NCBI GenBank assembly: GCA_016196755.1 | Contig: JACPXC010000007.1 | Coordinates: 248,001 to 312,000, forward strand | Direction of reading: 5' to 3' | Source: Elusimicrobiota bacterium | Lineage (GTDB): Bacteria; Elusimicrobiota; Elusimicrobia; UBA1565 | DNA: 64,000 nucleotides | In this document: positions 1-64,000 of the stretch, one piece after another | How positions within the stretch are numbered: the first letter of the stretch is position 1 | Layout: each line of letters opens with the position of its first letter | Notes under the pieces: model-generated | Databases searched by the model: none | What the model was told of the DNA's origin: nothing | Seen by the model: the letters and a program-made list of their open reading frames with translations, nothing else | Made by a program: the position numbers and the translations under genes

Positions 1-238
1 GGGCGGGAGAGGGAACGCCGACGTATCCCTTCTCGGGGTCCATGGCCTCGGACATGTCCTCCTTCGCGGAGTCCCCGCCGTGACAGGACACGCAGGTCAG
101 CCCCTTCTCTTTGTGGATGTCGCGCGAGAAGGAGCGCAGGATGAGCGCGTGCTTATCCTCCAAGGTCGAGTGGCACTTGACGCAGGTATCGGCGCCGGCG
201 GGCGCGGCGAGGAGGGCCAGCGCCAGGAGCAGGCTCAC
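1..238 (-). CDS. Multihaem cytochrome c, 3' part off window
   Basis: Last visible gene of the leftward respiratory operon, running off the left edge. It begins with GTG at 238, which overlaps the TGA of the cytochrome b gene (GTGA). The first 16 or so residues are a hydrophobic Leu/Ala signal peptide ending in AGA. Two haem c sites, CVKCH and CVSCH, follow within the first 60 residues. It is therefore a periplasmic c-type cytochrome with at least two haems. Its position directly after Rieske and cytochrome b genes suggests that it takes electrons from that quinol-oxidising unit; this is inference. Total length and haem number cannot be known from this window. Confidence 0.8.
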   Translation of the reverse strand, partial: MSLLLALALLAAPAGADTCVKCHSTLEDKHALILRSFSRDIHKEKGLTCVSCHGGDSAKEDMSEAMDPEKGYVGVPSPA

Positions 239-1293
239 GAGAGGTATCCCCAGGCTGTCATGGCGCCCAGCACCGCCAGCGAGACCCACCCGAAGAGTTC
301 GACGGCCCGGTCTCGCCGGCCCTCCGGGACCAGACGTTCCCAGAACGGGACCAGCGCGAAGACCAGGCCGGCCGCTCCGATGACGGCGATGCCGACGAGC
401 TCCCCCGCTACGGGGCCGATCCTGCCGGGCAGGACCTTGAGGAACTGATACTGGGAGAGGAAATACCACTCCGGCTTGATGCCCGTCGGCGCGGAGGCCA
501 GGGCGTCGGCCTTCTTGCCCAGCTCCCAAGGGAAGAAGACCGCCAGCGCGCAGACCGCGTTTAGGACCACGAGCCAGAAGATGGCGTCGCGCAGGAGAAA
601 GTTCGGGAAGAACGCCATGGTCTTCTTGGCCCTATCGGCCCCCGCCATGCCCTGCGTCTGCACGAAGAGGAGGTGGACGCCCATGAGGCTGGTCAACAGG
701 GCGGGCAGGATGGCTACATGCAGGCCGAAGAAGCGCGAGAGCGTGGCCCCCGTCACCTCGTCTCCGCCGCGCACCAGCCGCAGGAGCCAATGCCCGACGA
801 GGGGGACCTGGCCGACGATGTCGGTGCCGACCTTGGTGGCGAAGTAGGCCAGCTCGTTCCAGGGCAGGAGGTAGCCGCTGAAGCCGAAGGCCATGGACAG
901 GCCGAGGAGGGCGCAGCCGGTCAGCCAGGTCAACTCGCGGGGCTTGCGGTAGGCCTTCATGAACAGCACGCTGAGCATGTGCAGGAGGACGAAGAGGACC
1001 ATCAGGTTGGCGCCCCAGGAGTGGACCGAGCGCATCAGCCAGCCGAACGGGACTTTGGTGGTGATGTAGCGCACGCTCTCGTAGGAGGCGTCGGTGCCGA
1101 CCCGGTAGTACATGAGCAGCAGGATCCCCGTCCCGACCTGGAGCAGGAACAGGAAGGCGGTCACGCCGCCGGCGTAATAGAAGACGCTGCCCCGGTGCAC
1201 GGGGACGCGCTTGTGGCGGGCGAACTCGACGAGGGCGCCCAAGTCGAAACGCTCGTCGAGCCATGCGTATGCCGCGGCCAGCGAGCCCCTCAT
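235..1293 (-). CDS. Cytochrome b (b6 plus subunit IV type)
   Basis: A 352-residue membrane cytochrome b of the bc1/b6f superfamily, the quinol-oxidising haem b subunit. Two histidine pairs, His91/His105 and His192/His207, sit in predicted helices; their spacings of 14 and 15 are those that bind the two b haems. A PEWY motif lies at about 274-277, the quinol-site signature of the C-terminal half, so b6-like and subunit-IV-like parts are fused. The ATG at 1293 overlaps the Rieske stop codon (ATGA), so the two are translationally coupled. Together they form the core of a bc-type complex, with the multihaem cytochromes probably replacing cytochrome c1. Confidence 0.93.
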   Translation of the reverse strand: MRGSLAAAYAWLDERFDLGALVEFARHKRVPVHRGSVFYYAGGVTAFLFLLQVGTGILLLMYYRVGTDASYESVRYITTKVPFGWLMRSVHSWGANLMVLFVLLHMLSVLFMKAYRKPRELTWLTGCALLGLSMAFGFSGYLLPWNELAYFATKVGTDIVGQVPLVGHWLLRLVRGGDEVTGATLSRFFGLHVAILPALLTSLMGVHLLFVQTQGMAGADRAKKTMAFFPNFLLRDAIFWLVVLNAVCALAVFFPWELGKKADALASAPTGIKPEWYFLSQYQFLKVLPGRIGPVAGELVGIAVIGAAGLVFALVPFWERLVPEGRRDRAVELFGWVSLAVLGAMTAWGYLS

Positions 1294-1718
1294 GCCGGCT
1301 TCCTGAACACCAGGACGTCGGTGCCCTGGACTTTCACCTCGTAGCGCTCGAGCGGCCGGGGCGGCGGCCCGGAGATGTTCTTGCCGCTCAGGTCGTATTT
1401 CCCGTTATGGCAGGCGCACAGGATCAGGTCCTCGTCCTTCTTGTACTGCACGATGCAGTCTAAGTGGGTGCAGGTGGCGTTGAGGGCGTGGAAGCCCCCT
1501 TTTAGGTCACGGATGACGATGACGGGCGAGCGTCCGAACTTAAGGATCTTGCTGAAGCCGTCCGCGAAATCCGCCACCGAGCCCACTTTGAGAATGTCCG
1601 GTTCGGCCTCGGTCTGTTCGGCCGGCAATAGGAAGCGCAGGACCGGGTAGAACATCGAGCCCATGAAGCCCGCCGCGCCGGCCCCCATAGCCAGATTCAA
1701 GAATGCCTTGCGATTCAT
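1290..1718 (-). CDS. Rieske 2Fe-2S protein
   Basis: A 142-residue Rieske iron-sulphur protein. It has the paired cluster motifs CTHLDC and CACHNG, which supply two Cys and two His ligands, with an N-terminal hydrophobic anchor at about residues 5-30. The ATG at 1718 was chosen over an in-frame GTG/ATG 12 codons upstream because AAGGTGA lies 7 nt before it. It would accept the first electron from quinol bound by the cytochrome b encoded immediately downstream. The 50-nt gap before this gene holds a motif also found before the first gene of the operon, so an internal promoter is possible. Confidence 0.94.
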   Translation of the reverse strand: MNRKAFLNLAMGAGAAGFMGSMFYPVLRFLLPAEQTEAEPDILKVGSVADFADGFSKILKFGRSPVIVIRDLKGGFHALNATCTHLDCIVQYKKDEDLILCACHNGKYDLSGKNISGPPPRPLERYEVKVQGTDVLVFRKPA

Positions 1719-1760
1719 GCGATTGGTCACCTTAGGGCATGACGAGTATCGCACTCATCT

Positions 1761-1777
1761 GATGCAACGTTATTGCC
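1761..1777 (-). promoter_or_regulatory. Motif shared with operon promoter region
   Basis: Read on the minus strand this is GGCAATAACGTTGCATC. It matches GGCAATTACGTTGCTTC upstream of the first operon gene (8671-8687) at 15 of 17 positions. The core GCAA-N5-TTGC is an inverted repeat, as expected of a dimeric regulator site. It lies about 43 nt upstream of the Rieske start and touches the 3' end of the NrfD gene. The function as an operator is inference. Confidence 0.35.
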
Positions 1778-2987
1778 GCGGTCGCAGGTCTCCAGTGAGG
1801 ACGGGGATGGTCATCTTGAGGAAGAGGGTATAGAGGAGCATCCCGAAAGCCCATATGCCGGCGCAGATGAGCCACTCGTTAAGGGTCGGGAAGTATTCCA
1901 CAATCTCGCCCAACTGGGTGGGGATGAAGGCCGGGACGACCAGGCCCATCCCTTTCTCGATCCAGATGCCGGCGATGGCCAACAGACAGGCTAGGTCCAG
2001 ATACTTGAGGCTCCGGGAGAGCGGCAGCATGAGCAGGACCAGGGCCGCCGCGTCCAGCGCCATGGCGGTCCAGATCCACCCCACCAGGCCGTGATGCCCG
2101 TGCAGTCCGAAGAAGAGATACTTGGCCGAGGCCACGTGGGCGGAGTCGGTGTAGAACTCCTTGAACAGCTCGCAGAAGAGCAGGAACACGTTGATGACCA
2201 TCGAGACCTGCACGATGTTCCGCAGCATCATGAGCGCTTTGTCCGTGACCTTGTAGTCGGTGACCCGACGTATGACCTGAAGGGTCAGGATCAGGAAGCC
2301 GGGTCCCGCCGTGAAGGCGGAGGCCAAAAAGCGCGGGGCGACGATGGCCGAGTTCCAGAACGGCCGCCCGCCCAGCCCGACATAGAGGAACGCCGTGACC
2401 GTGTGGATGCTTATGGCCCAGAACATCGCCAGGAAGACGAAGGGCAGATACCAGAGCTTGGACGGCTTGCGGCCCAGGTAGACCATGTAGACCAGGTAGC
2501 CGCAGATGTGCGCGTTGAGGGCCAGGTAGCCGTTGAGGACGATCACGTCCCAGCTCAGCATCGAGATGGGCCAGTTGAACTTGCCGACGAAGGGGATCAT
2601 GTGCCAGAAGCGGTCGGGCCGGCCCAGGTCGGCCGTGACGAAGAGCAGGCACATGACGATGACCGCCACGGCCAGGAGCTCGCCGAGGATGACGACGTCA
2701 TGGAGGGTCTCGTCCTTGTAGACGTAGACCGGGATGACCAGCATCACCGCCGCGGCGGCCATCCCGACGAGGAAGGTGAAGTTGGCGATATAAAGCCCCC
2801 AGGAGACCTGGTCCGACATCCCGGTCACCATCAGGCCGGCCGCCAGCTGCTTGCAGTAGGCGTTGAGCCCCAGGAGGGCCGCGGCCGTCAGCGCGGTCAT
2901 CCAGAGGAGGTAGCGCCAGTCGCCGTCGAGGGTGCGCGCCGCGCAGCGCGCGACGAAGACCAGGTAATCCTTGAGTTCTCTCATCAT
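1770..2987 (-). CDS. NrfD/PsrC-family membrane subunit (DsrP/HmeB-like)
   Basis: A 405-residue polytopic membrane protein of the NrfD family, with about ten hydrophobic segments. Members take electrons from or give them to the quinone pool, working with a ferredoxin subunit that faces the periplasm. The start is a double Met (ATG at 2987 and 2984) two bases after the stop of the ferredoxin gene. Order and spacing match DsrO-DsrP or HmeA-HmeB-like pairs. Its co-occurrence with Rieske and cytochrome b genes in one transcription unit is unusual. Family assignment is secure; the direction of electron flow is not visible. Confidence 0.9.
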   Translation of the reverse strand: MMRELKDYLVFVARCAARTLDGDWRYLLWMTALTAAALLGLNAYCKQLAAGLMVTGMSDQVSWGLYIANFTFLVGMAAAAVMLVIPVYVYKDETLHDVVILGELLAVAVIVMCLLFVTADLGRPDRFWHMIPFVGKFNWPISMLSWDVIVLNGYLALNAHICGYLVYMVYLGRKPSKLWYLPFVFLAMFWAISIHTVTAFLYVGLGGRPFWNSAIVAPRFLASAFTAGPGFLILTLQVIRRVTDYKVTDKALMMLRNIVQVSMVINVFLLFCELFKEFYTDSAHVASAKYLFFGLHGHHGLVGWIWTAMALDAAALVLLMLPLSRSLKYLDLACLLAIAGIWIEKGMGLVVPAFIPTQLGEIVEYFPTLNEWLICAGIWAFGMLLYTLFLKMTIPVLTGDLRPRQ

Positions 2988-2989
2988 GC

Positions 2990-3922
2990 TCAGAGGTCGA
3001 AGTAGTAGTAGAAGCGCGGCAGGGTCCCCACCTCCTCCTTGAGGACGTAGACCCGCTTGTTCTTGATGACCTGCGACACCTCGCTGTCCGGGTCGAGGAG
3101 GTTGCCGAACTTGCGCGAGCCGGTGGGGCAGACCTCGACGCAGGCCGGATACTTGCCCTCCCGGGTCCGCTGCAGGCAGAAGGTGCACTTCTCGACCACG
3201 CCCTTGGGGCGCGGGCGGTTGGAGAGGTAGGCCATGTCGGCGTTGAGCTCCCCGGCGGGAATCTCCGGCTTGGCGAAGTTGAAGCGCCGGGCGTAATACG
3301 GACAGGCGGCCATGCAGTAGCGGCAGCCGATGCACCAGTCATAGTCCACCACGATGATGCCGTCGGGCTCCTGCCAGGTGGCCTTGACCGGGCAGACCTT
3401 CACGCAGGGAGCCTTGCGGCATTGGTGGCACTGCACGGGCATGTAGTAGAAGCCGGCCTCGGGGACTTCCCCCTCATAGTGGTGCTCGGAGCTCTCCACG
3501 TCTATGGAGCCCTTGCGCATCTTCAGCACCCGGATGTATTGAAGCTCGGGGTTGCGCGACTGGTTGTTCTCTTTGACGCAGGCGTGGACGCACTTTCGGC
3601 AGCCTATGCAGCGCCCGATGTTGAGCGCGTAGCCGAACTCCACTCCCGGGATCGGCGGCGGGTCGCTGAGGTTGGCGCGCACCCCGTAGTCCTTCTTGAC
3701 CTGCTTGGCGATGCGCTCGAGGACGGCCTTCTTTTCCTCTGGGCTCAGCTCCTTGTAGTGCTGCTGGAGGAACTCCTCCAGGCTGGGGAGATCGAGGACG
3801 TCCTTGAGGGGAGACAGCGCGGCGGCGGTGGCCGCGGTCGCGCTGGCCGCCACGGCGGCGAGGAATGCCGCGCGGGTCATCCCGCCGGCGCCGCCGTCCG
3901 GCTGCTCCGGGCCGTCGTTCAT
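2990..3922 (-). CDS. Periplasmic ferredoxin with four 4Fe-4S clusters
   Basis: A 310-residue iron-sulphur protein of the DsrO/HybA/NrfC class. The N-terminal 40 residues form a hydrophobic export region; the segment before it reads TRAAFL, lacking a clear twin arginine. Sixteen-plus Cys residues follow in the usual groups, including CIGCRKC, CHQCRKAPC, CIGCRYC and CTFCLQ, enough for four 4Fe-4S clusters. It begins with ATG at 3922, overlapping the stop of the preceding cytochrome gene (ATGA), and is followed 2 bp later by the NrfD subunit. It should be the electron wire between NrfD and the multihaem cytochromes. Confidence 0.9.
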   Translation of the reverse strand: MNDGPEQPDGGAGGMTRAAFLAAVAASATAATAAALSPLKDVLDLPSLEEFLQQHYKELSPEEKKAVLERIAKQVKKDYGVRANLSDPPPIPGVEFGYALNIGRCIGCRKCVHACVKENNQSRNPELQYIRVLKMRKGSIDVESSEHHYEGEVPEAGFYYMPVQCHQCRKAPCVKVCPVKATWQEPDGIIVVDYDWCIGCRYCMAACPYYARRFNFAKPEIPAGELNADMAYLSNRPRPKGVVEKCTFCLQRTREGKYPACVEVCPTGSRKFGNLLDPDSEVSQVIKNKRVYVLKEEVGTLPRFYYYFDL

Positions 3923-4497
3923 GAGCGTTCTCTCGCGCGCGGGTTGACATGCGGGCCGGGCGCGGCTTCGATAGCCTTGAAGACCGGCCAATGCGGGTCG
4001 TGGCAGGCGATGCAGACCGTCGTCCTGGGGCCGCCTTTGGCCAGGTCCCAATGCCCGGTGCGCCGTCCGTGCGAGCCGTTTTTCCAATCCCGGAAGGTCG
4101 TGCCGTGGCACTTGGCGCACAGCAGTTGGACGTCGGCAAGCTTGATGGGCGCGCCGTCGAAGTCCGCGAAGTGCGTGGGGTCGGCCCGGTGGTGACAGTT
4201 GAAGCAGTGCTGGTTGCGACCATGCTGCAGCTTCTTGGCCTCGTGGAAGACCCCCCGTTCCTTGGGGTTGCCGGTGTTGGGTTCCAGGCCCTCGTGGCAG
4301 GAGGAGCAGGGCGCGCCGTCGAACATCATCGCGGACGGCACCTTCCTGACGGTGGCGGGATCGTAATGCTCGGGCTTGAGCGGCGGCAGCTCATCGAGGC
4401 CCGGGCCCTTCCCGATGAGGTCCACGGCGAACACCCCGGCCAGGACCAGGAAGGTCCCCACGCAGGCCCCGCCGACCCAGCGAGGCACGGGGGTCAT
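3919..4497 (-). CDS. Membrane-anchored tetrahaem cytochrome c
   Basis: A 192-residue protein with one N-terminal transmembrane segment (about residues 8-27) and four CXXCH haem sites (CSSCH, CFNCH, CAKCH, CIACH). Extra His residues, for example in CFNCHH, could be distal ligands. The ATG at 4497 overlaps the stop of the 5-haem gene. It is a likely small electron-transfer subunit docking to the ferredoxin/NrfD pair, comparable in role to DsrJ; that comparison is by context, not by sequence identity. Confidence 0.85.
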   Translation of the reverse strand: MTPVPRWVGGACVGTFLVLAGVFAVDLIGKGPGLDELPPLKPEHYDPATVRKVPSAMMFDGAPCSSCHEGLEPNTGNPKERGVFHEAKKLQHGRNQHCFNCHHRADPTHFADFDGAPIKLADVQLLCAKCHGTTFRDWKNGSHGRRTGHWDLAKGGPRTTVCIACHDPHWPVFKAIEAAPGPHVNPRARERS

Positions 4498-5243
4498 GGG
4501 CCTTTGCGGTCCTTGTGCGCCGCGTTGTATAGCGCCTTGAGCTCCGCCAGGAGCTCCTGGGAGCGCGGGGGCAGGCGCTTGAAATCGAACTCGTGCCAGA
4601 ACAGGACGATATCGTCGTAGGACGCGTCGGCCTTCTTCATCGCCTGGGGCTTCCCGACCGACTCGTAGTAGAACTTGAGGCCGCGCCGGTAGCCGTTGGC
4701 GTGGTTGAGCCGTTCCAGGATCTCCTTGGCCTGAGCTATGACCTCCGGGCGGTTCTTGGTCTTGGCGTTGTGGCAACCGGCGCAGGCGCGCTCGATGATC
4801 GAGGAAGAGTAGACCTTCGTGTCCAGCGCGCCATGACAGGTGATGCAGCTGGGGCCCCGGCCGGCGGACTCCAGCTGGGCGTAATGGCGGCTCTTCACGA
4901 AGCGCTGCAGAACGGCGTCGTGGCACCGTCCGCAGGTCCGGGGGATGTTCTTGTAGTGGAACGGGCTCTGGGGGTCGGATTGGGGGAGGATGCCGGCATG
5001 CGCGGCGGCCTGCTCGGCCTGGGCCTTGTCGCCCCCATGGCAGTCCGTGCAGGAGAGCCCGGCACGGTCATGGGCCGAGCCGCTCCAGTCCTGATAGTAG
5101 TCGTAGATCTTCTTGTTCTGGACCCGGAACCGCTCGTCTTTGTGGCAGTCCCGGCAGCTGTCCACCGGCGGCGCAGCGGCGCCCAGGGCCGGGATGAGCA
5201 GTACGGCCGTCATGAGGCAGGCGGAACGAAGGAAGCCGTTCAT
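4494..5243 (-). CDS. Periplasmic pentahaem cytochrome c
   Basis: A 249-residue exported cytochrome with a signal peptide ending near GAAA (residues 1-24) and five CXXCH motifs (CRDCH, CTDCH, CGRCH, CITCH, CAGCH). The last 90 residues have no haem motif and are rich in Lys and aromatic residues. The arrangement resembles the cytochrome c3/c7-like and DUF-type periplasmic carriers found in metal-reducing bacteria, but no precise family is recognised. It is followed by the tetrahaem gene with an ATGA overlap. A GTTGCTTC motif upstream, at 5262-5278, resembles the operon motif. Confidence 0.85.
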   Translation of the reverse strand: MNGFLRSACLMTAVLLIPALGAAAPPVDSCRDCHKDERFRVQNKKIYDYYQDWSGSAHDRAGLSCTDCHGGDKAQAEQAAAHAGILPQSDPQSPFHYKNIPRTCGRCHDAVLQRFVKSRHYAQLESAGRGPSCITCHGALDTKVYSSSIIERACAGCHNAKTKNRPEVIAQAKEILERLNHANGYRRGLKFYYESVGKPQAMKKADASYDDIVLFWHEFDFKRLPPRSQELLAELKALYNAAHKDRKGP

Positions 5244-5261
5244 AGGATCGTCCTATTCAGA

Positions 5262-5278
5262 AGCAACACAACGACCAA
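5262..5278 (-). promoter_or_regulatory. Partial copy of the operon motif
   Basis: On the minus strand this reads GGTCGTTGTGTTGCTTC. It shares the 3' half GTTGCTTC with the motif at 8671-8687 and lies about 19 nt before the 5-haem gene. It is a degenerate copy and could be chance. Confidence 0.2.
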
Positions 5279-5292
5279 TCGGGGACGACGCC

Positions 5293-7035
5293 TCAAGGGG
5301 CATGGCATTCGGAGCACACTTCCCGCTCCACTCCCTTTTTGAGCGGGACCGACTTGTGGCCTCCCAACTCATGGCACTTGCGGCAGGCGCCCGCGGCGGC
5401 CTCCACGTGCATGGCGTGGGGCATCGCCTTGCCTTTGTGCCGGACCGTGTCCGGAGGCACCTTCACGCCGGCTTTCTGATGGCACATGGTGGCGCAGAAG
5501 GACCCCGAGACCAGCGGCAGGTCGGCAAGCTCCGCGCCGTCTCCCCCCGTCGCGGAGTGCGCGGCGCCGAGGCTGGAGTCGACCTGGGCGATGGCCGAGG
5601 CGGCCAGGTAGATGTTGTGCTCGCCCCGGCCTGCGCGCAGGAACTCCAGGTCCCGCCCGGCCTTGGCCAAGGCGGCGCCCCAGCGCTTCCTCTCCTTGTC
5701 CCCCAACGCGGAAGCGGCCAGCGCCTTCTCGGCCGCGCCGCGCTTGGCGTCGAGCTTGTCGAGGGTCTTGGCGAGTTCCCCTCTGGTCTCCTCGAAGAGG
5801 CCTTGGAACGTGGGGCCATGGCATTTGACGCAGGCCTCGTGGGACGCCTTGGTCGTAGAGCCCTTGGGGTCGCCTTTGCGGGCGCTGGCCTCGTAGTGAC
5901 AGGCCGCGCAGTCGACGTCGGCGAGGAACATCGGGCTCGGCATCGGGGCGAGGCCGAAGCGCTCCGCGGCGCGTCCCGAGTAGAAGGCCAGCGGCGCGTC
6001 GTGCTTGCCGGTGTGGCAGATGCCGCAGTCGAACTTCACCGACGGCCCGTGCCAGCCCTCGGGCGGCGCCTCGGGCAGGGGCTTGCCGGGCGGGGGCAGG
6101 ACGTCCTTGGGGACGGTGGACCCGTGGCGGATCTCTTGGTGGCAATGGAAGCAGGCCACGCTCTTGACGGTGACGTGCTGCTCGTGGATGAAGGGGATGT
6201 CGTCAAAGCGCGCCATCTTTTCCTGGTCGTTGTGGCACGTGAAGCAGCGGTCCTTGCTGGCCTCCCCTTTCCCGGCCACGATGTCCATGTGGCAGTTGAG
6301 GCAGGAGACGCCGCGCTTGGTGACGAACTCCCGATGGTCATAGGTCATGTTGCCGATCTTGATCTTCTTGGCGGGGACCTCGTGGCAGCCCACGCAGCCG
6401 GCCAAGGGCTTGAGCTCCCGGCCCTCGCCCATGTCCTTGAAGTGGCAGAGGAAGCAGGTGTCGTAGGTGACCTCCATGTGGTTGCCCATGACCATCTGGG
6501 CGTGGCAGGAGGTGCAGCGCAGCTGCCGGCCGCGGCGCTTGTCGGCCAGGTGCGGCCGGTGATCGAACTTGACGCCGGTCTTGGCCATGATCTTGCCCTC
6601 GAGCAGACGCGTCGAGTGGCAGCCCGAGCGCAGGCAGGAGGCGTCCTCGACGACGGCGAAGGGCTTGGAGTTGTAGGTGCGCGTCACGTACTTGGCCACC
6701 TGGGACAGGTTCTGGTACTTCTTGTAAAGGAGGGAGCGGAACTCCCCGACGTTCGCCGCCGGAGGGTAGTGGCATTCGATGCAGGCCACGCCGGCGTGCT
6801 TGGAGTGCTTCCACGCCTTGTAGTAGGGCTCCATGATGTGGCAGGAATTGCAGAACTGCGGGCTCTCGGAGTACTTGATGAGGCCGACGTTGGCGACGAG
6901 GAAGAACACGAAAGCCCCGGCGGCCAACGCGAAGAAGCGCGGCGTCAGGCGCCAGTTCCAGCGCTCACCCGGAGCCACCTCGACGCCGCCCAGCGCCAAG
7001 AGCCGGCGCAGCCGGTCCTTGAGCCCCTGGTTCAC
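5293..7035 (-). CDS. NapC/NirT-anchored protein with about 15 haems
   Basis: A 580-residue cytochrome with a single transmembrane anchor at about 32-53, followed by a NapC/NrfH-like start (FCNSCHIMEP, then CIECHYPP), the fold that takes electrons from quinol. Thirteen standard CXXCH sites are present, plus a CX4CH site (CLRSGCH) near residue 130 and a CX3CH site (CATMCH) near 524, giving up to 15 haems. A Lys/Glu-rich, probably helical stretch (about 400-470) separates the last haem groups. The GTG at 7035 follows AAGGAGG at a good distance and overlaps the upstream stop (GTGA). It is probably a long periplasmic electron conduit. Confidence 0.88.
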   Translation of the reverse strand: MNQGLKDRLRRLLALGGVEVAPGERWNWRLTPRFFALAAGAFVFFLVANVGLIKYSESPQFCNSCHIMEPYYKAWKHSKHAGVACIECHYPPAANVGEFRSLLYKKYQNLSQVAKYVTRTYNSKPFAVVEDASCLRSGCHSTRLLEGKIMAKTGVKFDHRPHLADKRRGRQLRCTSCHAQMVMGNHMEVTYDTCFLCHFKDMGEGRELKPLAGCVGCHEVPAKKIKIGNMTYDHREFVTKRGVSCLNCHMDIVAGKGEASKDRCFTCHNDQEKMARFDDIPFIHEQHVTVKSVACFHCHQEIRHGSTVPKDVLPPPGKPLPEAPPEGWHGPSVKFDCGICHTGKHDAPLAFYSGRAAERFGLAPMPSPMFLADVDCAACHYEASARKGDPKGSTTKASHEACVKCHGPTFQGLFEETRGELAKTLDKLDAKRGAAEKALAASALGDKERKRWGAALAKAGRDLEFLRAGRGEHNIYLAASAIAQVDSSLGAAHSATGGDGAELADLPLVSGSFCATMCHQKAGVKVPPDTVRHKGKAMPHAMHVEAAAGACRKCHELGGHKSVPLKKGVEREVCSECHAP

Positions 7036-8651
7036 TTCTCCTCCTTATGGATGCGCGGCCGCCCGGTCAGCCACGCCCAGTTCATCGGGTAGATCTCCGG
7101 GTCGAAGGCCACCCAGTAACCGTGCCAGACGAGGATCGCCAGGCAGGCCAGGACGGCCTCCATGAAGTGGACGACGCTGGCGGTCTCCATGACCCAGAGC
7201 GGCAGCAGGCGCAGGGTCAGCGAGTCGAAGGCCAGGACGGCCCCGGTGGCCAGCATGACGCCCGAGCCCCAGACCAGGGCCCAGTACTCGGCCTTCTCGA
7301 TGTACGAGAAGCGCGCCAAGGCCGGGCGCCGGCGCGTGAGCCCGGCGTTGTAGGCGAGCACGCGGAACGGGTCGCGCAGGTCGCGCCGGGAGGGCAGCAG
7401 CGCCGATAGGCGCGCCTTGCCGGCCGCGGAGAGGAGGAGATACGCGGCGTGATAGACGCCGACCAGGCAGAAGGCCCCCGCCGCCGCGCGATGGACGAGC
7501 CGGCGCAGCGCCTCGCCGCCCAGCGACTCGAAAGGCAGCCCCCACCAGTGCCCCGTGTACTTTAATGCAAAGCCGCTGTAGGCCAGGAGCAGGAAGGTGA
7601 CGGCCAGCGCCGCGTGCTGGAGGCGCTCGCCGCCGCTCAGCATCGGATCCTCCTCCGCGCGCATCGGCCGCCGGTCGCCGGTGAGAGCCTTGTGGGCCAG
7701 GTCGAGGAGGTTATGGAAGAGCATCCCGCCGATCGTCAGCGGGATGGCGATGAGATAGAAGATGCGCAGCAGGCCCGCGGCCCGGCTGCCCTCGCCGGAA
7801 CCGGACAGCGACTCGTGGACCTTGCCCGTCCCCAGGCGCAGCGCGGCCCCGGCGTGGCACTGGCCGCAGGCGGTCGCCACGTTGGCGGGATGGATCCGGG
7901 ACGCCGGGTCGCTCGAGGGACGGATGTCGTGGACGCCGTGGCAGGATGCGCAGCTGGCCACCCGAAGTCCGCTGCCGTTCTGCGCCGCCAACCCGTGGTA
8001 CGAGCTCATAAACGACTCCACGCGCCCCGCCGGGACCTTGAAGCTGCCGACCAGGCGCTCCGAGGCGTGGCAAGAGGCGCAGGTGCGCGTGACGCTGCCG
8101 CTCGACACGCTGGATTCGGGGGAGGAGGGGGAGCGGACCGTGTGCTCTCCGTGACAGTCCGTGCAGGCGGGGGCTTCCTTCGTCCCGGCGGCCAGCGCCG
8201 CGCCGTGGACGCTGGCCCGGTACGCGGCCGCCTCCGCGCGGTGGCAGCTCCCGCAGGTGGCGGCGAGGTTGGGCTTGCCGACCCGCGAGCGCGAGTCGAT
8301 CCCGGGCCGCACGTCGTGGGCGCCGTGGCAGTCCACGCAGGAGGCGGCCCGGGTGGAGCCGTGGATAGCGGCTTCGCCATGGACCGTCGTCCGGTAGCTC
8401 TTGGTCGCCTCGGCATGGCAGCGCGTGCAGTCGGGCGCCGGCAGCTTCCCATGCGGGGCCTCGTCCGCGCCGGGGTGGCAGGCCGTGCAGGCCAGCGACC
8501 TGTGGGCCGTGGCGGCGTAGGACTCGAGCCGCGGGGTCGGGGCCCCGCCGTCCGGGTTGTGGCAGCCTAGACAGGTCTCGGCCTCTTCAGGCAAACCGCG
8601 GGCGCCGGCGGGAAGCGCCAGCAGCGTTAGGAAGACGAGGCTCAAAGACAT
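7032..8651 (-). CDS. Nine-haem cytochrome fused to b561-like membrane domain
   Basis: First gene of the operon, 539 residues. The ATG at 8651 is preceded by GGAGGG at 4 nt; an upstream in-frame ATG would add 27 residues before the signal peptide and is less likely. After the signal peptide (ending near ARG) come nine CXXCH sites in about 270 residues, many followed by a His seven or so residues later. The C-terminal 250 residues form a membrane domain with about five helices and several His (for example the VHF and VWH segments), as in di-haem b561 or formate-dehydrogenase-gamma proteins. The fusion should pass electrons between quinone and periplasmic haems. Confidence 0.85.
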   Translation of the reverse strand: MSLSLVFLTLLALPAGARGLPEEAETCLGCHNPDGGAPTPRLESYAATAHRSLACTACHPGADEAPHGKLPAPDCTRCHAEATKSYRTTVHGEAAIHGSTRAASCVDCHGAHDVRPGIDSRSRVGKPNLAATCGSCHRAEAAAYRASVHGAALAAGTKEAPACTDCHGEHTVRSPSSPESSVSSGSVTRTCASCHASERLVGSFKVPAGRVESFMSSYHGLAAQNGSGLRVASCASCHGVHDIRPSSDPASRIHPANVATACGQCHAGAALRLGTGKVHESLSGSGEGSRAAGLLRIFYLIAIPLTIGGMLFHNLLDLAHKALTGDRRPMRAEEDPMLSGGERLQHAALAVTFLLLAYSGFALKYTGHWWGLPFESLGGEALRRLVHRAAAGAFCLVGVYHAAYLLLSAAGKARLSALLPSRRDLRDPFRVLAYNAGLTRRRPALARFSYIEKAEYWALVWGSGVMLATGAVLAFDSLTLRLLPLWVMETASVVHFMEAVLACLAILVWHGYWVAFDPEIYPMNWAWLTGRPRIHKEEK

Positions 8652-8670
8652 CGGCCCTCCGGCTTCCATA

Positions 8671-8687
8671 GAAGCAACGTAATTGCC
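8671..8687 (-). promoter_or_regulatory. Putative operator upstream of respiratory operon
   Basis: GGCAATTACGTTGCTTC on the minus strand, ending 19 nt before the first operon gene. It contains the inverted repeat GCAA-N5-TTGC and matches 1761-1777 at 15 of 17 positions. The region just upstream (8688-8710) is an AT-rich run of TTGAT/GATTGA words that could hold an additional site. No clean FNR or CRP consensus is seen. Confidence 0.4.
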
Positions 8688-8761
8688 TATTGATTTGATT
8701 GATTCTTGAAGCAGGCTTGACGACCCGCGCATCCTCTCCGGCTACCCTTAAGAGGGGAGTA

Positions 8762-8782
8762 TTCCGCCCTTTTTTGGCGGAA
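8762..8782 (+). promoter_or_regulatory. Hairpin abutting the ribosome-binding site
   Basis: A perfect 7-bp stem, TTCCGCC / GGCGGAA, with a 7-nt CTTTTTT loop. The 3' arm shares its last A with the AAGGAGG ribosome-binding site (8782-8788) of the next gene. Such a hairpin could occlude or present the site, for instance thermally. There is no U-tract after it, so it is not a terminator. Confidence 0.45.
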
Positions 8783-8793
8783 AGGAGGGTCGC

Positions 8794-9261
8794 ATGAAGA
8801 CCCATGTCATGCTGGCCGCGCTCATGGCGCTCAGCCTGTCGCCGGTCCTGGCTGAGATACCGGACCAGCCCGAGGATCCGCCTAAGGGGGAAGCGCTCCG
8901 CGGGCGGCCGGATTGGAAGAACAAGGACGAAGCCAAACAGGGCGCCCAGCTGGCCAAGGAGTTCGGCCTCGCCGAGAAGGTGGTCTTCGAGCTGCGGGAG
9001 AAGGGCCACGGTTGGGGCGACATCCGCCACGGCCTCGAGATCGCCCGCATGGCCGACCGGCCGATGTCGGAGGTGATGGCGCTGCGGGACTCCGGCATGG
9101 ATTGGGGCCAGATCGCCCAGCACTACGAGTTCGAGCTGGGCGAGGCGCGCCGGGAGCGCGGCGACATCCGCGACGCGGTCGGCGAGCGCCGCGGCCAGAA
9201 GTCCGACGGCCGCGCCGGCCGCCGCTTCGGCGAGCGTGAGCGCCTTCCGGACCGGCGCTAG
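8794..9261 (+). CDS. Small secreted protein with WG-motif duplication
   Basis: A 155-residue protein of unknown function with a clear signal peptide (residues 1-20, ending VLA). The central part has two related helical segments, one around EKGHGWGDI and one around DSGMDWGQI. The last 40 residues are Arg/Gly-rich and probably disordered. AAGGAGG lies 5 nt before the ATG and a hairpin overlaps that site. Its TAG stop is shared in antiparallel with the stop of the S41 protease gene (CTAG at 9258-9261). It is divergent from the respiratory operon, so the 142-bp spacer may regulate both. Confidence 0.8.
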   Translation: MKTHVMLAALMALSLSPVLAEIPDQPEDPPKGEALRGRPDWKNKDEAKQGAQLAKEFGLAEKVVFELREKGHGWGDIRHGLEIARMADRPMSEVMALRDSGMDWGQIAQHYEFELGEARRERGDIRDAVGERRGQKSDGRAGRRFGERERLPDRR

Positions 9262-10883
9262 CCGGCTTTCGCCGCGCCGCTGAGGACCTCGATGGCCTTA
9301 TCGAGGACCGGGTCGGCGACCCGGTTCGGGACCGGGCGCCCCATCAGCTCGTAGGAGGTCTGCTGGGCGATCTCGCGGGCCTGCTGCTCGGAGACCTGGA
9401 TGTCGATGTCCGGCATGACGCCACCGGTGCCCTTGAGCTTCTCGCCGGTGGCCGGGTCATGCTGGGCGTCGATGTTCTTGCCGGCCGGCCCGTGCCAGCG
9501 CGACTGGGTGATCTTGAGCCCGCCCGCGTCGGCGCCGGGCAGGATCGACTGCTGGGTGCCCTTGCCGTAGGAGCGCGAGCCGATGACGGCATAGCCTTTG
9601 CGCTGGTCCTGCATCACGGCGGCCAGGATCTCGCTGGCCGACGCCGAGCCCTCGTCGACCAGGACCGTGACCGGCAGGTCGGCGAACTCGCCGTCGCCGG
9701 CGGCCACGTGCTTGAAGACGAGCTGGCCCTGCTTGCGGAAGGAGACGATCTCGGCCTTGTCCCTCAGGAACTCCGAGGCGATCGACGCCACCGAATCGAC
9801 CAGGCCGCCGGGATTGCCGCGCACGTCGAGGATGACCGCTTTGGCGCCCTGGGCCTTGAGCCGGCGCACGTGCTCGAGCACGACCTGGTCGGACTTCTCG
9901 CCGAACTGGTTCCAATAGACGTAGCCGATGCCGGAGCCGACCAGCTTCGAGAAGGCGGTGGGCATCGTGACCTTCTTGCGGGTGACGAGCATCGGCGGCT
10001 GAGCGGCGCCGCCGCGCTCGACGGTGACGCTGACCGTCGTGCCCTCGTCGCCGCGCAGCTTCTTGGCGATCTCCTCGGGTTTCTGGCCGGCGGTGGACTG
10101 GCCGTCGACCGCCGTGACGACGTCGCCGGCCTTGAGCCCCGCGCCCTCGGCGCCGGAGTCCGGATAGACGAAGTCGAGCTTGAGCCCTTTGGGGTCGGGA
10201 GAGATTGCCGCACCGATGCCGACAAAGGAGCCCTTCATCGACTCCATGAAGGCGTTGAGCTGGCCCTCGTTGAAATAGACGCTGTGCGGGTCCTTGAGCG
10301 CGCCCACGGCAGCGACGACGCCGGCCTCGACGGCGGCGTCCCATTTCTTGCCGCCCTTCGTGTAGGCCGCCTCCATCGCGTCGCCGACTCCCTTGAGGAT
10401 GCCGTCCCAGGCCTTCGCGTCGATCGTGTCGACGAAGTTCACGTCGATCTGGACCAGGCGGGTGATCAGGACCTGGACCTGGTCGCGGGTCATCGTGAAC
10501 CGGCCGCCGCCGGCCGTCTCGAACTTGGCCAGGCGGTCGATGAGCGCGGTGACCTGGACATCCTTGAGGTTCGGCGGGGCCTCGGGAATGAAACGGCGCA
10601 GGATGGGGTCCAGCCAGCTCCCGCCCGACTCGGTCCGGTACTCGGTCGCCTGGAAGTCCGGCGCGGCGCGGTTCCGGCTCCGGGCGCGGTCGCGGTCGCG
10701 GATGCGGCCGAAGGCGGGCAGGGCCAGCGGCCGGCCCTTGAGGCCCTCTAGCGTCTGGGCCGCCCCCATGAACTCGGAGGCGGCACTTCCTCGCGGCAGC
10801 GCTCGGTCGGCCGCCTCGAGCGGCGCCGCCAAGAGGGCTGGCGCCCAAAGGATGATGGAAAGCGTCGCTGCTCGAAGGTTCAT
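9258..10883 (-). CDS. S41 C-terminal processing protease
   Basis: A 541-residue exported serine protease of the CtpA/Prc family. It has a signal peptide (1-24), then a linker carrying the dispersed 32-bp repeat (ADRALPRGSA at 25-34), a helical region, a PDZ domain (about 210-300) and the catalytic domain. The catalytic Ser lies in GSASASE at 412-418 and the Lys in YGKGTQ at about 441. A GGVMPDI motif near 490 is typical of the family. It would cleave C-terminal tails of periplasmic substrates. Two other exported-protein genes in this window carry the same embedded repeat. Confidence 0.93.
   Translation of the reverse strand: MNLRAATLSIILWAPALLAAPLEAADRALPRGSAASEFMGAAQTLEGLKGRPLALPAFGRIRDRDRARSRNRAAPDFQATEYRTESGGSWLDPILRRFIPEAPPNLKDVQVTALIDRLAKFETAGGGRFTMTRDQVQVLITRLVQIDVNFVDTIDAKAWDGILKGVGDAMEAAYTKGGKKWDAAVEAGVVAAVGALKDPHSVYFNEGQLNAFMESMKGSFVGIGAAISPDPKGLKLDFVYPDSGAEGAGLKAGDVVTAVDGQSTAGQKPEEIAKKLRGDEGTTVSVTVERGGAAQPPMLVTRKKVTMPTAFSKLVGSGIGYVYWNQFGEKSDQVVLEHVRRLKAQGAKAVILDVRGNPGGLVDSVASIASEFLRDKAEIVSFRKQGQLVFKHVAAGDGEFADLPVTVLVDEGSASASEILAAVMQDQRKGYAVIGSRSYGKGTQQSILPGADAGGLKITQSRWHGPAGKNIDAQHDPATGEKLKGTGGVMPDIDIQVSEQQAREIAQQTSYELMGRPVPNRVADPVLDKAIEVLSGAAKAG
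10781..10812 (-). repeat. Dispersed 32-bp intragenic repeat, copy A
   Basis: The sequence starts GGCCGACCGAGCGCT and ends CGCGAGGAAGTGCCG. It differs from copies B (20643-20674) and C (38649-38680) at two positions only (GC in place of AT in the middle). It lies in the S41 protease gene just after the signal peptide and is read there as ADRALPRGSA. Confidence 0.85.
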
Positions 10884-10980
10884 CGTTCTCGCCTCGCGGT
10901 ACGGCTTTCTTCAGGCAAGGATATTGAACGCGACGCCGGCGGGGATGGGTCGGGGGGGTATTAAATGCGGGTCTTAAGTC

Positions 10981-11376
10981 CTAGACTTTCGCGGCCTTCT
11001 CGGCCGCCTTGATGCGCTTCCACCGCCGGTGCACCTCGGCCGGCGTGAGGGTCTCCTTCCTGCGCGAGAAGACGTGGGGATGGCGGCGCAGGAGCTTCTC
11101 GCGCAGCACCCCCATGACGTCGCCGATGTCGAAGCGCCCGGCCTCGGCGGCCAGCTCGGCGTGGAAGAGCACCTGGAGCAGGACGTCGCCCAGCTCCTCT
11201 TTGAGGTTGTCATGGTCGCCGCGGCGCACCGCGCGGGCCACCTCGGCGGACTCCTCCTTCAGGTACCTGAGGAGCGAACGGTGGGTCTGCGCCCGGTCCC
11301 AGGGACAGCCGCCCGGCGCGCGCAGGCGGTGCATGAGGCGCGCGAGCTGAGGCAGGGTGGCCCTGCGGGCCTTCAT
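10981..11376 (-). CDS. mazG: MazG-family nucleoside triphosphate pyrophosphohydrolase
   Basis: A 131-residue single-domain MazG-type protein. The hallmark GGCPWDRAQTH lies near 23-33, followed by the metal-binding EES/E and EELGDVLLQ helices at about 42-67. It hydrolyses NTPs, often non-canonical ones, to NMP and pyrophosphate. At 131 residues it matches one half of the tandem E. coli enzyme. The ATG at 11376 overlaps the stop of RNase R (ATGA). No clear terminator was seen in the 97 bp downstream of its neighbour. Confidence 0.9.
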   Translation of the reverse strand: MKARRATLPQLARLMHRLRAPGGCPWDRAQTHRSLLRYLKEESAEVARAVRRGDHDNLKEELGDVLLQVLFHAELAAEAGRFDIGDVMGVLREKLLRRHPHVFSRRKETLTPAEVHRRWKRIKAAEKAAKV

Positions 11377-13301
11377 CGCTCCAAGCGCAGGGCCACGCGT
11401 CCCTCGTCGGGGTCGGCGCCGTCGATGCGGACGCGCACCCGGGCGCCGAGTTGGGCCTTGAGGCCGCGCACCAGGCCCGAGCCGCCGGTGCCGCCGAGCT
11501 CGACGAAGGCGCCATAGGGCTCCACGCGCGTCACGACCGCGTCCAAGACCTGTCCCACGCGGCGGCCGAGGACCTCGGCGCGCAGGGCGTTGACCGCATG
11601 GCGCTCCGCCTCCGCGGCCAGGCGCTCGCGCTCCGAGCAGTGCGGCCCGGCCTCGGCGAGCCAGCCTGGAGCCGGGGCCGGCCCGGCCGGACGGCCGAGC
11701 ACGTGGCGCAAGGCCCGGTGGACGACCAGGTCGGGGTAGCGGCGGATCGGCGAGGTGAAATGGCAATAGGCCGTCGACGCCAGGCCGTAGTGCGGGGCGG
11801 GGATCGCGGAGTACTGGGCCTGCTTGAGGCTGCGCACGCAGAGCACGGTCAGGGCGTCGCCGGCCGGGTGCTCGCCGGCCAGGCGCAGGACGGCCTGGAG
11901 GCCGCGCGCGTCGCGCGGCATGGCGCGCACGCCGAGCTTCCCCAACTCGCGCGAGAGGATGGCGAGCTTCTGAGGGTCGGGCGGCGGATGGATGCGGTGG
12001 AGGGCCGGGCGGTTGGCCGCGATCAGGCGGCGCGCCACGGCCTCGTTGGCGAGGATCATGAACTCCTCGATGAGGCGGTGGCTGCGCAGTCGGTCGCGGC
12101 GGACGAGGTCGGTGGGCACTCCGCGCGCGTCGGTGACCACGCGGTATTCCGGCATGTCGAAGTCCAGGGCGCCGCGCTCGAAACGCGCGCGCGACAGGGC
12201 CAACTGAAGCCGGCCCATGACGGCCACCGACTCGCGCAGGGCCGGGCTGACCCTCTCCACGGGGCGGCCGTTTAGGAGCTCTTCGATTTCCTCATAGGTG
12301 AAGCGCCGGGCTGAGCGGATGACGGTCTCGGCCTCCTCGGTGCCGTGGACGCGGCCGGACTCGTCTAAATCGATGAAGGTCGACAGGGTCAGGCGCTCGA
12401 CGTCGGGCATGAGGCTGCAGAGATGGTCCGAGAGCCCGGGGGGCAGCATCGGGACGACGCGGTCGGGAAGGTAGACGCTCGTGGCGCGCCGGTAGGCCTC
12501 GCGGTCGAGCTCCGTCCCCTGGCGGACGTACCACGAAACGTCGGCGATGTGGACACCCAGGCGCCAGCGGCCCGGAGCGAGCGGCTCGAGCGACACGGCG
12601 TCGTCGAAGTCCTTGGCGTCGGAGCCGTCGATCGTGCAGACGGGCAGGTGGAACAGCGTCCGGCGGCCGGCCATGGCCTCCGGCGTCACCGCGCGTCCGA
12701 AGCCCTCGGCCTCCGCGGCCACGGCCGGCGCGAAGGCCTCGGGAAGCTCGCGCTCGCGCAGGGCCGAGGTGACGCGCACGCGCGGCGCGCCAGGGGCGCC
12801 CAGCACCTCCTCGACCACCCCGCGGCCCTCGACCGAAAGGCTGGGCCAGGCCGATACGCGGGCCACGGCGATCGCGCCCTCAGCCGGGACGCAGCCGGCC
12901 GCGAAGCGCTCGACGACCAGCGGCTCGCCGTCGCGCGGCGAGAGCAGCCAGCGCCCGGCCACCCGCGTCAGCGGGCCGACCATCGTGGCTCGGGCGCGCG
13001 AGAGGACGGCGACGATCTCCCCCTCCCGACGCTGGCCGCCGGGATTGAGGCGCACCCGGACCCGGTCCCCGCCGGCGGCCAGCCGCAGGGAAGGTCCCTT
13101 GATAAAGACGTCCGAGTCCCCGGCGGGGTCGGTGACCACGAAGCCGAAGCTCTTGTGGTGCTCGAGGCGCCCCTCGACGGCGGCGCCGCCCCCGGGCTTG
13201 CGACCGGGGCCCGGCCGCCCCCCTTTGCGTCCGCCTGGCGGGCGGGGCGCGTGGGAGGGCTTTCGGCGGTCTGAGGATTTAGAACGACGGCGGCGGCTCA
13301 C
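11373..13301 (-). CDS. rnr: Ribonuclease R (RNase II family)
   Basis: A 642-residue 3'-to-5' exoribonuclease. It has a basic Arg/Lys/Gly-rich N-terminus (1-45), cold-shock-type OB domains, the RNB catalytic domain with TIDGSDAKDFDDAV (metal-binding Asp cluster) near residue 220, and a C-terminal S1 domain ending near 640. The GTG at 13301 was chosen over a TTG three codons upstream because an extended -10 (TGGTACCTT) ends 7 nt before it, which would make the transcript leaderless. It is shorter than E. coli RNase R, lacking most of the N-terminal HTH region. It is coupled to mazG downstream. Confidence 0.93.
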   Translation of the reverse strand: MSRRRRSKSSDRRKPSHAPRPPGGRKGGRPGPGRKPGGGAAVEGRLEHHKSFGFVVTDPAGDSDVFIKGPSLRLAAGGDRVRVRLNPGGQRREGEIVAVLSRARATMVGPLTRVAGRWLLSPRDGEPLVVERFAAGCVPAEGAIAVARVSAWPSLSVEGRGVVEEVLGAPGAPRVRVTSALRERELPEAFAPAVAAEAEGFGRAVTPEAMAGRRTLFHLPVCTIDGSDAKDFDDAVSLEPLAPGRWRLGVHIADVSWYVRQGTELDREAYRRATSVYLPDRVVPMLPPGLSDHLCSLMPDVERLTLSTFIDLDESGRVHGTEEAETVIRSARRFTYEEIEELLNGRPVERVSPALRESVAVMGRLQLALSRARFERGALDFDMPEYRVVTDARGVPTDLVRRDRLRSHRLIEEFMILANEAVARRLIAANRPALHRIHPPPDPQKLAILSRELGKLGVRAMPRDARGLQAVLRLAGEHPAGDALTVLCVRSLKQAQYSAIPAPHYGLASTAYCHFTSPIRRYPDLVVHRALRHVLGRPAGPAPAPGWLAEAGPHCSERERLAAEAERHAVNALRAEVLGRRVGQVLDAVVTRVEPYGAFVELGGTGGSGLVRGLKAQLGARVRVRIDGADPDEGRVALRLER

Positions 13302-13308
13302 AGGGGCC

Positions 13309-13317
13309 AAGGTACCA
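13309..13317 (-). promoter_or_regulatory. Extended -10 of RNase R, leaderless spacing
   Basis: TGGTACCTT on the minus strand, ending 7 nt before the GTG start at 13301. Transcription initiating 6-8 nt after the -10 would begin at the start codon. No good -35 was seen. Confidence 0.5.
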
Positions 13318-13321
13318 TTTC

Positions 13322-13330
13322 TGCTAATAT
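13322..13330 (+). promoter_or_regulatory. Extended -10 of the FKBP gene
   Basis: TGCTAATAT, divergent from and only a few bases away from the RNase R -10. Here the start codon is 28 nt further on and is preceded by CAGGAG (near 13345-13350), so this transcript has a leader. It contrasts with the leaderless pattern seen elsewhere. Confidence 0.45.
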
Positions 13331-13358
13331 CGCGGGGTCGCGCCCAGGAGACCCTTTT

Positions 13359-13997
13359 ATGAGAACTCTTCTCGCCGCCGTCCTAGTCCTGACCTCCAGC
13401 CTGGTCCGTGCCGCCGAGACCACGCCCCCCGCCGCCCAGCCCGACCGCTCCGCGGTGCTTTACGCCCTGGGCGTCCAGGTGGCCAAGGACTATATGCTCA
13501 AGCCCGACGACGCCAAGACCGTCGTCGAGGGCCTGGCCGACGCCGCCGCCGCCAAGCCGCTCAAGGCCGACCCCAAGGAGCTCCGTCTCCCCATCATGAT
13601 GCTCAAGCGCGAGGCCGAGGACGCCCACCGCGTCGCCCTCTTGGAGGGCTACGCGAAGGAGCCCGGCGCGAAGGCCTTCCCATCCGGCCTCATATATAAG
13701 GAGCTCAAGAAGGGAACCGGCGCGAAGCCCCGGGCGACCAGCATCGTCAAGGTGCACTATCACGGCACCTTCCCGGACGGGAACGTCTTCGACAGCTCGG
13801 TCCGGCGCGGAGAGCCGATCGAATTCCCCTTGAACGGGGTCATCCCCTGCTGGACCGAGGGCGTCCAGCTGATCTCCCTGGGCGGGAAGTCCCAACTCGT
13901 CTGCCCGCACCCGATCGCCTACGGCGAGCGCGGCCGCCCCGGCATCCCCGAGCGCGCCATCCTGGTCTTCGAAGTCGAGCTCTTCGAAATAAAGTAA
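13359..13997 (+). CDS. Exported FKBP-type peptidyl-prolyl isomerase
   Basis: A 212-residue protein with a signal peptide (1-18), an N-terminal helical dimerisation-type domain (about 25-100; FKBP_N-like, as in FkpA and Mip) and an FKBP catalytic domain (about 105-212) with VKVHYHGTFPDG, VFDSS and the C-terminal VFEVELFEI strand. It catalyses proline isomerisation and chaperones folding in the periplasm. An extended -10 (13322-13330) and a ribosome-binding site precede it. Its 3' end faces the cyclase gene with only 4 bp between them. Confidence 0.93.
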   Translation: MRTLLAAVLVLTSSLVRAAETTPPAAQPDRSAVLYALGVQVAKDYMLKPDDAKTVVEGLADAAAAKPLKADPKELRLPIMMLKREAEDAHRVALLEGYAKEPGAKAFPSGLIYKELKKGTGAKPRATSIVKVHYHGTFPDGNVFDSSVRRGEPIEFPLNGVIPCWTEGVQLISLGGKSQLVCPHPIAYGERGRPGIPERAILVFEVELFEIK

Positions 13998-14001
13998 GCG
14001 G

Positions 14002-15879
14002 CTATTTCTCGTCCATGGTGTGGGCGGGGTCCCACCCGGCCGGGGCGCGCTCGCCCTGGGCCGCCAGCCGCTCCAGGTATGTCTTGGCCAATGCGTCATC
14101 GGGCTTGAGGGCCAAGACCTCCCCGAACGCCGTCCGCGCGGCGGCCAGGTCGCCGACCCGGTAGCGCACGATCCCGCGCTCCGAGGGAGCCAGCCAGGCC
14201 GGAGCGGGGAGCTCCTCGCCGAGGAGCTCGAAGACCTCGATGGCCTCGTGCTTGCCCTTGACGCGCACCAGGTCGAGCGAGCGGTAGAGGAAGTCGGCGC
14301 CCGCCGCGGCGTCCCGCGTCGCCCGGCTGACCACCACACCCGCGCCGTAGTGCTTGGTCAGGCCCTCGAGCCGGCTGGCCAGGTTCACGGCGTCGCCGAT
14401 GACGGTATAGGACCAACGCTCCTCCGAGCCCAGCGTCCCGGCCACGACCGCCCCGCTGTTGAGCCCCACGCCGATCCGCCAATCGGGCTGGCCCGCGGCC
14501 CGGCGCTCGACGTTGAGCTCGGCCAGCGCCGCCAGCATGGCCAGCGCGGCGCGCTGGGCCCCGGCGGCGTCGTCGGGCCCCGACAACGGCACCCCGAAGA
14601 GCGCCATGATGGCGTCGCCCACGAACTTGTCGATGACCCCGCGATGAGGCTCGATGGCGCGCGCCATGCGCTTGAAGTAGGCGTTGAGCTGGCTGACCAG
14701 CTCCTTGGGCGGCAGGCCTTCCGATATCGTGGTGAAGCCCCGGATGTCCGAGAAGAGGACCGTGACGGTGCGCTCCTCGCCGCCGAGCTCGATGGGCCCC
14801 TTCTTGAGGAGCTCGTCGGCGATCTCCTTGGAGACCGCCTTGCGCAGGACCGAGCGGATGCGCTCCTTCTCGCGCAGGCCGTCGATCATCGAGTTGAAGG
14901 CCTCGGCCAGCTGGCCTACCTCGTCGCGCCGGCCGACCGACACGCGCGCATCGTAATCGCCCAAGACCAGGCGCCGGGTGACGGCGGCCAGAGCCTCCAT
15001 CGGGGCGGTGACGCCTTGGGCCACCAAGAGCCCGGCCAGGACGGTCAGGCCGAGCGACGCCAGTCCCACGATGAGGAGCAGGCGCCGCAGCTCGCGGACC
15101 GGCTCGAGGGCCGCGTCCCACTGGCGCTGGATGTAGGCCGAGACCTCGGAGGACACCGGGCGGCGCAGGACCAGCCAGCGTCCGCCCATCGGCCCCATGA
15201 GGCCGAACGAGCCGGCCGCCATCCCGGACACATGCCCGGCGATGAGCGCCCGGTCGGCGTCTTTGAGCGACGAGGCACGGATCGACCCCGCCGCCGCAAA
15301 CGAGACATCGCTCTTGGTCATCTCGCGGATCGCCCCCGCCGCGGCGTCGCCGATGCGGAACCCCGCGGCCAGGACGCCCACGATGTCCGGCGCCTTGATC
15401 GGCACGGCCGCCACCTGGATGATCGCGTCGCCCAACACCACGATGGCGGTGGCGGGCTTGTCCGCCAGGGCCGAGTCGACCGGCGAGAGCGCCGCGGCCT
15501 TGCGGCCGGTCTTGAGCAGGCCCGCCGTGTCGACCAAGAGAACGCCATCCTCGTCGGTCACCCACATGACGTCGGCCGAGATCCGGGTCTGGAAGTTCTT
15601 GGCCGCGGAGGCGATCGTGGCCTTCTCCTCGGTCGAGAAGGCCTGCTTGAAGGCGAAGTCGCCGCCCAAGAGCTCCAAGGACGCCGCGAGCTGGCGCTCC
15701 TGGCGCTGGAGCGAGGCGGCGAAAACGTCGGCCGTGGTCTCGAGCCGGGCGCGCAGGCCCTCCTCGACCTGCGCGGTCTGCGAGCGCCCGACCAGCCACA
15801 GGCTGGCCCCTAGCACCGCGGCGGACAACAGTGAGAACGCGCCGAGGATGCGCAGGCGCAGAGGGATGAACGGGTTCAC
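14002..15879 (-). CDS. Membrane class III adenylate/guanylate cyclase
   Basis: A 625-residue sensor cyclase: N-terminal TM (about 10-30), a periplasmic sensor-like region (30-265), a second TM (about 268-290), HAMP (about 290-345) and a class III cyclase domain (about 365-550) with LFSDIRGFT and DKFVGDAIMALFG metal-binding motifs. The C-terminal 60 residues look like one or two TPR-type helices. It starts with GTG overlapping the stop of the cupredoxin-like gene (GTGA) and ends the barrel/cupredoxin/cyclase operon. The nucleotide product is not certain from sequence. A cyclic-nucleotide-binding ferredoxin lies at 52754-54430, a possible but unproved target. Confidence 0.9.
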   Translation of the reverse strand: MNPFIPLRLRILGAFSLLSAAVLGASLWLVGRSQTAQVEEGLRARLETTADVFAASLQRQERQLAASLELLGGDFAFKQAFSTEEKATIASAAKNFQTRISADVMWVTDEDGVLLVDTAGLLKTGRKAAALSPVDSALADKPATAIVVLGDAIIQVAAVPIKAPDIVGVLAAGFRIGDAAAGAIREMTKSDVSFAAAGSIRASSLKDADRALIAGHVSGMAAGSFGLMGPMGGRWLVLRRPVSSEVSAYIQRQWDAALEPVRELRRLLLIVGLASLGLTVLAGLLVAQGVTAPMEALAAVTRRLVLGDYDARVSVGRRDEVGQLAEAFNSMIDGLREKERIRSVLRKAVSKEIADELLKKGPIELGGEERTVTVLFSDIRGFTTISEGLPPKELVSQLNAYFKRMARAIEPHRGVIDKFVGDAIMALFGVPLSGPDDAAGAQRAALAMLAALAELNVERRAAGQPDWRIGVGLNSGAVVAGTLGSEERWSYTVIGDAVNLASRLEGLTKHYGAGVVVSRATRDAAAGADFLYRSLDLVRVKGKHEAIEVFELLGEELPAPAWLAPSERGIVRYRVGDLAAARTAFGEVLALKPDDALAKTYLERLAAQGERAPAGWDPAHTMDEK

Positions 15880-16496
15880 TTATAGCCGGTGGCGGGGCGC
15901 TTGGAGGCGGGATTCTTCTTGAGCGTCAGCGTCCACGAGAGGCGCAGGGGCGCCTTCCCCGCCTCGCCCCGGCGCGTGGTATCGTCGACCGAGCCCTTGA
16001 GCCGCTCATGGAAGACCGAGACCTCCACCTTGCCGTCCGGGACGGTCAGGACGGCGCTGCCGTCGGCGCCGGTGCGCCCGTAGTACGGCGTGGGCGCCAC
16101 GAAGACGATGCCGCTCATCCAGTCGTGGATGTTGCAGCCGACCTTGACCACGCCGGGCTTCTCGAACTTGACTGACGGCGCGTCATCGCCTTTATAGAGC
16201 GGCAGGTCGAAGGACTTGGGCTTGGAGAACGAGTACAGGTGGTGGTGGGTGGTGTCCTTGTTCGGAAACTGGACCGTGCCGCCCGCCGGGACGACCACGA
16301 GGTGCGGGTCCAGCTCTTGATTAAGCTGGCTCATCTCCGCCTGCGGAAGCGGCGGGGCTTCTTTGAGGTCGGCGGCCTTGCGCAAGAACACCACGGCGTC
16401 GGCCAGCGGCTTGCCCTCGGCGTCGCGCACCACGGCCTCGATGACCCCGGCCCGGACCGGCAGGGCGGCCAGCGCGGCCAGGAGCAGGGCTCTCAA
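15876..16496 (-). CDS. Exported cupredoxin-like copper protein
   Basis: A 206-residue periplasmic protein with a signal peptide (1-16). It has a carboxypeptidase-regulatory-like beta fold and a cupredoxin-like core. Candidate copper ligands are the THHHLYSF cluster (near 93-100) and VGCNIHDWMSG (near 123-133), which gives Cys and His, with Met in the same loop. Similar proteins are annotated as methylamine-utilisation or plastocyanin-like. It sits between an outer-membrane barrel and a cyclase with overlapping codons on both sides, suggesting a surface or periplasmic redox/copper-linked sensor operon; that role is inference. Confidence 0.75.
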   Translation of the reverse strand: MRALLLAALAALPVRAGVIEAVVRDAEGKPLADAVVFLRKAADLKEAPPLPQAEMSQLNQELDPHLVVVPAGGTVQFPNKDTTHHHLYSFSKPKSFDLPLYKGDDAPSVKFEKPGVVKVGCNIHDWMSGIVFVAPTPYYGRTGADGSAVLTVPDGKVEVSVFHERLKGSVDDTTRRGEAGKAPLRLSWTLTLKKNPASKRPATGYK

Positions 16497-17737
16497 CGCT
16501 CACCCCACAGGAGGCGCCAGTCGAGCTGGACCAGCTGGTCCTTCTGCATCGACGGACGCGCCGAGGCGCCCGGGCGCGAGAGCGCGTAGATGTACTCGGC
16601 GGCCAAGCGCTGGCGCGGCGAGAGCGCGCGCTGGACGCAGCCGGTCAGCGCGTAGCCGTCCTCCCAGCGCCGGCGCTCGACCTCGTAGCGGTCGTAGCGG
16701 CCGGAGACGGTCCAGCTCCCGACCGAATAGGAGGCCAGGCCGTACCAGGCCAGCCAAGGGACCCGATCGCAGGCCCAGCAGGCCGACTGTCCCTTCATGA
16801 AGTGCCCGACGAGCGTGAGCCGTCCCACCTGGCTCATGGCGCCATAGTCCCAGAACTGCGTGCTCCAGCCGCCCAGGCGCGAGCCGAGGACGGTCTGACG
16901 CGCGCCGATGTCCCCTTCGTTGGTCCAGTAGCCGCCGGTGAGCTTGAGCGCCTCGCCGAAGAGGCCCGCGTCGGCGCGGCCGTAAAAGCCCAGGCGGCCG
17001 TCGAGCTCCTGGAACGGGCGCTCGGTCACAACCGCGCCGGCGACGGTGACCGGGTAGGACTGGTTGATGTCGGCCTGGTAGTCGTGCATGGCCCAGCCGC
17101 GGTAATAGATCAGGGCGCCGGCCTGGTCGTTGCCGCTGAAGGCCGCGGCGGTGAGGCGGGCCGAGTGGTCGCCCATCGTGCGCTGGAGCGCCGCCTCCAC
17201 CCCCATCGTCCGGACCTCCTCGCCGATCCAGGTCCCGACGGCCGACGGGGTGATCGTCCAGCGCGTGCTCCAGGCCGGGCCCGGATGCTCCCAGGAGACC
17301 GCGGGGATGAAGGCGCCCGCGCGCAGGCGTCCGCCCCAATCGTCGCGGCGTCCCTCGGCCGAGGCGTAGGCCTCGACCACCCCCAGGCCGCCGTTGCCGG
17401 AGTCCGAGTCGGCGTCCATGTTGAGCTGAACGTGGACCTTGGCGTTCATGGGGACGTCGGCGTCGAGCATGAGGCTGGCCTGGGGGACCGAGAACACGTG
17501 CGCGTCGCGGTCGCCCGAAGTGTTGTTGTCGCGGTCCGCGCCGCCGAAGCGCAGCTTGTTGGGTCCGCCCAGGAGCCAAGAGCGCTTCTGGCTGGTATGG
17601 CCGTAGCGCGCCGACAGCAGGCCCGAGAAGCGCAGGGCCTTGGGCTCGTCGTCGCCGCCGCCCAGGTCAAAATCCCCGGCCCAGGTCGGGGACGCGGCCA
17701 ATAGGAGAAAAGCGATTAGGGTCCGAGCGAGCGACAT
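16493..17737 (-). CDS. Outer-membrane beta-barrel protein
   Basis: A 414-residue protein with a signal peptide (1-20), then a run of alternating amphipathic strands (for example LRFSGLLSARYGH and LTLVGHFMKG) ending in a C-terminal strand LVQLDWRLLWGER. Most of the length is Gly/Trp/Tyr-rich strand-turn sequence, as in porin-like barrels. No precise family is recognised. A CWAC motif near 345 is unusual for a barrel and could be a disulphide or metal site. It is the first gene of the operon with the cupredoxin and cyclase genes; a weak -10 (CACAAT, 6 nt before ATG) is preceded by TTGCGC at an 18-nt spacing. Confidence 0.75.
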   Translation of the reverse strand: MSLARTLIAFLLLAASPTWAGDFDLGGGDDEPKALRFSGLLSARYGHTSQKRSWLLGGPNKLRFGGADRDNNTSGDRDAHVFSVPQASLMLDADVPMNAKVHVQLNMDADSDSGNGGLGVVEAYASAEGRRDDWGGRLRAGAFIPAVSWEHPGPAWSTRWTITPSAVGTWIGEEVRTMGVEAALQRTMGDHSARLTAAAFSGNDQAGALIYYRGWAMHDYQADINQSYPVTVAGAVVTERPFQELDGRLGFYGRADAGLFGEALKLTGGYWTNEGDIGARQTVLGSRLGGWSTQFWDYGAMSQVGRLTLVGHFMKGQSACWACDRVPWLAWYGLASYSVGSWTVSGRYDRYEVERRRWEDGYALTGCVQRALSPRQRLAAEYIYALSRPGASARPSMQKDQLVQLDWRLLWGER

Positions 17738-17758
17738 GACCCTATTGTGGCCTGGGCG

Positions 17759-19087
17759 TCACGTTTCGCGCAAGGGGGCGCTGCGGCGGCGCCAGGCCCA
17801 GTAGAGGAGACCCGCCGTCAGGACCAGGCCCAGCGACAGGCCCCACCAGAGGCCGCGCGGCCCCCAACCCAGGCTCAGACCGAGGGTGGCGCCGACCGGC
17901 ACCCCCACGGCCCAGTGCCCGAAGAGGTTGGCCCACAGCGGAAGGCGGGTCTCCCCCACCCCCCTCAGCGCGCCGGTCAGCACCACCTGGGCGCCGTCGA
18001 AGACCTGAAACAGCGCCGCGATGTGGACGAGCGGCACCGCCACGGCGAGCACCGCGGCGTCGGAGGTGTAAAGCCGTACCAGGGCCTCCGGCACGGCCCA
18101 GAAGACGGCCGCCGTCAGCGCCATGAAGGCCACCCCCACGGCGATCGCCGTGTCGCCCGCCCGCGCGGCGGCCGGACGGTCGCCGGCGCCCAGACCTTGG
18201 CCGACCCGGACCGCGGCCGACATCGAGATGCCCAGCGGGACCATGAAAGTGACGCTGGCCATGTTCAAGACGATCTGGTGGCCGGAGACCGGCACGGCCC
18301 CGAGCCGGCCCATGAGCAGGGTCGTGAACGCGAACGCGCAGACCTCGGTCAGGGTCTGCAAGCCGGCCGGGATCCCCAGGGCGAGGAGCTCGGCGAAGAC
18401 GCTCCGGTGCCAGCCGTGGAAGCGCCAGCCCGAGGCGCGCACGCGGCGCGCCGCCACGGTCCCGACGACGGCCAGCATCAGCCACGTCGCCGCCAGGCTG
18501 GCGGTGGCGCTGCCGCGCACCCCGAGGGCGGGGGCGCCGAGACGGCCGAAGATGAGGACCCAGTTGAGGAAGGCGTTGAGCAGGTTCCCCAGCGCGATGG
18601 CCCACAAGAGGGGCCGCGTGACGTCCATCGACTGCAGGTATTGCCGGCAGGCCACGAACAGGATGCCCGGGAAGATCGTGTACTTGAGCACGCCGAGGAA
18701 AGTCAGCGCCGTCGCCGCGACGCCGGGGTCGACGCCGACGAGGCGGTAGAAGGGGCCGGCCAGGTGCAGGCCCGCGAACAATATGAGGGCCGTGCCCAGC
18801 GCCAGCACGACGGCGTGGACGAAAACGGCCGCGCAGACCTTGGGCTGGCCGGCCCCCCAGGCCCGCGATGACATGGTGTCGATTCCGAGCATGGCGCCCA
18901 GGCCGGCGATGAAGAGACCGAAATAGACCGCGTTCCCCACGCCCACGCCCGAGAGCGCGTCGGGGCCGAGGCGCCCGAGAAACATCATGTCGACGACGCC
19001 GTAGAGCATGAGCCCGAGCTGGAGGGCCGCGATCGGCGCGGCCAGGCGCAGCATCGCGCGAACCTCGGGCCAGGAGGGAGGCTTCAC
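17759..19087 (-). CDS. MATE-family multidrug/toxin exporter
   Basis: A 442-residue inner-membrane protein with twelve predicted helices in two repeats, matching MATE/NorM exporters in length. The N-terminal region has LAAPIAALQLGLMLYGVVD, the typical first helix, with repeat-internal Pro and Gln residues. It exports cations or drugs using Na+ or H+ gradients. The start is uncertain: GTG at 19087, or ATG at 19054, which has GAGG 8 nt upstream. It lies head to head with the metallophosphoesterase gene, 27 bp apart, and may share a promoter region with it. Confidence 0.88.
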   Translation of the reverse strand: MKPPSWPEVRAMLRLAAPIAALQLGLMLYGVVDMMFLGRLGPDALSGVGVGNAVYFGLFIAGLGAMLGIDTMSSRAWGAGQPKVCAAVFVHAVVLALGTALILFAGLHLAGPFYRLVGVDPGVAATALTFLGVLKYTIFPGILFVACRQYLQSMDVTRPLLWAIALGNLLNAFLNWVLIFGRLGAPALGVRGSATASLAATWLMLAVVGTVAARRVRASGWRFHGWHRSVFAELLALGIPAGLQTLTEVCAFAFTTLLMGRLGAVPVSGHQIVLNMASVTFMVPLGISMSAAVRVGQGLGAGDRPAAARAGDTAIAVGVAFMALTAAVFWAVPEALVRLYTSDAAVLAVAVPLVHIAALFQVFDGAQVVLTGALRGVGETRLPLWANLFGHWAVGVPVGATLGLSLGWGPRGLWWGLSLGLVLTAGLLYWAWRRRSAPLRET

Positions 19088-19101
19088 GCCGGGAAGTTTA
19101 C

Positions 19102-19107
19102 TAACTT
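19102..19107 (+). promoter_or_regulatory. -10 of metallophosphoesterase, leaderless spacing
   Basis: TAACTT, ending 7 nt before the GTG at 19115. It lacks the TG extension seen at other genes. No ribosome-binding site is present. Confidence 0.35.
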
Positions 19108-19114
19108 ACCCCGA

Positions 19115-20143
19115 GTGCCCCTCCTGCTCTCGGCCCTTCTGGCCGTCTCATCTTACGCGGCCGCGGCGCCGGCGCGCGGCCCCTACATCGTCGACGCCTC
19201 CTCGACCGCTGCCAAGGTATGCTGGCGGGACGCCGCGGGCCGCGACGCCTGCTCGGCCTACGACGGCCTCGAGCCGGGCGCCGGATTCAACTACACCATC
19301 CCCGCCCGGGAGGGCTCCTGGAGCGCGCGCACCCTGCCGCCCGTCGGCAAGCCCCTGCGCTTCGCGGTGTTCGGCGACTCCGGCCGCGGCGGCAAGAAGC
19401 AGCGCCAGGTGGCCAAGGCCGTCGAGCGCTGGGCGCCGGACCTCGTGCTTCTCGCCGGCGACATCGTCTATCCGGCGGGAGCCGACGCCGACTACGACGG
19501 CGGGTTCTTCTCCCCCTACGCCCGGCTCCTGCCGAAGCTGCCCTTCTTCCCGGCGCCAGGCAACCACGACTACGGCAACAGCCGCGAGGCGTCCGCCGGA
19601 CGGAAGCGCTGGTCGGAGGGCTACGCGCGGGTCTTCCGCCGCTGGCCGTATTACTCCTTCGACGCGGGGAACGCCCACGTCGCCGTCGTCGACTCGAACC
19701 GCGAGGGCTTCGGCATCCTCGCGGCTCCCAGCCTGGCCGACGGCTCGACCCAGCGCGACTGGCTGGAGCGCGACCTCAAAGCCTCGAAGGCGCGCTGGAA
19801 GTTCGTCATCCTGCACGTGCCGCCCTACTCCTCGGGCGAGCACGGCTCGAGCGTCGCGCTCCAGCGCCTCTTGGGCCCGGTCTTCGAGCGCCACAAGGTC
19901 GACGTGGTCTTCGCCGGCCACGACCATCACTACGAGCGCACCCACCCGGTGGCGGGCACGGTCTATTTCGTGGTCGGCACCGGCGGAGCGAGCCTCTACA
20001 CCGTCGACCCCCGGGAGCCCTGGTCGGCCAAGACCGTCGTCGACCACGGCTTCCTCGGCGTGACCCTCGACGGCGGCTCGGCCCAGTTCGAGTTCTACGA
20101 CGCCGCCGGGATCCTGCGCGACTCCGCGCGCCTGCAGAAATAA
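19115..20143 (+). CDS. Exported metallophosphoesterase (purple-acid-phosphatase-like)
   Basis: A 342-residue periplasmic enzyme with a signal peptide (1-19), a short N-terminal beta domain, and a calcineurin-type phosphoesterase domain. The metal-binding motifs appear in order: FGDSG (near 89), GDIVYPAG (near 117), GNHDY (near 152), a lone His in LHVPPYSS, and GHDHHYERT (near 271). It hydrolyses phosphate esters in the periplasm. The GTG start lacks a ribosome-binding site and has a -10 at leaderless spacing. It converges on the lytic transglycosylase gene with 1 bp between stops. Confidence 0.9.
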   Translation: MPLLLSALLAVSSYAAAAPARGPYIVDASSTAAKVCWRDAAGRDACSAYDGLEPGAGFNYTIPAREGSWSARTLPPVGKPLRFAVFGDSGRGGKKQRQVAKAVERWAPDLVLLAGDIVYPAGADADYDGGFFSPYARLLPKLPFFPAPGNHDYGNSREASAGRKRWSEGYARVFRRWPYYSFDAGNAHVAVVDSNREGFGILAAPSLADGSTQRDWLERDLKASKARWKFVILHVPPYSSGEHGSSVALQRLLGPVFERHKVDVVFAGHDHHYERTHPVAGTVYFVVGTGGASLYTVDPREPWSAKTVVDHGFLGVTLDGGSAQFEFYDAAGILRDSARLQK

Positions 20144-20144
20144 G

Positions 20145-21422
20145 TCAACCGAAGAGGCGGTCGTACTTGCGGTAGTTGGCCAGGACCTTCACGACGTAGC
20201 CGCGGGTCTCGCGGTAGGGAGGGACGCCGCCGTACTTCCTGACGGCGCCGGGACCGGCGTTATAGGCGGCGATCGCGGCCATCACGTCGCGGCGCGAGGA
20301 CGGGTCGATCGAGCCGAGCTCCGACCAGGCGACGGCCGAGAACCTGTCCCAGAGTCCCTTGAGGTATTTGACGCCCGCGCGGATGTTGGTCGCCACGTCG
20401 TAGAGCGCCCCTGTGCTCTGGACGCCGAGGCCGCGGCCGGTAGCGGGCATGATCTGCATGAGGCCCCGCGCGCCCACTGGGCTCGTGGCATTGGGATTAT
20501 AGCCCGACTCGGCTTCGATGACGGCCAGGACCAGCTTGAAGTCCACGCCCTGGCGGGCGGACTCACGGTAGGCCTGGCGGACGATCGTGGCGTTGAGACC
20601 CGATTGGCGCGCGACGGCGATGACATGAGCCTCGTCGATGGTGGCCGACCGAGCGCTATCGCGAGGAAGTGCCGCATCCGCGGCCGTGGGCGCGGCGGGC
20701 GGCCCCGAGGCGCCGGGTTCGGGGACGGGGAGAGAGCCGTAGGGCCGCGCCGAGGTCTCGGGGCGCGGATAGCTCCAGTCGGTGAAGGCCCCCGCGGCCG
20801 GACCCTGCGCCGCGGCGACCGCGTCGAGGCCGGGGGCGACGGCGGCGCCGGTGAGTTGGCGCGTGCGGTCGTAGAGGCGGCCGAGGCCTTCGCCCGAAAG
20901 CCCGAAAGACTTGATCTGACGCTTGAGGCCGTCGATCTCCCGCCGGGTCCGGCCGTCGGCGCCGACCCGGCGGCGATTGAGGGCGACCAGAGCCTCCTTC
21001 TGCTCGAGGATGGCCAAGCGCGCGGGTTGGCGCTTCTCGGGAGCCATGCTCAGGAGCTCGGGGTTGAGCCGCTCCATCAGCCTGTTCTCGAAGGCGTCCA
21101 AGACGAAGGCCCACAAGGTCAGTTGGGCGGCGCCCTCGGCCGCGCCCAACCGCTCCTTGAGGTCGGCCATCTCCGGCAGAAAATCCGAGGCCAGTTCGCC
21201 CTTGGCGGGGATCATCGTATGCCAGCCGTCCAGCCGCTCGAGGAGGTAGGCGCGCCGTTCCCCCAGCGTCGGCAGGGTCATGACGAAGGCCGAGGCGCCC
21301 GGGCGGGCGAGAGGGAAGGCTCCCGCGGCCAGTTGGGCGGCGGCGGGACTGGGCACCAGCAAGCTCGCCGTCACGGCCAAGGCCGCCAGTTCTCTAGGTC
21401 CCATGGTCCCAGGGTGCGTCAC
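20145..21422 (-). CDS. Exported lytic transglycosylase (SLT type)
   Basis: A 425-residue cell-wall enzyme. It has a signal peptide (about 10-32), a helical region, a Pro/Ala linker (about 225-262) that contains the dispersed repeat in inverse orientation (AALPRDSARS), and a C-terminal SLT domain (about 270-425). The catalytic Glu is in IEAESGYNP, followed by GLMQIMPAT and AAYNAGPGAV. It cleaves peptidoglycan between MurNAc and GlcNAc. GTG at 21422 is preceded by GGGAGAGGGAG; an ATG six codons later is an alternative. A 16-bp palindrome lies just upstream. Confidence 0.92.
   Translation of the reverse strand: MTHPGTMGPRELAALAVTASLLVPSPAAAQLAAGAFPLARPGASAFVMTLPTLGERRAYLLERLDGWHTMIPAKGELASDFLPEMADLKERLGAAEGAAQLTLWAFVLDAFENRLMERLNPELLSMAPEKRQPARLAILEQKEALVALNRRRVGADGRTRREIDGLKRQIKSFGLSGEGLGRLYDRTRQLTGAAVAPGLDAVAAAQGPAAGAFTDWSYPRPETSARPYGSLPVPEPGASGPPAAPTAADAALPRDSARSATIDEAHVIAVARQSGLNATIVRQAYRESARQGVDFKLVLAVIEAESGYNPNATSPVGARGLMQIMPATGRGLGVQSTGALYDVATNIRAGVKYLKGLWDRFSAVAWSELGSIDPSSRRDVMAAIAAYNAGPGAVRKYGGVPPYRETRGYVVKVLANYRKYDRLFG
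20643..20674 (+). repeat. Dispersed 32-bp intragenic repeat, copy B
   Basis: Identical over 32 bp to copy C (38649-38680) and differing from copy A at two positions. Relative to its host gene it is inverted: the transglycosylase reads the other strand, giving AALPRDSARS in the linker before the SLT domain. Confidence 0.88.
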
Positions 21423-21462
21423 GACTCCCTCTCCCGCGACCTGCCTAAGACCCGACTTTTCA

Positions 21463-21478
21463 TAGGCCCTAGGGCCTA
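21463..21478. promoter_or_regulatory. 16-bp perfect palindrome upstream of transglycosylase
   Basis: TAGGCCCTAGGGCCTA, a perfect palindrome. On the minus strand it lies just after a probable -10 (TATTAT at 21483-21488), about where transcription would start, a suitable place for an operator. Its role is inferred from position only. Confidence 0.35.
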
Positions 21479-21503
21479 GCGCGCTATAATACCGGCATAG
21501 CCC

Positions 21504-21539
21504 CTAAAAGGGAAGGCCCCCTGGTGGAGGGGGCCTTCC
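21504..21539 (-). terminator. Rho-independent terminator of the CX5C protein gene
   Basis: An 11-bp perfect stem (GGAAGGCCCCC / GGGGGCCTTCC) with a 7-nt loop. On the minus strand it is followed by CTTTTA. It begins about 25 bp after the stop of the small Cys-repeat gene. Confidence 0.8.
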
Positions 21540-21564
21540 GGTCTTTCGGTGGGTGGGACTAGAT

Positions 21565-21939
21565 CTACACGTCGAGGCTGCGGCCGCAGGTGCGCGGCCA
21601 GACGCAGGGCTGGACCTGGGCGACCACGGGGGCCGCGGGCTGCTCCTTCGCGCAGGTGTTGGGCCAGACGCAGGGGCGGTACTGGGCGACCTGGGCCTCG
21701 GAGCGGCCGCAGCGGCGCGGGGCCTGGCAGATCTCGAAGTCGTTCTTGGCGACCTCGACGACCTCGACTTCGGGGGTCTCGGTCCGGCCGCAGGTCCGGG
21801 GCCAGACGCAGGGCTGGACCTGCGCCACGAGCGGCGCCTCGGCGCAGCGGCGCGGGGCCTGGCAGATCTCGAAGTCGTTCTTGGCGAGCTGGTTGCTGCC
21901 GGCGGGGATCAGGCTCAAGAGCATCAGAAGTTGGATCAT
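21565..21939 (-). CDS. Small secreted protein with tandem CX5C repeats
   Basis: A 124-residue protein that I do not recognise. The ATG at 21939 is chosen over one two codons upstream because GGAG lies 6 nt before it but is adjacent to the upstream one. After a short hydrophobic signal (1-14) the mature part is 2.5 copies of a 45-residue unit: AKNDFEICQAPRRC, a spacer, then VAQVQPCVWPRTCG. Every Cys pair has the form C-X5-C with a central Pro (CQAPRRC or CVWPRTC), ten Cys in all. The repeats are near-identical in DNA, suggesting recent duplication. It has its own terminator. Disulphide-stabilised or metal/haem-binding roles are possible; none is shown. Confidence 0.75.
   Translation of the reverse strand: MIQLLMLLSLIPAGSNQLAKNDFEICQAPRRCAEAPLVAQVQPCVWPRTCGRTETPEVEVVEVAKNDFEICQAPRRCGRSEAQVAQYRPCVWPNTCAKEQPAAPVVAQVQPCVWPRTCGRSLDV
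21708..21752 (-). repeat. 45-bp direct repeat inside CX5C gene, unit 2
   Basis: Identical over 45 bp to 21843-21887 and exactly 135 bp (45 codons) away. It encodes the AKNDFEICQAPRRC segment. Confidence 0.85.
21843..21887 (-). repeat. 45-bp direct repeat inside CX5C gene, unit 1
   Basis: The partner of 21708-21752. Perfect identity over 45 bp, including silent positions, points to recent tandem duplication or gene conversion. Confidence 0.85.
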
Positions 21940-22058
21940 GGTCATCTCCTTTAAATTCGATCTGTCTAAATCCGTGTATCAATCATAACGATTGGCCCAT
22001 CAGACCCAGATGACATAGGTCAAAGGGCCGTCTTGATTGAACGCGTTGAGTCTTCTCA

Positions 22059-22072
22059 TTGACCGCGGTCAA
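22059..22072. promoter_or_regulatory. 14-bp perfect palindrome between divergent genes
   Basis: TTGACCGCGGTCAA, a perfect palindrome in the spacer between the CX5C protein gene (minus) and the NUDIX gene (plus). It is an operator candidate by symmetry and position. Confidence 0.35.
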
Positions 22073-22099
22073 CCCGCGCTGGCCGCCGCCCCGACCGCG

Positions 22100-22108
22100 T
22101 GCTATCCT
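22100..22108 (+). promoter_or_regulatory. Extended -10 of NUDIX gene, leaderless spacing
   Basis: TGCTATCCT, ending 7 nt before the ATG at 22116. An AGGAG directly abuts the ATG with no spacer, so it is unlikely to act as a ribosome-binding site. Confidence 0.5.
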
Positions 22109-22115
22109 TCAGGAG

Positions 22116-22670
22116 ATGGATATCGACGCCGTCCGCAAAGCGCTGGGCGCCCGCGCTCCAGTCCGACTCAGGGAGCCCCGGGCGCGGCGCGCCGCCGTCG
22201 CTCTAGTCCTGGTCCCCGGAAGGAAGGGCCTGCACGGCCTGTTCATCCGCCGGGCCCGCCATCCCAAGGACCCCTGGTCCGGCCAGATCGGCCTGCCGGG
22301 CGGCCGGCACGAAGGCGTGGACCGCTCGCTGTTCCACACCGCGGTGCGCGAGACCGCCGAGGAGACCGGCGTCCGGCTCAGCCAGGCGCACCTGCTCGGC
22401 GAGCTCGACGACCTCCACCCGCGCAGCCGAAGCTTGCCCGACATCGTGGTCCGCCCGTTCGTCTTCGCCCTGCCCGAGCGGCCCGCCGTCGTCGCCAGCG
22501 ACGAGGTGGCCTATCCGCTATGGCTGTCGCTGGCCGCGCTGAGGGAAACGCCGGGCACGGCCTACCCGCGCGTGCGCGGCCGACGCTTCGAGGTCCCCTG
22601 CCGGCGCGCCGGGCGCCACATGGTCTGGGGGATGACGCACAGGATCCTCGAGCGGCTTATAGCTGGTTGA
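22116..22670 (+). CDS. NUDIX hydrolase, CoA-diphosphatase-like
   Basis: A 184-residue NUDIX enzyme. The NUDIX box is complete: GG-RHEG followed by RETAEETGV (near 70-92), which binds the catalytic Mg2+. The preceding WSGQIGLPGG and the TAVRE context resemble CoA pyrophosphatases (NUDT7/8, YeaB-like), so the substrate may be CoA or a derivative; other nucleoside diphosphates are possible. The ATG at 22116 was chosen because longer starts would run through the palindrome and the -10. Its 3' end overlaps the convergent phospholipase gene by 14 bp. Confidence 0.87.
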   Translation: MDIDAVRKALGARAPVRLREPRARRAAVALVLVPGRKGLHGLFIRRARHPKDPWSGQIGLPGGRHEGVDRSLFHTAVRETAEETGVRLSQAHLLGELDDLHPRSRSLPDIVVRPFVFALPERPAVVASDEVAYPLWLSLAALRETPGTAYPRVRGRRFEVPCRRAGRHMVWGMTHRILERLIAG

Positions 22671-24633
22671 ACATGAAGCGCCGCACCAGGGCGTTGAGCG
22701 GCGTGGCGGGGATGGCGAGGTCCGCGGGGCGCTCTACGCGCCTGGCCTCGGCCTGATCGCGGGCGAAGACGGCGTCGAGCTCCCCGGGCAAGGCGCCTCC
22801 CAGGGCCTGCAGCAGCAGCTCGACCTCGTAGCGCACCGAGCGCGGGTGCAGGTTGAAGGAGCCGATCCCCGCGTAGACGCCGTCGACCGTCATGAACTTG
22901 CTGTGCAGCGTGGCCCCGCGCTTGAGCCAGACCTTGGCCCCCGCCCGCATGAGCTCGGGCAAGCTCTCGAGGATCGGGACCCCGACGATGGGCTCGTCGA
23001 CGCTCTCGAGCGAGTTGGTCAAGATGTTCACTTCGACCCCGCGGGCCAACGCCTCGAGCAGGGCGTCGCGCAGCGCCGGGAAGGTGATGAAGTAGGCGTT
23101 CTCGATGTTGATGCGCCGGGTGGCGCCCCGGATGGCCTTGAGATGGGCGAGCAGGACGCGCGACTCGCCGGAGGGCTCCGCGCTCACAAGCGAGACCCTC
23201 GCGCCCCCCGAGCCCGGAACCGCCGCGGCCTCGCCGGCTATGGGTGCCACGCCCGCCTGGCGGTTCCATAGCGAGCGGAAGAACGCCGCGGCCTCGAGCG
23301 CCGCGGGGCCCTCGAAGACGACGTCGGTGTCGCGCCACTTCTGGCCGCGCGGGTCCATGTGCAGGTAGGGGTCGCCCACGTTCATCCCGCCGGCGACCGC
23401 CGCCCGTCCATCGACCACGAGGACTTTCGCGTGCAGGCCGTCGTAAGGGCGCGCCGGATCGCGCCAGCGCGCCACCTCGATCCCGGCGGCCTCCAGGCGC
23501 GCCAGGGTCCGGCCGCCGTGGAGCAGCGCGGTCTGCCCGTCGACCATCACCCGGACCTTGACCCCGGCGCGGTGCTTGGCGATGAGGATGTCGGCGGTGC
23601 GCTCGCCGCTCACGTCGTCGTAGATGGCCCAGGCCGCCAGATGGATGCTGGCCTTGGCGCCCAGCATGAGCCGCTCGCGCTCGGCCGCCGAGGCCGGGCC
23701 GTCGATGAGCGGGCGGACGGCGTTGCCGCCCGAGAAGCGCGCGCCGCTCAGGGCCTCGAGCTCCGCGATGAAGCCCGGCTCCTCCAGCAGCGACGGCGCG
23801 CCGGCCGGGCGCGGGGCGTAGGCCGAGGCGTCGAGCAGAGCCGCGTGGCGGCGGGCCATGGCGTCCCAAGGCTCGGCGCCCGGCTTGCCCGGGACGAACC
23901 CGCCGCTGGTCAGCTCGGCGTCGAGCATGTCCGCGAAGCGCCGGGCGTAGTCCAGCCGCCGGGCGTCGTCCATCGGCGGCAGGCGCTGGGCGACGAGCGG
24001 GTCGAAGAGCATGGCCGCGACGGCCGGCCGGAGGATGCCCGCGGCCTGGGCCTCGCCGAGGACGGCGAGCAGGTCGCGCTCCGCCTCCGGAGTGAGCCTG
24101 CCGCGGTGGCGGACGAGGATGGCCACGACGCGCCGGGCCGCCTGGGCCGCGGCGTCGTTGGGAAGGGCGGGGTCGGAGACGCCGTTGAGGGTCCGCGGAC
24201 GGCGGCCCTCGAAGACGCCGTCCAAGACGGCTCCGTTCCGCCCGGCGGCGGGACGCGCGGCAGCAGCACCCAGGATGCGCAGGGACTGCAAGGCGGGGAA
24301 ACTCGAGGCGGCTTCCCTAGGGGCCTCCGCCGCCTCAGCGGACGGCACGGCGGGCCAGGCGAGGACTTCGACAGCCGCGGGAGCGGCAACGGCAGCGGCG
24401 GCCGGCAAGGCTAGCGCTGGCGCCACCGCCGCCGCAGGACGGAGCGCGGGCGCGCTGAGCGAAAGAGCGGGCGACAGGACTGGGGCCAGGGACGGCCGCA
24501 AAGAGGCGGCGGGGCCGGCGAAGACCGGGACGACGGGCACCGCGGGCCGCACCGGGGCGGCGATGAGACGTTGCGCCGCCGCCGGCATCGCGCCCAAGCA
24601 GAGCCCCAGCGCGCTTAATATAAGGAATGACAT
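22657..24633 (-). CDS. Exported phospholipase D / cardiolipin-synthase-like protein
   Basis: A 658-residue protein with a signal peptide (1-21), an Ala/Pro/Val-rich low-complexity region (about 22-120), a helical region (150-290) and two phospholipase D domains. The HKD motifs are LHAKVLVVDG (near 399) and LHSKFMTVDG (near 573), each followed by Gly-X-N. It could hydrolyse or transfer phosphatidyl groups, or cut nucleic acid. The ATG at 24633 has an extended -10 ending 8 nt before it. The segment AVLDGVFEGRR near 150 resembles segments in two other exported proteins of this window. Confidence 0.88.
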   Translation of the reverse strand: MSFLILSALGLCLGAMPAAAQRLIAAPVRPAVPVVPVFAGPAASLRPSLAPVLSPALSLSAPALRPAAAVAPALALPAAAAVAAPAAVEVLAWPAVPSAEAAEAPREAASSFPALQSLRILGAAAARPAAGRNGAVLDGVFEGRRPRTLNGVSDPALPNDAAAQAARRVVAILVRHRGRLTPEAERDLLAVLGEAQAAGILRPAVAAMLFDPLVAQRLPPMDDARRLDYARRFADMLDAELTSGGFVPGKPGAEPWDAMARRHAALLDASAYAPRPAGAPSLLEEPGFIAELEALSGARFSGGNAVRPLIDGPASAAERERLMLGAKASIHLAAWAIYDDVSGERTADILIAKHRAGVKVRVMVDGQTALLHGGRTLARLEAAGIEVARWRDPARPYDGLHAKVLVVDGRAAVAGGMNVGDPYLHMDPRGQKWRDTDVVFEGPAALEAAAFFRSLWNRQAGVAPIAGEAAAVPGSGGARVSLVSAEPSGESRVLLAHLKAIRGATRRINIENAYFITFPALRDALLEALARGVEVNILTNSLESVDEPIVGVPILESLPELMRAGAKVWLKRGATLHSKFMTVDGVYAGIGSFNLHPRSVRYEVELLLQALGGALPGELDAVFARDQAEARRVERPADLAIPATPLNALVRRFMFNQL

Positions 24634-24641
24634 CCGGTAGG

Positions 24642-24650
24642 ATGGTAACA
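24642..24650 (-). promoter_or_regulatory. Extended -10 of phospholipase D gene, leaderless spacing
   Basis: TGTTACCAT on the minus strand, ending 8 nt before the ATG at 24633. No Shine-Dalgarno sequence is present between them. Confidence 0.5.
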
Positions 24651-24704
24651 CGCGGCCGCGCGCCGGATATGGGCCGGAGGGGCAACGGCGCCGGGCCGGT
24701 AAGC

Positions 24705-25511
24705 CTAGGGGCGGCGCGCGCTGAACTTGACCGGGGTGTAGTAGAACACGCTCCTCGGATCGGTCTTCAGACCCTCGAATTCGCGCTCGAGCCCGGCGAC
24801 CAGGGAGTCGTCAGCCAGCCCCGCGCGGCGCAGCTCGGGCTCGGCGCTGAGCATCAGCGTCCGCCAGTAGTCGAGCTGGGAGGCCAAGGCCGCGCGGTCG
24901 CGCTGGTCGTGGTGCCTAGGCCAGACCGAGGTCACCACGTCCTTGAAGCCGGCCTCCAGGAGAAGGTTTCCGAGCTTGGCGCCGACCTCAGGGTCCCCCC
25001 CGGCGGCCGACTGCCGCCGGTTCAGGCGCTCCCAGTAGGCCCGGACGGAGGGACAGTCCGGCTCGAGGTGGAGGCTGGCGTTGAATACCTCGATGCCGTA
25101 GACGACCGCGCCGGGCGCCAGCGCGCGCCGAACCTCGCGCAGGACCTCGAGCGGGCGCGCCATATGCTCGAGCACCCAGCACAGAAAGGCCGCGTCGAAG
25201 GAAGCGTCCGCGTACGGCAGGCGCCGCGCGTCGGCAAGGGTGACCTCGACGCGCCCCGCCAGCTCGGCCCGCGCCCGTTCGACCTGGGCCGGCGAGGCGT
25301 CGACGGCCGCGATGGCCAGGCCCGGGAAGCGCTCGAGCAGAAGCTTGGTCTGCGCCCCCGCCCCACAACCGACCTCGAGCAGACGCCGCCGCCCCGTGAA
25401 GTCGACGCCTTCGAAGACCATGGCCTCGAGCTGGCGCGCCTGGGCGTGCAGGCGGTCCTGCTCGGCCCGGGACGTGCCGTGTATGTAGCCCGCGGCGCCT
25501 GCCGCGCTCAC
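24705..25511 (-). CDS. SAM-dependent methyltransferase
   Basis: A 268-residue class I methyltransferase. The glycine-rich SAM site LLEVGCGAGAQT lies near 45-56, an acidic residue ends strand 2 (AAVDASP), and the ADARRLPYADASFD stretch is typical of motif II. The N-terminal GYIHGTSRAEQDRL is seen in a subgroup of uncharacterised methyltransferases. The GTG at 25511 overlaps the stop of the aldo-keto reductase (GTGA), so the two are co-translated. The acceptor substrate cannot be told from the sequence. Confidence 0.88.
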   Translation of the reverse strand: MSAAGAAGYIHGTSRAEQDRLHAQARQLEAMVFEGVDFTGRRRLLEVGCGAGAQTKLLLERFPGLAIAAVDASPAQVERARAELAGRVEVTLADARRLPYADASFDAAFLCWVLEHMARPLEVLREVRRALAPGAVVYGIEVFNASLHLEPDCPSVRAYWERLNRRQSAAGGDPEVGAKLGNLLLEAGFKDVVTSVWPRHHDQRDRAALASQLDYWRTLMLSAEPELRRAGLADDSLVAGLEREFEGLKTDPRSVFYYTPVKFSARRP

Positions 25512-26344
25512 GGCACGTCCTTCGGGTCCCATTCGGTATGGAGACCCTCGTCGAGGCCGTCGAGCCGCCGCATGTCGGCGGGCGGGATCGAGAAGTCGAA
25601 GAGCCTGGAGTTCTCCTCGATGCGCTCGCGGCGGACCGACTTTGGGATGACGACGATGCCGTGCTGGACAGCCCAGCGCAGCATGACTTGCGCCGGCGTG
25701 CGCCCGAGCCGCGCCGCGGTATCGGCCACGGCGGGATGGGACAGGCGCAGTCCCTGGGTCAAAGGACCATAAGACTCGAGCACGATCCCGCGCGAGCGGC
25801 AGAACTCCAAGAGACCCTTCTGGTGCAGAAACGGGCTGAACTCGACCTGGTTGACGGCCGGGACGACGCCCGAGTCCTCGATGAGCTCGCTCAGGTGGCG
25901 CTCGAGGAAGTTGCTGACCCCGATCGAGCGCACGCGGCCCTCGCGCTGGAGCGTGCGCAGGGCGCTCCAGGAGTCCAGGCGCTTGCCGGGCACCGGCCAG
26001 TGCAGGAGGTAGAGGTCGACGTACTCGAGGCCGAGGCGCTTGCGGCTGGCCTCGAAGGCCTTGAGCGCCGGCTCGTAGCCCTGGTCGTCGTTCCAGAGCT
26101 TGGTGGTGACGAAGACGCTCTCGCGCGGCAGGCCGCTCTCGCGCAGGGCCTCCCCGACGTCGCTCTCGTTGTCGTAACGCTTGGCCGTGTCGATGTGGCG
26201 GTAGCCGGCCTCGAGCGCCCACTTGACGGCCTGCCTGGCGGCGGGGCCGGGTTCGGATTGGTAGACGCCGAGACCGAGCTGCGGCATCCTGCGGCCGTCG
26301 TTGAGGGTCACCGAGACATCCAAGGCGGGATAGGTGGTTTTCAT
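25508..26344 (-). CDS. Aldo-keto reductase (2,5-diketogluconate-reductase-like)
   Basis: A 278-residue NADPH-dependent oxidoreductase with the AKR barrel signatures: GYRHIDTAKRYDNE with catalytic Asp and Tyr (near 48-58), VTTKLWND with catalytic Lys (near 82), LLHWPVPG with His (near 114), and the C-terminal VIPKSVRRERIEEN cofactor motif. It reduces aldehydes or ketones. It is divergent from a LysR regulator at 26420, which probably controls it, and is followed by a co-translated methyltransferase. A -35/-10 pair at 26351-26379 puts transcription start at or next to the ATG. Confidence 0.93.
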   Translation of the reverse strand: MKTTYPALDVSVTLNDGRRMPQLGLGVYQSEPGPAARQAVKWALEAGYRHIDTAKRYDNESDVGEALRESGLPRESVFVTTKLWNDDQGYEPALKAFEASRKRLGLEYVDLYLLHWPVPGKRLDSWSALRTLQREGRVRSIGVSNFLERHLSELIEDSGVVPAVNQVEFSPFLHQKGLLEFCRSRGIVLESYGPLTQGLRLSHPAVADTAARLGRTPAQVMLRWAVQHGIVVIPKSVRRERIEENSRLFDFSIPPADMRRLDGLDEGLHTEWDPKDVP

Positions 26345-26350
26345 GGCTTG

Positions 26351-26379
26351 ATGGTAGCAACGGTCGATTGGTCTGTAAA
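26351..26379 (-). promoter_or_regulatory. Promoter of aldo-keto reductase operon
   Basis: TTTACA (-35), a 17-nt spacer and an extended -10 TGCTACCAT on the minus strand, ending 6 nt before the ATG at 26344. It is one of the few leaderless-type promoters here with a recognisable -35. Confidence 0.6.
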
Positions 26380-26400
26380 ATGATTTGATTTAACTTATAT

Positions 26401-26409
26401 TGATACAAT
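26401..26409 (+). promoter_or_regulatory. Extended -10 of the LysR gene
   Basis: TGATACAAT, 10 nt before the ATG at 26420, facing away from the aldo-keto reductase promoter. The AT-rich segment between them (about 26378-26400) has T-N11-A style symmetry suited to a LysR-type operator, but no single site can be fixed. Confidence 0.45.
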
Positions 26410-26419
26410 TCATGCACCT

Positions 26420-27322
26420 ATGAAGCCCGATCAGCTGCGCTACTTCCTCGAAGCCGCCCGCACCCAGCACATCGGCCGCGCCGCGCGGCAGATCCCGATC
26501 AGTCCCAGCGCCGTCAGCCACGCCATCGCCGGGCTCGAGCGCGACCTCGGGCGAGAGCTCTTCGCCAAGCGCGGCAAGCGAGTCACCCTCACCGAGCACG
26601 GCAAGCGCCTCATGGAGCGGGCCGAGGGCCTCCTGCGCGAGATGGACGCCATACGCGAGGACCTGGCCTCGGAAGAGACCGCCCTCCGCGGCCACTACAA
26701 GCTCGGGGCCACGCACGTGCTCTGCGCGCGCTTGCTGGCCCCGGCCTGGGCGCGCCTCCAGCGCGCGAACCCCGCGCTCAGCGCCGAGGTCTATACCCTG
26801 CGCTCCGCCCAGGTCCTGCGCGACGCGGCGGCCGGCGAGCTCGACTTCGGCCTGTGCTTCAACCCCCAGACCCATCCCGACCTCGACTCCAAGCCCGTCC
26901 ACGAAGGCGTCCTGGCCTTGGCGGTCCGACGCGGGCATCCCGTGCTCAAGCTGCCCCTGGCCGCACGGCCGGCCGCGCTGGGCCGCTACCCGGCGGCCCT
27001 GCCGAAGGCCTTCCAAGGCATCGACAACTGCGAGTCGCACCCTATGCTGGCCAAGTTCGGCCTGGCGCCCCGCCCGGTCTTCCTTTATGACAGCTACGAG
27101 GTGGCGGCCGCCAACGCCATCGGCTCCGACGCCTGGTGCCTCATCCCGGACTGGATCGCGCGCTCGTACAAGCCGGAACTCGAGACCTTCGTCCCCTCCG
27201 GCTGGCGCGCCCCGGCGCTCGTGACCGCGGTCTGGCCCAAGCGCCGCCCGCTCTCTCGGCTGCTGACGTCTTTGATCGCCGGCATCCGGGCGGAGCTGCC
27301 GCATGGCGGCGCAAAAACCTAG
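26420..27322 (+). CDS. LysR-family transcriptional regulator
   Basis: A 300-residue regulator. The N-terminal winged HTH (1-60) has LRYFLEAARTQHIGRAARQ followed by SPSAVSHAIAGLERDLG, the recognition helix region. The remainder is a periplasmic-binding-protein-like effector domain (about 88-290). Divergent placement and the shared 75-bp spacer indicate control of the aldo-keto reductase/methyltransferase operon, probably with autorepression. The inducer is unknown. The stop is followed by an unrelated leader, so it is monocistronic. Confidence 0.92.
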   Translation: MKPDQLRYFLEAARTQHIGRAARQIPISPSAVSHAIAGLERDLGRELFAKRGKRVTLTEHGKRLMERAEGLLREMDAIREDLASEETALRGHYKLGATHVLCARLLAPAWARLQRANPALSAEVYTLRSAQVLRDAAAGELDFGLCFNPQTHPDLDSKPVHEGVLALAVRRGHPVLKLPLAARPAALGRYPAALPKAFQGIDNCESHPMLAKFGLAPRPVFLYDSYEVAAANAIGSDAWCLIPDWIARSYKPELETFVPSGWRAPALVTAVWPKRRPLSRLLTSLIAGIRAELPHGGAKT

Positions 27323-27422
27323 GTCATTGGTCCCAGGGAGGACCGGGGCCATAGCGCCTGGTAGATGAAATCGTCGGCGGCTATCCTAGAAACCAGTCGG
27401 CGCTAACGCCGAGGAGAAAACC

Positions 27423-28474
27423 ATGGACCTGGAAAAGTACTACGACGAGGCCGTGCATCCGAGCGAAGCCCACGTCATCATGAGCGAGCAGGCTGTCGTC
27501 CCGCTGGGAACCTGCCTCTGGCCCTGACCGAGCTGGGCCGCGCCTGCGGCCACTTCGCGGATTACACCCGCCGCCGCGTGGCGCGCGACGGGCTCAAGCG
27601 GGTCTTCGTCTATCGGGCGAAGGCCTATGAAGAGGTCGCCCAGGGGGTCCTCCGAACCCTGGGCGAGGCGGGGCTGGACGCCTCCCTCCAGCCGCTCGAC
27701 CACCTCAAGGCGATCGAGTCGACCTACGACGACGACTTCTTGGTCGTCTTCAACGAGCATTTCGACGAGTTCTCGGACGTCCTTAAGTCCAAGCAACCGT
27801 TCATCGCCAAGCATTGGCGCAACGCCTTCAAGTTGACCGGGATGGGCGGCCATTTTTCCGAGGTCTTCGCCCATCCTCCGGACGTCATCGAGTCCTTCAC
27901 GGGCCGCGTGAGCGGCGCGCTCGACCGCCGGCCCGACATCCGCTACTCGACCCTCGGCGGGACGGACCTGGCCATCGATCTCAGCTCTTCCAAGGCCATG
28001 ACGATCATCGACGGCATCCAGGGCGACGACATGGTGCCCGGCGAGGCGGCGACGTTCACCGAGAAGATCTCGGGGCCGGTGGCTTTCGAGGGGACTTTCC
28101 TCTGCCTGATCCCGTTCGCCGCCAAATACGGGGTCGTGGGCCCCAAGTCTCTTGCCTTCGACATCGAGGCGGGGCGGGTCAAGGACCTGCGCGGCGACAA
28201 CACGGAGCTGGTCTCCGACCTCAACAAGCACTTCGCGCGTCATCCCGACAACAACAGCGTCGACGAGGTCGGCTTCGGCACCAACCTCGGCGTGACCCGG
28301 CTCTACGGCACCAACTCCGTCTTCGAGGAGCGCCACCTCGGCCTGCACCTGGGCCTGGGGGGGAAGACCCCGGGCAGCCTGCACCTCGACCTGCTCTTCG
28401 AAGGCGGCGACATCGACGCCGGCGGCCGCCGGATCTTCCAGGGCGGCGCCTACCTCCCCGCCGCGCTTCCCTGA
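27423..28474 (+). pseudogene. M29-like metallopeptidase gene with single-base frameshift
   Basis: A good ribosome-binding site (GAGGAG) and ATG at 27423 open a frame that stops at 27524 after 34 codons. From about 27500 the next frame encodes a coherent protein to 28474. The join is explained by one missing G in the run at 27506-27508: restoring it gives VVPLG-NLPLALTELG without a break, about 350 residues. The C-terminal part has Glu, His and Asp-containing motifs (VDEVGFGTN, FEERHLGLHLGLGG, LHLDLLFEGG) in the order of M29 aminopeptidases and dihydroxypyridine dioxygenases. It could be an inactivated gene, a sequence error, or (less likely) restart at GTG 27578. Confidence 0.6.
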
Positions 28475-28527
28475 TACCGGGCCCACGCCCTCCGGGCCCT
28501 TCGCACCTCGTACCCGCACGCGCGCGC

Positions 28528-28536
28528 TGATATCCT
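28528..28536 (+). promoter_or_regulatory. Extended -10 of the EEP-transporter gene, leaderless spacing
   Basis: TGATATCCT, ending 6 nt before the GTG at 28543. No convincing -35 and no ribosome-binding site are present. Confidence 0.5.
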
Positions 28537-28542
28537 AAAGGC

Positions 28543-31320
28543 GTGCTCTTAAGGAAGCTGGCGGCCGTCGCCGTCTCCGTGGCCTGCGCGCTGAGCGCCG
28601 TCCCCGCCGAGGCCCAGCGCGTCGTGCTCCCTGCCGTCGCCCCGGTGTGGGCCCCGGTCTCGGGCATCGGCGCTGCGGGTGCAGCCCCCAGTCTAGCTTC
28701 GTCTCTTCCCGGCCGGCTCGGCGCTGTCCCGACCCTCGGTTCCACATTTCCGAGCCTGCCGTTGGCGCATACCGCCGCCGCCGTTGCGGCGGTAGCGGCG
28801 ACCGTTACGAGCGTCCCCCAGGCCGCGTTCCCGGCACAAACCCGGGCCGTCGCCGCGCCAGATCGGACCAAGGACCCCGGCGTTCAAGACGGGCTGCGGG
28901 TCCTCAACGCCTCGCTCGGCGAAGCCGGCAAGGGCGGACGGGCCGACGTCCCCGCCCTGCTGAGCAAGGCCTTCGATTCCGCCGCTACGCGGACCGGCGA
29001 CGGGGTTCCCGCGTCGGGCGGCGGCGCCCAGGTCGCCGGCCGCGGCGGCCTCCAGCGCTCGCTGGCCGCGCTCGGCCGGCTCAAGCTCGGCACCTACAAC
29101 GTCCTCAACCTCTTCCAGAACGTCGGCAAGCACGTCCCCGACCCCGACCGGCCGGGCGAGCTCAAGAAAGTCTCCGACAGCCGGCCCAAGGAGGACTGGC
29201 AGCTCCGCGACCAGGCCAAGGCCATCCTCGAGAGCGAGCTCGACGTCGTCGTCCTGCAGGAGGTCGAGAACATCGCCGCGCTCGACGACTTCAACGAGCG
29301 CTACCTGGGCGGGGCCTACAAGACCCTGCTCATCGAGGGCAACGACGCGCGCGGCATCGACGTGGCGTTCCTCGTCAAGAAGGACCTGCCGCTGATCGTC
29401 GAGCAGCGCACTCACAAAGAAGAGCTCTGGACCGACCCGCTGACCGGGAACACCGAGAAGCTCTTCTCGCGCGACCTGCCCTCGCTCATCTTCCGGGCCG
29501 AGGGCATAGCGGAGCCGCTCTTCATCCTGCTCGGGACGCACTTCAAGTCCAAGCGCGACCGCCCCGGCGACCATCAATCTGAAATCGTGCGCCGCGCCCA
29601 GGTGCAGCGCACCGCCGAGATCGTCGGCCGCTATCAGGAAGAGTTCGGGCCCGACGCCCGGATCATGCTGGCCGGCGACTTCAACGGGGACCTCAACACC
29701 GAGGAGATCTTCGCCCCGTTCTGGGAAGCCGGCATGGTCAACAGCCTCGACCTCGGCGAGCGGCCGGTGCCCGTCGAGGACCGCGTCACCCACACCTACC
29801 ACCCGATGAACGGCCCGCGCCACGCGGCGCAGATGGACGGCGTCCTGGTCTCCAAGAGCCTGCGCGCTCTGGTCCAGTCCGCGGCGATCTACCGCTACCT
29901 GGACGCCGACGGCAGGCCCAAGCCGATCCCGGCCACCTACCAGGACCGCTCGAGAAACCCCTCCGACCACTTCCCCCTGATCATGACGCTGGATTTCCAG
30001 GCGCTCTGGCGCGGGCTCGCCGGCCGGACGCGCAACGGCGTCCTGCCCGAACCGGAGTCCGCCTCCGCCTACGCGCCAGGCGAATGGAGGCTCGGCGCCT
30101 TGGCGCTGGCCTGGAGCTTCCTCGCCATCGCCTCGATGTACGTCGTCATGCCGGTCAAGAGCGCGTTCCTGCTGACCCAGTTCGGCCCCACGATCATGCC
30201 CTGGATCTTCATCGCCAGCGCGCTGTTCACGGGCCTGGCCGCCTGGGTCTACGCCCAGGCCGCCCGCCTGCCGCGCTCCCGACTCATCGCCGGCACCCTG
30301 GCCGTGCTGGCCGCCGGCCTGCTCGGCTGGTGGGCGCTGGCGCCGCTGGCTATAAAATACGGGGCGGTCTCCTTCGCCTTCTCGATGTGGACCGACGCCT
30401 TCGCGATCATCTCGGTGACGCTGTTCTGGAGTTACGCCAACGACCGCTTCAAGGGCGACGCGGCCAAGCGCTGGTTCGGCTACTTCGCCGCCGCCGGGGC
30501 GCTGGGCGGCATGACCGGCTCGGCGCTGGTGAAGCTCCTGATCGGCAGCCTGGGCTCGGTGCCTCTTCTTCTCATCGGCGCGGGGCTGTTTGCCGCCATC
30601 GGCGGGGTCTTCGCCCTGATGGAGCGCATCCCCCGGGCCGAGGGAACGGCGGCCGCCTCCACACCCGAGAAGAAGGACCTGGCCAGCCCCTTGGCGGTGG
30701 CCCGCGCCGTGCTGGCCTCTCCCTTCTTGCTGGCCCTGACCGCGGTGGTCTTCCTCGAGCGCCTGGTGCCGGACTTCTCCGGCTATCTGTTCAGCGCGAT
30801 GGCCAGGGACGCCTTCGCCACGCGGGAGTCCCTGACCGCCTTCATGGCCAGCTTCGGCTTCTGGGAGAACCTGGCCGCGCTGGCCACGGGTTTCCTCCTC
30901 ACGCGCTGGGTGCTCAAGACCCTGGGGGTGGGCAAGACCCTGCTCATCGGCCCGCTGGCCAACCTGGCGGGCTTCCTGGGCTTCGGCGTCTCGCCCAGCC
31001 TCGGCGTCACGACGGCGGCCAACTTCGCCGACGGCTGGCAGCGCCACGGCTGGTTCAAGGCCGCCAAGGAGACCACCTACACCGTCGTCGACAAGGACAC
31101 CCTCTATCAGGTGAAAGCCTACATCGAGATGTTCGTCTACCGCTTCGCGCGCGGCGTGGCGGGACTCCTGCTCCTGCTGATGACGAACCAAGCCTTCCTC
31201 GGCTGGGGCCCGGCGGCCGTCGCCTGGGCCTCCGTCCCGCTGGCCGCGGCCTGGGTCTGGGCGGCCTGGAGCCTGGGCCGCGAGTTCAAGAAGCGCGAGT
31301 CGGCCCCAAAAGGGGTGTAA
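28543..31320 (+). CDS. Exported EEP nuclease/phosphatase fused to nucleotide-transporter-like domain
   Basis: A 925-residue fusion. Residues 1-25 are a signal peptide and 26-175 an Ala/Val/Pro-rich region. An endonuclease/exonuclease/phosphatase domain spans about 180-490 with GTYNVLN (N187), LQEVEN (E240), GTH (333), AGDFNGD (D379, N381) and SDHFP (D475, H476), the complete metal and catalytic set. About twelve helices follow (512-915), with FWSYANDRFKGDAAKRWFG near 630, resembling ATP/ADP-translocase (NTT) or related MFS-like carriers. This suggests periplasmic hydrolysis coupled to uptake; substrates are unproved. Confidence 0.82.
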   Translation: MLLRKLAAVAVSVACALSAVPAEAQRVVLPAVAPVWAPVSGIGAAGAAPSLASSLPGRLGAVPTLGSTFPSLPLAHTAAAVAAVAATVTSVPQAAFPAQTRAVAAPDRTKDPGVQDGLRVLNASLGEAGKGGRADVPALLSKAFDSAATRTGDGVPASGGGAQVAGRGGLQRSLAALGRLKLGTYNVLNLFQNVGKHVPDPDRPGELKKVSDSRPKEDWQLRDQAKAILESELDVVVLQEVENIAALDDFNERYLGGAYKTLLIEGNDARGIDVAFLVKKDLPLIVEQRTHKEELWTDPLTGNTEKLFSRDLPSLIFRAEGIAEPLFILLGTHFKSKRDRPGDHQSEIVRRAQVQRTAEIVGRYQEEFGPDARIMLAGDFNGDLNTEEIFAPFWEAGMVNSLDLGERPVPVEDRVTHTYHPMNGPRHAAQMDGVLVSKSLRALVQSAAIYRYLDADGRPKPIPATYQDRSRNPSDHFPLIMTLDFQALWRGLAGRTRNGVLPEPESASAYAPGEWRLGALALAWSFLAIASMYVVMPVKSAFLLTQFGPTIMPWIFIASALFTGLAAWVYAQAARLPRSRLIAGTLAVLAAGLLGWWALAPLAIKYGAVSFAFSMWTDAFAIISVTLFWSYANDRFKGDAAKRWFGYFAAAGALGGMTGSALVKLLIGSLGSVPLLLIGAGLFAAIGGVFALMERIPRAEGTAAASTPEKKDLASPLAVARAVLASPFLLALTAVVFLERLVPDFSGYLFSAMARDAFATRESLTAFMASFGFWENLAALATGFLLTRWVLKTLGVGKTLLIGPLANLAGFLGFGVSPSLGVTTAANFADGWQRHGWFKAAKETTYTVVDKDTLYQVKAYIEMFVYRFARGVAGLLLLLMTNQAFLGWGPAAVAWASVPLAAAWVWAAWSLGREFKKRESAPKGV

Positions 31321-31386
31321 TACTCCGGGCGGCGCCGCGAATACCTGGTGCAAGGGGTTCCCATGGCACCAGCCACCCAGGAAGCG

Positions 31387-31911
31387 ATGACCGACGACGC
31401 CACCGAGGGCTTCTCGGAGTTCTACGAGGCGTGGTTCGACCGGGTCTATAACTACGCCTACCACCGCACCGGCTCCTCCGTCAGGGCCGACGAGGTGGCT
31501 TCCGACACCTTCGCCCGGGTGTTTTCCTCCTGGGCCAGCTTCGACCCGAATAAAGGCGACCGCCGCACCTGGCTGTTCTCGATCGCCTTCCGCGCCATCG
31601 CCGACCACTTCCGCTCCGAAAAGCGCCGGCTCTGGCTGAGCCTCGGGCTCCTGCGGCGCCCTGCGGAGAGCGACCCCGGGCCGGCGGCCGACCTCGAGGC
31701 GGAGCAGGAGCACCGCGAGCTCCTGGCCGCCCTGGCTGCGCTCAGCACCCAGCACCGCGAGGTGGTCTCGCTCAAATTCTTCGGCGGCATGACCAACCGG
31801 GCCATCGCCGAGTTGACGGGACTCAGCGAGGCCAACGTCGGCATCATCCTGTTTAGGAGCGTCCGCCGCATGAGAGGGCAGTTCACAGCCGGGGAGAAAC
31901 ACAATGGATGA
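31387..31911 (+). CDS. ECF-type RNA polymerase sigma factor
   Basis: A 174-residue sigma-70-family ECF factor. Region 2 (about 8-80) has FYEAWFDRVYNYAYHRTG and the DEVASDTFARVF helix that binds -10 DNA and core polymerase; region 4 (about 115-170) has EVVSLKFFGGMTNRAIAELTGLSEANVGIILFR split by the usual turn. The ATG at 31387 has AGGA 5 nt before it; an ATG at 31363 and a GTG at 31348 are alternatives. The gene overlaps the next ORF by 8 bp, so its probable regulator is co-translated. Confidence 0.9.
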   Translation: MTDDATEGFSEFYEAWFDRVYNYAYHRTGSSVRADEVASDTFARVFSSWASFDPNKGDRRTWLFSIAFRAIADHFRSEKRRLWLSLGLLRRPAESDPGPAADLEAEQEHRELLAALAALSTQHREVVSLKFFGGMTNRAIAELTGLSEANVGIILFRSVRRMRGQFTAGEKHNG

Positions 31912-33892
31912 CAAACTCCAGGCGGAGACGTTCAACGCGGCGCTCGACACGCTGCTGGCCGGAGGCAAGACCGCGCCGGACGCCGACCCCGAGCTGCTCA
32001 AGGACCTGGCCGCGGCGGCGCGCCTCAACGTCTCCGACCGGAGCGCGCGCAGCCGGGTCCGCAAGAGCCTCAAGCTCGAGCTCCTCGGAGGCGGACGCCT
32101 CTCGCCAGCCGCACGACCGACCTTCCGCTGGGCGATGGCCGCGGCGTACGCCGGTATCGCCGCCGTGGCCTTGGCCCCCATCGCCGGCCAGTTCCTGTCC
32201 AAGCTGGATTCGCCGGCGGAGGTCGGCCTGATGTCGGGTTTCGACGCCAGAGGTACGGCGGAGATCGGCTCGAACAGCCTTGCCCGGGGAGGATTGCTCG
32301 GGGCCTCTCCCGACCTCATCCAACCGTCGAGCACCGGGGACCCCTCGTCGCTCATCACGACCTTCGGAGGCGGCGCGGGGTACCGCGGCGCGGGTCCCCG
32401 TTCCGTGGGCCAAGCCCACAACGGCGTGAGCGCCCGCCGTCAGAGCGAGTTCGTTCAGAGCGAGCCCCAAGCCCCCGACTTCAACACCGAGGGCTACGAC
32501 CGCATCGCCGAAAACGAGTTCCGCAAGGCCTCCGACCATCCGCTCTCGACCTTCTCGATCGACGTCGACAAGGCCTCCTACGCGAACGTGCGCCGGTTCA
32601 TCACGGCCGGGGGAATGCCCCCCAAGGACGCCGTGCGCGTCGAGGAGCTGATCAACTACTTCAGCTACGACTACCCGGAACCCCGGAACGCCGACCCGCT
32701 GTCGATCACCCTGGAATCGGCCGCCTGCCCTTGGAACGACGCGCATAAGCTCGTGCGCATCGGGCTCAAAGCGAAGGAGCTCCCCAAAGACGACCTGCCG
32801 CCGAGCAACCTGGTCTTCCTGATCGACACCTCGGGCTCCATGTCGGGCCCGGGCCGCCTCGAGCTCATCCAGCGGGCCCTTCCTCTGCTCGTGTCGCAGC
32901 TCCGCGAGGAGGACAGCGTCGCGCTGGTCGCCTACGCTGGCTCGGCCGGCCTGGTCCTTCCCTCGACATCGGGCGCCGACAAACGCGCCATCCTCTCGGC
33001 CATCGAGCGCCTGAGCTCCGGCGGCGGCACGGCCGGCGGCGCCGGCATCGAGCTGGCCTATAAGGTCGCCGCCGAGGGCTTCAAGAAGAAGGGCAACAAC
33101 CGGGTCATCCTCGCCACCGACGGCGACTTCAACCTGGGGGTCTCCAGCGACGGAGAGCTGACCCGGCTCATCGAGGCGAAGCGCAGCAAGGGCATCTTCC
33201 TCAGCGTCCTGGGCTTCGGCACCGGCAACTACCAGGACGCCAAGATGGAGAAGCTGGCCGACAACGGCGACGGCAACTACGCCTACATCGACGACATCCT
33301 CGAAGCCAACAAGGTCCTGGTCCAGGAGATGGGCGGCACGCTGTTCACCGTGGCCAAAGACGTGAAGGTCCAGGTGGAGTTCAACCCCGGCCGCGTCTCG
33401 GCCTACCGCCTGCTCGGCTACGAGAACCGCCTGCTTAAGTCCGAGGACTTCAACAACGACAAGAAGGACGCCGGCGAGATGGGGTCGGGTCACACCGTCA
33501 CGGCGCTCTACGAGGTGGTCCCCGCGGGGGTCAAGGCCGATGTGCCCGGCGTCGACCCTCTCAAGTACCAGAAGACCTCGCCAGTCGTCTTCGCCGGCGG
33601 CAACGAGCTCCTCACCGTCAAGTTCCGCTACAAGGCGCCTGACGGCGACAAGAGCCGCCTCGTCGAGAAGGTCCTCGAGGACGAGGACCGGCCCTGGAGC
33701 CGGGCCTCCGAGGACTTCCGCTTCGCGGCCTCGGTGGCCGGATTCGGGATGCTGCTGCGCGGCTCGACCGCGGCCGGCGACCTCGACTACGACAAGCTCG
33801 AGCGGATGGCGAAAGGCGCCGTCGGCAAGGACGCCGACGGCTATCGGAAGGAATTCGTCGGCTTGATCGGCAAGGCCAGGTCCCGGCAGTAG
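31904..33892 (+). CDS. VWA-domain membrane protein with anti-sigma-like N-terminus
   Basis: A 662-residue YfbK-type protein. The first 80 residues are soluble and cytoplasmic, followed by one TM (about 78-100) as in anti-sigma factors, but no zinc HX3CX2C motif is seen. Residues about 180-295 are the VWF N-terminal domain, 300-480 a von Willebrand A domain with the DTSGSMS MIDAS (near 306), and 490-660 the DUF3520-type C-terminus. It overlaps the ECF sigma gene (ATGGATGA). It probably holds the sigma factor at the membrane while sensing through the outer VWA part; this is inference from architecture. Confidence 0.85.
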   Translation: MDDKLQAETFNAALDTLLAGGKTAPDADPELLKDLAAAARLNVSDRSARSRVRKSLKLELLGGGRLSPAARPTFRWAMAAAYAGIAAVALAPIAGQFLSKLDSPAEVGLMSGFDARGTAEIGSNSLARGGLLGASPDLIQPSSTGDPSSLITTFGGGAGYRGAGPRSVGQAHNGVSARRQSEFVQSEPQAPDFNTEGYDRIAENEFRKASDHPLSTFSIDVDKASYANVRRFITAGGMPPKDAVRVEELINYFSYDYPEPRNADPLSITLESAACPWNDAHKLVRIGLKAKELPKDDLPPSNLVFLIDTSGSMSGPGRLELIQRALPLLVSQLREEDSVALVAYAGSAGLVLPSTSGADKRAILSAIERLSSGGGTAGGAGIELAYKVAAEGFKKKGNNRVILATDGDFNLGVSSDGELTRLIEAKRSKGIFLSVLGFGTGNYQDAKMEKLADNGDGNYAYIDDILEANKVLVQEMGGTLFTVAKDVKVQVEFNPGRVSAYRLLGYENRLLKSEDFNNDKKDAGEMGSGHTVTALYEVVPAGVKADVPGVDPLKYQKTSPVVFAGGNELLTVKFRYKAPDGDKSRLVEKVLEDEDRPWSRASEDFRFAASVAGFGMLLRGSTAAGDLDYDKLERMAKGAVGKDADGYRKEFVGLIGKARSRQ

Positions 33893-34590
33893 GCCTCGAG
33901 CGCGGCGCGCTGGTCGGGCTTTAGCCCGGCCCCCGGCCGCGCGCGCTTGACGAGTTCCCAGGCGAGCTCCGCCGTCGCGGCGCGCTTCTCCAAGAGCAGC
34001 ACGGCGGCGACGACCAGGGCGCTGCGGCCGTGTCCCTGGGCGCAATGGACGAGTACCTTCTTCCCCTCCGCGCGTCGTGCCCCCGCCCAAGCCGCCGCCT
34101 CGCTCAGGTCCTCCACGCCGGGCGCCGCGCCGTCGAGCATGGCCACCCGCGCCCAGGTCCCGCGCGCCAAGCCGGCCATCTCGGGGAACTCCGCGGTGAG
34201 GCTCAGCACGGCGTCGATGCCGCGCGCGCGCAGGCGCGCCGCGTCGCCGGGCAGCGGCGCCGAACCGACCCAAAGGCCGGGGACCACCTCGTCGGCAGCC
34301 GCCTCGGTGGTGAACAGGCGGCAGAGCAAGAGGATGAACGCCGCCACGACGGCCCAGGGCGCCAGGGCCGCCTGCCAGAGCGCGGCGCGCAACGGCGATG
34401 CGGTGACGGACCGCGCCACCGGCAGGCCGCCGGCGTGCAGGGCGTAGGCCAGCCCGAGGAAGACGAGCGAACAGCCCGCCAGCGCCAGGGCCGCCGCGCC
34501 CGCACCCACGGAAGCGCCGCTCGACCAGAGGCGCAGCGCCGGCCACCAAAACACCAGGCCGCATAGGCTCAGCTTCAAGGCGAAGCGCAC
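33841..34590 (-). CDS. Membrane-bound dual-specificity phosphatase
   Basis: A 249-residue protein with about four N-terminal TM helices (residues 5-92) followed by a cysteine phosphatase domain. The active site HCAQGHGRS lies near 178-186, and a general-acid loop around MLDGAAP precedes it. It would dephosphorylate Tyr/Ser/Thr residues or lipids on the cytoplasmic side, as in PTPMT1-like phosphatidylglycerophosphate phosphatases. Its last 52 bp overlap the end of the convergent VWA gene. The GTG start has an extended -10 six nt away and no ribosome-binding site. Confidence 0.85.
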   Translation of the reverse strand: MRFALKLSLCGLVFWWPALRLWSSGASVGAGAAALALAGCSLVFLGLAYALHAGGLPVARSVTASPLRAALWQAALAPWAVVAAFILLLCRLFTTEAAADEVVPGLWVGSAPLPGDAARLRARGIDAVLSLTAEFPEMAGLARGTWARVAMLDGAAPGVEDLSEAAAWAGARRAEGKKVLVHCAQGHGRSALVVAAVLLLEKRAATAELAWELVKRARPGAGLKPDQRAALEAYCRDLALPIKPTNSFR

Positions 34591-34596
34591 GCGCCG

Positions 34597-34605
34597 ACGG
34601 TAGCA
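34597..34605 (-). promoter_or_regulatory. Extended -10 of phosphatase gene, leaderless spacing
   Basis: TGCTACCGT on the minus strand, ending 6 nt before the GTG at 34590. It lies in the 18-bp gap after the HNH gene stop, so it may start transcription inside what looks like one operon. Confidence 0.45.
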
Positions 34606-34608
34606 AAT

Positions 34609-35535
34609 CTACGGCGACAGCCCCGCCCGCTGCGCCGCCCATTGGTTGTGGTCGCGGCACAGCAGGCGCACGTTGACCGCCGAGTCGGAACGGCCGCCGA
34701 GCACCCAGGGCACGATGTGGTCGTACTCGAGCCCGTCGCGGGCCGCGCAGCGCCGTCCCTCCGGCGCCACGTAGGAGCAGCGCCCCTCGTCGCGCAGCCA
34801 GACCTCCTCCTTGACGTCCTGCGGGATCATGCGCGTCGGACCCGCGGCGGGCTCCTTGCGGGACTCGGGCTTGCGCGCCGCCAGCCCCAGCTTGCGGTCG
34901 GGGTCCTTGCGGTCGAGGTAGTAGTCGGCCAGGGCGCCCACGACGCCCTCGAGCTTCCCGGACGGGTCCCGGTGCCAGAGCAGGGCCCGCGCGCGCTCCA
35001 GAGCGCGGCGCAGCTCGACGCTGCCGGTGAAGCCGAAGTGGACGCGCTCGGCGCTCAGCGCCTCGATGCGGTCGCGGCGCCGGCGCTCGGCCGGCGGCGC
35101 GTCCGCCTCGGGCTCGACGCTGTCCTCGCGGTCCGGCCGCGGTACGAGCGAGGCGGCCAGGGTCTCGAGCTCCTTGCGGCTCAGGCCCTCGGCTTCGCCG
35201 AGGAGCTCGTCGACGTTGTCCTCGTGCAGGAGCGGAGCCAAGACTTTGACGGCCGCCGCCGTCAGCCGTCCCTCGCGCAGACGACCGAGTATGGCCGGGA
35301 AGCGCAGGGCCGCCTCGGCCGTCCGGACGCGCTCGTAGGCCGCTCCCTCGGCCCAGCCCAGCTCGTGGACGCAGTACTCGTAGACGGTCGGATAACCCGC
35401 CGCCTGGGGCAGGCCGCGCAGGTCGAGCTCGGCCAGCAGGGCCAACTGCTCCGCCAGCAGCCGGCGTTCAGCCTCGGCCAGACGGGTCAACTCGCGCTCG
35501 AGGGCGTCGTCGGAGAGTCTTGTTAAGTCGGCCAT
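34609..35535 (-). CDS. HNH endonuclease-domain protein
   Basis: A 308-residue protein. An N-terminal helical region (1-120; DUF222-like style with many Leu/Glu/Arg) is followed by a charged segment and a C-terminal HNH domain: RCSYVAPEGRRC, then DHIVPWVLGGRSD and CRDHN (near 258-300). HNH domains bind metal and nick or cut DNA. Genes of this form are often multicopy and of unknown role, sometimes associated with mobile elements; no inverted or target repeats are seen around it. Confidence 0.85.
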   Translation of the reverse strand: MADLTRLSDDALERELTRLAEAERRLLAEQLALLAELDLRGLPQAAGYPTVYEYCVHELGWAEGAAYERVRTAEAALRFPAILGRLREGRLTAAAVKVLAPLLHEDNVDELLGEAEGLSRKELETLAASLVPRPDREDSVEPEADAPPAERRRRDRIEALSAERVHFGFTGSVELRRALERARALLWHRDPSGKLEGVVGALADYYLDRKDPDRKLGLAARKPESRKEPAAGPTRMIPQDVKEEVWLRDEGRCSYVAPEGRRCAARDGLEYDHIVPWVLGGRSDSAVNVRLLCRDHNQWAAQRAGLSP

Positions 35536-35623
35536 ACTGCTAGTACGCCGACCCCCCCGAAAAAGTTCCCTCAGCCGACCTATCGTGCCGCGAAGTAATG
35601 CTTGAGCGACTCCGCGCGGGCGT

Positions 35624-36868
35624 TCAGAAGGAGATGTCCCATTGCAGGCGGACCCGCTCCTCGCGCAGCGTCGGCGCCCCGGCCCTGGCCAGGTTGAAAT
35701 GGGTCGCGTCCAAAGTGACCTTGTTCCAATGGCCTTCGATGAACCAGTTCAAGGCCGCCGTGTACTCCTGGCGGATGTCGTTGGCCGCCGCGACGTTCGG
35801 GTCCACGAACGCGTACCGGAGGGCGGTCTCGAGCTGCTTCGGAACCGCCGCAACGAGGTAATGGGGGAACGCGCCCGCCTGCACGTAGGCGCCGCGCATG
35901 CGCCTCAGCGCGCCGCCCGTGTTGTTCCGGATCTGCTTCCAGTGATATTCGTGCTGGAGCGAGAAGCCGCGATACTTGAACGCCGTTTCCTCCATCCATT
36001 GCTTGATGGCGTACTGGCCGTCGGTCCCGGCCGCGAAGCCGTCCAGGTTCCCGCCCCCGCCGCTCGAAAAGCGCGTGGAGCGGCTCTGGTTCGTCGCGGC
36101 GGCGAACGCCAAGGAGCCCGCCGGCTTCTCGTGATGCTCCACGTCGCTCTGGGAGAAAGGCAGGTCGCGGCCCAGGAAGTTCCACTGATAGCGTCCCAGG
36201 TACAGGGGCTCGGCGTCGTCGTTGACGGCGTTGATCCCGTTGCCGGTGAAGACTCCCGCCGTGTAGCGCGAGTCGGCGAGCGTGCCGTCGAAAAGCCGCC
36301 CGAAGATCGCCACCCCGTCCTGCCGGTCGACGGTGAACTCCCGGTTGACGATCGAGCGCTCCGCGAACTGCTGGCTGCCCGACGAGTCGACGCGCTCGCG
36401 GTTGAAGTCGATCTTCCACTGTCCCGCGCGCACGCTCAGCGCCTTGTGCTTCTCGTAGGAGAAGCGGAAATCAAGCAGCGTCGCCGTGGGCCAGTCATAC
36501 TCGAATTTATAGATCAGCGCGGGCTCGTAAACATACCCTTCAAGCTTGATGCGCGCCCGGCGCAGCCGGAAGGAGTTGTCGTTGCCCTGGCCGAACTGGG
36601 GGGCGGTCCTGGGATCCTCATCGTGGGAAAAGCTGTAGCGCATCTGCAGCCGCCAATTGAGCACCGCCTTGAATCGTTCGTCATCGGCGAAGGTGAGCCC
36701 CTTCTTCTTGACGTATGAGACCTTCAGCGGAGCGCCATTCTCCGGCTTGGCCGCGGCTTCGAGCTTGGCGAGACGCTCCTGCAGATCCTGGATCGAACCG
36801 GGCTCTGCCGCGGAGGCGAGGAGGGCGGACGATGAGAGCAGCGCTGCGACGAAGAGGAGTTTTTTCAT
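35624..36868 (-). CDS. Phosphate-selective porin O/P family protein
   Basis: A 414-residue outer-membrane porin. It has a signal peptide (1-21), a short coiled segment (IQDLQERLAKLEAAAK, about 25-40) as in OprO/OprP-type trimers, then a 16-strand-style barrel rich in Arg, Tyr and Phe, ending in the Phe-terminated strand LQWDISF. It would admit phosphate or other anions. The ATG at 36868 is preferred over GTG at 36874: it gives the MKK signal start and has TAGCCT six nt upstream. Confidence 0.9.
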   Translation of the reverse strand: MKKLLFVAALLSSSALLASAAEPGSIQDLQERLAKLEAAAKPENGAPLKVSYVKKKGLTFADDERFKAVLNWRLQMRYSFSHDEDPRTAPQFGQGNDNSFRLRRARIKLEGYVYEPALIYKFEYDWPTATLLDFRFSYEKHKALSVRAGQWKIDFNRERVDSSGSQQFAERSIVNREFTVDRQDGVAIFGRLFDGTLADSRYTAGVFTGNGINAVNDDAEPLYLGRYQWNFLGRDLPFSQSDVEHHEKPAGSLAFAAATNQSRSTRFSSGGGGNLDGFAAGTDGQYAIKQWMEETAFKYRGFSLQHEYHWKQIRNNTGGALRRMRGAYVQAGAFPHYLVAAVPKQLETALRYAFVDPNVAAANDIRQEYTAALNWFIEGHWNKVTLDATHFNLARAGAPTLREERVRLQWDISF

Positions 36869-36874
36869 GGGCAC

Positions 36875-36880
36875 AGGCTA
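36875..36880 (-). promoter_or_regulatory. -10 of porin gene, leaderless spacing
   Basis: TAGCCT on the minus strand, 6 nt before the ATG at 36868. It has no exact TGN extension. Confidence 0.3.
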
Positions 36881-36972
36881 TCCCATCGGCCCCTTGGCGC
36901 GCACCGCCGGCCCGTAAACTCCGCATGACGAACGCGTGACGCGATCGCCGAGCCCTTCATGCCTAGCCGCCC

Positions 36973-37000
36973 TTGACAGCCCGAGGTTCCAGTCTATACT
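36973..37000 (+). promoter_or_regulatory. Sigma-70 promoter of structured leader
   Basis: TTGACA (-35), a 16-nt spacer and TATACT (-10), the best consensus promoter in the window. Transcription should begin near 37006-37008, directly at the first hairpin. Confidence 0.75.
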
Positions 37001-37007
37001 TCTGAGA

Positions 37008-37045
37008 GTCACGGCGGCCCCGTTGGGGCCCGGTGGCTTTTTTTT
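37008..37045 (+). terminator. Promoter-proximal terminator/attenuator
   Basis: Stem GTCAC-(GGC)-GGCCCC / GGGGCC-(CG)-GTGGC, followed by eight T. It lies within about 10 nt of the expected transcription start, so it would end very short transcripts unless an alternative pairing forms. Confidence 0.65.
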
Positions 37046-37209
37046 CGACCAAGACCATGACTCCTAGAACCTGCACAGGACAAGGAACGAACGAACGCCT
37101 CAAGCCTGCCTCGGCGCGCATGACGCCCGCCGGCAGGCATAAAGGCCGGCGTGCGATGCGAACGGGCAGAGGGGCGCCGATGTAGCTTCGGCGTCGACCG
37201 CAAGGTCCT

Positions 37210-37239
37210 CCCCCTGCCCAGACCGGGCGGGGGGTTTTT
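37210..37239 (+). terminator. Second terminator, exclusive with aptamer-like stem
   Basis: Stem CCCCCTGCCC / GGGCGGGGGG (10 bp with one U-G pair), loop AGACC, then TTTTT. The 5' arm is the same sequence that closes the upstream three-way junction, so the two folds exclude each other. Confidence 0.75.
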
Positions 37240-37311
37240 ATTGCACCGATCTGGGGGGCGCGACCGTGACCGCGCCCCCCGCAAATCTCGGGGAAGTGAC
37301 CGGAGGGGGTG

Positions 37312-37488
37312 ATGAGGATGAAGAAGCTGACGCAGCCTGCGGTCCGCGCCTACGTCTGGGCGCGGCGCGGCCGGACGGCGTACCTGGTCGAGGCGCGGCT
37401 GGCCGAGCGGGCCGTGGCGGCCCTGCCGGAGCGGGCCGGCCGGCGCCTGCTGGAGCGCCTGCGCGCCAACGCGCGGGCGCGGATGTAA
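37312..37488 (+). CDS. 58-residue very basic protein behind structured leader
   Basis: ATG at 37312 (or 37318) with GGAGGGGG 3 nt upstream; 58 codons, rich in Arg and Ala, beginning MRMKKLTQP and ending RANARARM. It has no TM, Cys or signal peptide and probably forms amphipathic helices that could bind nucleic acid. It is followed at once by a strong terminator, so it is the only ORF of the transcript started at 36973. Unrecognised. Its ribosome-binding site, terminator and codon use support it being real, but the RNA rather than the peptide could be the functional product. Confidence 0.55.
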   Translation: MRMKKLTQPAVRAYVWARRGRTAYLVEARLAERAVAALPERAGRRLLERLRANARARM

Positions 37489-37489
37489 A

Positions 37490-37525
37490 GAGGCGGTCTT
37501 CCGAAAGGAGGACCGCCTCCGTTTT
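37490..37525 (+). terminator. Rho-independent terminator after the 58-codon ORF
   Basis: A 13-bp stem (GAGGCGGTCTTCC with GGAGGACCGCCTC, one G-U), GAAA tetraloop, then CGTTTT. It starts 2 bp after the stop codon. Confidence 0.85.
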
Positions 37526-37530
37526 GCGCC

Positions 37531-37560
37531 TTGACGGATTTGCGTGCCTCCTGTTACCCT
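37531..37560 (+). promoter_or_regulatory. Promoter of zinc-ribbon gene, leaderless spacing
   Basis: TTGACG (-35), an 18-nt spacer and an extended -10 TGTTACCCT ending 7 nt before the ATG at 37568. It is the clearest leaderless-type promoter here, having both boxes. Confidence 0.65.
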
Positions 37561-37567
37561 AAGACCG

Positions 37568-38161
37568 ATGAAGTGCCCCAACTGCTCCGCGGAGACCCCG
37601 GACGCCGCCCCCGAGTGCGGCGCCTGCGGCGTCATCTTCGCCAAGTGGAAGCCGCGCGCCGAAGAGCCCGTCGCGCCGCCGCCGCCGCCCGCGTCGAAGA
37701 TCCCGCTGGTCCTGCTCGGCGCCGCCGTACTCGGCGCGGCCGGCTATGGCTATTACGCCTACGCCGCCCGCCCGGCCGAGCAGCCGGTGGAGGTGATCGG
37801 CGCGAACATCCCTCCGGAACCCTACAAGCCCCAGATCCGGGCCATCGAGATCGCCCTTTATAAGAACGCCGTCCTGACGCCCAACGACGCCACCGTGATC
37901 GACCGCGAGGCCTCGCGCCTGGCGGGCTTCCTGGCCGCGCGCCACCCCGAACATCCGTTCGTGCGCAAGGCCGTCGCCGACATCATGGAGTTCTCCGCGG
38001 CGGCCGGGGCCGTAGAGAACGGCGCCTTCCCCCCCAACGCGCGCACCGACTGGACGCGCGGCTGGGAAGCCCTCCGAAGCAAGCGCTTCGCCCCCGCGCC
38101 GTGGTTCCGCCAGATCGCCCTCGAAGCCAAGAAGGACTCCCAGGCGCCCCCGGCGCCCTAG
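37568..38161 (+). CDS. Zinc-ribbon membrane protein
   Basis: A 197-residue protein. The N-terminal zinc ribbon has two Cys pairs, CPNC (3-6) and CGAC (17-20), followed by a Pro-rich segment, one TM helix (about 43-66), and a C-terminal domain outside or on the far side with no known motif. It is a putative signalling or assembly factor at the inner membrane; function unknown. The ATG at 37568 is supported by the promoter 7 nt upstream and lacks a ribosome-binding site. Confidence 0.8.
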   Translation: MKCPNCSAETPDAAPECGACGVIFAKWKPRAEEPVAPPPPPASKIPLVLLGAAVLGAAGYGYYAYAARPAEQPVEVIGANIPPEPYKPQIRAIEIALYKNAVLTPNDATVIDREASRLAGFLAARHPEHPFVRKAVADIMEFSAAAGAVENGAFPPNARTDWTRGWEALRSKRFAPAPWFRQIALEAKKDSQAPPAP

Positions 38162-38243
38162 TGCTCCCGGCCCATGGAGCCATGGGCCCTCTGCCGCCGT
38201 CCTAGTACCCCCTTCGCCCTAAGCCGTTTTCCGCGCTCCATCA

Positions 38244-38249
38244 TATAGT
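38244..38249 (+). promoter_or_regulatory. -10 of metzincin gene, leaderless spacing
   Basis: TATAGT, ending 7 nt before the GTG at 38257. It lacks the TG extension. Confidence 0.4.
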
Positions 38250-38256
38250 CGCTTCA

Positions 38257-41200
38257 GTGAGTAGCCGAGCGACCCGCGCCGCCAGCGTCGTCCTATGCGC
38301 CGCCCTGTTGTGCCAGGCATCCGGGGCCTCCGCGCAGGTCCTGGTCCGCGCCGCTCGTATGGTCCCCGGCGCGCCGGTGGCGCCCGCCGGCCTGAGTCTG
38401 CCGGTGACGGCTCCCGCCGCGGGCCTGTTGCAGACGCTGAACCCCGCCTTCTCGCCGACCCTCCCTTCCCCCATCCTCACTCCTACGCCGACCGCCACCC
38501 CTGGCCCGGCTCGGGCGTCCGCGGCGGTCCAGCCCCAGGCCGCCGCCTCGGCGGTCGCGGCGCCCGCCGCCGGGCTCGCGGCCACTCCGCTCGCGGCCCC
38601 CACCCCGGCGCAGACGCCGTCCCAAGCCGCCTCCGAGGCCGTGGGGGCGGCCGACCGAGCGCTATCGCGAGGAAGTGCCGTCGTCGCGCGCGCTCTCAAG
38701 GCCCTGCCCGCCGCGCGCCTGACCCGCGGCAGCCCGGCGCTGCTCAACGCCGTGTTCGACAACGCCCGCGGCTCCGCCCAGGACTCGGTCTCCCCGACGC
38801 CGGCCCGGACTGCGAATCTCGTCGCCGTCCCGTCCAGCGTCCGCTTGGCCAAGCCCGCGCCTGCCGCGCCTGCCGCAAAGGCCGGGGTGCCGCGGCCGGC
38901 ATCCGCCGTGACCAGCGTCTTGAATGGGAGCGCCCTGCTCGCCATCGCGCCGGCCACGGAACTGGCCTTGAACGTCGGCATCGGCGTCCTGGGCTTTCCG
39001 GCGGCCGCCGTTCTCTCCCACATGCTGCTCGAGCGGGCTTTCAACGAATCCGAGAACACGCCTTCGGGGCCCCGGCTCTGGCTCCTAGCCGCGGCCGCCG
39101 GCATGGGCTTCGCGGCTATGGTCTACTCGCTCTCGTTCATCTCTCCCTTCGCCGCGGCCGTCGCGACGATCGCCGTCGCCATGGCGGCCGCGGCGCTGGC
39201 ACCGCCCATGGGCTCCGCGGCCAAGGACGAGCCGGCCGAGAAGTTCCCTAAGGACGGCTTCCTGCGCCTGAGCCGCGACGCGAAGGGCAAGCTCATGGCG
39301 ACCCTGCGCGAGGAGGACTTCGACAAGCCCTTCATGCTCAGCGCCATGGTCGAGAAGGGCGTGGGCTCGAACTGGCTGTGGTCGATGTCTCCGGTAGACG
39401 GCGTGATGGTCTACTTCCACCGCTCCGGCAAGCGCGTCCAGCTCGTGCGCAAGAACATGGGCTTCCGCGCCCAGGAGGGCACCGCCGACGCCGCCGTCGT
39501 TGAGCGGGCCTTCGCCGACTCCGTCCTGGCCTCGCTGGCCGTCGACGAGAAGGACGCCAAGGCGAAGACCGTGACGATCCCGCTCGAGGACGCCCTCCTG
39601 GGCGACCTGTTCAACCTCAAGGGCACGCTGGCCGCCGAGTTCCCCGACGCCGGCGAGTTCACCTTGAACAAGGAGCACAGTTCGGTGGCCTCCGCGAAAG
39701 CCTTCCCCAAGAACGCCGAGTTCTCCACCGACCTCCTGTTCACCAACCCGCAGCCCGCCGTCGAGGCGCCCGTCCCCGACGCCCGCAACCTCTCGCTCAA
39801 GGTGCGCTACAGCTTCTCCGCCCTGCCGGAGCCGGGCTTCACGCCCCGCCCGGCCGACGACCGGGTCGGCTACTTCTCGACGGTGTATCGCGACTTCACG
39901 GACCAGAACTCGACCCCGGCCCTGGCCTCGCCCTACGTCAACCTCATCAACCGCTGGCGGCTCGAGAAGACCGACCCCTCGGCCGCGCTCTCCCCGGTCA
40001 AGAAGCCCATCGTCTGGTGGCTCGAGAATACGGTCCCCAAGGAGTACCGCGCGGCGGCTCGCGAGGGCATCCTCAAGTGGAACGCGGCCTTCGAGCGCCT
40101 GGGCTTCAAGGATGCCATCGTCGTCCGCCAGCAGCCCGACCCTGGCGCCGCCCCCGCCGACGCGGCCGAGGCCGAGTTCGACCCCGCCGACATCCGCTAC
40201 AACGTGGCGCGCTGGTTCACCGGCAGCGACGCCGACGTCGCCTTCGCCAGCTGGAGGACCGACCCGCGCACCGGCGAGATCGTCAACGGCCAGGTCAACT
40301 TCGCCCTCCAGGTCCTCGACGGCCGCGGCTACCGCGGCATGCGCGAGCTCTTGGAGTCCGAAACCGCGCCAAGCCACAAGCACGGCCCCTCCTGCCGCTT
40401 CGGCCGCCACGCCTCCGAGACCATGGCGGCCCTCAAGGACGCCGACCTCTCGCCCGAGGCGCGCGCGCGCTTCGCCCATGAGCTCGTCGTCTCCTACATC
40501 GTCCACGAGTTCGGCCACGCCCTCGGCCTGCGCCACAACTTCGCGGCGACCTCGCTGCGCAGCCTCGCGCAGATCGCCCGCGCCAAGGACGGCATCATCT
40601 CGCAGAGCGTCATGGACTACGCGGCGATCGCCATCCCCGACGGCGCCGAGCCCGGCGGGACCTACGCGCAGACCGAGCTCGGGCCCTACGACCACCTGGC
40701 CCTCGAGTACGGCTACCGCCCGCTCGACGGCCTAGACGCCAAGCAGGCCGCGGCCGCGCTCTCGGCCGTGGCCGGCCGCGTCGGCGAGCCGGGCCTGGAG
40801 TTCGCCGGCGACGAGCAGGTCGACGGCACCGACCCCTATGCCGCGCACTTCGACTTCGGCCCCGAGCCGCTCGAGTACGCCGCGATGACCGCCGCCCGCG
40901 GCCGAACCGTGCTCGACGCGATGGGCAAGAAGGAGCTCGAGCCGGGCGGCGACTACTCGGCCCTGCGCAGACGGGTCTACCACGTGGTGAGGACCCAGCT
41001 GCTCGGAGCTTTCCGCCTCGCCCTGCCCTACATCGGCGGCGTCAAACTCAACCGCGTGCGCGCCGGCCAGAACGCCGGCAGGCTGCCGTTCGAGTCCGTG
41101 CCCGCCGCCAAGCAGCGCGAGGCGATGGCCTTCCTCGCCAAGACCCTCCTCGCCGACGCCGGCCTGGTCCTCCCCGAGGGCCTGCTCGCGAAGCTGGCCC

Positions 41201-41733
41201 CCGACCTGCGCGACACGCCCTCCGAGTATTTCCCCGACACCTCCCCGCTGGCCTACGAGGACACCGTCACCAACATGCGCAAGTGGGCGATCGAGTCGCT
41301 CCTGTCGGTGGCGCGCACCAAGCGCTTGGCAGAGGCGCGCGGGCTCACGAAGGAGACGCCCTACTCCGTGCGCGACCTGTTCTCGGACCTGACCGACGCG
41401 CTCTGGTCCGAGACCAAGGAGACCACGCTCAAGCGAGCGCTGGTCATCTCCCCGCTCCGCCGGCGCGCGCAGTCCGCCCACCTCGACCAGCTCATCCGCG
41501 TCGTGCGCGGCTTGACCGACGAGGACGATGACAGCTTTTCGGGCAAGCGCGAGACCGCCAACCCCTATTCCTCGGAGGCGGTGGCCGCCGCCACCGCCGA
41601 GCTCGTCCGCCTGGCAGACAGGCTCGCCCCGCTCATCGGCCGCGGCGAGAGGTCCAAGCGGTTCAAGCCCGACCCGGCCGTGCTCGAGCACCTCCAGCAC
41701 AGCCTCTGGCGCATCAGCGAAGAGATGAACTAG
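38257..41733 (+). CDS. Large exported zinc metalloprotease (metzincin, DUF5117/DUF4953-like)
   Basis: A 1158-residue protein with a signal peptide (1-26), an Ala/Pro-rich region (27-190) containing the dispersed repeat (ADRALSRGSA near 132-141), one or two hydrophobic segments (about 225-325), and a long catalytic part. The zinc site HEFGHALGLRH (His750, Glu751, His754, His760) and a Met-turn (SVMDY near 786) mark it as a metzincin. Large bacterial proteins of this type carry DUF5117/DUF4953 regions. It probably digests extracytoplasmic protein. Its TAG is shared in antiparallel with the kinase stop (CTAG). Confidence 0.88.
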   Translation: MSSRATRAASVVLCAALLCQASGASAQVLVRAARMVPGAPVAPAGLSLPVTAPAAGLLQTLNPAFSPTLPSPILTPTPTATPGPARASAAVQPQAAASAVAAPAAGLAATPLAAPTPAQTPSQAASEAVGAADRALSRGSAVVARALKALPAARLTRGSPALLNAVFDNARGSAQDSVSPTPARTANLVAVPSSVRLAKPAPAAPAAKAGVPRPASAVTSVLNGSALLAIAPATELALNVGIGVLGFPAAAVLSHMLLERAFNESENTPSGPRLWLLAAAAGMGFAAMVYSLSFISPFAAAVATIAVAMAAAALAPPMGSAAKDEPAEKFPKDGFLRLSRDAKGKLMATLREEDFDKPFMLSAMVEKGVGSNWLWSMSPVDGVMVYFHRSGKRVQLVRKNMGFRAQEGTADAAVVERAFADSVLASLAVDEKDAKAKTVTIPLEDALLGDLFNLKGTLAAEFPDAGEFTLNKEHSSVASAKAFPKNAEFSTDLLFTNPQPAVEAPVPDARNLSLKVRYSFSALPEPGFTPRPADDRVGYFSTVYRDFTDQNSTPALASPYVNLINRWRLEKTDPSAALSPVKKPIVWWLENTVPKEYRAAAREGILKWNAAFERLGFKDAIVVRQQPDPGAAPADAAEAEFDPADIRYNVARWFTGSDADVAFASWRTDPRTGEIVNGQVNFALQVLDGRGYRGMRELLESETAPSHKHGPSCRFGRHASETMAALKDADLSPEARARFAHELVVSYIVHEFGHALGLRHNFAATSLRSLAQIARAKDGIISQSVMDYAAIAIPDGAEPGGTYAQTELGPYDHLALEYGYRPLDGLDAKQAAAALSAVAGRVGEPGLEFAGDEQVDGTDPYAAHFDFGPEPLEYAAMTAARGRTVLDAMGKKELEPGGDYSALRRRVYHVVRTQLLGAFRLALPYIGGVKLNRVRAGQNAGRLPFESVPAAKQREAMAFLAKTLLADAGLVLPEGLLAKLAPDLRDTPSEYFPDTSPLAYEDTVTNMRKWAIESLLSVARTKRLAEARGLTKETPYSVRDLFSDLTDALWSETKETTLKRALVISPLRRRAQSAHLDQLIRVVRGLTDEDDDSFSGKRETANPYSSEAVAAATAELVRLADRLAPLIGRGERSKRFKPDPAVLEHLQHSLWRISEEMN
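38649..38680 (+). repeat. Dispersed 32-bp intragenic repeat, copy C
   Basis: Identical to copy B over 32 bp. It is read in the metzincin gene as ADRALSRGSA, in the same orientation as copy A and inverse to copy B. It lies in the low-complexity linker after the signal peptide. Confidence 0.88.
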
Positions 41734-42773
41734 CAGTACACCCTGAGGTCCGGCTCTCGCCGGAGGAGCTCCTCGGCCAGCCGGAACTGACACCGCGCCC
41801 GGTCGAGGTTGTGGCCCGGGCGGCCCACGCGGAAGTAGCGGTCCCCGCGCAGGTGGTCGGTCAAGAACCTCAGCCCCAGTTCGTAGGCGATGACCCGCCC
41901 CGCCGCCGGCATCAGCGCGCGCTCCGCCTCGGAGGGTCCGCCGCCCGAGCCGTCGCGCCAGCCCTGAGCGACGGCCTCGAACACCTCCGGCCGCGCGGCC
42001 ACCTTTGACAGGTCCCTCTCGTCCTCCGCCGCGGGGCTGATTGTGGCGCGCACCAGGTCCCCGAAGTCGAAGAGAGCGGTGCCGGGCATGACGGTGTCGA
42101 GGTCGATGACGCAGAGGCCGCGGCCGGTGTCAGCGTCGAAGAGGACGTTGTTGAGCTTGGTGTCGTTGTGGACCGTCCGGCGCGGCAGTCCGGCCGAGGC
42201 CAGCAGGGCCGCCCAGCCCGCGTTGGCGCGCGCGAAGGCCAGCTCGGCGGCGGCCTCCTTGGAGCGGCCCGCGTCGTCCTCTCGCGCCGCGGCCTCCAGA
42301 GCCGCCAGGCGTGCCGGCGTGTCGTGGAAACCCGGCAGGGTCTCGCTCAGCGCGGGACCGGGCAGGTCGGAGAGCAGGTAGAGGAAGCCCGCGAAGACGC
42401 GCGCCGCCTCGTAGGCCTCGCGCGGCCGGCCGACCTCGTCGCGCGTGAGCGCGCCGTCTACGTAGCGGTAGGCCCGCCAGAGCTCGCCGGCCGCGTCGCG
42501 CCAGAATCCGCGGCCCGAGCGGGCGCGTAGGAGCCGCAGGACGCGGCGCTCGTCGGGACAGCGCGCCGCCAGATGCTCCGTGACCCGCTCGACGTTGGCC
42601 ATCAGCGCCTCGGGGTCCGGGAAGACGACCCGGTTCACGCGCTGGAAGACGACGGAGGGGCCGCCCTCGAACTCCGCGAGATAGGTGTCGTTGATGTGCC
42701 CGTGGCCCAATCGGCCCGCGCGCAAGAAGGTCCCCTTGAGCTCGAGATGACGGTCGGCCTCGCCTGGGATCAC
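41730..42773 (-). CDS. Aminoglycoside-phosphotransferase-fold kinase (NahK-like)
   Basis: A 347-residue small-molecule kinase. The catalytic loop HNDTKLNNVLFD lies near 198-209 and the metal-binding CVIDLDTVMPG near 217-227, as in N-acetylhexosamine 1-kinases (NahK) and choline-kinase-like enzymes. The N-terminal GHGHINDTYLAEF matches the nucleotide-binding start of the NahK group. A sugar or amino-sugar 1-phosphate product is plausible given the neighbouring MurC-like ligase. GTG at 42773 overlaps the ligase stop (GTGA). Confidence 0.85.
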   Translation of the reverse strand: MIPGEADRHLELKGTFLRAGRLGHGHINDTYLAEFEGGPSVVFQRVNRVVFPDPEALMANVERVTEHLAARCPDERRVLRLLRARSGRGFWRDAAGELWRAYRYVDGALTRDEVGRPREAYEAARVFAGFLYLLSDLPGPALSETLPGFHDTPARLAALEAAAREDDAGRSKEAAAELAFARANAGWAALLASAGLPRRTVHNDTKLNNVLFDADTGRGLCVIDLDTVMPGTALFDFGDLVRATISPAAEDERDLSKVAARPEVFEAVAQGWRDGSGGGPSEAERALMPAAGRVIAYELGLRFLTDHLRGDRYFRVGRPGHNLDRARCQFRLAEELLRREPDLRVYC

Positions 42774-44119
42774 CCCTTGGCCTCCAAGCGGCGCAGGAGC
42801 CCGCGCGCGTACCCGGGCAGCCCGGGGTCGCGGGCCCCCAAGACCAGCACCAGGTCTCCGGGGCGGGCCGCGGCGGCCGCCTCGTCGGCCGCGGTCTCGC
42901 GCGGACCCCAGCGTGCGCGGCGTCCGCGCGCCGCCACAGGTCCCGCGATGTCCTTGGCCCCGATGTCCTTGGCCGCCGTGCCGCCCGCGTAATAGATGTC
43001 GAGCACCCAGAGCAGGTCCTCCGGGCCCAGTGCGTCGGCGAAGGCCTCGACGAACTCGGCCCGCAAAAAGCGCGTCGGCGCGAAGCCGTGGGGCTGGAAC
43101 AGGACCAACACGCGCGCCGCCCGGGCCTTGGCCGCCGCCAGGACGGCGCGCACCTTGTCCGGGTTGTGGGCGTAGTCGTCGACCACCTCGATCCCGCCGG
43201 CCGCGCCGACCCGCTCGAAGCGCCGCGCCACGCCCGAAAAGGTTCGCAGCGCCGCAGCCGAGACCTCGAGCGGCACCCCGGCCTCCAGGCACACCGCGGC
43301 GGCGGCCAGGGCGTTCTCGGCGTTGTGGCGGCCGGGATGGGCCAGCCAGAAGCGCGTGCCGCGGAGCGTGAAGCCGCAGGAGCGTCCGTCGAAGGCCAGC
43401 TCGGTCCCGCGCAGGCTCCCCGCCAAGAAGCCGTAGCTCGTCGCGCGGACCAGGGGCGTCAAGAGCGGCTGGTCGGCGCAGACGACCGCCCTGCCGCAGC
43501 GCTCCGCGAACGCGGAGAAGAGCGCCAGGACCTCGGGCACTTCCTTGTGGTCCTTGCCGATGTTGAGCACCAAGCCGAAGCGCGGCGCGTATTTCGGCAG
43601 GGTCCCGTCGGACTCGTCGGCCTCGATGACAAGCGGCCCCTTCCCACGCCAGGCGTTGCCAAGCAGCCCTTTATCGGCGAGCCGGCGCACCGGCGCGCCG
43701 GTGATGAGCGCGGGGTCGCGCCCGGCATGGAGCATGACCTCGAAGACCATGGCCGCCACCGTCGACTTCCCGCTCGTGCCGGCCACGGCGACGCAGTCGC
43801 CGGCCGCCACCTCGCGGGCCAGGGCGTCGGCGCGATGGACGACGGGCACGCCCAGCGCCTTGGCGCGCATGAGGTCGGGGTTGTCGGCCTCGATGGCGGT
43901 CGAGACCACGCACTCCGCGGAGCTAAAGCCCAGGCCCGAGCCGTCCTGCGGGAACACCGCCACGCCGAGCTTCTTTAAGCCCTCGAGCGTCTCGCCGGTC
44001 TCGCCGCGGTCGAGCAGGCGGTCGGAGCCGGTGACGGCCGCGCCGCCCATGACGGCGTGCTGGGCCAAAGCGCTCATGCCCGCGCCGCAGACCCCGACGA
44101 AGTGTCTAGCGCCGGCCAC
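42770..44119 (-). CDS. MurC/Mpl-like Mur ligase with variant P-loop
   Basis: A 449-residue Mur-ligase-family protein. The N-terminal Rossmann part has HFVGVCGAGMSALAQ (6-20); the ATP-binding loop reads AGTSGKST (near 113-120), where MurC normally has GTHGKTT. The central domain has EADESDG and HN at the usual places, and the third domain has VVDDYAHNPDKV. It joins an amino acid or peptide to a UDP-MurNAc-type substrate or an analogue. It is stand-alone, not in a mur cluster, and lies between a reductase and a sugar kinase. Start GTG, no clear ribosome-binding site. The physiological substrate is doubtful. Confidence 0.8.
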   Translation of the reverse strand: MAGARHFVGVCGAGMSALAQHAVMGGAAVTGSDRLLDRGETGETLEGLKKLGVAVFPQDGSGLGFSSAECVVSTAIEADNPDLMRAKALGVPVVHRADALAREVAAGDCVAVAGTSGKSTVAAMVFEVMLHAGRDPALITGAPVRRLADKGLLGNAWRGKGPLVIEADESDGTLPKYAPRFGLVLNIGKDHKEVPEVLALFSAFAERCGRAVVCADQPLLTPLVRATSYGFLAGSLRGTELAFDGRSCGFTLRGTRFWLAHPGRHNAENALAAAAVCLEAGVPLEVSAAALRTFSGVARRFERVGAAGGIEVVDDYAHNPDKVRAVLAAAKARAARVLVLFQPHGFAPTRFLRAEFVEAFADALGPEDLLWVLDIYYAGGTAAKDIGAKDIAGPVAARGRRARWGPRETAADEAAAAARPGDLVLVLGARDPGLPGYARGLLRRLEAKG

Positions 44120-44185
44120 GCAGACCTTCCATGGAACGGTGCATTCGCGTGTTCTCGGCCGCGGCTTTGACGGCGGCGCGGCCTC

Positions 44186-45313
44186 TCATGCTCCGCCCAG
44201 GTCCAGCCGCGGGACGCGCGCGAAGAGCACGCGCCACGACAGCCGCTCGATGTCGCGGAAATCCCAGCCGGCCGCGTAGCCCTTCATGAGGGCGTAGCGG
44301 ACATGCGGGCGGTTGAGCCGGCGCCACCCGCTCTCCATATCCCGATAGAAGGCCGCCGCGCTCAAGGCGCACCTCTCAAGGTCGTCTTGGATCGGCGCCA
44401 TCGCCTCGCGGAACGCCTCGAGGGCGGACCGCTCCCCCGCCAGGCCGCATCGGACCGCCGCGGCGGCGGCTTGGCCGCTCTTGATGGCGTTGCAGATCCC
44501 CTCCCCGAGCAAGGGATCGACGAGCCCCGCCGCGTCGCCGACCAGAAAGATCCGCTCGGCGTTCGGTGCGTAGGCCGTGCCGCCCAGGCTGATCGGGGCC
44601 CCGATGATGCGCCCGCAGTCCGCGACTCCGAGCTTGGCGCGGGTATAGGCCTCGAGCTCGCGCCGGCCGAAGCGCCGCCCTGGACCGCTCCAACCCACGC
44701 CGACGTTGAGATGGTCGCCCTTGGGGAAGACCCAGCCGTAGCCGTCCGGGACCACGCCGAAGTCGCATTCCATCTGCGGGTCCTTCCTGCCGCCGAGCGG
44801 CACGCAGGCCTCGATGGCGAAGCCCCCCTCGCCCTGCGGGAAGTCGCGGCTCAGGCGGCGGATCCGGCTGTTGGCGCCGTCGGCCCCGATGAGGTAGCGC
44901 CCCGTGACGCTCCCCTGCTCGGTGGACAGCGAGACGCCGTCGGGCCCGGCGCGCAGCGACTCGATGCGCTTGACGACCCGGAACGCCGCGCCCGCCTCGC
45001 GCGTGCGCTCGAAGCAGTAGTGGTCGAACTCCGAACGGACGGTCATCACGCAGACGGGATGCCGTGCACGGAATACTTCCACCTCACCGAGCTCCTTGCT
45101 CATGACCATCTGGCGACAGACGGCGCGGATGACCGGGGCGACCGAGTAGCGCAGGGCCTTGAGCGCCCTGACCGTCACCCCTCCGGCGCAGGCCTTCTGA
45201 CGCGGGAATTCGAAGCGGTCGAGCAGGAGGACCGAGCGGCCGGCCTTGGCCAGGTCATAGGCCGCCGCGCAGCCCGCGGGGCCCGCGCCGACGACGATGG
45301 CGTCGTATTCCAT
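44186..45313 (-). CDS. Geranylgeranyl-reductase-family FAD oxidoreductase
   Basis: A 375-residue flavoprotein. The N-terminal FAD motif is VVGAGPAGCAAAYDLA (about 6-21), with PRQKACAGG (near 39-47), the PxxKxCxG signature of geranylgeranyl reductases, and the second FAD motif GDAAGLVDPLLGEGI near 268-282. It would saturate isoprenoid chains (lipid, quinone or polyprenyl carriers). The ATG at 45313 is favoured by an extended -10 8 nt upstream. Downstream genes are a Mur-like ligase and a NahK-like kinase, suggesting a glycolipid or envelope pathway; that link is inference. Confidence 0.88.
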   Translation of the reverse strand: MEYDAIVVGAGPAGCAAAYDLAKAGRSVLLLDRFEFPRQKACAGGVTVRALKALRYSVAPVIRAVCRQMVMSKELGEVEVFRARHPVCVMTVRSEFDHYCFERTREAGAAFRVVKRIESLRAGPDGVSLSTEQGSVTGRYLIGADGANSRIRRLSRDFPQGEGGFAIEACVPLGGRKDPQMECDFGVVPDGYGWVFPKGDHLNVGVGWSGPGRRFGRRELEAYTRAKLGVADCGRIIGAPISLGGTAYAPNAERIFLVGDAAGLVDPLLGEGICNAIKSGQAAAAAVRCGLAGERSALEAFREAMAPIQDDLERCALSAAAFYRDMESGWRRLNRPHVRYALMKGYAAGWDFRDIERLSWRVLFARVPRLDLGGA

Positions 45314-45321
45314 CCGAACCC

Positions 45322-45350
45322 AGCATAGCAAGACCCTGCTTGAGCGTCCA
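45322..45350 (-). promoter_or_regulatory. Promoter of reductase operon, leaderless spacing
   Basis: TGGACG (-35), a 17-nt spacer and an extended -10 TGCTATGCT on the minus strand, ending 8 nt before the ATG at 45313. Confidence 0.55.
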
Positions 45351-45373
45351 CAAATTCATAAAATCCGAGCCTA

Positions 45374-47074
45374 GTGAAGTTCTCTGCAGCCCCGTTCATA
45401 CTCCTCCTGCTCTGCGCCGCCGCGTCCCGCGCCGCCGACCCCCACGCCGGGCTATTTGCCAAGGACCCCTACCCCAGCGCCAACCAGTGCAAGAAGTGCC
45501 ACGAGGCCATATATAAGGAATGGTCCTCCTCGAACCACGCCTACGCGGCGATCTCACCGGTCTTCCATAAGTTCGAACAGCGCATAAACGACCTCTCGCA
45601 GGGCACGGTGGGGACGTTCTGCGTGCGCTGCCACATCCCCGCGGGGACGGCCCTGGGCGAGACTCGCGAACAGCCGCTGTGGAAGCGCGCCCGCGTCTCG
45701 CGCGAGGGCGTCACCTGCGTGGCCTGCCACCGCGTCAAGGAAGAGTACGGCCGGGTCAACGGCGAGCGCCGCATCGAGCCGGGAAGCATCCACGAGGCGG
45801 TCTACGGCAACTCCGACGGCGCGGAGCTCCTGCGCGTGCTGTCCGAGAAAGACGGCTGGCGCGTGAAGACCGCGCCCGAGGGCCCGGGGATGCCGATCCA
45901 CGCCGGCTCTGTCCGCTTCGAGACGCTGTCTAAGTCCCAGTTCTGCGTCTCCTGCCATCAGGTGGCCGTCCATCCCGGCATCAAGCTCGAGGTGGTCTGG
46001 GAGCAGTACCGCGCCTCGCCGGCGGCCAAGGCGGGAGTCTCCTGTCAGGATTGCCACATGGGCAAGGAGCCGGGGAAGGCCGCCGGCTACGACCTCCAGC
46101 CTCCCGCCGTCGTCGACGGCAGGCCCACCGCCGAGCGCGCCCACCACGACCACTCGTTCTTCGGTCCGGGCTACCCGGTGGCCCACCCCGGGATCTTCCC
46201 GCACTCCGGCTCGGAGACCTCCATCGAGGACTGGCTGAGTTTCGACTGGCGCGCCGGCTGGGGCACGGAGGAGTTCGAGGACAAGCTCGAGGCCGGCGGC
46301 CCAGCGCCCGCCTTCCCGCCGGCCTGGGCCGAGCGCATCGACCGCGAGGAGGCCCGCTCCACCGTCGAGCGCAACCTGAGCCTGCTCAACGCGAAGAAGG
46401 CCTCGCGCGCCAAGGTCATGGAGAACGGCAGCCATCTGAGCGGCCCGTTCTTCTTCTTCCCCCCCAAGGCCGGCCAGCCCCTGCGCTTCCATTACAAGGT
46501 CGAGAACCTCAACCCCGGCCACAACCTGCCGTCGGGCTCGCTGGGCGCCCAGCCGGAGATCTGGCTCAACGTGGCCCTGACCGACCCCGACGGGACGACC
46601 GTCTGGGAGTCGGGCTACGTCGACTCGCGCGGCGACATGGCCGACCTGCATTCGCTCGACGTCGCCGCCGGCAAGGTGCCGCACGACTCGCAGCTCTTCA
46701 ACCTGCAGACGAAGTTCCTCACCACCAACGTCAAGGGTACCGACCGCGAGATGTACCTGCCGATCAACTTCGACGTCGACCAGCTGCCGTTCATACGGCC
46801 GGCGGGCCAGCCGGTGACGGTGCTCAACCATCCGCCCGGCATCCGCATGGAAGGCCGGAGCATCCCTCCGCTGGGCTCGCGGAAAGCCGATTACGTGGTC
46901 CCGAAGAGACTCCTTAAAAAGCCCGGCCGCTACCGCCTCTCCGCCCGCCTGCGCAGCCGGGCCGAGCCGATCTACTTCATGGCCTTCATAGGCGCGACGC
47001 AGGAGACCATCCAGGGGATGAACGAGTGGATGCTCGACATCCACCCCTACGCGGTGGAGTTCGATGTACGCTAG
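45374..47074 (+). CDS. Pentahaem cytochrome c (cytochrome c554-like) with beta C-terminus
   Basis: A 566-residue exported protein with a signal peptide (1-20) and five CXXCH motifs (CKKCH, CVRCH, CVACH, CVSCH, CQDCH) within the first 225 residues, arranged as in cytochrome c554/NrfA-like folds with extra His. Residues 330-566 lack haems and look like a beta-sandwich domain that ends with DIHPYAVEFDVR. The start is GTG; TAAAAT lies 9 nt before it. It overlaps the barrel gene by 11 bp. It may be a multihaem electron carrier or an oxidoreductase exposed through the barrel. Confidence 0.85.
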   Translation: MKFSAAPFILLLLCAAASRAADPHAGLFAKDPYPSANQCKKCHEAIYKEWSSSNHAYAAISPVFHKFEQRINDLSQGTVGTFCVRCHIPAGTALGETREQPLWKRARVSREGVTCVACHRVKEEYGRVNGERRIEPGSIHEAVYGNSDGAELLRVLSEKDGWRVKTAPEGPGMPIHAGSVRFETLSKSQFCVSCHQVAVHPGIKLEVVWEQYRASPAAKAGVSCQDCHMGKEPGKAAGYDLQPPAVVDGRPTAERAHHDHSFFGPGYPVAHPGIFPHSGSETSIEDWLSFDWRAGWGTEEFEDKLEAGGPAPAFPPAWAERIDREEARSTVERNLSLLNAKKASRAKVMENGSHLSGPFFFFPPKAGQPLRFHYKVENLNPGHNLPSGSLGAQPEIWLNVALTDPDGTTVWESGYVDSRGDMADLHSLDVAAGKVPHDSQLFNLQTKFLTTNVKGTDREMYLPINFDVDQLPFIRPAGQPVTVLNHPPGIRMEGRSIPPLGSRKADYVVPKRLLKKPGRYRLSARLRSRAEPIYFMAFIGATQETIQGMNEWMLDIHPYAVEFDVR

Positions 47075-48467
47075 CGCCTTGGCCGCGGCCGTAGCCTTCA
47101 GCACCCAGGTCTTCGCGCCCGACCCGGCGCCCTCCGACAAGCCCTACGACGCCGCGGGCCAGCTCGAGATCTACGGCGGCAAGCGGGCCGTCCCCACGCC
47201 CCGCCCCCTGCTCGAGCTGGGCCGAGAGCTCTACCGCGAGGGGCCGTTGCGCCCGAGCCGGACCTGGCTCGGCCGGAAGAACCCGGTGTCCCCCCAGCTC
47301 ACGGCCTACGGCGACCTGCGCCTGGCCGCGGCGCGCAACGACGTCGGCCCCGCCGAGGGCGGGGTCCTCGCCGCGCGCATGAACCTCGACGTCGACCTCA
47401 AGCTGACCGCCTCCGAGCGGGTGCATGCCTTCCTGCGCCCGCTCGAGAAAGACGGCCTGGCCACACGCTTCGACTTCGGCCCCGGCCAAGACCGCGGCAT
47501 CGTCCGCGGCGACCCCGTCCCCCAGGCGCTGTTCTTCGAGGGCGACCTGGCCCGGCTCTGGGAAGGCGTCTCGGGCAAGAACAACGGCCGCGACCTGCCG
47601 TTCTCGGCCGGGCTCATGCCGCTCATCTTCCAGAACGGCATCTGGGTGGAGGACGCCTTCACCGGGGCGGCCCTGGCGCTGCCGGCCTTGAACTCCCCCG
47701 CCCTGGACATCTCCAACGCCGACCTGACGTTCTTCGCGGGCTTTGACAAGGTGACGACGGGCGCGGTGCCCGACGACGCCAACGCCGACGTCTACGGGGC
47801 GGCCGCCTTCGTCGAGGCCGGCTCGGGCTATTGGGAGTTCGGCTACGGCTTCACCGACGCCCAAGGCCGCTTCGCGGACAACGACGTGCATTCCGCCGCG
47901 GCCTCGTTCACGCGGCGCTACTGGGGAAAGGTCTCCAACTCCCTGCGCGTGCTGGGCAACTGGGGCCAGGAGCGGCGGCTGACCGAGGCTCGGCGCAGCG
48001 CCGACGGGGCCCTGCTCCTGCTCGAGAACTCCTGGGTCTCCGCCAACCCCACGAGCTTCGTCCCCTACCTCAACCTCTTCGCCGGCTTCGAACGTCCCCA
48101 GTCCCTGGCCCGGGACGCCGGAGCCGGGGGCGTCCTCAAGAACACCGGCATCCTCTTCGAGGCCGACGGCCTGACGGGCTTTCCCACCATGGACGCCAGC
48201 GGACACGACAGCTGGGGCGGGGCGCTGGGCCTCGAGTACCTCTTCGCCCTGGACCGCCAAGTCGTCGTCGAGGCGGCCGAATTGCGCGTGCAGGGCGGGG
48301 CGCTGGTCCCGGGGCGACCGGCGAAGGGCCATCAGCGCGGCTTAGGGATCCGCGTCCAGCAGCCGCTGAGCCGGGCCTGGATCCTGCGCGCCGACGCCAT
48401 GGCCGCGCGGCGCGAGCACGACCGCGCCGTCTCGGGTGCTAGAATAGAGCTGCGCAGGAAGTTCTGA
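47064..48467 (+). CDS. Outer-membrane beta-barrel partner of cytochrome
   Basis: A 467-residue protein with a short signal peptide (1-18) followed by alternating-strand sequence throughout, for example LTAYGDLRLAAARND, LARLWEG and GLGIRVQQPLSRAWILRADAMAARR, ending with ARIELRRKF (terminal Phe). These are features of an outer-membrane barrel. It overlaps the cytochrome gene upstream and shares the TGATG stop/start with the reductase downstream, so the three are co-translated. Barrel plus multihaem cytochrome resembles a porin-cytochrome conduit, though the cytochrome has fewer haems than known conduits. Confidence 0.75.
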   Translation: MYASALAAAVAFSTQVFAPDPAPSDKPYDAAGQLEIYGGKRAVPTPRPLLELGRELYREGPLRPSRTWLGRKNPVSPQLTAYGDLRLAAARNDVGPAEGGVLAARMNLDVDLKLTASERVHAFLRPLEKDGLATRFDFGPGQDRGIVRGDPVPQALFFEGDLARLWEGVSGKNNGRDLPFSAGLMPLIFQNGIWVEDAFTGAALALPALNSPALDISNADLTFFAGFDKVTTGAVPDDANADVYGAAAFVEAGSGYWEFGYGFTDAQGRFADNDVHSAAASFTRRYWGKVSNSLRVLGNWGQERRLTEARRSADGALLLLENSWVSANPTSFVPYLNLFAGFERPQSLARDAGAGGVLKNTGILFEADGLTGFPTMDASGHDSWGGALGLEYLFALDRQVVVEAAELRVQGGALVPGRPAKGHQRGLGIRVQQPLSRAWILRADAMAARREHDRAVSGARIELRRKF

Positions 48468-49726
48468 TGCCTCTATCCACCCTCATCGCCGTCCTCGCGG
48501 GCGCCGTCCTGACCGGCGCCGCCGTCTATATCCTCATCATCATCGCCGCGGCCTGGCGCCGCGAGAGCGCCGCGGCCGAGTCCGCCGCGCTCGAGCACCG
48601 CCTCCTGCGCGAGCGCATCGAGGCCGCCGCCCAGCGCAGCCGGGTGGAGCGCGAGGCCGACGAGCTGTCCTGGAACGGCCTGCGCAAGTTCAGCCTGGCG
48701 CGGAAGGTGACGGAGGCCGAGGGCATCGCCTCGTTCTACCTGGTAGCCCACGACGGGCGGCCCCTGCCGCCCTTCAAGCCCGGGCAGTACCTGACGTTCT
48801 CACTACGCCTGCCCGGCTCCGACAAGCCGCTGGTGCGCTGTTACTCGCTCTCCGAGGCCCCCGAGTCACGCGACCACTACCGCGTGACCATCAAGAAGGT
48901 GCCGCCGGGCCCCGGCCATGAGCAAGGCGGACGCGCCTCCACCTTCTTCCACGACGTCCTCAAGGTGGGCGACATCGTCGACGTGAAGGCCCCGAGCGGG
49001 AAGTTCCACCTCGACGCCGAGCGCTCCGGCCCGGTCGTCCTCATCGGCTCCGGCGTGGGCCTGACGCCGGTGCTCAGCATGCTCAACTCCATCGCCTCCG
49101 CCAAGTCGGGCCGCGAGACCTGGTTCTTCTACGGCGTGCCCGACGGCCGCCACCATGCGATGAAGGACCACCTCAAGGCCCTGGCCAAGGACAACCCCAA
49201 CGTCCGCCTGCATGTCAGCTACAGCAAGCCCGGCCCCGGCGACGTCGCCGACTCCGACTTCCACCACAGCGGCCGCTTCTCGGTGGACGTGCTCAAGCGC
49301 CTGCTGCCCTCGAGCAACTACGACTATTACCTCTGCGGCCCGTCGGTGATGATGGACGAGACCGTGGCCGGGCTCAAGGCCTGGGGCGTGCCGGAGTCCT
49401 CCATCCACTTCGAGTCCTTCGGCTCGGGGACGGCGAAGGCCCTGGCCCCCGCCTCCGACGCCGACTCCGGCCAACTCGAGGTCACCTTCGCGCGCTCCAA
49501 GCGCTGCGCGTCCTGGACCCCGGCGTCGGGGTCTCTGCTCGACCTGGCCGAGGCCGCGGGCATCACGATCCCGTCGGGCTGCCGCACCGGCAACTGCGGC
49601 ACCTGCATCACGGCGGTGCAGTCCGGGATGTTCGACTACCTGGTCCAGCCCGGCTCGCCGCCCGAGAAGGGCTCCTGCCTGGCCTGCGTGACGCGGCCTA
49701 AGAGCGCGCTTACGCTCGACGCCTAG
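48467..49726 (+). CDS. Membrane-anchored flavin reductase with C-terminal 2Fe-2S
   Basis: A 419-residue protein with an N-terminal TM (about 5-28), a coiled stretch (30-65), an FAD-binding domain with RCYSLSEAP (near 126-134), an NAD(P)-binding domain with GSGVGLTPVLSML (near 193-205), and a plant-type ferredoxin at the end (CRTGNCGTC near 371-379, last Cys in GSCLAC). The domain order is flavin then ferredoxin, as in Hcr-like reductases and opposite to NqrF. It would take electrons from NAD(P)H. Being co-translated with a cytochrome and a barrel, it may feed or drain that conduit. Confidence 0.88.
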   Translation: MPLSTLIAVLAGAVLTGAAVYILIIIAAAWRRESAAAESAALEHRLLRERIEAAAQRSRVEREADELSWNGLRKFSLARKVTEAEGIASFYLVAHDGRPLPPFKPGQYLTFSLRLPGSDKPLVRCYSLSEAPESRDHYRVTIKKVPPGPGHEQGGRASTFFHDVLKVGDIVDVKAPSGKFHLDAERSGPVVLIGSGVGLTPVLSMLNSIASAKSGRETWFFYGVPDGRHHAMKDHLKALAKDNPNVRLHVSYSKPGPGDVADSDFHHSGRFSVDVLKRLLPSSNYDYYLCGPSVMMDETVAGLKAWGVPESSIHFESFGSGTAKALAPASDADSGQLEVTFARSKRCASWTPASGSLLDLAEAAGITIPSGCRTGNCGTCITAVQSGMFDYLVQPGSPPEKGSCLACVTRPKSALTLDA

Positions 49727-49744
49727 ATTAATTTATGCACAGAA

Positions 49745-49760
49745 CTGTCCACGTGGACAG
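49745..49760. repeat. 16-bp perfect palindrome between convergent genes
   Basis: CTGTCCACGTGGACAG, perfect and loopless, in the 56-bp gap between the reductase stop and the toxin stop. No U-tract follows on either strand, so it is a weak terminator at best. Confidence 0.4.
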
Positions 49761-49782
49761 CGAGATTGCGTTTCAATCATTT

Positions 49783-50076
49783 CTAGGCGGCCCGATCCTG
49801 CCATCGCTGCGGACTGCGGCTCAAGTGCATGATGGCGATAACGAGAATGGCATCCCCTGTGTGCTGATATAGCACGCCATACGGAAACCGGTTGACGATG
49901 CAACGCCTTGTCCGGGCGGAGAATTCCGGCCACGCGTCCGGAAAGGCCGAGATTCTTCCGAAGGCGGCCTTGACCTCGGCGGCGAACTCAAATCCCAGGC
50001 CTGGACCCTGCGCGTTATAGTACGCGACCGCTTCGCGGAGCTCATCCTCCGCGACTGAGAGGATGACGATGCTCAC
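49783..50076 (-). CDS. ParE/RelE-family toxin
   Basis: A 97-residue plasmid-stabilisation-type toxin with the ParE/RelE fold: an N-terminal helix region AEDELREAVAYYNAQGPGLG, ISAFPDAWPEFS, then the strands CIVNRFPYGVLYQHTGDAILVIAIMH with a conserved Arg-rich end. The GTG at 50076 lies 3 bp after the antitoxin stop, so the genes are co-transcribed. It would poison gyrase or translation unless bound by the antitoxin. Base composition is somewhat lower in GC than neighbours, in keeping with mobility. Confidence 0.88.
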   Translation of the reverse strand: MSIVILSVAEDELREAVAYYNAQGPGLGFEFAAEVKAAFGRISAFPDAWPEFSARTRRCIVNRFPYGVLYQHTGDAILVIAIMHLSRSPQRWQDRAA

Positions 50077-50079
50077 AGG

Positions 50080-50304
50080 TTACTGCTTGCTGATGCGGAC
50101 CAGGGCCTCATCGGCGGCAGAGGCGCGCAGCTTCCCCGCCTGATAGGCATCGATTCGGCTCTCGGCTTCCTTGGCCCATGCCGTATCGTTGGCCTCGGTT
50201 CCCGTCGTCTCGAAGCTCCTAAACAATGCCTCGATCAGCTCCGCGCGCTGTATGGCGTCGAGTTTCAGAGCCTCTTTCAGGATAGCGTTTGCTTCGGTGG
50301 TCAT
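50080..50304 (-). CDS. Addiction-module antitoxin
   Basis: A 74-residue antitoxin of the addiction-module-component family (TIGR02574-like). The N-terminal DAIQRAELIEALFRSF helix and the DTAWAKEAESRIDAYQAGK segment are characteristic, and the C-terminal tail neutralises the toxin. It precedes the ParE-like toxin, the usual order, and the pair is flanked by respiratory genes on both sides. TATGGG lies 6 nt before the ATG at 50304. Confidence 0.88.
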   Translation of the reverse strand: MTTEANAILKEALKLDAIQRAELIEALFRSFETTGTEANDTAWAKEAESRIDAYQAGKLRASAADEALVRISKQ

Positions 50305-50358
50305 GGGCTACCCATAGTCTAGCAGGGCCCCGAAGGTCTCGCCACCCCGAATGGACTC

Positions 50359-51945
50359 CTAGCGCGAGGCCGCCGCCCCGGCGGCGTGGTAGCTGTGGCA
50401 GCTCCGGCAGTCCAGCCGGTTGTTCTCGTGAGCGTGGCACTTAAGGCAGCTCTCTCGCGCGATCGGAGCAAACGAGCCCGCCCCCTTCCCCGTCTTGTGG
50501 CAGTCCGCGCAGCCCATGAGCCGCTCGTGCGGGGCGTGCGCGAAGCGGGTCAGCGAGCCCGTCCCCGCCGACCAGGAGATCTGTCCGCGCTGTTCCACGT
50601 GACAGCGCATGCACGCCCCGGGACCGCCCTTGGGGTCGAGGAAGCCCTTGCGCACGCCGCCTGACGCCGCGGCGCCGGCCTCGAGCCAGGCCTTCAGCAC
50701 CGGGTCGGCGTGACCTTCGGGCTTGTAGTGCAGCTCCTTGAGCATGTCCTCGTACCAGAACCAGCCGGAAGCGGGAGCCTTCGCGGCCGGGGACATGGAC
50801 TTGAGCGTCGAATCGTCGAGACCGGCCAACAGGAGCTTCGGCTTGGCGCGGCGCCCCACGGCCTGCTCGAGCGCTGGGACGCCTTTGGTGCCGATGGCCT
50901 CCGAAAGCGAGGTGATCTTCGCGGTATACCGCCCCGCGTCCTTGGGCGACACCTCGAGCAGCCAGCGCTCAGGCGCGCTCAACTCGGTCAGCGCGTCGGC
51001 CTCCGACCCGCTCTCCGGCAGGCGCAGGGCGATGAGGTCGTTGGTGATCCCTGCGGCATGACACCCCGCGCAGGTCTTGTTGAAGTCGGCCGGCGGACGG
51101 CGCCGCCCCAGGCGGTCGAGCTCGTGGCAGGAGACGCAGGACACCGGGGCCTTTCCCGCCGCCCCCGGCGCCTTGAAATGCCGTCCCAGATGGGCGGCAT
51201 GGTCGAAGCGGACCGCCGGATGCCCGCCGGGGAACTCGGGCGAGAAGGCCGGGTGGTCGGAGGCGAAGGACTCGAACTTGACCTTATGGCAGGTCTGGCA
51301 CTGCGCCTCGCTGATGCGCGTCACCGGGCGGTCGGAGCGGTGCTCGGTGTGGCATTGCGTGCAGCGCGTGGCGGCAAACCCCGGACGGTCGTGCGCGGCG
51401 GCCGTCGCCCCGGCGTGGCAGGAGACGCAGGACACCCCACCCGGGCTCTCGTCGAACGCCGCGGCCAAGAGCCCCGACGCCCCGCCGGTATGTCCCCGGT
51501 GGCAGGCGGCGCAGCCCTTCTCACCCACCACGCCCGCGTGGCGCGACGACAGCGGCCCGGGCGAGAAAGCCTTGGCTCGGCGCGCGGGGCCCGACACGGC
51601 CAAGAACGCCAGAGCGGCGGCGCAAGCCGCCCCGGCCGCTACGGTGAGGCGCCCACGGATCGAGCGCAGGACGGGCAGCGGCGCGCAGGGCGGGTGGGTC
51701 TGGGAGCAGGAGCCGTCGGGGCGCGGCCCCTCGGCGCAGGGGCCGCCGGCCGAGGCGGGGCGCCGGCATTCCCAGCGCGCGCCGGCCAAAAAAGGCGAGC
51801 ACTCCGTCATGCCGCCGCAGGTGCCGTCGGGTTTGGGGCCTAGGCGGCAGGGCTTGGACCAGGTCCGGGCCCGGCCGCAGCGCAGGGGCTGGTTGGGGCG
51901 CTCGTAGTCCCGGCGCTGGTCCTGGTAGTCGCCGGGCTCGTTCAT
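50359..51945 (-). CDS. Decahaem cytochrome with Cys-rich cytoplasmic N-terminus
   Basis: A 528-residue protein with ten CXXCH motifs between about 155 and 520. Unusually, the first 90 residues precede the only TM (about 100-122) and contain about ten Cys in a pattern with GPKPDGTC and GPRPDGSC, predicted to lie on the cytoplasmic side, a possible metal or FeS site. ATG at 51945 overlaps the stop of the preceding membrane-protein gene (ATGA). It is the last gene of the second respiratory operon and may carry electrons away from the membrane. Confidence 0.85.
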   Translation of the reverse strand: MNEPGDYQDQRRDYERPNQPLRCGRARTWSKPCRLGPKPDGTCGGMTECSPFLAGARWECRRPASAGGPCAEGPRPDGSCSQTHPPCAPLPVLRSIRGRLTVAAGAACAAALAFLAVSGPARRAKAFSPGPLSSRHAGVVGEKGCAACHRGHTGGASGLLAAAFDESPGGVSCVSCHAGATAAAHDRPGFAATRCTQCHTEHRSDRPVTRISEAQCQTCHKVKFESFASDHPAFSPEFPGGHPAVRFDHAAHLGRHFKAPGAAGKAPVSCVSCHELDRLGRRRPPADFNKTCAGCHAAGITNDLIALRLPESGSEADALTELSAPERWLLEVSPKDAGRYTAKITSLSEAIGTKGVPALEQAVGRRAKPKLLLAGLDDSTLKSMSPAAKAPASGWFWYEDMLKELHYKPEGHADPVLKAWLEAGAAASGGVRKGFLDPKGGPGACMRCHVEQRGQISWSAGTGSLTRFAHAPHERLMGCADCHKTGKGAGSFAPIARESCLKCHAHENNRLDCRSCHSYHAAGAAASR

Positions 51946-52757
51946 AGCGCGTAGGCGTGCACGAGGATGATATGCCAGACCGCCAGGACGGCGGCGGCGG
52001 CCGCCAGCGGGACGTGGAGCAGGAGCCAGCCCTTCATAACCGTCTGCGCGGCGTAATGGAAGTCCACGTCGTTTTTGTGGTAGAGGAGCCGGGCCAGCTT
52101 GTCGAGGTAGCGCCGCTCGTCCTCGGCCAGGTAGCGGCGCACCGCCGCGGTCTGGTGGCGCACCCATTGCCGGCCCGCGCGCCCCGCGAGGCAGTGATCG
52201 AAGACGTTGCGCGGCCGGCGCATGAACCAGTCCAGGTTCTCGGCGTAATGGCGGGCCAGGACGTCCGAGCGCGTGCGCGCCGTGCAATCGAGCACCAGGG
52301 CCTCGGCGCGTTCGCGCAGGCGCGCGGTCTCCTCAGGGACGCGCTCGAGGATGACCTCGACGCCGGTCGCGCTCAAGAGCGGCGGGTAATAGCGCTGGAG
52401 GACGTAGCCGCCGATGCCGCTAATCGAGACGGCGTAGAAGGCCCCGGCCAGGGCGCGCTCGAAGGAGCCCTCCGGCCAGACCGAGCGGGTGTGGAGCCAA
52501 TAGACCGCCAGCGCCGCCGCGCCGCCCGCCGCGTGCAGGGCCAGCCAGGTCGAGGCTTTGCCGACGGGCAGGGCGGCCAGGCGCTTGCGCGCGTTGAAGG
52601 CGCTCAAGAAGACGAAGAGGCCGGCCAGGGCCCAGCCGGTCAGCGGGGCGGGGTCGCCCAGCCCGCGCTCGAGACGGGCAGCGGCAAACGCCAAGGCGGT
52701 CGTCGCGACGACCGCCGCCACGGGGATCACCAGGGAGCGTCGGGCCGCGGAGCTCAC
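51942..52757 (-). CDS. Multispan membrane cytochrome-like subunit
   Basis: A 271-residue membrane protein with about five helices (residues 8-28, 38-58, 70-90, 105-125 and 245-268) and a cytoplasmic Arg-rich loop (130-235). Several His in the helices (in WLHTRS, LLHVPLA, VWHIILVHAY) could bind b-type haem. It lies between the cyclic-nucleotide-binding ferredoxin and the decahaem protein with overlapping codons on both sides, so it is probably the quinone-interacting or haem b subunit of this complex. The family is not recognised with certainty. Confidence 0.75.
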   Translation of the reverse strand: MSSAARRSLVIPVAAVVATTALAFAAARLERGLGDPAPLTGWALAGLFVFLSAFNARKRLAALPVGKASTWLALHAAGGAAALAVYWLHTRSVWPEGSFERALAGAFYAVSISGIGGYVLQRYYPPLLSATGVEVILERVPEETARLRERAEALVLDCTARTRSDVLARHYAENLDWFMRRPRNVFDHCLAGRAGRQWVRHQTAAVRRYLAEDERRYLDKLARLLYHKNDVDFHYAAQTVMKGWLLLHVPLAAAAAVLAVWHIILVHAYAL

Positions 52758-54430
52758 CGGCCTTCCGCCCCCCCGGTGATCTCCTTGAAGCTCCCGCGGC
52801 GCAGGGCGTCGTGGGGGCAAGCGCGCTCGCAGGCCGGGCCGCCCCATTGGTCCTCGCAGAGGTCGCACTTGGTGGCCTTGAGGATCGGCTTGCGGGTCTC
52901 GGGGTCGATGATAAACGCGCCGCCTTCGTTGCGGGTCTCGGCCATGAGGATGTTGTCGTAGGGACAGGACTGCGCGCAGGTCTGACAGCCCACGCAGGTG
53001 TCGTCGTTGATGACCACGACCCCGCCCGAGGCGGTGCGGTGGATGGCGCCGGTCGGACAGCCGATCAGACAGACCGGGTCCTGGCAGTGCATGCAGGCGT
53101 TGGGGACCAGCCAGCGGTCGAAGACCCGGCCCTGGCGGACGAAGCGCGGATTGCCGTCGTGGGAGTCGGCGCAGGCCCGCACGCAGTCGTCGCAGCGCGT
53201 GCAGCGGTCGAGGTCTATGACCATGGCCTGGGTGGCGTTGAGCAGGCGATGGTCCACCGACCACTCGAGCAGGGCGTCGTCGGCCAGCGGCCGCTCGGCC
53301 CAACTGGCCAGCGTGCGCTCGGGCGGCGTCATGCGCGGGAAGATGTGCTCCTCGAGGAAGGCGGTGGGCACGCGCAGGACGTCGACGTAGCCTATGGCCC
53401 GCAGGCTGGTCTCGAGGGCCCTGGGCTTCTTGTCGCGCCAGGACGCGTAGATCTCATCGATGCCGTGGAGGTCTCCCGCCCCCAGGTAGGTCAGGGTGCG
53501 CTCGCCGGAGCCCAGCGCCGAGGAGACCCGCGCAAATCCCGCGCGCACGAGGAGGACCCCGTCGGGATAATCGCCCTGGCGGACGATGACGGGCTCGGCG
53601 GCGATGCCGCCCTTGCCCTCGGCGCGCATCTTCTTGTAGGAGACGTGCCAGTCGAAGGAGCCGTAGGTCTCGAAGAGCGTGCTCGCCGTCAACGCCTTGA
53701 GGACCTCGGGTACCAAATCCTTGAAGAGCGGCGTCTCCCTGAGGTGGGTGGAGAGGGCGTTGGCGCGGTAGCGCTCGTCGATCTGGCGCTTCCAGGAGGA
53801 GTCGAAGTTCCGCAGCTCCCTCAGGCCCTGCCAGCGGATCTCGAGCAGCTCGACGTCGCTCTCGGCGAAGACGCTGGCGGTGCGCGAGATGCGGCCCAGG
53901 GCGGCCAGCTCGCCGAAGAGCTGGCCTTCGGACATCACGGCGGTCTTGTGCTCGTTTAAGACGACCGGGATGTCCTGGATGAAAGCGTGCGCCGGCGAGG
54001 CGTCCTTGCCGCCCGACCCCTTTCGGAGCCACCCTAGGCGCTTGCGTGCCCCGCGCACCTCAGGGATGCTGTGATTGCGCCAGAGCTGGGCCAGAGACTC
54101 GAAGAGGCTCTTCTTCTTCGAGACGCGCCGGCCCAAGACTTCCGAGGGCAGGCCCGGGGAGAGCACGACCCGCAGGGAGCCCTTGAGGATCAGGAACGCC
54201 GAGTTGCCGAAGTCGCCCTGCCGGACGATGATGTCGCCGGCCTTGAACGGCACGCGGCGCATGTCGTTTTTGACGATCCCCGAGAGCGGGATCTGCGGCG
54301 GGAAGCGGCCCACCTCGACCGACGAGAACTCGGGCCGGGCCAGGATGAAGGCGACGTCGGCCTCCGACATCTCGCCGAAGGGGACCTGCCAGCGCTGGGG
54401 GCGGCTGACCAGCGCTACGTTGTGTTCCAC
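52754..54430 (-). CDS. Cyclic-nucleotide-binding ferredoxin
   Basis: A 558-residue fusion of two cyclic-nucleotide-binding-fold domains (about 25-205 with FKAGDIIVRQGDFG; about 225-375 with IVRQGDYPDG) and a four-cluster ferredoxin domain (about 395-545): CTRCDDCVRAC, CMHCQDPVCLIGC, CVGCQTCAQSC and CDLCEDQ...CERAC. It has no signal peptide, so the clusters face the cytoplasm. It probably transfers electrons to the membrane subunit under cyclic nucleotide control; a class III cyclase is at 14002-15879. Whether the domains bind cAMP or cGMP cannot be judged here. Start GTG. Confidence 0.87.
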   Translation of the reverse strand: MEHNVALVSRPQRWQVPFGEMSEADVAFILARPEFSSVEVGRFPPQIPLSGIVKNDMRRVPFKAGDIIVRQGDFGNSAFLILKGSLRVVLSPGLPSEVLGRRVSKKKSLFESLAQLWRNHSIPEVRGARKRLGWLRKGSGGKDASPAHAFIQDIPVVLNEHKTAVMSEGQLFGELAALGRISRTASVFAESDVELLEIRWQGLRELRNFDSSWKRQIDERYRANALSTHLRETPLFKDLVPEVLKALTASTLFETYGSFDWHVSYKKMRAEGKGGIAAEPVIVRQGDYPDGVLLVRAGFARVSSALGSGERTLTYLGAGDLHGIDEIYASWRDKKPRALETSLRAIGYVDVLRVPTAFLEEHIFPRMTPPERTLASWAERPLADDALLEWSVDHRLLNATQAMVIDLDRCTRCDDCVRACADSHDGNPRFVRQGRVFDRWLVPNACMHCQDPVCLIGCPTGAIHRTASGGVVVINDDTCVGCQTCAQSCPYDNILMAETRNEGGAFIIDPETRKPILKATKCDLCEDQWGGPACERACPHDALRRGSFKEITGGAEGR

Positions 54431-54436
54431 GCGCCG

Positions 54437-55345
54437 CTACTTGTAGGAGGCCGGAGGCGGCAGGAGGTCCTTGAGGGCGGCCGAGAGGTCCTTGCCGTCG
54501 AGCGCGGCGGCCAGCGCGCGGGCGTTGTCGAGGCTGGGCTCGGCGGAGAGCTTCGCGGCCTCGGGCGGCAGGCCGTCCGTTCCCAGCGCCTTGCGCGCGT
54601 CGTCGGCGCGCTTGGCCTGGAAGGTCTTGTAGTCGCCGTCCGGGGCGGCGGCGGAGGCGGCGGCGGCCGAGACCAGCTTGGCCGCCTGGCCCAGGACGAA
54701 GAGCCGGGCGAGGTCGGCCGGCGGGGTCTCGGCGTTGACCTTGGGGTCGTAGAAGCGGTGACGCACCGAGCCCTGGGAGTAGCGCACCAGCTCGAAGTCG
54801 GCCACCGCGGGGTGGCCGGCCTTGAGCATCTTGGCGAAGGTCTCGGCGTCGACGCCGGGCTGGGAGAGGCCGTGGCAGGAGGCGCAGTTCTGGGCGATCT
54901 CGAGCTTCATGTCCGGGCGAAGCTGACCGGCGGCCTTGGCCGCGGCGATGCGGTTGGCCTTATGCTCGGGGGTCTCCGCGGCGCGGGAGACGTTCTTGCC
55001 GCCGTAGTCGTTGTGGATGGGCATCCACTTAGAAGCGGCGCCGTGGCACTTCTCGCAGGAGACGCCGGAGCGCGCGGCTTGGACGCCCTCGGCGTTGGGC
55101 TCGATGGTGAAGTGGCACTGGATGCAGGTCTGGTTCTTGCGGATGTTGGTCCCGCCGCCGACGGCGGCCAGGATGTCCTTGGAGAGCGGGTTCTTGTGGA
55201 CGCTCTTGAAGCTCTGGGCGTGCTTGGTGGCGTCCCAGACGGCGTGCTCGGCCTGGTGGCAGGTCAGGCAGGCGGCGGCGCCGACGTAGGTGGCGTCTTG
55301 GGCGGAGGCGGTGGCGGCGATGAGGGCGAGTAGGGTTGAGAGCAT
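54437..55345 (-). CDS. Exported tetrahaem cytochrome (c554-like)
   Basis: A 302-residue periplasmic cytochrome with a signal peptide (1-15) and four CXXCH motifs (CLTCH, CIQCH, CEKCH, CASCH), the first in the context ACLTCHQAEHAVWDATKH seen in cytochrome c554-type proteins. The C-terminal 120 residues are Ala/Lys-rich helices without haem. The ATG at 55345 has GGAG 6 nt upstream; a longer ORF start is rejected. It is the first gene of the 55345-50359 operon and probably the periplasmic entry or exit point for electrons. Confidence 0.85.
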   Translation of the reverse strand: MLSTLLALIAATASAQDATYVGAAACLTCHQAEHAVWDATKHAQSFKSVHKNPLSKDILAAVGGGTNIRKNQTCIQCHFTIEPNAEGVQAARSGVSCEKCHGAASKWMPIHNDYGGKNVSRAAETPEHKANRIAAAKAAGQLRPDMKLEIAQNCASCHGLSQPGVDAETFAKMLKAGHPAVADFELVRYSQGSVRHRFYDPKVNAETPPADLARLFVLGQAAKLVSAAAASAAAPDGDYKTFQAKRADDARKALGTDGLPPEAAKLSAEPSLDNARALAAALDGKDLSAALKDLLPPPASYK

Positions 55346-55404
55346 TAGGTCTCCGGGGGATGGACTCTGGAGATGATACGAATTCAGACGTTCAATCGCC
55401 CGCC

Positions 55405-55644
55405 TTAGTGATCTTGAATCCAATCCGGGAGCTCGATTTCCGATTCCGGGACCCGCAGCATGCTCCTCTTGAGGTCGCCGGTCAGTTCCAGCGTTTCCAG
55501 CACGTCGCCATCCTTGGTCGTCCGGTTGTAATCGGTCTGCAGGAACAGCGCCCCGCTTCCGATGACGCGCAGGAGGATCTTTCCTGGCTTTGGAGGAACC
55601 CAGAGCCGGTCAATCTCGCGGAAGAAGGTCTCGATCTCAGTCAC
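55405..55644 (-). CDS. Truncated nucleotidyltransferase (DUF6036-like)
   Basis: 79 residues. The start matches the N-terminus of DUF6036/AbiEii-type nucleotidyltransferases: FFREIDRLW, then VIGSGALFLQTDY and RTTKDGDVLE, where Gly-Ser and Asp-X-Asp are the catalytic pieces. Family members are usually more than twice as long, so the gene is truncated after residue 79 and probably inactive or partial. GTG at 55644 overlaps the end of the HTH gene by 8 bp. GC content is visibly lower than in surrounding operons. Confidence 0.6.
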   Translation of the reverse strand: MTEIETFFREIDRLWVPPKPGKILLRVIGSGALFLQTDYNRTTKDGDVLETLELTGDLKRSMLRVPESEIELPDWIQDH

Positions 55645-56413
55645 GAGCCGCTCTCAACGCCTGAATGAAGTCCTCGACCTGAATCCGGCTGAGGATACTC
55701 CAGCGCTTCGAAATATCTGAAGACTGTCTCCTAGTCTCTTCCTTGCTCTTTTCGCTGGCGATGTCAGCGTCCAGGATATCTTCAGGGATGTCTCTTGGAG
55801 CGCCGAAATTCGTTACGGCCCAAGGAAGGAAAGCATCCTGGAGCACCAGCCTGGCCTGTTCGTAGGCCACGGCGGTTTGGCGCGGGAGCTCGCCTCTCAG
55901 TTCGGCCGCCAGAGCATCCTTAGTGTTCTCAACCACCCAGGGCAAGCGACGGTCGATGCCGGCCTCCGCCAGTTGCGCCTTGAGCTTAGGCAAGTTGATG
56001 TTCCGGGCATGGGCCACGAGCACGGGGGCGATAGCCGTGATTTGTCGGGCTGAAACCGCGGAGAGCAGCGTCTCCCGGATAGCGTCAGCCGCTTCTTTCA
56101 GCCGCGAGGAAGGGATGATATCGGTGCTTTCCAGAAGATGGCCGGCGCCTTGCCGAGCCAAGGCGTTTTGGATTTGCCCCTCGACTGTGACTTTTCCGTA
56201 TGAGAAATAGTCGATCGGCACGTTGAAGTGCTTGAGGATGGTCAGGAGGTGCTCCGCGGTGAAGGATCCCTGCCCGCGTTCCAGGACCGAAAGATAGTTT
56301 TGGGATATTCCCAGCAGCTCGGCCAGTTGACTCTGCGTCCAACGCCGCTCATTGCGCAGCTCGCGGATGCGGGCGCCTATTTGCGATCGGAGACTCTGCG
56401 CCTTAGGTGTCAT
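55637..56413 (-). CDS. XRE-family HTH regulator of island
   Basis: A 258-residue protein with an N-terminal HTH_3 domain (about 13-68: RIRELRNERRWTQSQLAELLGIS followed by YLSVLERG, split by a turn) and a helical C-terminal domain of unknown function. It overlaps a truncated nucleotidyltransferase gene, a layout seen in AbiE-like and MNT-type toxin-antitoxin modules where the HTH gene is the antitoxin or regulator. The upstream 110 bp are strongly AT-rich with an imperfect operator-like inverted repeat (56420-56441), in keeping with autoregulation and with acquisition from elsewhere. Confidence 0.82.
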   Translation of the reverse strand: MTPKAQSLRSQIGARIRELRNERRWTQSQLAELLGISQNYLSVLERGQGSFTAEHLLTILKHFNVPIDYFSYGKVTVEGQIQNALARQGAGHLLESTDIIPSSRLKEAADAIRETLLSAVSARQITAIAPVLVAHARNINLPKLKAQLAEAGIDRRLPWVVENTKDALAAELRGELPRQTAVAYEQARLVLQDAFLPWAVTNFGAPRDIPEDILDADIASEKSKEETRRQSSDISKRWSILSRIQVEDFIQALRAARD

Positions 56414-56419
56414 ATCAAT

Positions 56420-56441
56420 ATATGGATTATTATATCCGTAT
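56420..56441. promoter_or_regulatory. Operator-like inverted repeat before HTH gene
   Basis: ATATGGAT-N6-ATCCGTAT, one wobble from perfect, covering the probable -10 region (TATAAT on the minus strand) of the HTH gene. It is a typical site for an autoregulating XRE protein; assignment is by position. Confidence 0.5.
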
Positions 56442-56457
56442 AGAGATATTATAGATA

Positions 56458-56484
56458 GAAAGGTATTCTATTTCAATACCTTTC
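56458..56484. terminator. 10-bp perfect inverted repeat in AT-rich spacer
   Basis: GAAAGGTATT-CTATTTC-AATACCTTTC. This may be a terminator or a second operator upstream of the HTH gene. The rest of 56485-56566, up to the alpha-2-macroglobulin stop, shows no gene. Confidence 0.45.
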
Positions 56485-56566
56485 TAAAACATACACACCG
56501 CCGAATGCGCCACAAGTCCGACGCTTCCATCAAGCCGCTCACCCATGGCCTTTCAATTGAGAGCCC

Positions 56567-59500
56567 CTATTCCTCGACGACCAGCTCAAACCCCGCCGAG
56601 TGAGCCGCGAACTCGGGCGCATACATCGACTGGACCACCGCCGCCCCCGCCCGGTAGCGCCCCGCCGTCGTCGGCCGCATCCGGGTCTCGAGCTTATACT
56701 CGCCGTGCGGCATCCAGGAGATGAAGAAGTTCGTCAGCGAGTCCCGCGGTTCTTCATAGCGCGACAGGCCGTCCCAAGCCCAGCCCGAGCGCAACGTCTC
56801 GGCCTCAAATCCCGCGCCGCGCGGGTCTTTCAAGTGCAGATACTCCATCGCCGCGCGGCTGGTCAGCGTCAGCCGCACGACCACGGTGTCGCCGACCTTG
56901 ACTTTGTCGCCGCTCTTGAGAGCCTCGAGCGCGTACTTGTCGCCCTTCTTGACGCGCCTAAAGAACGCCCGTTCCACGGCGATCGGACCGCCCGCGGCGG
57001 ACTCCTCGAGGCCGGTGGTCGAGAAGACGTGGGTCAGCGAGGCGAAGGCGAAGCCCGGGCCCTTCTTCTCGACGACGGCCTTGGCGTCCTCGGCGGAACG
57101 CTGCCCCGTCCTCGTCCAGCGCAGCGGCGTCGCCAGCCAGTCCTCAGGGCCGATTTTCGCCGTGTCGCTCGACGCCCCCCAGCGCACCGCAAACGAGTCG
57201 CCCTTATCCAAGCTGCCGCGCTTCTTCATAAAGTCGAGCAAGGTGAACACCGCCGCGGCCGAGGCCTTAGTCGACTTCCAGGCCGAGCCTTTGCGGTTAA
57301 ACAACAGCCATTGCACCATCCCCGAGAGACGCTTGTCCTCCGGCCGCAGACCCTGCAAAGCGCGGATGAGGAAGGCATGGGTCTCGAGGTCGTCGTTGTA
57401 CCACAGCCAGGAGTTCTTCTCGGGCGTCCAGTACGTCCCCGTCAACTCGTCATGGCGCGCGGCGTCCATCGCGCGGTCGAGATACGACTCCGCACGCTCA
57501 CGGTCGCCCAGCCGCCGCCAGGCGTAGGAGGCGTAGGCGTGTCCCAATCTCGTGAAGGCGCGGTCGTGCTTGGCCGCGAACTCCAACCACCCTTTCACGA
57601 TGTTCTTGTGCGGCAGCTCCCCGGGGAACGCCGTCACCGCGTAGGAGGCGTAGAGGATGAAGGCGATGTCCCCCTCCTCGGGCTTTAGGCGACGCGGCAC
57701 CTCGTTCATCGCGTACTTGAGCGCCCTAGCGACCATGTCGTCGGGCACCGAGACGCCGAAGTGTTTAGCCTGGGCCATGCCGGCCAGGACGTACAGGGTC
57801 ATGTATGGGTCGCCCCGCCCACCGGGAAACCACGGGAACGAGCCGTCGCCGAGCTGGGAACCGCGCAGACGCTCGAACGCCGCCCGCTCGGTGGCCGCCA
57901 CAGCCGAAGGGTCGAGCATGTCGACGAGAGGATAGGCCGACTTCATGCCCCGCGAGACCTGCAGCCACGGCGTCTCCATCAGTGATTGCAGACGCTTAGG
58001 GTCCTCGGCCTCCCAGGCCGGGTTGATGGTGTCGCGCTTGGGGACCTTGGCGGCCGCCTTGGCGATGGCGGGATGGTTCGCGTAGAGCTTGCTCGTCGCC
58101 GCGGCCGGCAGCCAGCGGTTCAGAGTCTGCTCGATGCACTCGTAGGGATATTCCACCAGCGAGGGGATGGCGTTGAGGACCGTCAGCGCCAACTGCGGGT
58201 CGACCTGGAGCTGGAGCAGCTCGTCCTGGCGCGACGGGTCGTCTTTCAAGAGCTTGCCCGCCGTCAGGGTCTTCGTCACGTCGGCGTCGAGCGCCACCAT
58301 GACGCTTTCGACGAGGCGCTGGCGGGCGGGCAGAAGCGGCAGGTCGCGCTCCTCGGCGTCGGCCTCGGCCCCGGCCCGCGCCGTGGCGCGGACGACGAAG
58401 GAGCCCACGCCCTGGGGTGCTCTCACCGGCCACGACAGCGCCGCCGTGCCGTCCTTGGCCACTTCGACTTCCCGCGCACCGGCGCCCAGGCCGAAACGCG
58501 CCCCGGCGTCCTTGCCGTCCTCGAGGATCTCGACGGTGACCGAAGCCCTGACGGGCTTGCCCGACATGTTGTTGACCAATGCCTTGAGCGTCGAGCGGTC
58601 GCCCTCGCGCAGGTAGCGCGGCATCTCGACGCGCACCATCAGGTCCTTGCGCACCTCGACCTCGTCGGCCACCAGCCCATAGGCCGCCAGCGGCGTCACG
58701 ACATAGCCGCTGACGCGGTAGGAGGTCAGGCGCTCGGGGACCTTGAAGGCATGAGTCCCCTTGCCTTCGCGCACCGGCACCTGCGGCGCGAAGAAGGCGG
58801 TCTCGGAGAAGTCCTTGCGCGCCTTGATTGGCGGCGGGGCCGCCTCGGCCTGGCGCGAGAAGCCGTCGGCCTCCTTGGCCATCGACGGGGACGGCGCCGC
58901 CGCCGCGGCCGGGGCGGCGCCGCCGCCGCCTTCCATCTCCATCAAGTCCATGGACATCTCGCCGCGCGCCAGCGCATTCATCCGCATGCGCCGCGGAAAG
59001 ACCCGGCTGGCGCTCAGCCTCAGGCCCGGCGGGCGCGGCGCGACGGTATGCTGACGGAAGAGCTTGACCAGGGCCGCGATCCAGCCCTGGTCGACGCGGA
59101 GGCTCATCGAATAGATCGCGCGCTGGGAGCCCAGCACGCCCCCGGGACCGGGACGCGCCCCATAGAGGTCGGAGAGGCCCGGGTCGCCGGCGCCCTTCGC
59201 GTAGTACTCGAGCGAGCGGTCATACATCCGCAGGGTGGCCTCGCCGGAGACCGGCTTGCCGCCCGGACCGGTCGCTCTAACACCCACGGAGGCGCGCTGG
59301 CCGGGACGCAGGATATTCTTGAGCGTCAGCCCCGCCTTGAGCCGCTTCTCCGTCCACGGCACCGCGACCTGGGCTTGGCCCGCGCGCACCCCGAAATCCT
59401 TGACGCCGAACCAGCGCACGCTCACCCCCCCCTTGTGGCGCTCGTCGAGCTTGACCGTGACCAGCCGCGGACCGACGCCCTCGAGGGCGCGCCGCTCGAG

Positions 59501-62488
59501 CAGGAACTGCCCGCCCCAGACCTCGACGTGGGTCAGGGCGTCGACGAAGGCCGAGCCGATCAGAAAGCGCGCCGTCTCACCCACCTTGTATTCGGCCCGC
59601 TCGGGGATGGCCACAGCGCCTAGCTTGAGCGGCACCGACTTAGCCGGGTCCACGGCGATGAGGACGACCTCAGCCTGCGCCGTCCCTCCGAAGGGCTCGG
59701 AGGCTTCCACCCGAAGACGGTAGGCACCGGGGGCCAGGCTGCCGAGCGCGACGGCCGAAGCGGCGTCCCTGGAGAGGCTCAGAATCCCGCTTCCGGCCTT
59801 GGGACCGTCCTTGACGTCGCGGAAGGCCTGGTCGAGCGACGGGCTGGCCGGGAAATCGCCGCCCCACTGCGCGGGCGGCGGCGCCGATAGAGGCTCGCCG
59901 TCGAGGCGATAGAGCGTCCATGAGCCGCGGCCGGAGAGCGGCGCCTCGTCGAGGCTGACCAGGCGCGCCGAGACCGCGAAGGGCTTGCCCGCCGAGGCGA
60001 ACCCCGCGTCGGGGGTGAGGCGGAACAGGCCGCCCTGCGCGCCGGCCGTGAACGTGCGCTCGGCCGCGATCGTGCGCCCGCCCGCGTCGCGCGCCTCGAC
60101 TTTCACGACGAAGCGCGCGGGCAACGGGTCCTTCGCGTCGAGGTCGGAGGGCTGGGGCGTGATCTCGAAGCTCACTCTCCCGTCGGCGTCGGTCTTGGCC
60201 TCACCCCTGAGCACCTCGGAGCTTCCGCCGCGCGGCCGCCACGCCCACCACCAGCACCACCACGGCACCCAGTCCTCGCGCGTCACCGTGTAGGTGACGG
60301 CGGCCTCGGGCACCGGGCCGCCGAAGTAGTAGGCCGCCTTGGCCGACACGACGGCTTCGGCCCCGTAGCGCCAGGCCCCGGTCGACGCCTCGACCGTCAC
60401 CTCGAACTCGGGGCGCTTGTACTCCTCGACCCCCACCGAGACGTAGCCGGAGTAGCTGCGCTTGCCGTCGGAGAGTTCCGCGCTGAGGTGATAGTCGCCC
60501 AGCATGCGCCCGGCGGGGATGGGGAAGCCGTCCGCCGCCGAGCCCAGCGCCGAGAGGACCTTTTCTTCCTTATATAACTGCTGCCCGTTGGGGTCCGAGG
60601 CGGTGACGTTCACGCGCGCCCCGGGATGGGCCTTCCAGCCCTGGGGGACACGCTCGAGGACCGTGACCTTGTAGGCGACCGTCTGGCCGGGGCGGTAAAT
60701 CGGCCGGTCGGTCTCGACTAAGACCTTGAAGCGCTCGGGCACGGTGAAATACATGCTGAGGACGTTCGCCCAGTAGGCGAAGTGCTCGCCGCGCCGCGCC
60801 AGGGCGTCGGCCGAGGCGTTGAGGTGGCGGTTCTGGGACAACGGGGCGGTCTCCGAGAGCTCGGCCCGGCCCAGCTCGTCGGTGGCGGCCGACTCCGAGC
60901 GCCAGCTCCAATTGTTGGCGCGGCGCAGGTCCAGCGCGGCCCCGCGCACCGGGCGGCCGGTGCGCCCGTCGAGCAGGTAGAAGCGGAACGCCGGGGCGGT
61001 GAGCGTGGCGCCGGGCTCGCCGGGGCGCTCGATGAAGTCCCGGTCGCGGCCCTCAAAACCCGAGTTCCCGAACATGACGAGGTCGGTGACGTTGACGACG
61101 GCCGCGCTGAGCATCGAGGAGCCGGGCTTGAAGGCGGCGTCGCCCGAGGCCACGACCAGGTGCAGGCCGGGCGCGGCGTCGGGCAGGTCGACGGCAGCGG
61201 AGGCGTGCCGGTGCGGCCGGTCCGGCGCCGGCGCCGAGGTCCAGGCCTTGAGCGGCTTGCGCGCGAGCGCGGCGCGGACGAACTCGTCTGAGGGGGTGTT
61301 GAGCACGTTCGACCAGGGCTCGAGCCCGGAACGCTCGCGCGAGGCGCGCAGTTCATCGGGCGTGACCGGGTAGAGACGGAGGTGGATCTTCTCGAGGTTG
61401 CGCGCGCCGAGGGTGAGAGCTCCTTTGCCCGGCGGCGGGACGACCCGCGCCGAGAGCGCCAGTTCGGGCATCCGGATCTGGGCGGCGAGCTTGGCACAGC
61501 GGCTGGCACCCCAGGTCCCCGCGGCCCCCGCGACGACCTCGTCGCAGAGCTTGACCGCTTCGTCGGGGCGGTCGAGGCCGTTTAGGAGTTCGGCGGCCTC
61601 GACGGCGGCCTCGGCCCGGCCTTCCGGGGTCTTGAAGACGCCCCACCAGCGCCTGAGCAGGGCGGCCCCGGCTTCGCGCCCCTTGGCGTCGTCGTCGAAC
61701 GGGGCGACCTTGTCGCCGTGGGCGAACGGGATCCGGGCCCGGCGCACGCGCCAGATTTCGGCGGCCGCCTCGCGGCCTGACCCGCCGAGGCGCGCGGCGG
61801 CCTCATAGACGGCCGCGGCGAGGGCCGCGGGCGAGGCCTCGCGTAAGACCTTGCCGTCGTAGCCCTCCTTAAGAAACGAGACGGCGGCCGGCTTGCGGTC
61901 GTCGTCGTCGATGACGCCCTCGCCGAGCAGATACTCGGTCCAGCGTAGGACGACGAAGTCGAGCAAGGTGGGGTAGCGGGCGCGGTCGGACTTGTCGACC
62001 TCGAGCGTGTAGGACTCGTCGGCCACCGCGGCCGCCGCCAGCTCGGCGCGCCGCTCCCAGAGCGAGGCGAACGCCGCGTCGACCTCGGCGTGGAGCTGGT
62101 CCTCGCTCAGGCGAAAGGCGTCGTCGGCGCCCTCCTCCTCGTCCTCTGTCTGGCCGTGGCCGTACTGCTTCAGATACTCACGGCCCAACTCGGCCTTGAG
62201 GAGCAGCCAACGCGCCGGCCAGAGGCCATCCCCGGGGAGCTTGCTCCCCCGCAGGCGCTCATAGGCCGACCCATAGCGGAACAGGAGCGCCTCGGACTCA
62301 CAGGCGCGCCACAGCGCGCTGGGACGGTCGGCCGCGGTGCCGCTGGAGAGGACGGCGTCGTAGAGCGCCAGGGCCTCCTGGTAGAGGTTCTTGGCGAACT
62401 TGGCGTCGGCGTCCTTGAGGGTGGGGGGCATGGCGGAGACCTCGGTGGCGGCTAGCGGCAATAGCAGGGAGAGCAGCGCGGCGATCAT
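56567..62488 (-). CDS. Bacterial alpha-2-macroglobulin
   Basis: A 1973-residue exported protein with a signal peptide (1-19), a helical TPR-like region (about 25-340), then MG-type beta domains, including the MG2 signature VLVETDRPIYRPGQTV (near 590-605) and a bait-like region. The thioester motif CIEQ lies at 1451-1454, followed by the alpha-helical TED with LNRWLPAAAT. It traps proteases in the periplasm as part of envelope defence. No lipobox is visible and no PBP1C gene is adjacent, unlike the E. coli arrangement. It is co-translated with the upstream TPR gene (ATGA overlap). Confidence 0.9.
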   Translation of the reverse strand: MIAALLSLLLPLAATEVSAMPPTLKDADAKFAKNLYQEALALYDAVLSSGTAADRPSALWRACESEALLFRYGSAYERLRGSKLPGDGLWPARWLLLKAELGREYLKQYGHGQTEDEEEGADDAFRLSEDQLHAEVDAAFASLWERRAELAAAAVADESYTLEVDKSDRARYPTLLDFVVLRWTEYLLGEGVIDDDDRKPAAVSFLKEGYDGKVLREASPAALAAAVYEAAARLGGSGREAAAEIWRVRRARIPFAHGDKVAPFDDDAKGREAGAALLRRWWGVFKTPEGRAEAAVEAAELLNGLDRPDEAVKLCDEVVAGAAGTWGASRCAKLAAQIRMPELALSARVVPPPGKGALTLGARNLEKIHLRLYPVTPDELRASRERSGLEPWSNVLNTPSDEFVRAALARKPLKAWTSAPAPDRPHRHASAAVDLPDAAPGLHLVVASGDAAFKPGSSMLSAAVVNVTDLVMFGNSGFEGRDRDFIERPGEPGATLTAPAFRFYLLDGRTGRPVRGAALDLRRANNWSWRSESAATDELGRAELSETAPLSQNRHLNASADALARRGEHFAYWANVLSMYFTVPERFKVLVETDRPIYRPGQTVAYKVTVLERVPQGWKAHPGARVNVTASDPNGQQLYKEEKVLSALGSAADGFPIPAGRMLGDYHLSAELSDGKRSYSGYVSVGVEEYKRPEFEVTVEASTGAWRYGAEAVVSAKAAYYFGGPVPEAAVTYTVTREDWVPWWCWWWAWRPRGGSSEVLRGEAKTDADGRVSFEITPQPSDLDAKDPLPARFVVKVEARDAGGRTIAAERTFTAGAQGGLFRLTPDAGFASAGKPFAVSARLVSLDEAPLSGRGSWTLYRLDGEPLSAPPPAQWGGDFPASPSLDQAFRDVKDGPKAGSGILSLSRDAASAVALGSLAPGAYRLRVEASEPFGGTAQAEVVLIAVDPAKSVPLKLGAVAIPERAEYKVGETARFLIGSAFVDALTHVEVWGGQFLLERRALEGVGPRLVTVKLDERHKGGVSVRWFGVKDFGVRAGQAQVAVPWTEKRLKAGLTLKNILRPGQRASVGVRATGPGGKPVSGEATLRMYDRSLEYYAKGAGDPGLSDLYGARPGPGGVLGSQRAIYSMSLRVDQGWIAALVKLFRQHTVAPRPPGLRLSASRVFPRRMRMNALARGEMSMDLMEMEGGGGAAPAAAAAPSPSMAKEADGFSRQAEAAPPPIKARKDFSETAFFAPQVPVREGKGTHAFKVPERLTSYRVSGYVVTPLAAYGLVADEVEVRKDLMVRVEMPRYLREGDRSTLKALVNNMSGKPVRASVTVEILEDGKDAGARFGLGAGAREVEVAKDGTAALSWPVRAPQGVGSFVVRATARAGAEADAEERDLPLLPARQRLVESVMVALDADVTKTLTAGKLLKDDPSRQDELLQLQVDPQLALTVLNAIPSLVEYPYECIEQTLNRWLPAAATSKLYANHPAIAKAAAKVPKRDTINPAWEAEDPKRLQSLMETPWLQVSRGMKSAYPLVDMLDPSAVAATERAAFERLRGSQLGDGSFPWFPGGRGDPYMTLYVLAGMAQAKHFGVSVPDDMVARALKYAMNEVPRRLKPEEGDIAFILYASYAVTAFPGELPHKNIVKGWLEFAAKHDRAFTRLGHAYASYAWRRLGDRERAESYLDRAMDAARHDELTGTYWTPEKNSWLWYNDDLETHAFLIRALQGLRPEDKRLSGMVQWLLFNRKGSAWKSTKASAAAVFTLLDFMKKRGSLDKGDSFAVRWGASSDTAKIGPEDWLATPLRWTRTGQRSAEDAKAVVEKKGPGFAFASLTHVFSTTGLEESAAGGPIAVERAFFRRVKKGDKYALEALKSGDKVKVGDTVVVRLTLTSRAAMEYLHLKDPRGAGFEAETLRSGWAWDGLSRYEEPRDSLTNFFISWMPHGEYKLETRMRPTTAGRYRAGAAVVQSMYAPEFAAHSAGFELVVEE

Positions 62489-62841
62489 GGTCTCCCCCCG
62501 TCGTGGGCGGCGATCTGCGCCAGCAGGCCGCGCAGGCGCGCGGCCCCCCGCTCGTCGCCGAGCTTCACATAGATGTCGAGGCTGCCCTCGGCCAGGGCCA
62601 CCGCGCTGTCGAAGGATTTCTCGCTGACCGCCGCCAGGGCCAGCAGGTTCAGAGCCTCCGCCGCCCCGGCCTCGTCGCCGCCCTCACGGGCCGCCGACAG
62701 CGACTGCAGGGCCTTCTGCATGATGAGCGCGGCGCGGTCCTGCTGGGTCGCGAGGCGCGGCAGGGACTCCAGGCACTCGGCGGCCACCGCCCCGCCGCCC
62801 GCGGCCGCCGCCGCCAGCCCCTCAGCCAGCGGGTCGGCCAC
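62485..62841 (-). CDS. Small TPR-like helical protein
   Basis: A 118-residue cytoplasmic protein, Ala/Leu-rich, with two TPR-type helix pairs (ALIMQKALQSLSAAREGG and FDSAVALAEGSLDIYVKLGD). It has no signal peptide. GTG at 62841 shares a base with the stop of the CheC-like gene (TAGTG), and its stop overlaps the alpha-2-macroglobulin start. It is probably an adaptor; partner unknown. Confidence 0.7.
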   Translation of the reverse strand: MADPLAEGLAAAAAGGGAVAAECLESLPRLATQQDRAALIMQKALQSLSAAREGGDEAGAAEALNLLALAAVSEKSFDSAVALAEGSLDIYVKLGDERGAARLRGLLAQIAAHDGGRP

Positions 62842-63440
62842 TAGACCGGCTGGGCCCGGACCAGCATGCGCAGGGCCTCGGAGTCCACGGCCAGCACCAT
62901 CGAGCAGTCGGCCGCCAGGTCGTTGGAGTAGAGCTCCACGTGCGACATCAGCAGGACGTCCTTACGGCCGTCGTAGCCTTCCAGAGCCGCGGCCACGATC
63001 TCGGCCTTGGGGCCGCGCCGGACCTGGGGGACCGACAGGATCACCGTGCGGCCGAACTGGTCGGCCAGGGCCCCGATGACGCTCTGGGCGAGGATGTTCG
63101 AGATCTCGCCGATGGTCAGCTCGACGAGGTCGGGCAGGGCCTTCATCCTCTCGGCCCAAGGCCGGGTGACGGCCTCGCTGAGCGCGGCGGCCCCCTTGAC
63201 CGAGAAGACCATGACCGCCTGGGTGGGGATGTCCTGTACGGCGCTCAAGGCCGCGGCCAGATGCTCGTCGGAGGAACGGCTGAACCACGACAGGAGCCGC
63301 ACGACGGGGATCTCGTTGGTCGACGAGGACATCACGCCCCATTGCGTGCGCGAGAGCTTCCCGAGGCGGTCGGCCGAGCGCGTCACGCCCTCCTCGATGA
63401 GGCCCTGGATGCGCTCTTTCTCGGCCAGCGTGAGGTTCAT
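62841..63440 (-). CDS. CheC/CheX-type phosphatase
   Basis: A 199-residue chemotaxis-phosphatase-like protein. The active-site helix ELTIGEISNILAQSVIG (near 90-110) has the Glu-X3-Asn that dephosphorylates CheY~P in CheC, CheX and FliY. ATG at 63440 shares a base with the stop of the CheY-like gene (TGATG). The pair forms a self-contained phosphorelay output module. No motility genes are visible nearby, so its target may be other than flagella. Confidence 0.8.
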   Translation of the reverse strand: MNLTLAEKERIQGLIEEGVTRSADRLGKLSRTQWGVMSSSTNEIPVVRLLSWFSRSSDEHLAAALSAVQDIPTQAVMVFSVKGAAALSEAVTRPWAERMKALPDLVELTIGEISNILAQSVIGALADQFGRTVILSVPQVRRGPKAEIVAAALEGYDGRKDVLLMSHVELYSNDLAADCSMVLAVDSEALRMLVRAQPV

Positions 63441-63805
63441 CAACGCTTGGCGGCTTTCTCCAGCATCGCGGCCAACTCGACGCCGTCGAAGGGCTTATGG
63501 AGCACCCCGAGGGCCCGGAGCTGCAGCGCCTTGTCCGACACCGCCTTCTGGTCGTTGCCGGTGACGACGATGACGCGCGCCGCGGGGTCGATGCGGCGCA
63601 GCTTCTCGAGCACTTGGAGTCCGTTCTCGTCGGGCAGGGAGATGTCGAGGGTGACGAGGTCGGGCTTGAGCTCTCGGAAGGCCTTGATGCCCGCGGCGGC
63701 GCAATCGGCCTCCCCCGCGATCGTATGGCCCAGCGACTGGAGCATCTCCGAGAGCATGATGCGCAGCACCGGAGAGTCGTCGATGATCAGGACCTTTAAA
63801 GCCAT
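63440..63805 (-). CDS. CheY-like response regulator
   Basis: A 121-residue stand-alone receiver domain: acidic pocket IIDDSP (7-12), phosphorylated Asp in LDISLPDENG (near 54), Thr in VIVVTGND (near 83), Lys in LHKPFDG (near 104). It has no output domain. GGAGG lies 8 nt before the ATG. It heads the operon with the CheC-like phosphatase, TPR and alpha-2-macroglobulin genes, which is an unusual grouping. Confidence 0.9.
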   Translation of the reverse strand: MALKVLIIDDSPVLRIMLSEMLQSLGHTIAGEADCAAAGIKAFRELKPDLVTLDISLPDENGLQVLEKLRRIDPAARVIVVTGNDQKAVSDKALQLRALGVLHKPFDGVELAAMLEKAAKR

Positions 63806-63875
63806 TTGTGAGCCTCCGGCCTGAGTTTAGCGGGTATTCAAGGAACCGGCAAGGGCGGAAATATGAACGGAGTTC

Positions 63876-64000
63876 TCAGCCCTTCTTAGGCGCCGGGTAG
63901 TCCTTGAGGACGTCGAGCGAGACGGCGTGGGAGGAATCCCAAAGCCGGGCATGGACCGCCGCGGCCTGAGTCGCCAAGGCCGGCTCGCGCGCCACGATCT
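63876..64000 (-). CDS. C-terminal end of unknown gene
   Basis: An open minus-strand frame enters from the right edge and ends at TGA 63876-63878 after 41 visible codons (ending DYPAPKKG). GC-rich third positions support coding. Nothing can be said about function; it is followed by the CheY-like gene 71 bp later. Confidence 0.5.
   Translation of the reverse strand, partial: IVAREPALATQAAAVHARLWDSSHAVSLDVLKDYPAPKKG

Follow-up and report, generated by a model that had tools for sequence, protein, structure and literature searches.

Leader-peptide attenuators are established for amino-acid operons such as trp and his. In Sinorhizobium meliloti, translation of an upstream ORF (uORF) keeps the DUF1127 gene, which encodes a small Arg-rich protein, switched off; this attenuation is relieved by tetracycline, the gene is induced by chloramphenicol, no intrinsic terminator was found and Rho was proposed (PMC12218461). 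The trn operon of Anabaena PCC 7120 is a large silent array of 26 tRNAs for translation stress, which is induced by translation inhibitors, lies on a plasmid and is controlled by the DNA-binding repressor TrcR (PMC10272220). The RNA repair operon, with genes for the RtcB RNA ligase and Ro60-family proteins, is regulated by damaged tRNAs via RtcR, a transcription activator with a CARF domain (PMC7790460).

Here we describe the anatomy and the conservation of a switch from an uncultivated Elusimicrobiota bacterium that shares parts with each of these systems. The window (G000:C37:248001-312000, the whole stretch of 64,000 nucleotides that was analysed, from an assembly of 4.6 Mb) carries an element that, judged from its sequence, is very probably a ribosome-mediated transcription attenuator reporting failed translation. 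As in the trp and his attenuators, there is a leader ORF, an antiterminator competes with an intrinsic terminator, the stop codon is placed such that a terminating ribosome would cover one antiterminator strand (strand 2), and tandem control codons occur (here in genome G038). In contrast to these attenuators, the payload is an orphan small protein or else consists of tRNA or RNA-repair genes, tandem control codons are absent from most leaders, and the leader start lacks a Shine-Dalgarno (SD) sequence and lies behind a hairpin with a U-tract. A small-protein gene under the (here predicted) control of an upstream ORF is shared with S. meliloti, whereas the exchange of an intrinsic terminator with an antiterminator is not, and the proteins are not recognised as related. 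Large tRNA arrays are common to Anabaena and the present system, but TrcR there stands against a cis-acting leader here. RtcB and Ro60-family genes, as in the RtcR operon, are also driven in some relatives, but lie behind a putative leader-peptide attenuator and together with tRNA genes. Attenuation by leader peptides and tRNA arrays induced by stress are each known by themselves; a search of the open-access literature gave no paper in which such attenuation is combined with tRNA arrays or with RNA repair.

The leader and its relatives

The element comprises the following features.

36973..37000, + strand: sigma-70-type promoter TTGACA-16-TATACT, 11 of 12 consensus matches, kept in relatives
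37006..37045, + strand: hairpin 1 (GUCACG...GUGGC) with U8 tract, at the 5' end of the transcript
37057..37185, + strand: leader ORF of 42 codons, MTPRTCTGQGTNERLKPASARMTPAGRHKGRRAMRTGRGAPM, stop codon TAG at 37183-37185; frame placed alike in 18 other leaders
37164..37174, + strand: strand 2, GGGCAGAGGGG, last leader codons; antiterminator partner of strand 3
37210..37219, + strand: strand 3, CCCCCTGCCC, common to antiterminator and terminator
37225..37239, + strand: strand 4, GGGCGGGGGG (37225-37234), with U5 tract; forms intrinsic terminator 2 with strand 3
37253..37280, + strand: 10-bp hairpin ahead of the ribosome-binding site
37312..37488, + strand: small basic protein with strong SD sequence, 58 aa from ATG 37312 or 56 aa from ATG 37318; family restricted to the genus
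37490..37525, + strand: terminator behind the small ORF, recognised by its sequence

The near-consensus promoter and the U8 hairpin named in the original prediction are both present. For a promoter with 11 of 12 matches 0.2 were expected in shuffles, and transcription is expected to start near 37007. Hairpin 1 is a stem-loop (37006-37039) followed by U8 (37038-37045), with -24 kcal/mol and a z-score of -4.1. It may act as an early terminator, or its U-rich tract may be where ribosomes land on the SD-less leader; most transcripts may end here, ahead of the leader. The first of two mutually exclusive pairs that had been proposed, 37006-37011 with 37058-37063, was dropped since it is not conserved: the window has the 6-bp match, but 17 other leaders tested have no equivalent, and their longest matches lie at scattered places. 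The TGACTC invoked for this pair (37058) overlaps the start codon of the leader ORF, an ORF that had been missed when the Arg-rich 58-mer was taken for the only one.

The same leader occurs 19 times (in the window and 18 further times), always within one order, UBA1565 of Elusimicrobiota. The order of the parts is constant: the promoter comes first, then hairpin 1, the leader ORF, the antiterminator and lastly the terminator. The leaders were collected by a covariance model of promoter and hairpin 1, by a promoter/GTCACG pattern (zero hits in the reversed control), with a relative's small protein as query and by a terminator pattern; G001, G002 and G003 gave partial matches to the element in a DNA search. 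One leader (G035, L125) follows the same plan with little sequence in common. At three further loci (G015a, G039, G043) the leader ORF is missing and the small ORF directly follows terminators. Model R2 also gave hits outside UBA1565, in other families of the phylum; these, like hits in IMG/VR, were rejected because they show only the promoter or the bare pattern without a leader. G044:C1:1462187 fits the terminator pattern but is not a leader.

Other arrangements were seen behind the same type of promoter. In another family of the class (L061, L063, L066, L067, L069, L070, L072, L074; match at ~1501) a conserved hairpin rich in GC (GGGCCCGCGGCCCC..GCGGGCCC) and a T-run follow it directly, an arrangement that differs from the present leader. 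Promoter hits at L060 (~1365-1560), L075 (~1451-1650), L076 (~1076-1260) and L078 are followed by what, by eye, resembles c-di-GMP (GEMM) riboswitches.

In 19 of 19 leaders the first ATG past the U-tract opens the leader ORF, which has 19-54 codons and ends beside strand 2 of the junction. From this ATG an uninterrupted frame leads to the same stop in each of the 18 leaders tested, and again in G015b. The chance of such an open frame, estimated from shuffles of the segment that separates the U-tract from strand 2, was mostly 0.12-0.33 per leader and once 0.69 (18 leaders). Duplexes with the anti-SD range from +1.0 to -6.6 kcal/mol at the leader starts, none of them good, whereas those of the downstream small ORFs are strong (-10.3 to -16.1 kcal/mol); a U-run lies shortly upstream of most leader starts. 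The leader peptides differ widely between loci. Their ends are similar in many (GMGALM, GRGAPM, GMGPPM, GSEAPV), with AGGAAG and PEDSA also occurring. Leader length differs with the payload: 48-54 codons ahead of large tRNA arrays, against 19-42 codons at small-protein loci (Mann-Whitney p 0.007, one per lineage). Enrichment of rare codons in the leaders was not counted as proof, being expected of any sequence that is not optimised.

Exchange between antiterminator and terminator

The second proposed exchange is present with all its parts and is kept in relatives. Strand 3 has two alternative partners. Pairing with strand 2 closes, in the window, a three-way junction that has a GCAA-loop arm; pairing with strand 4 gives the U5 terminator. 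Terminator 2 has a z-score of -3.8, and the duplex of strands 2 and 3 is better than in all but 0.4% of shuffled leaders. Upon folding up to strand 3, pairing with the last leader codons was obtained in nearly all leaders, and in 11 of 11 lineage representatives the best strand 3 duplex lies within ~20 nt of the leader stop, such that a terminating ribosome would cover the antiterminator strand. With strand 3 held fixed and the leaders shuffled, the duplex had a mean z-score of -2.7 in these 11 representatives (Fisher chi2 93.6 on 22 df). Taken singly, G001, G023 and a few more leaders give a non-significant duplex, and in G025b and G032b the pairing is shifted in the minimum-energy fold. The evidence for the switch is this shuffle test together with the fixed position of the pairing; the switch pairs are not counted as covariation because each was found by folding its own sequence. 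The gene is preceded by mutually exclusive antiterminator and intrinsic terminator, as in ribosome-mediated attenuation. The predicted 10-bp hairpin before the ribosome-binding site is also there, and two congeneric genomes (G001, G002) keep it with changed bases.

RNA polymerase would start near 37007, traverse hairpin 1 and then transcribe the leader ORF, which is presumably translated. A ribosome reaching the leader stop would cover strand 2 and thereby leave strand 3 to pair with strand 4; the resulting U5 terminator would keep the small protein from being made. If the leader is untranslated, or if the ribosome stalls ahead of the last codons, strand 2 would be free to capture the emerging strand 3, and read-through would follow. 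Consequently, the switch would report failing translation; missing or cut tRNAs, starvation, antibiotics and ribosome shortage are possible signals. We infer this direction of the response from the anatomy and from established attenuators, by analogy with which failed leader translation most likely turns the payload on.

The region had originally been ascribed riboswitch or attenuator logic. A metabolite riboswitch or T-box-like leader, in which the three-way junction is an aptamer and a ligand or tRNA chooses between antiterminator and terminator, would agree with a closed junction with two arms and with its exchange with an intrinsic terminator. However, an Rfam search of the leader at gathering and permissive thresholds gave no family, none near gathering scores and no T-box (weak sRNA matches were judged chance). 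Moreover, a conserved aptamer core was not found across the relatives: arms and loops of the junction vary, whereas helix positions, the competing helices and the open leader frame are conserved. We therefore regard a riboswitch or T-box as very unlikely and retain the attenuator for the second pair. Lack of conservation in relatives or an Rfam hit had been named beforehand as evidence that would speak against the proposal, and neither was observed.

Peptide-specific arrest or a drug-specific stall at the leader end (GxGAPM-stop), as in TnaC or erm leaders, would imply that the switch does not respond to general tRNA or ribosome supply. The similar peptide ends would suit such a mechanism, but the same nucleotides build strand 2 and a junction arm, which accounts for the similarity, and deviating ends occur. 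A stall at the leader end would also favour the terminator, that is, the off state. Hence, this mechanism appears improbable. Least probable is that two constitutive terminators merely lower expression and that the leader ORF is fortuitous. The three loci that keep terminators without a leader ORF would fit, but the frame and the placement of strand 2 in 19 leaders and a pairing far beyond shuffles argue against it.

Small-protein and tRNA payloads

A small basic protein is the payload of 11 leaders (window and 10 others). Two families are found, one in the genus of the window (3 of 3 genomes) and another in other genera, with no detectable homology between them (hhalign probability 2%). The small ORF and the terminator closing it had been recognised correctly. 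The 58-aa protein of the window has no match in Pfam or PHROGs and its relative from G002 none in Pfam or NCBIfam; a single weak Pfam match of the G035 relative was judged chance. AlphaFold yields a confident helical hairpin of ~50 residues for the other family (pLDDT 87) and a poor model for the window protein (pLDDT 62). Presumably, the latter helps the cell through translation stress. Arg-specific control was considered for the window leader and dropped, since tandem Arg codons are missing; this leader is without tandem control codons, and its payload has no known codon link.

Behind 8 leaders lie tRNA-type operons, several of them with RtcB, T4-type RNA ligase, Ro60 or slipin.

G003: dense tRNA array, then T4-type RNA ligase, then one more tRNA
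G015b: tRNA array; more tRNAs interspersed with slipin, HNH-protein and Ro60/TROVE-protein genes
G025b: tRNAs, slipin, RtcB
G032b: at least 10 tRNAs, then an apparent RtcB remnant
G024b: tRNAs, then ORFs resembling an IS21-type transposase pair
G030: tRNAs and an RNase P RNA of 177 nt
G038: two tRNAs, Leu(UAA) and Arg(UCU)
G011: slipin, on a short contig

BoxA-like TTCTTTGANAA motifs, seven in total, were found inside 5 of 5 arrays scanned (G003, G024b, G025b, G030, G032b; L009:4047 and 4445, L053:4727 and 4123(-), L088:962, L049:940, L048:4007(-)) and at 0 of 6 control loci. This motif suggests Nus-type antitermination of the tRNA operons.

The arrays have further peculiarities. The transposase-like ORF pair of G024 (L048:1175-3477(-)) follows the first tRNAs, which suggests that the array is interrupted. 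RNase P RNA is usually ~370 nt long; the 177-nt RNA inside the G030 array (L053:3931-4107(-)) is of class A, with 72 bits and E 1e-21. Near array starts lies a tRNA of 97 nt with apparently two anticodon-like arms in tandem (L009:4249-4345(+), L048:4357-4453(-), L049:494-590(+), L088:573-669(+), L053:4770-4866(-), L154 ~7250-7335(-)). Its loops are CTTATAA (UAU; CTTATGA in L088) and CTGATTA or similar (GAU; GGU in L088), and in most copies both anticodons are those of Ile. Bacterial tRNA-Leu normally has a long variable arm; tRNAs with Leu anticodons and class I length (72-77 nt) were seen at L052:5071-5142(+), L009:5848-5924 and 6159-6233(+), and L088:1686-1760(+). Different arrays also share a GC-rich stretch (CGGCTTGCGGG..CTCCCGCCCCCT) that lies between tRNA genes or ahead of them (L053:4540-4600(-), L088:1040-1090(+), L052:5020-5050(+)).

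Leader codons and downstream tRNAs

The 20-codon leader of G038 contains AGA AGA and TTA TTA and lies ahead of tRNA-Arg(UCU) and tRNA-Leu(UAA), so that both tRNAs of the operon are matched by leader tandems. Both tandems together occurred in 1 of 100,000 dinucleotide shuffles, a post hoc figure, since the match was noticed by inspection; among 22,443 codon pairs from sampled genes of the G038 genome each tandem is found once. These codons strongly support self-sensing in this operon. For the large tRNA arrays, some anticodons of which were read by eye, self-sensing is suggested by the codon content. No amino acid is missing from the 54-codon leader of G003, which has all 20 (p ~0.01), and of the 27 anticodons of the array 24 find a codon in it (p ~0.013). 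The leader of G015b, found afterwards, holds 19 amino acids, with p 0.04 when compared with gene windows and 0.10 when compared with shuffles. The codon-tRNA matches in G030, G032b and G025b are non-significant.

As a tentative extension of the attenuator model, the element may belong to a self-sensing tRNA bank, in which the leader ORF probes the tRNAs of its own operon, tRNA loss opens the operon, and the 58-aa protein of the window is a second effector of the same sensor. Loss of any encoded tRNA, by anticodon nucleases or starvation, would stall the leader; the stall would open the operon, and replacement tRNAs and RNA-repair enzymes would be released.

Various bacteria have tRNA arrays in reserve or operons for RNA repair, and those cases found with a known switch use protein regulators. 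With a cis-acting attenuator whose leader codons are comparable to the downstream tRNAs, leader-peptide attenuation would reach beyond amino-acid supply to the supply of tRNAs. The relatives of the switch ahead of spare tRNA genes and RNA-repair enzymes point to a translation-failure alarm, and they provide a function-by-association lead for a small protein without known relatives.
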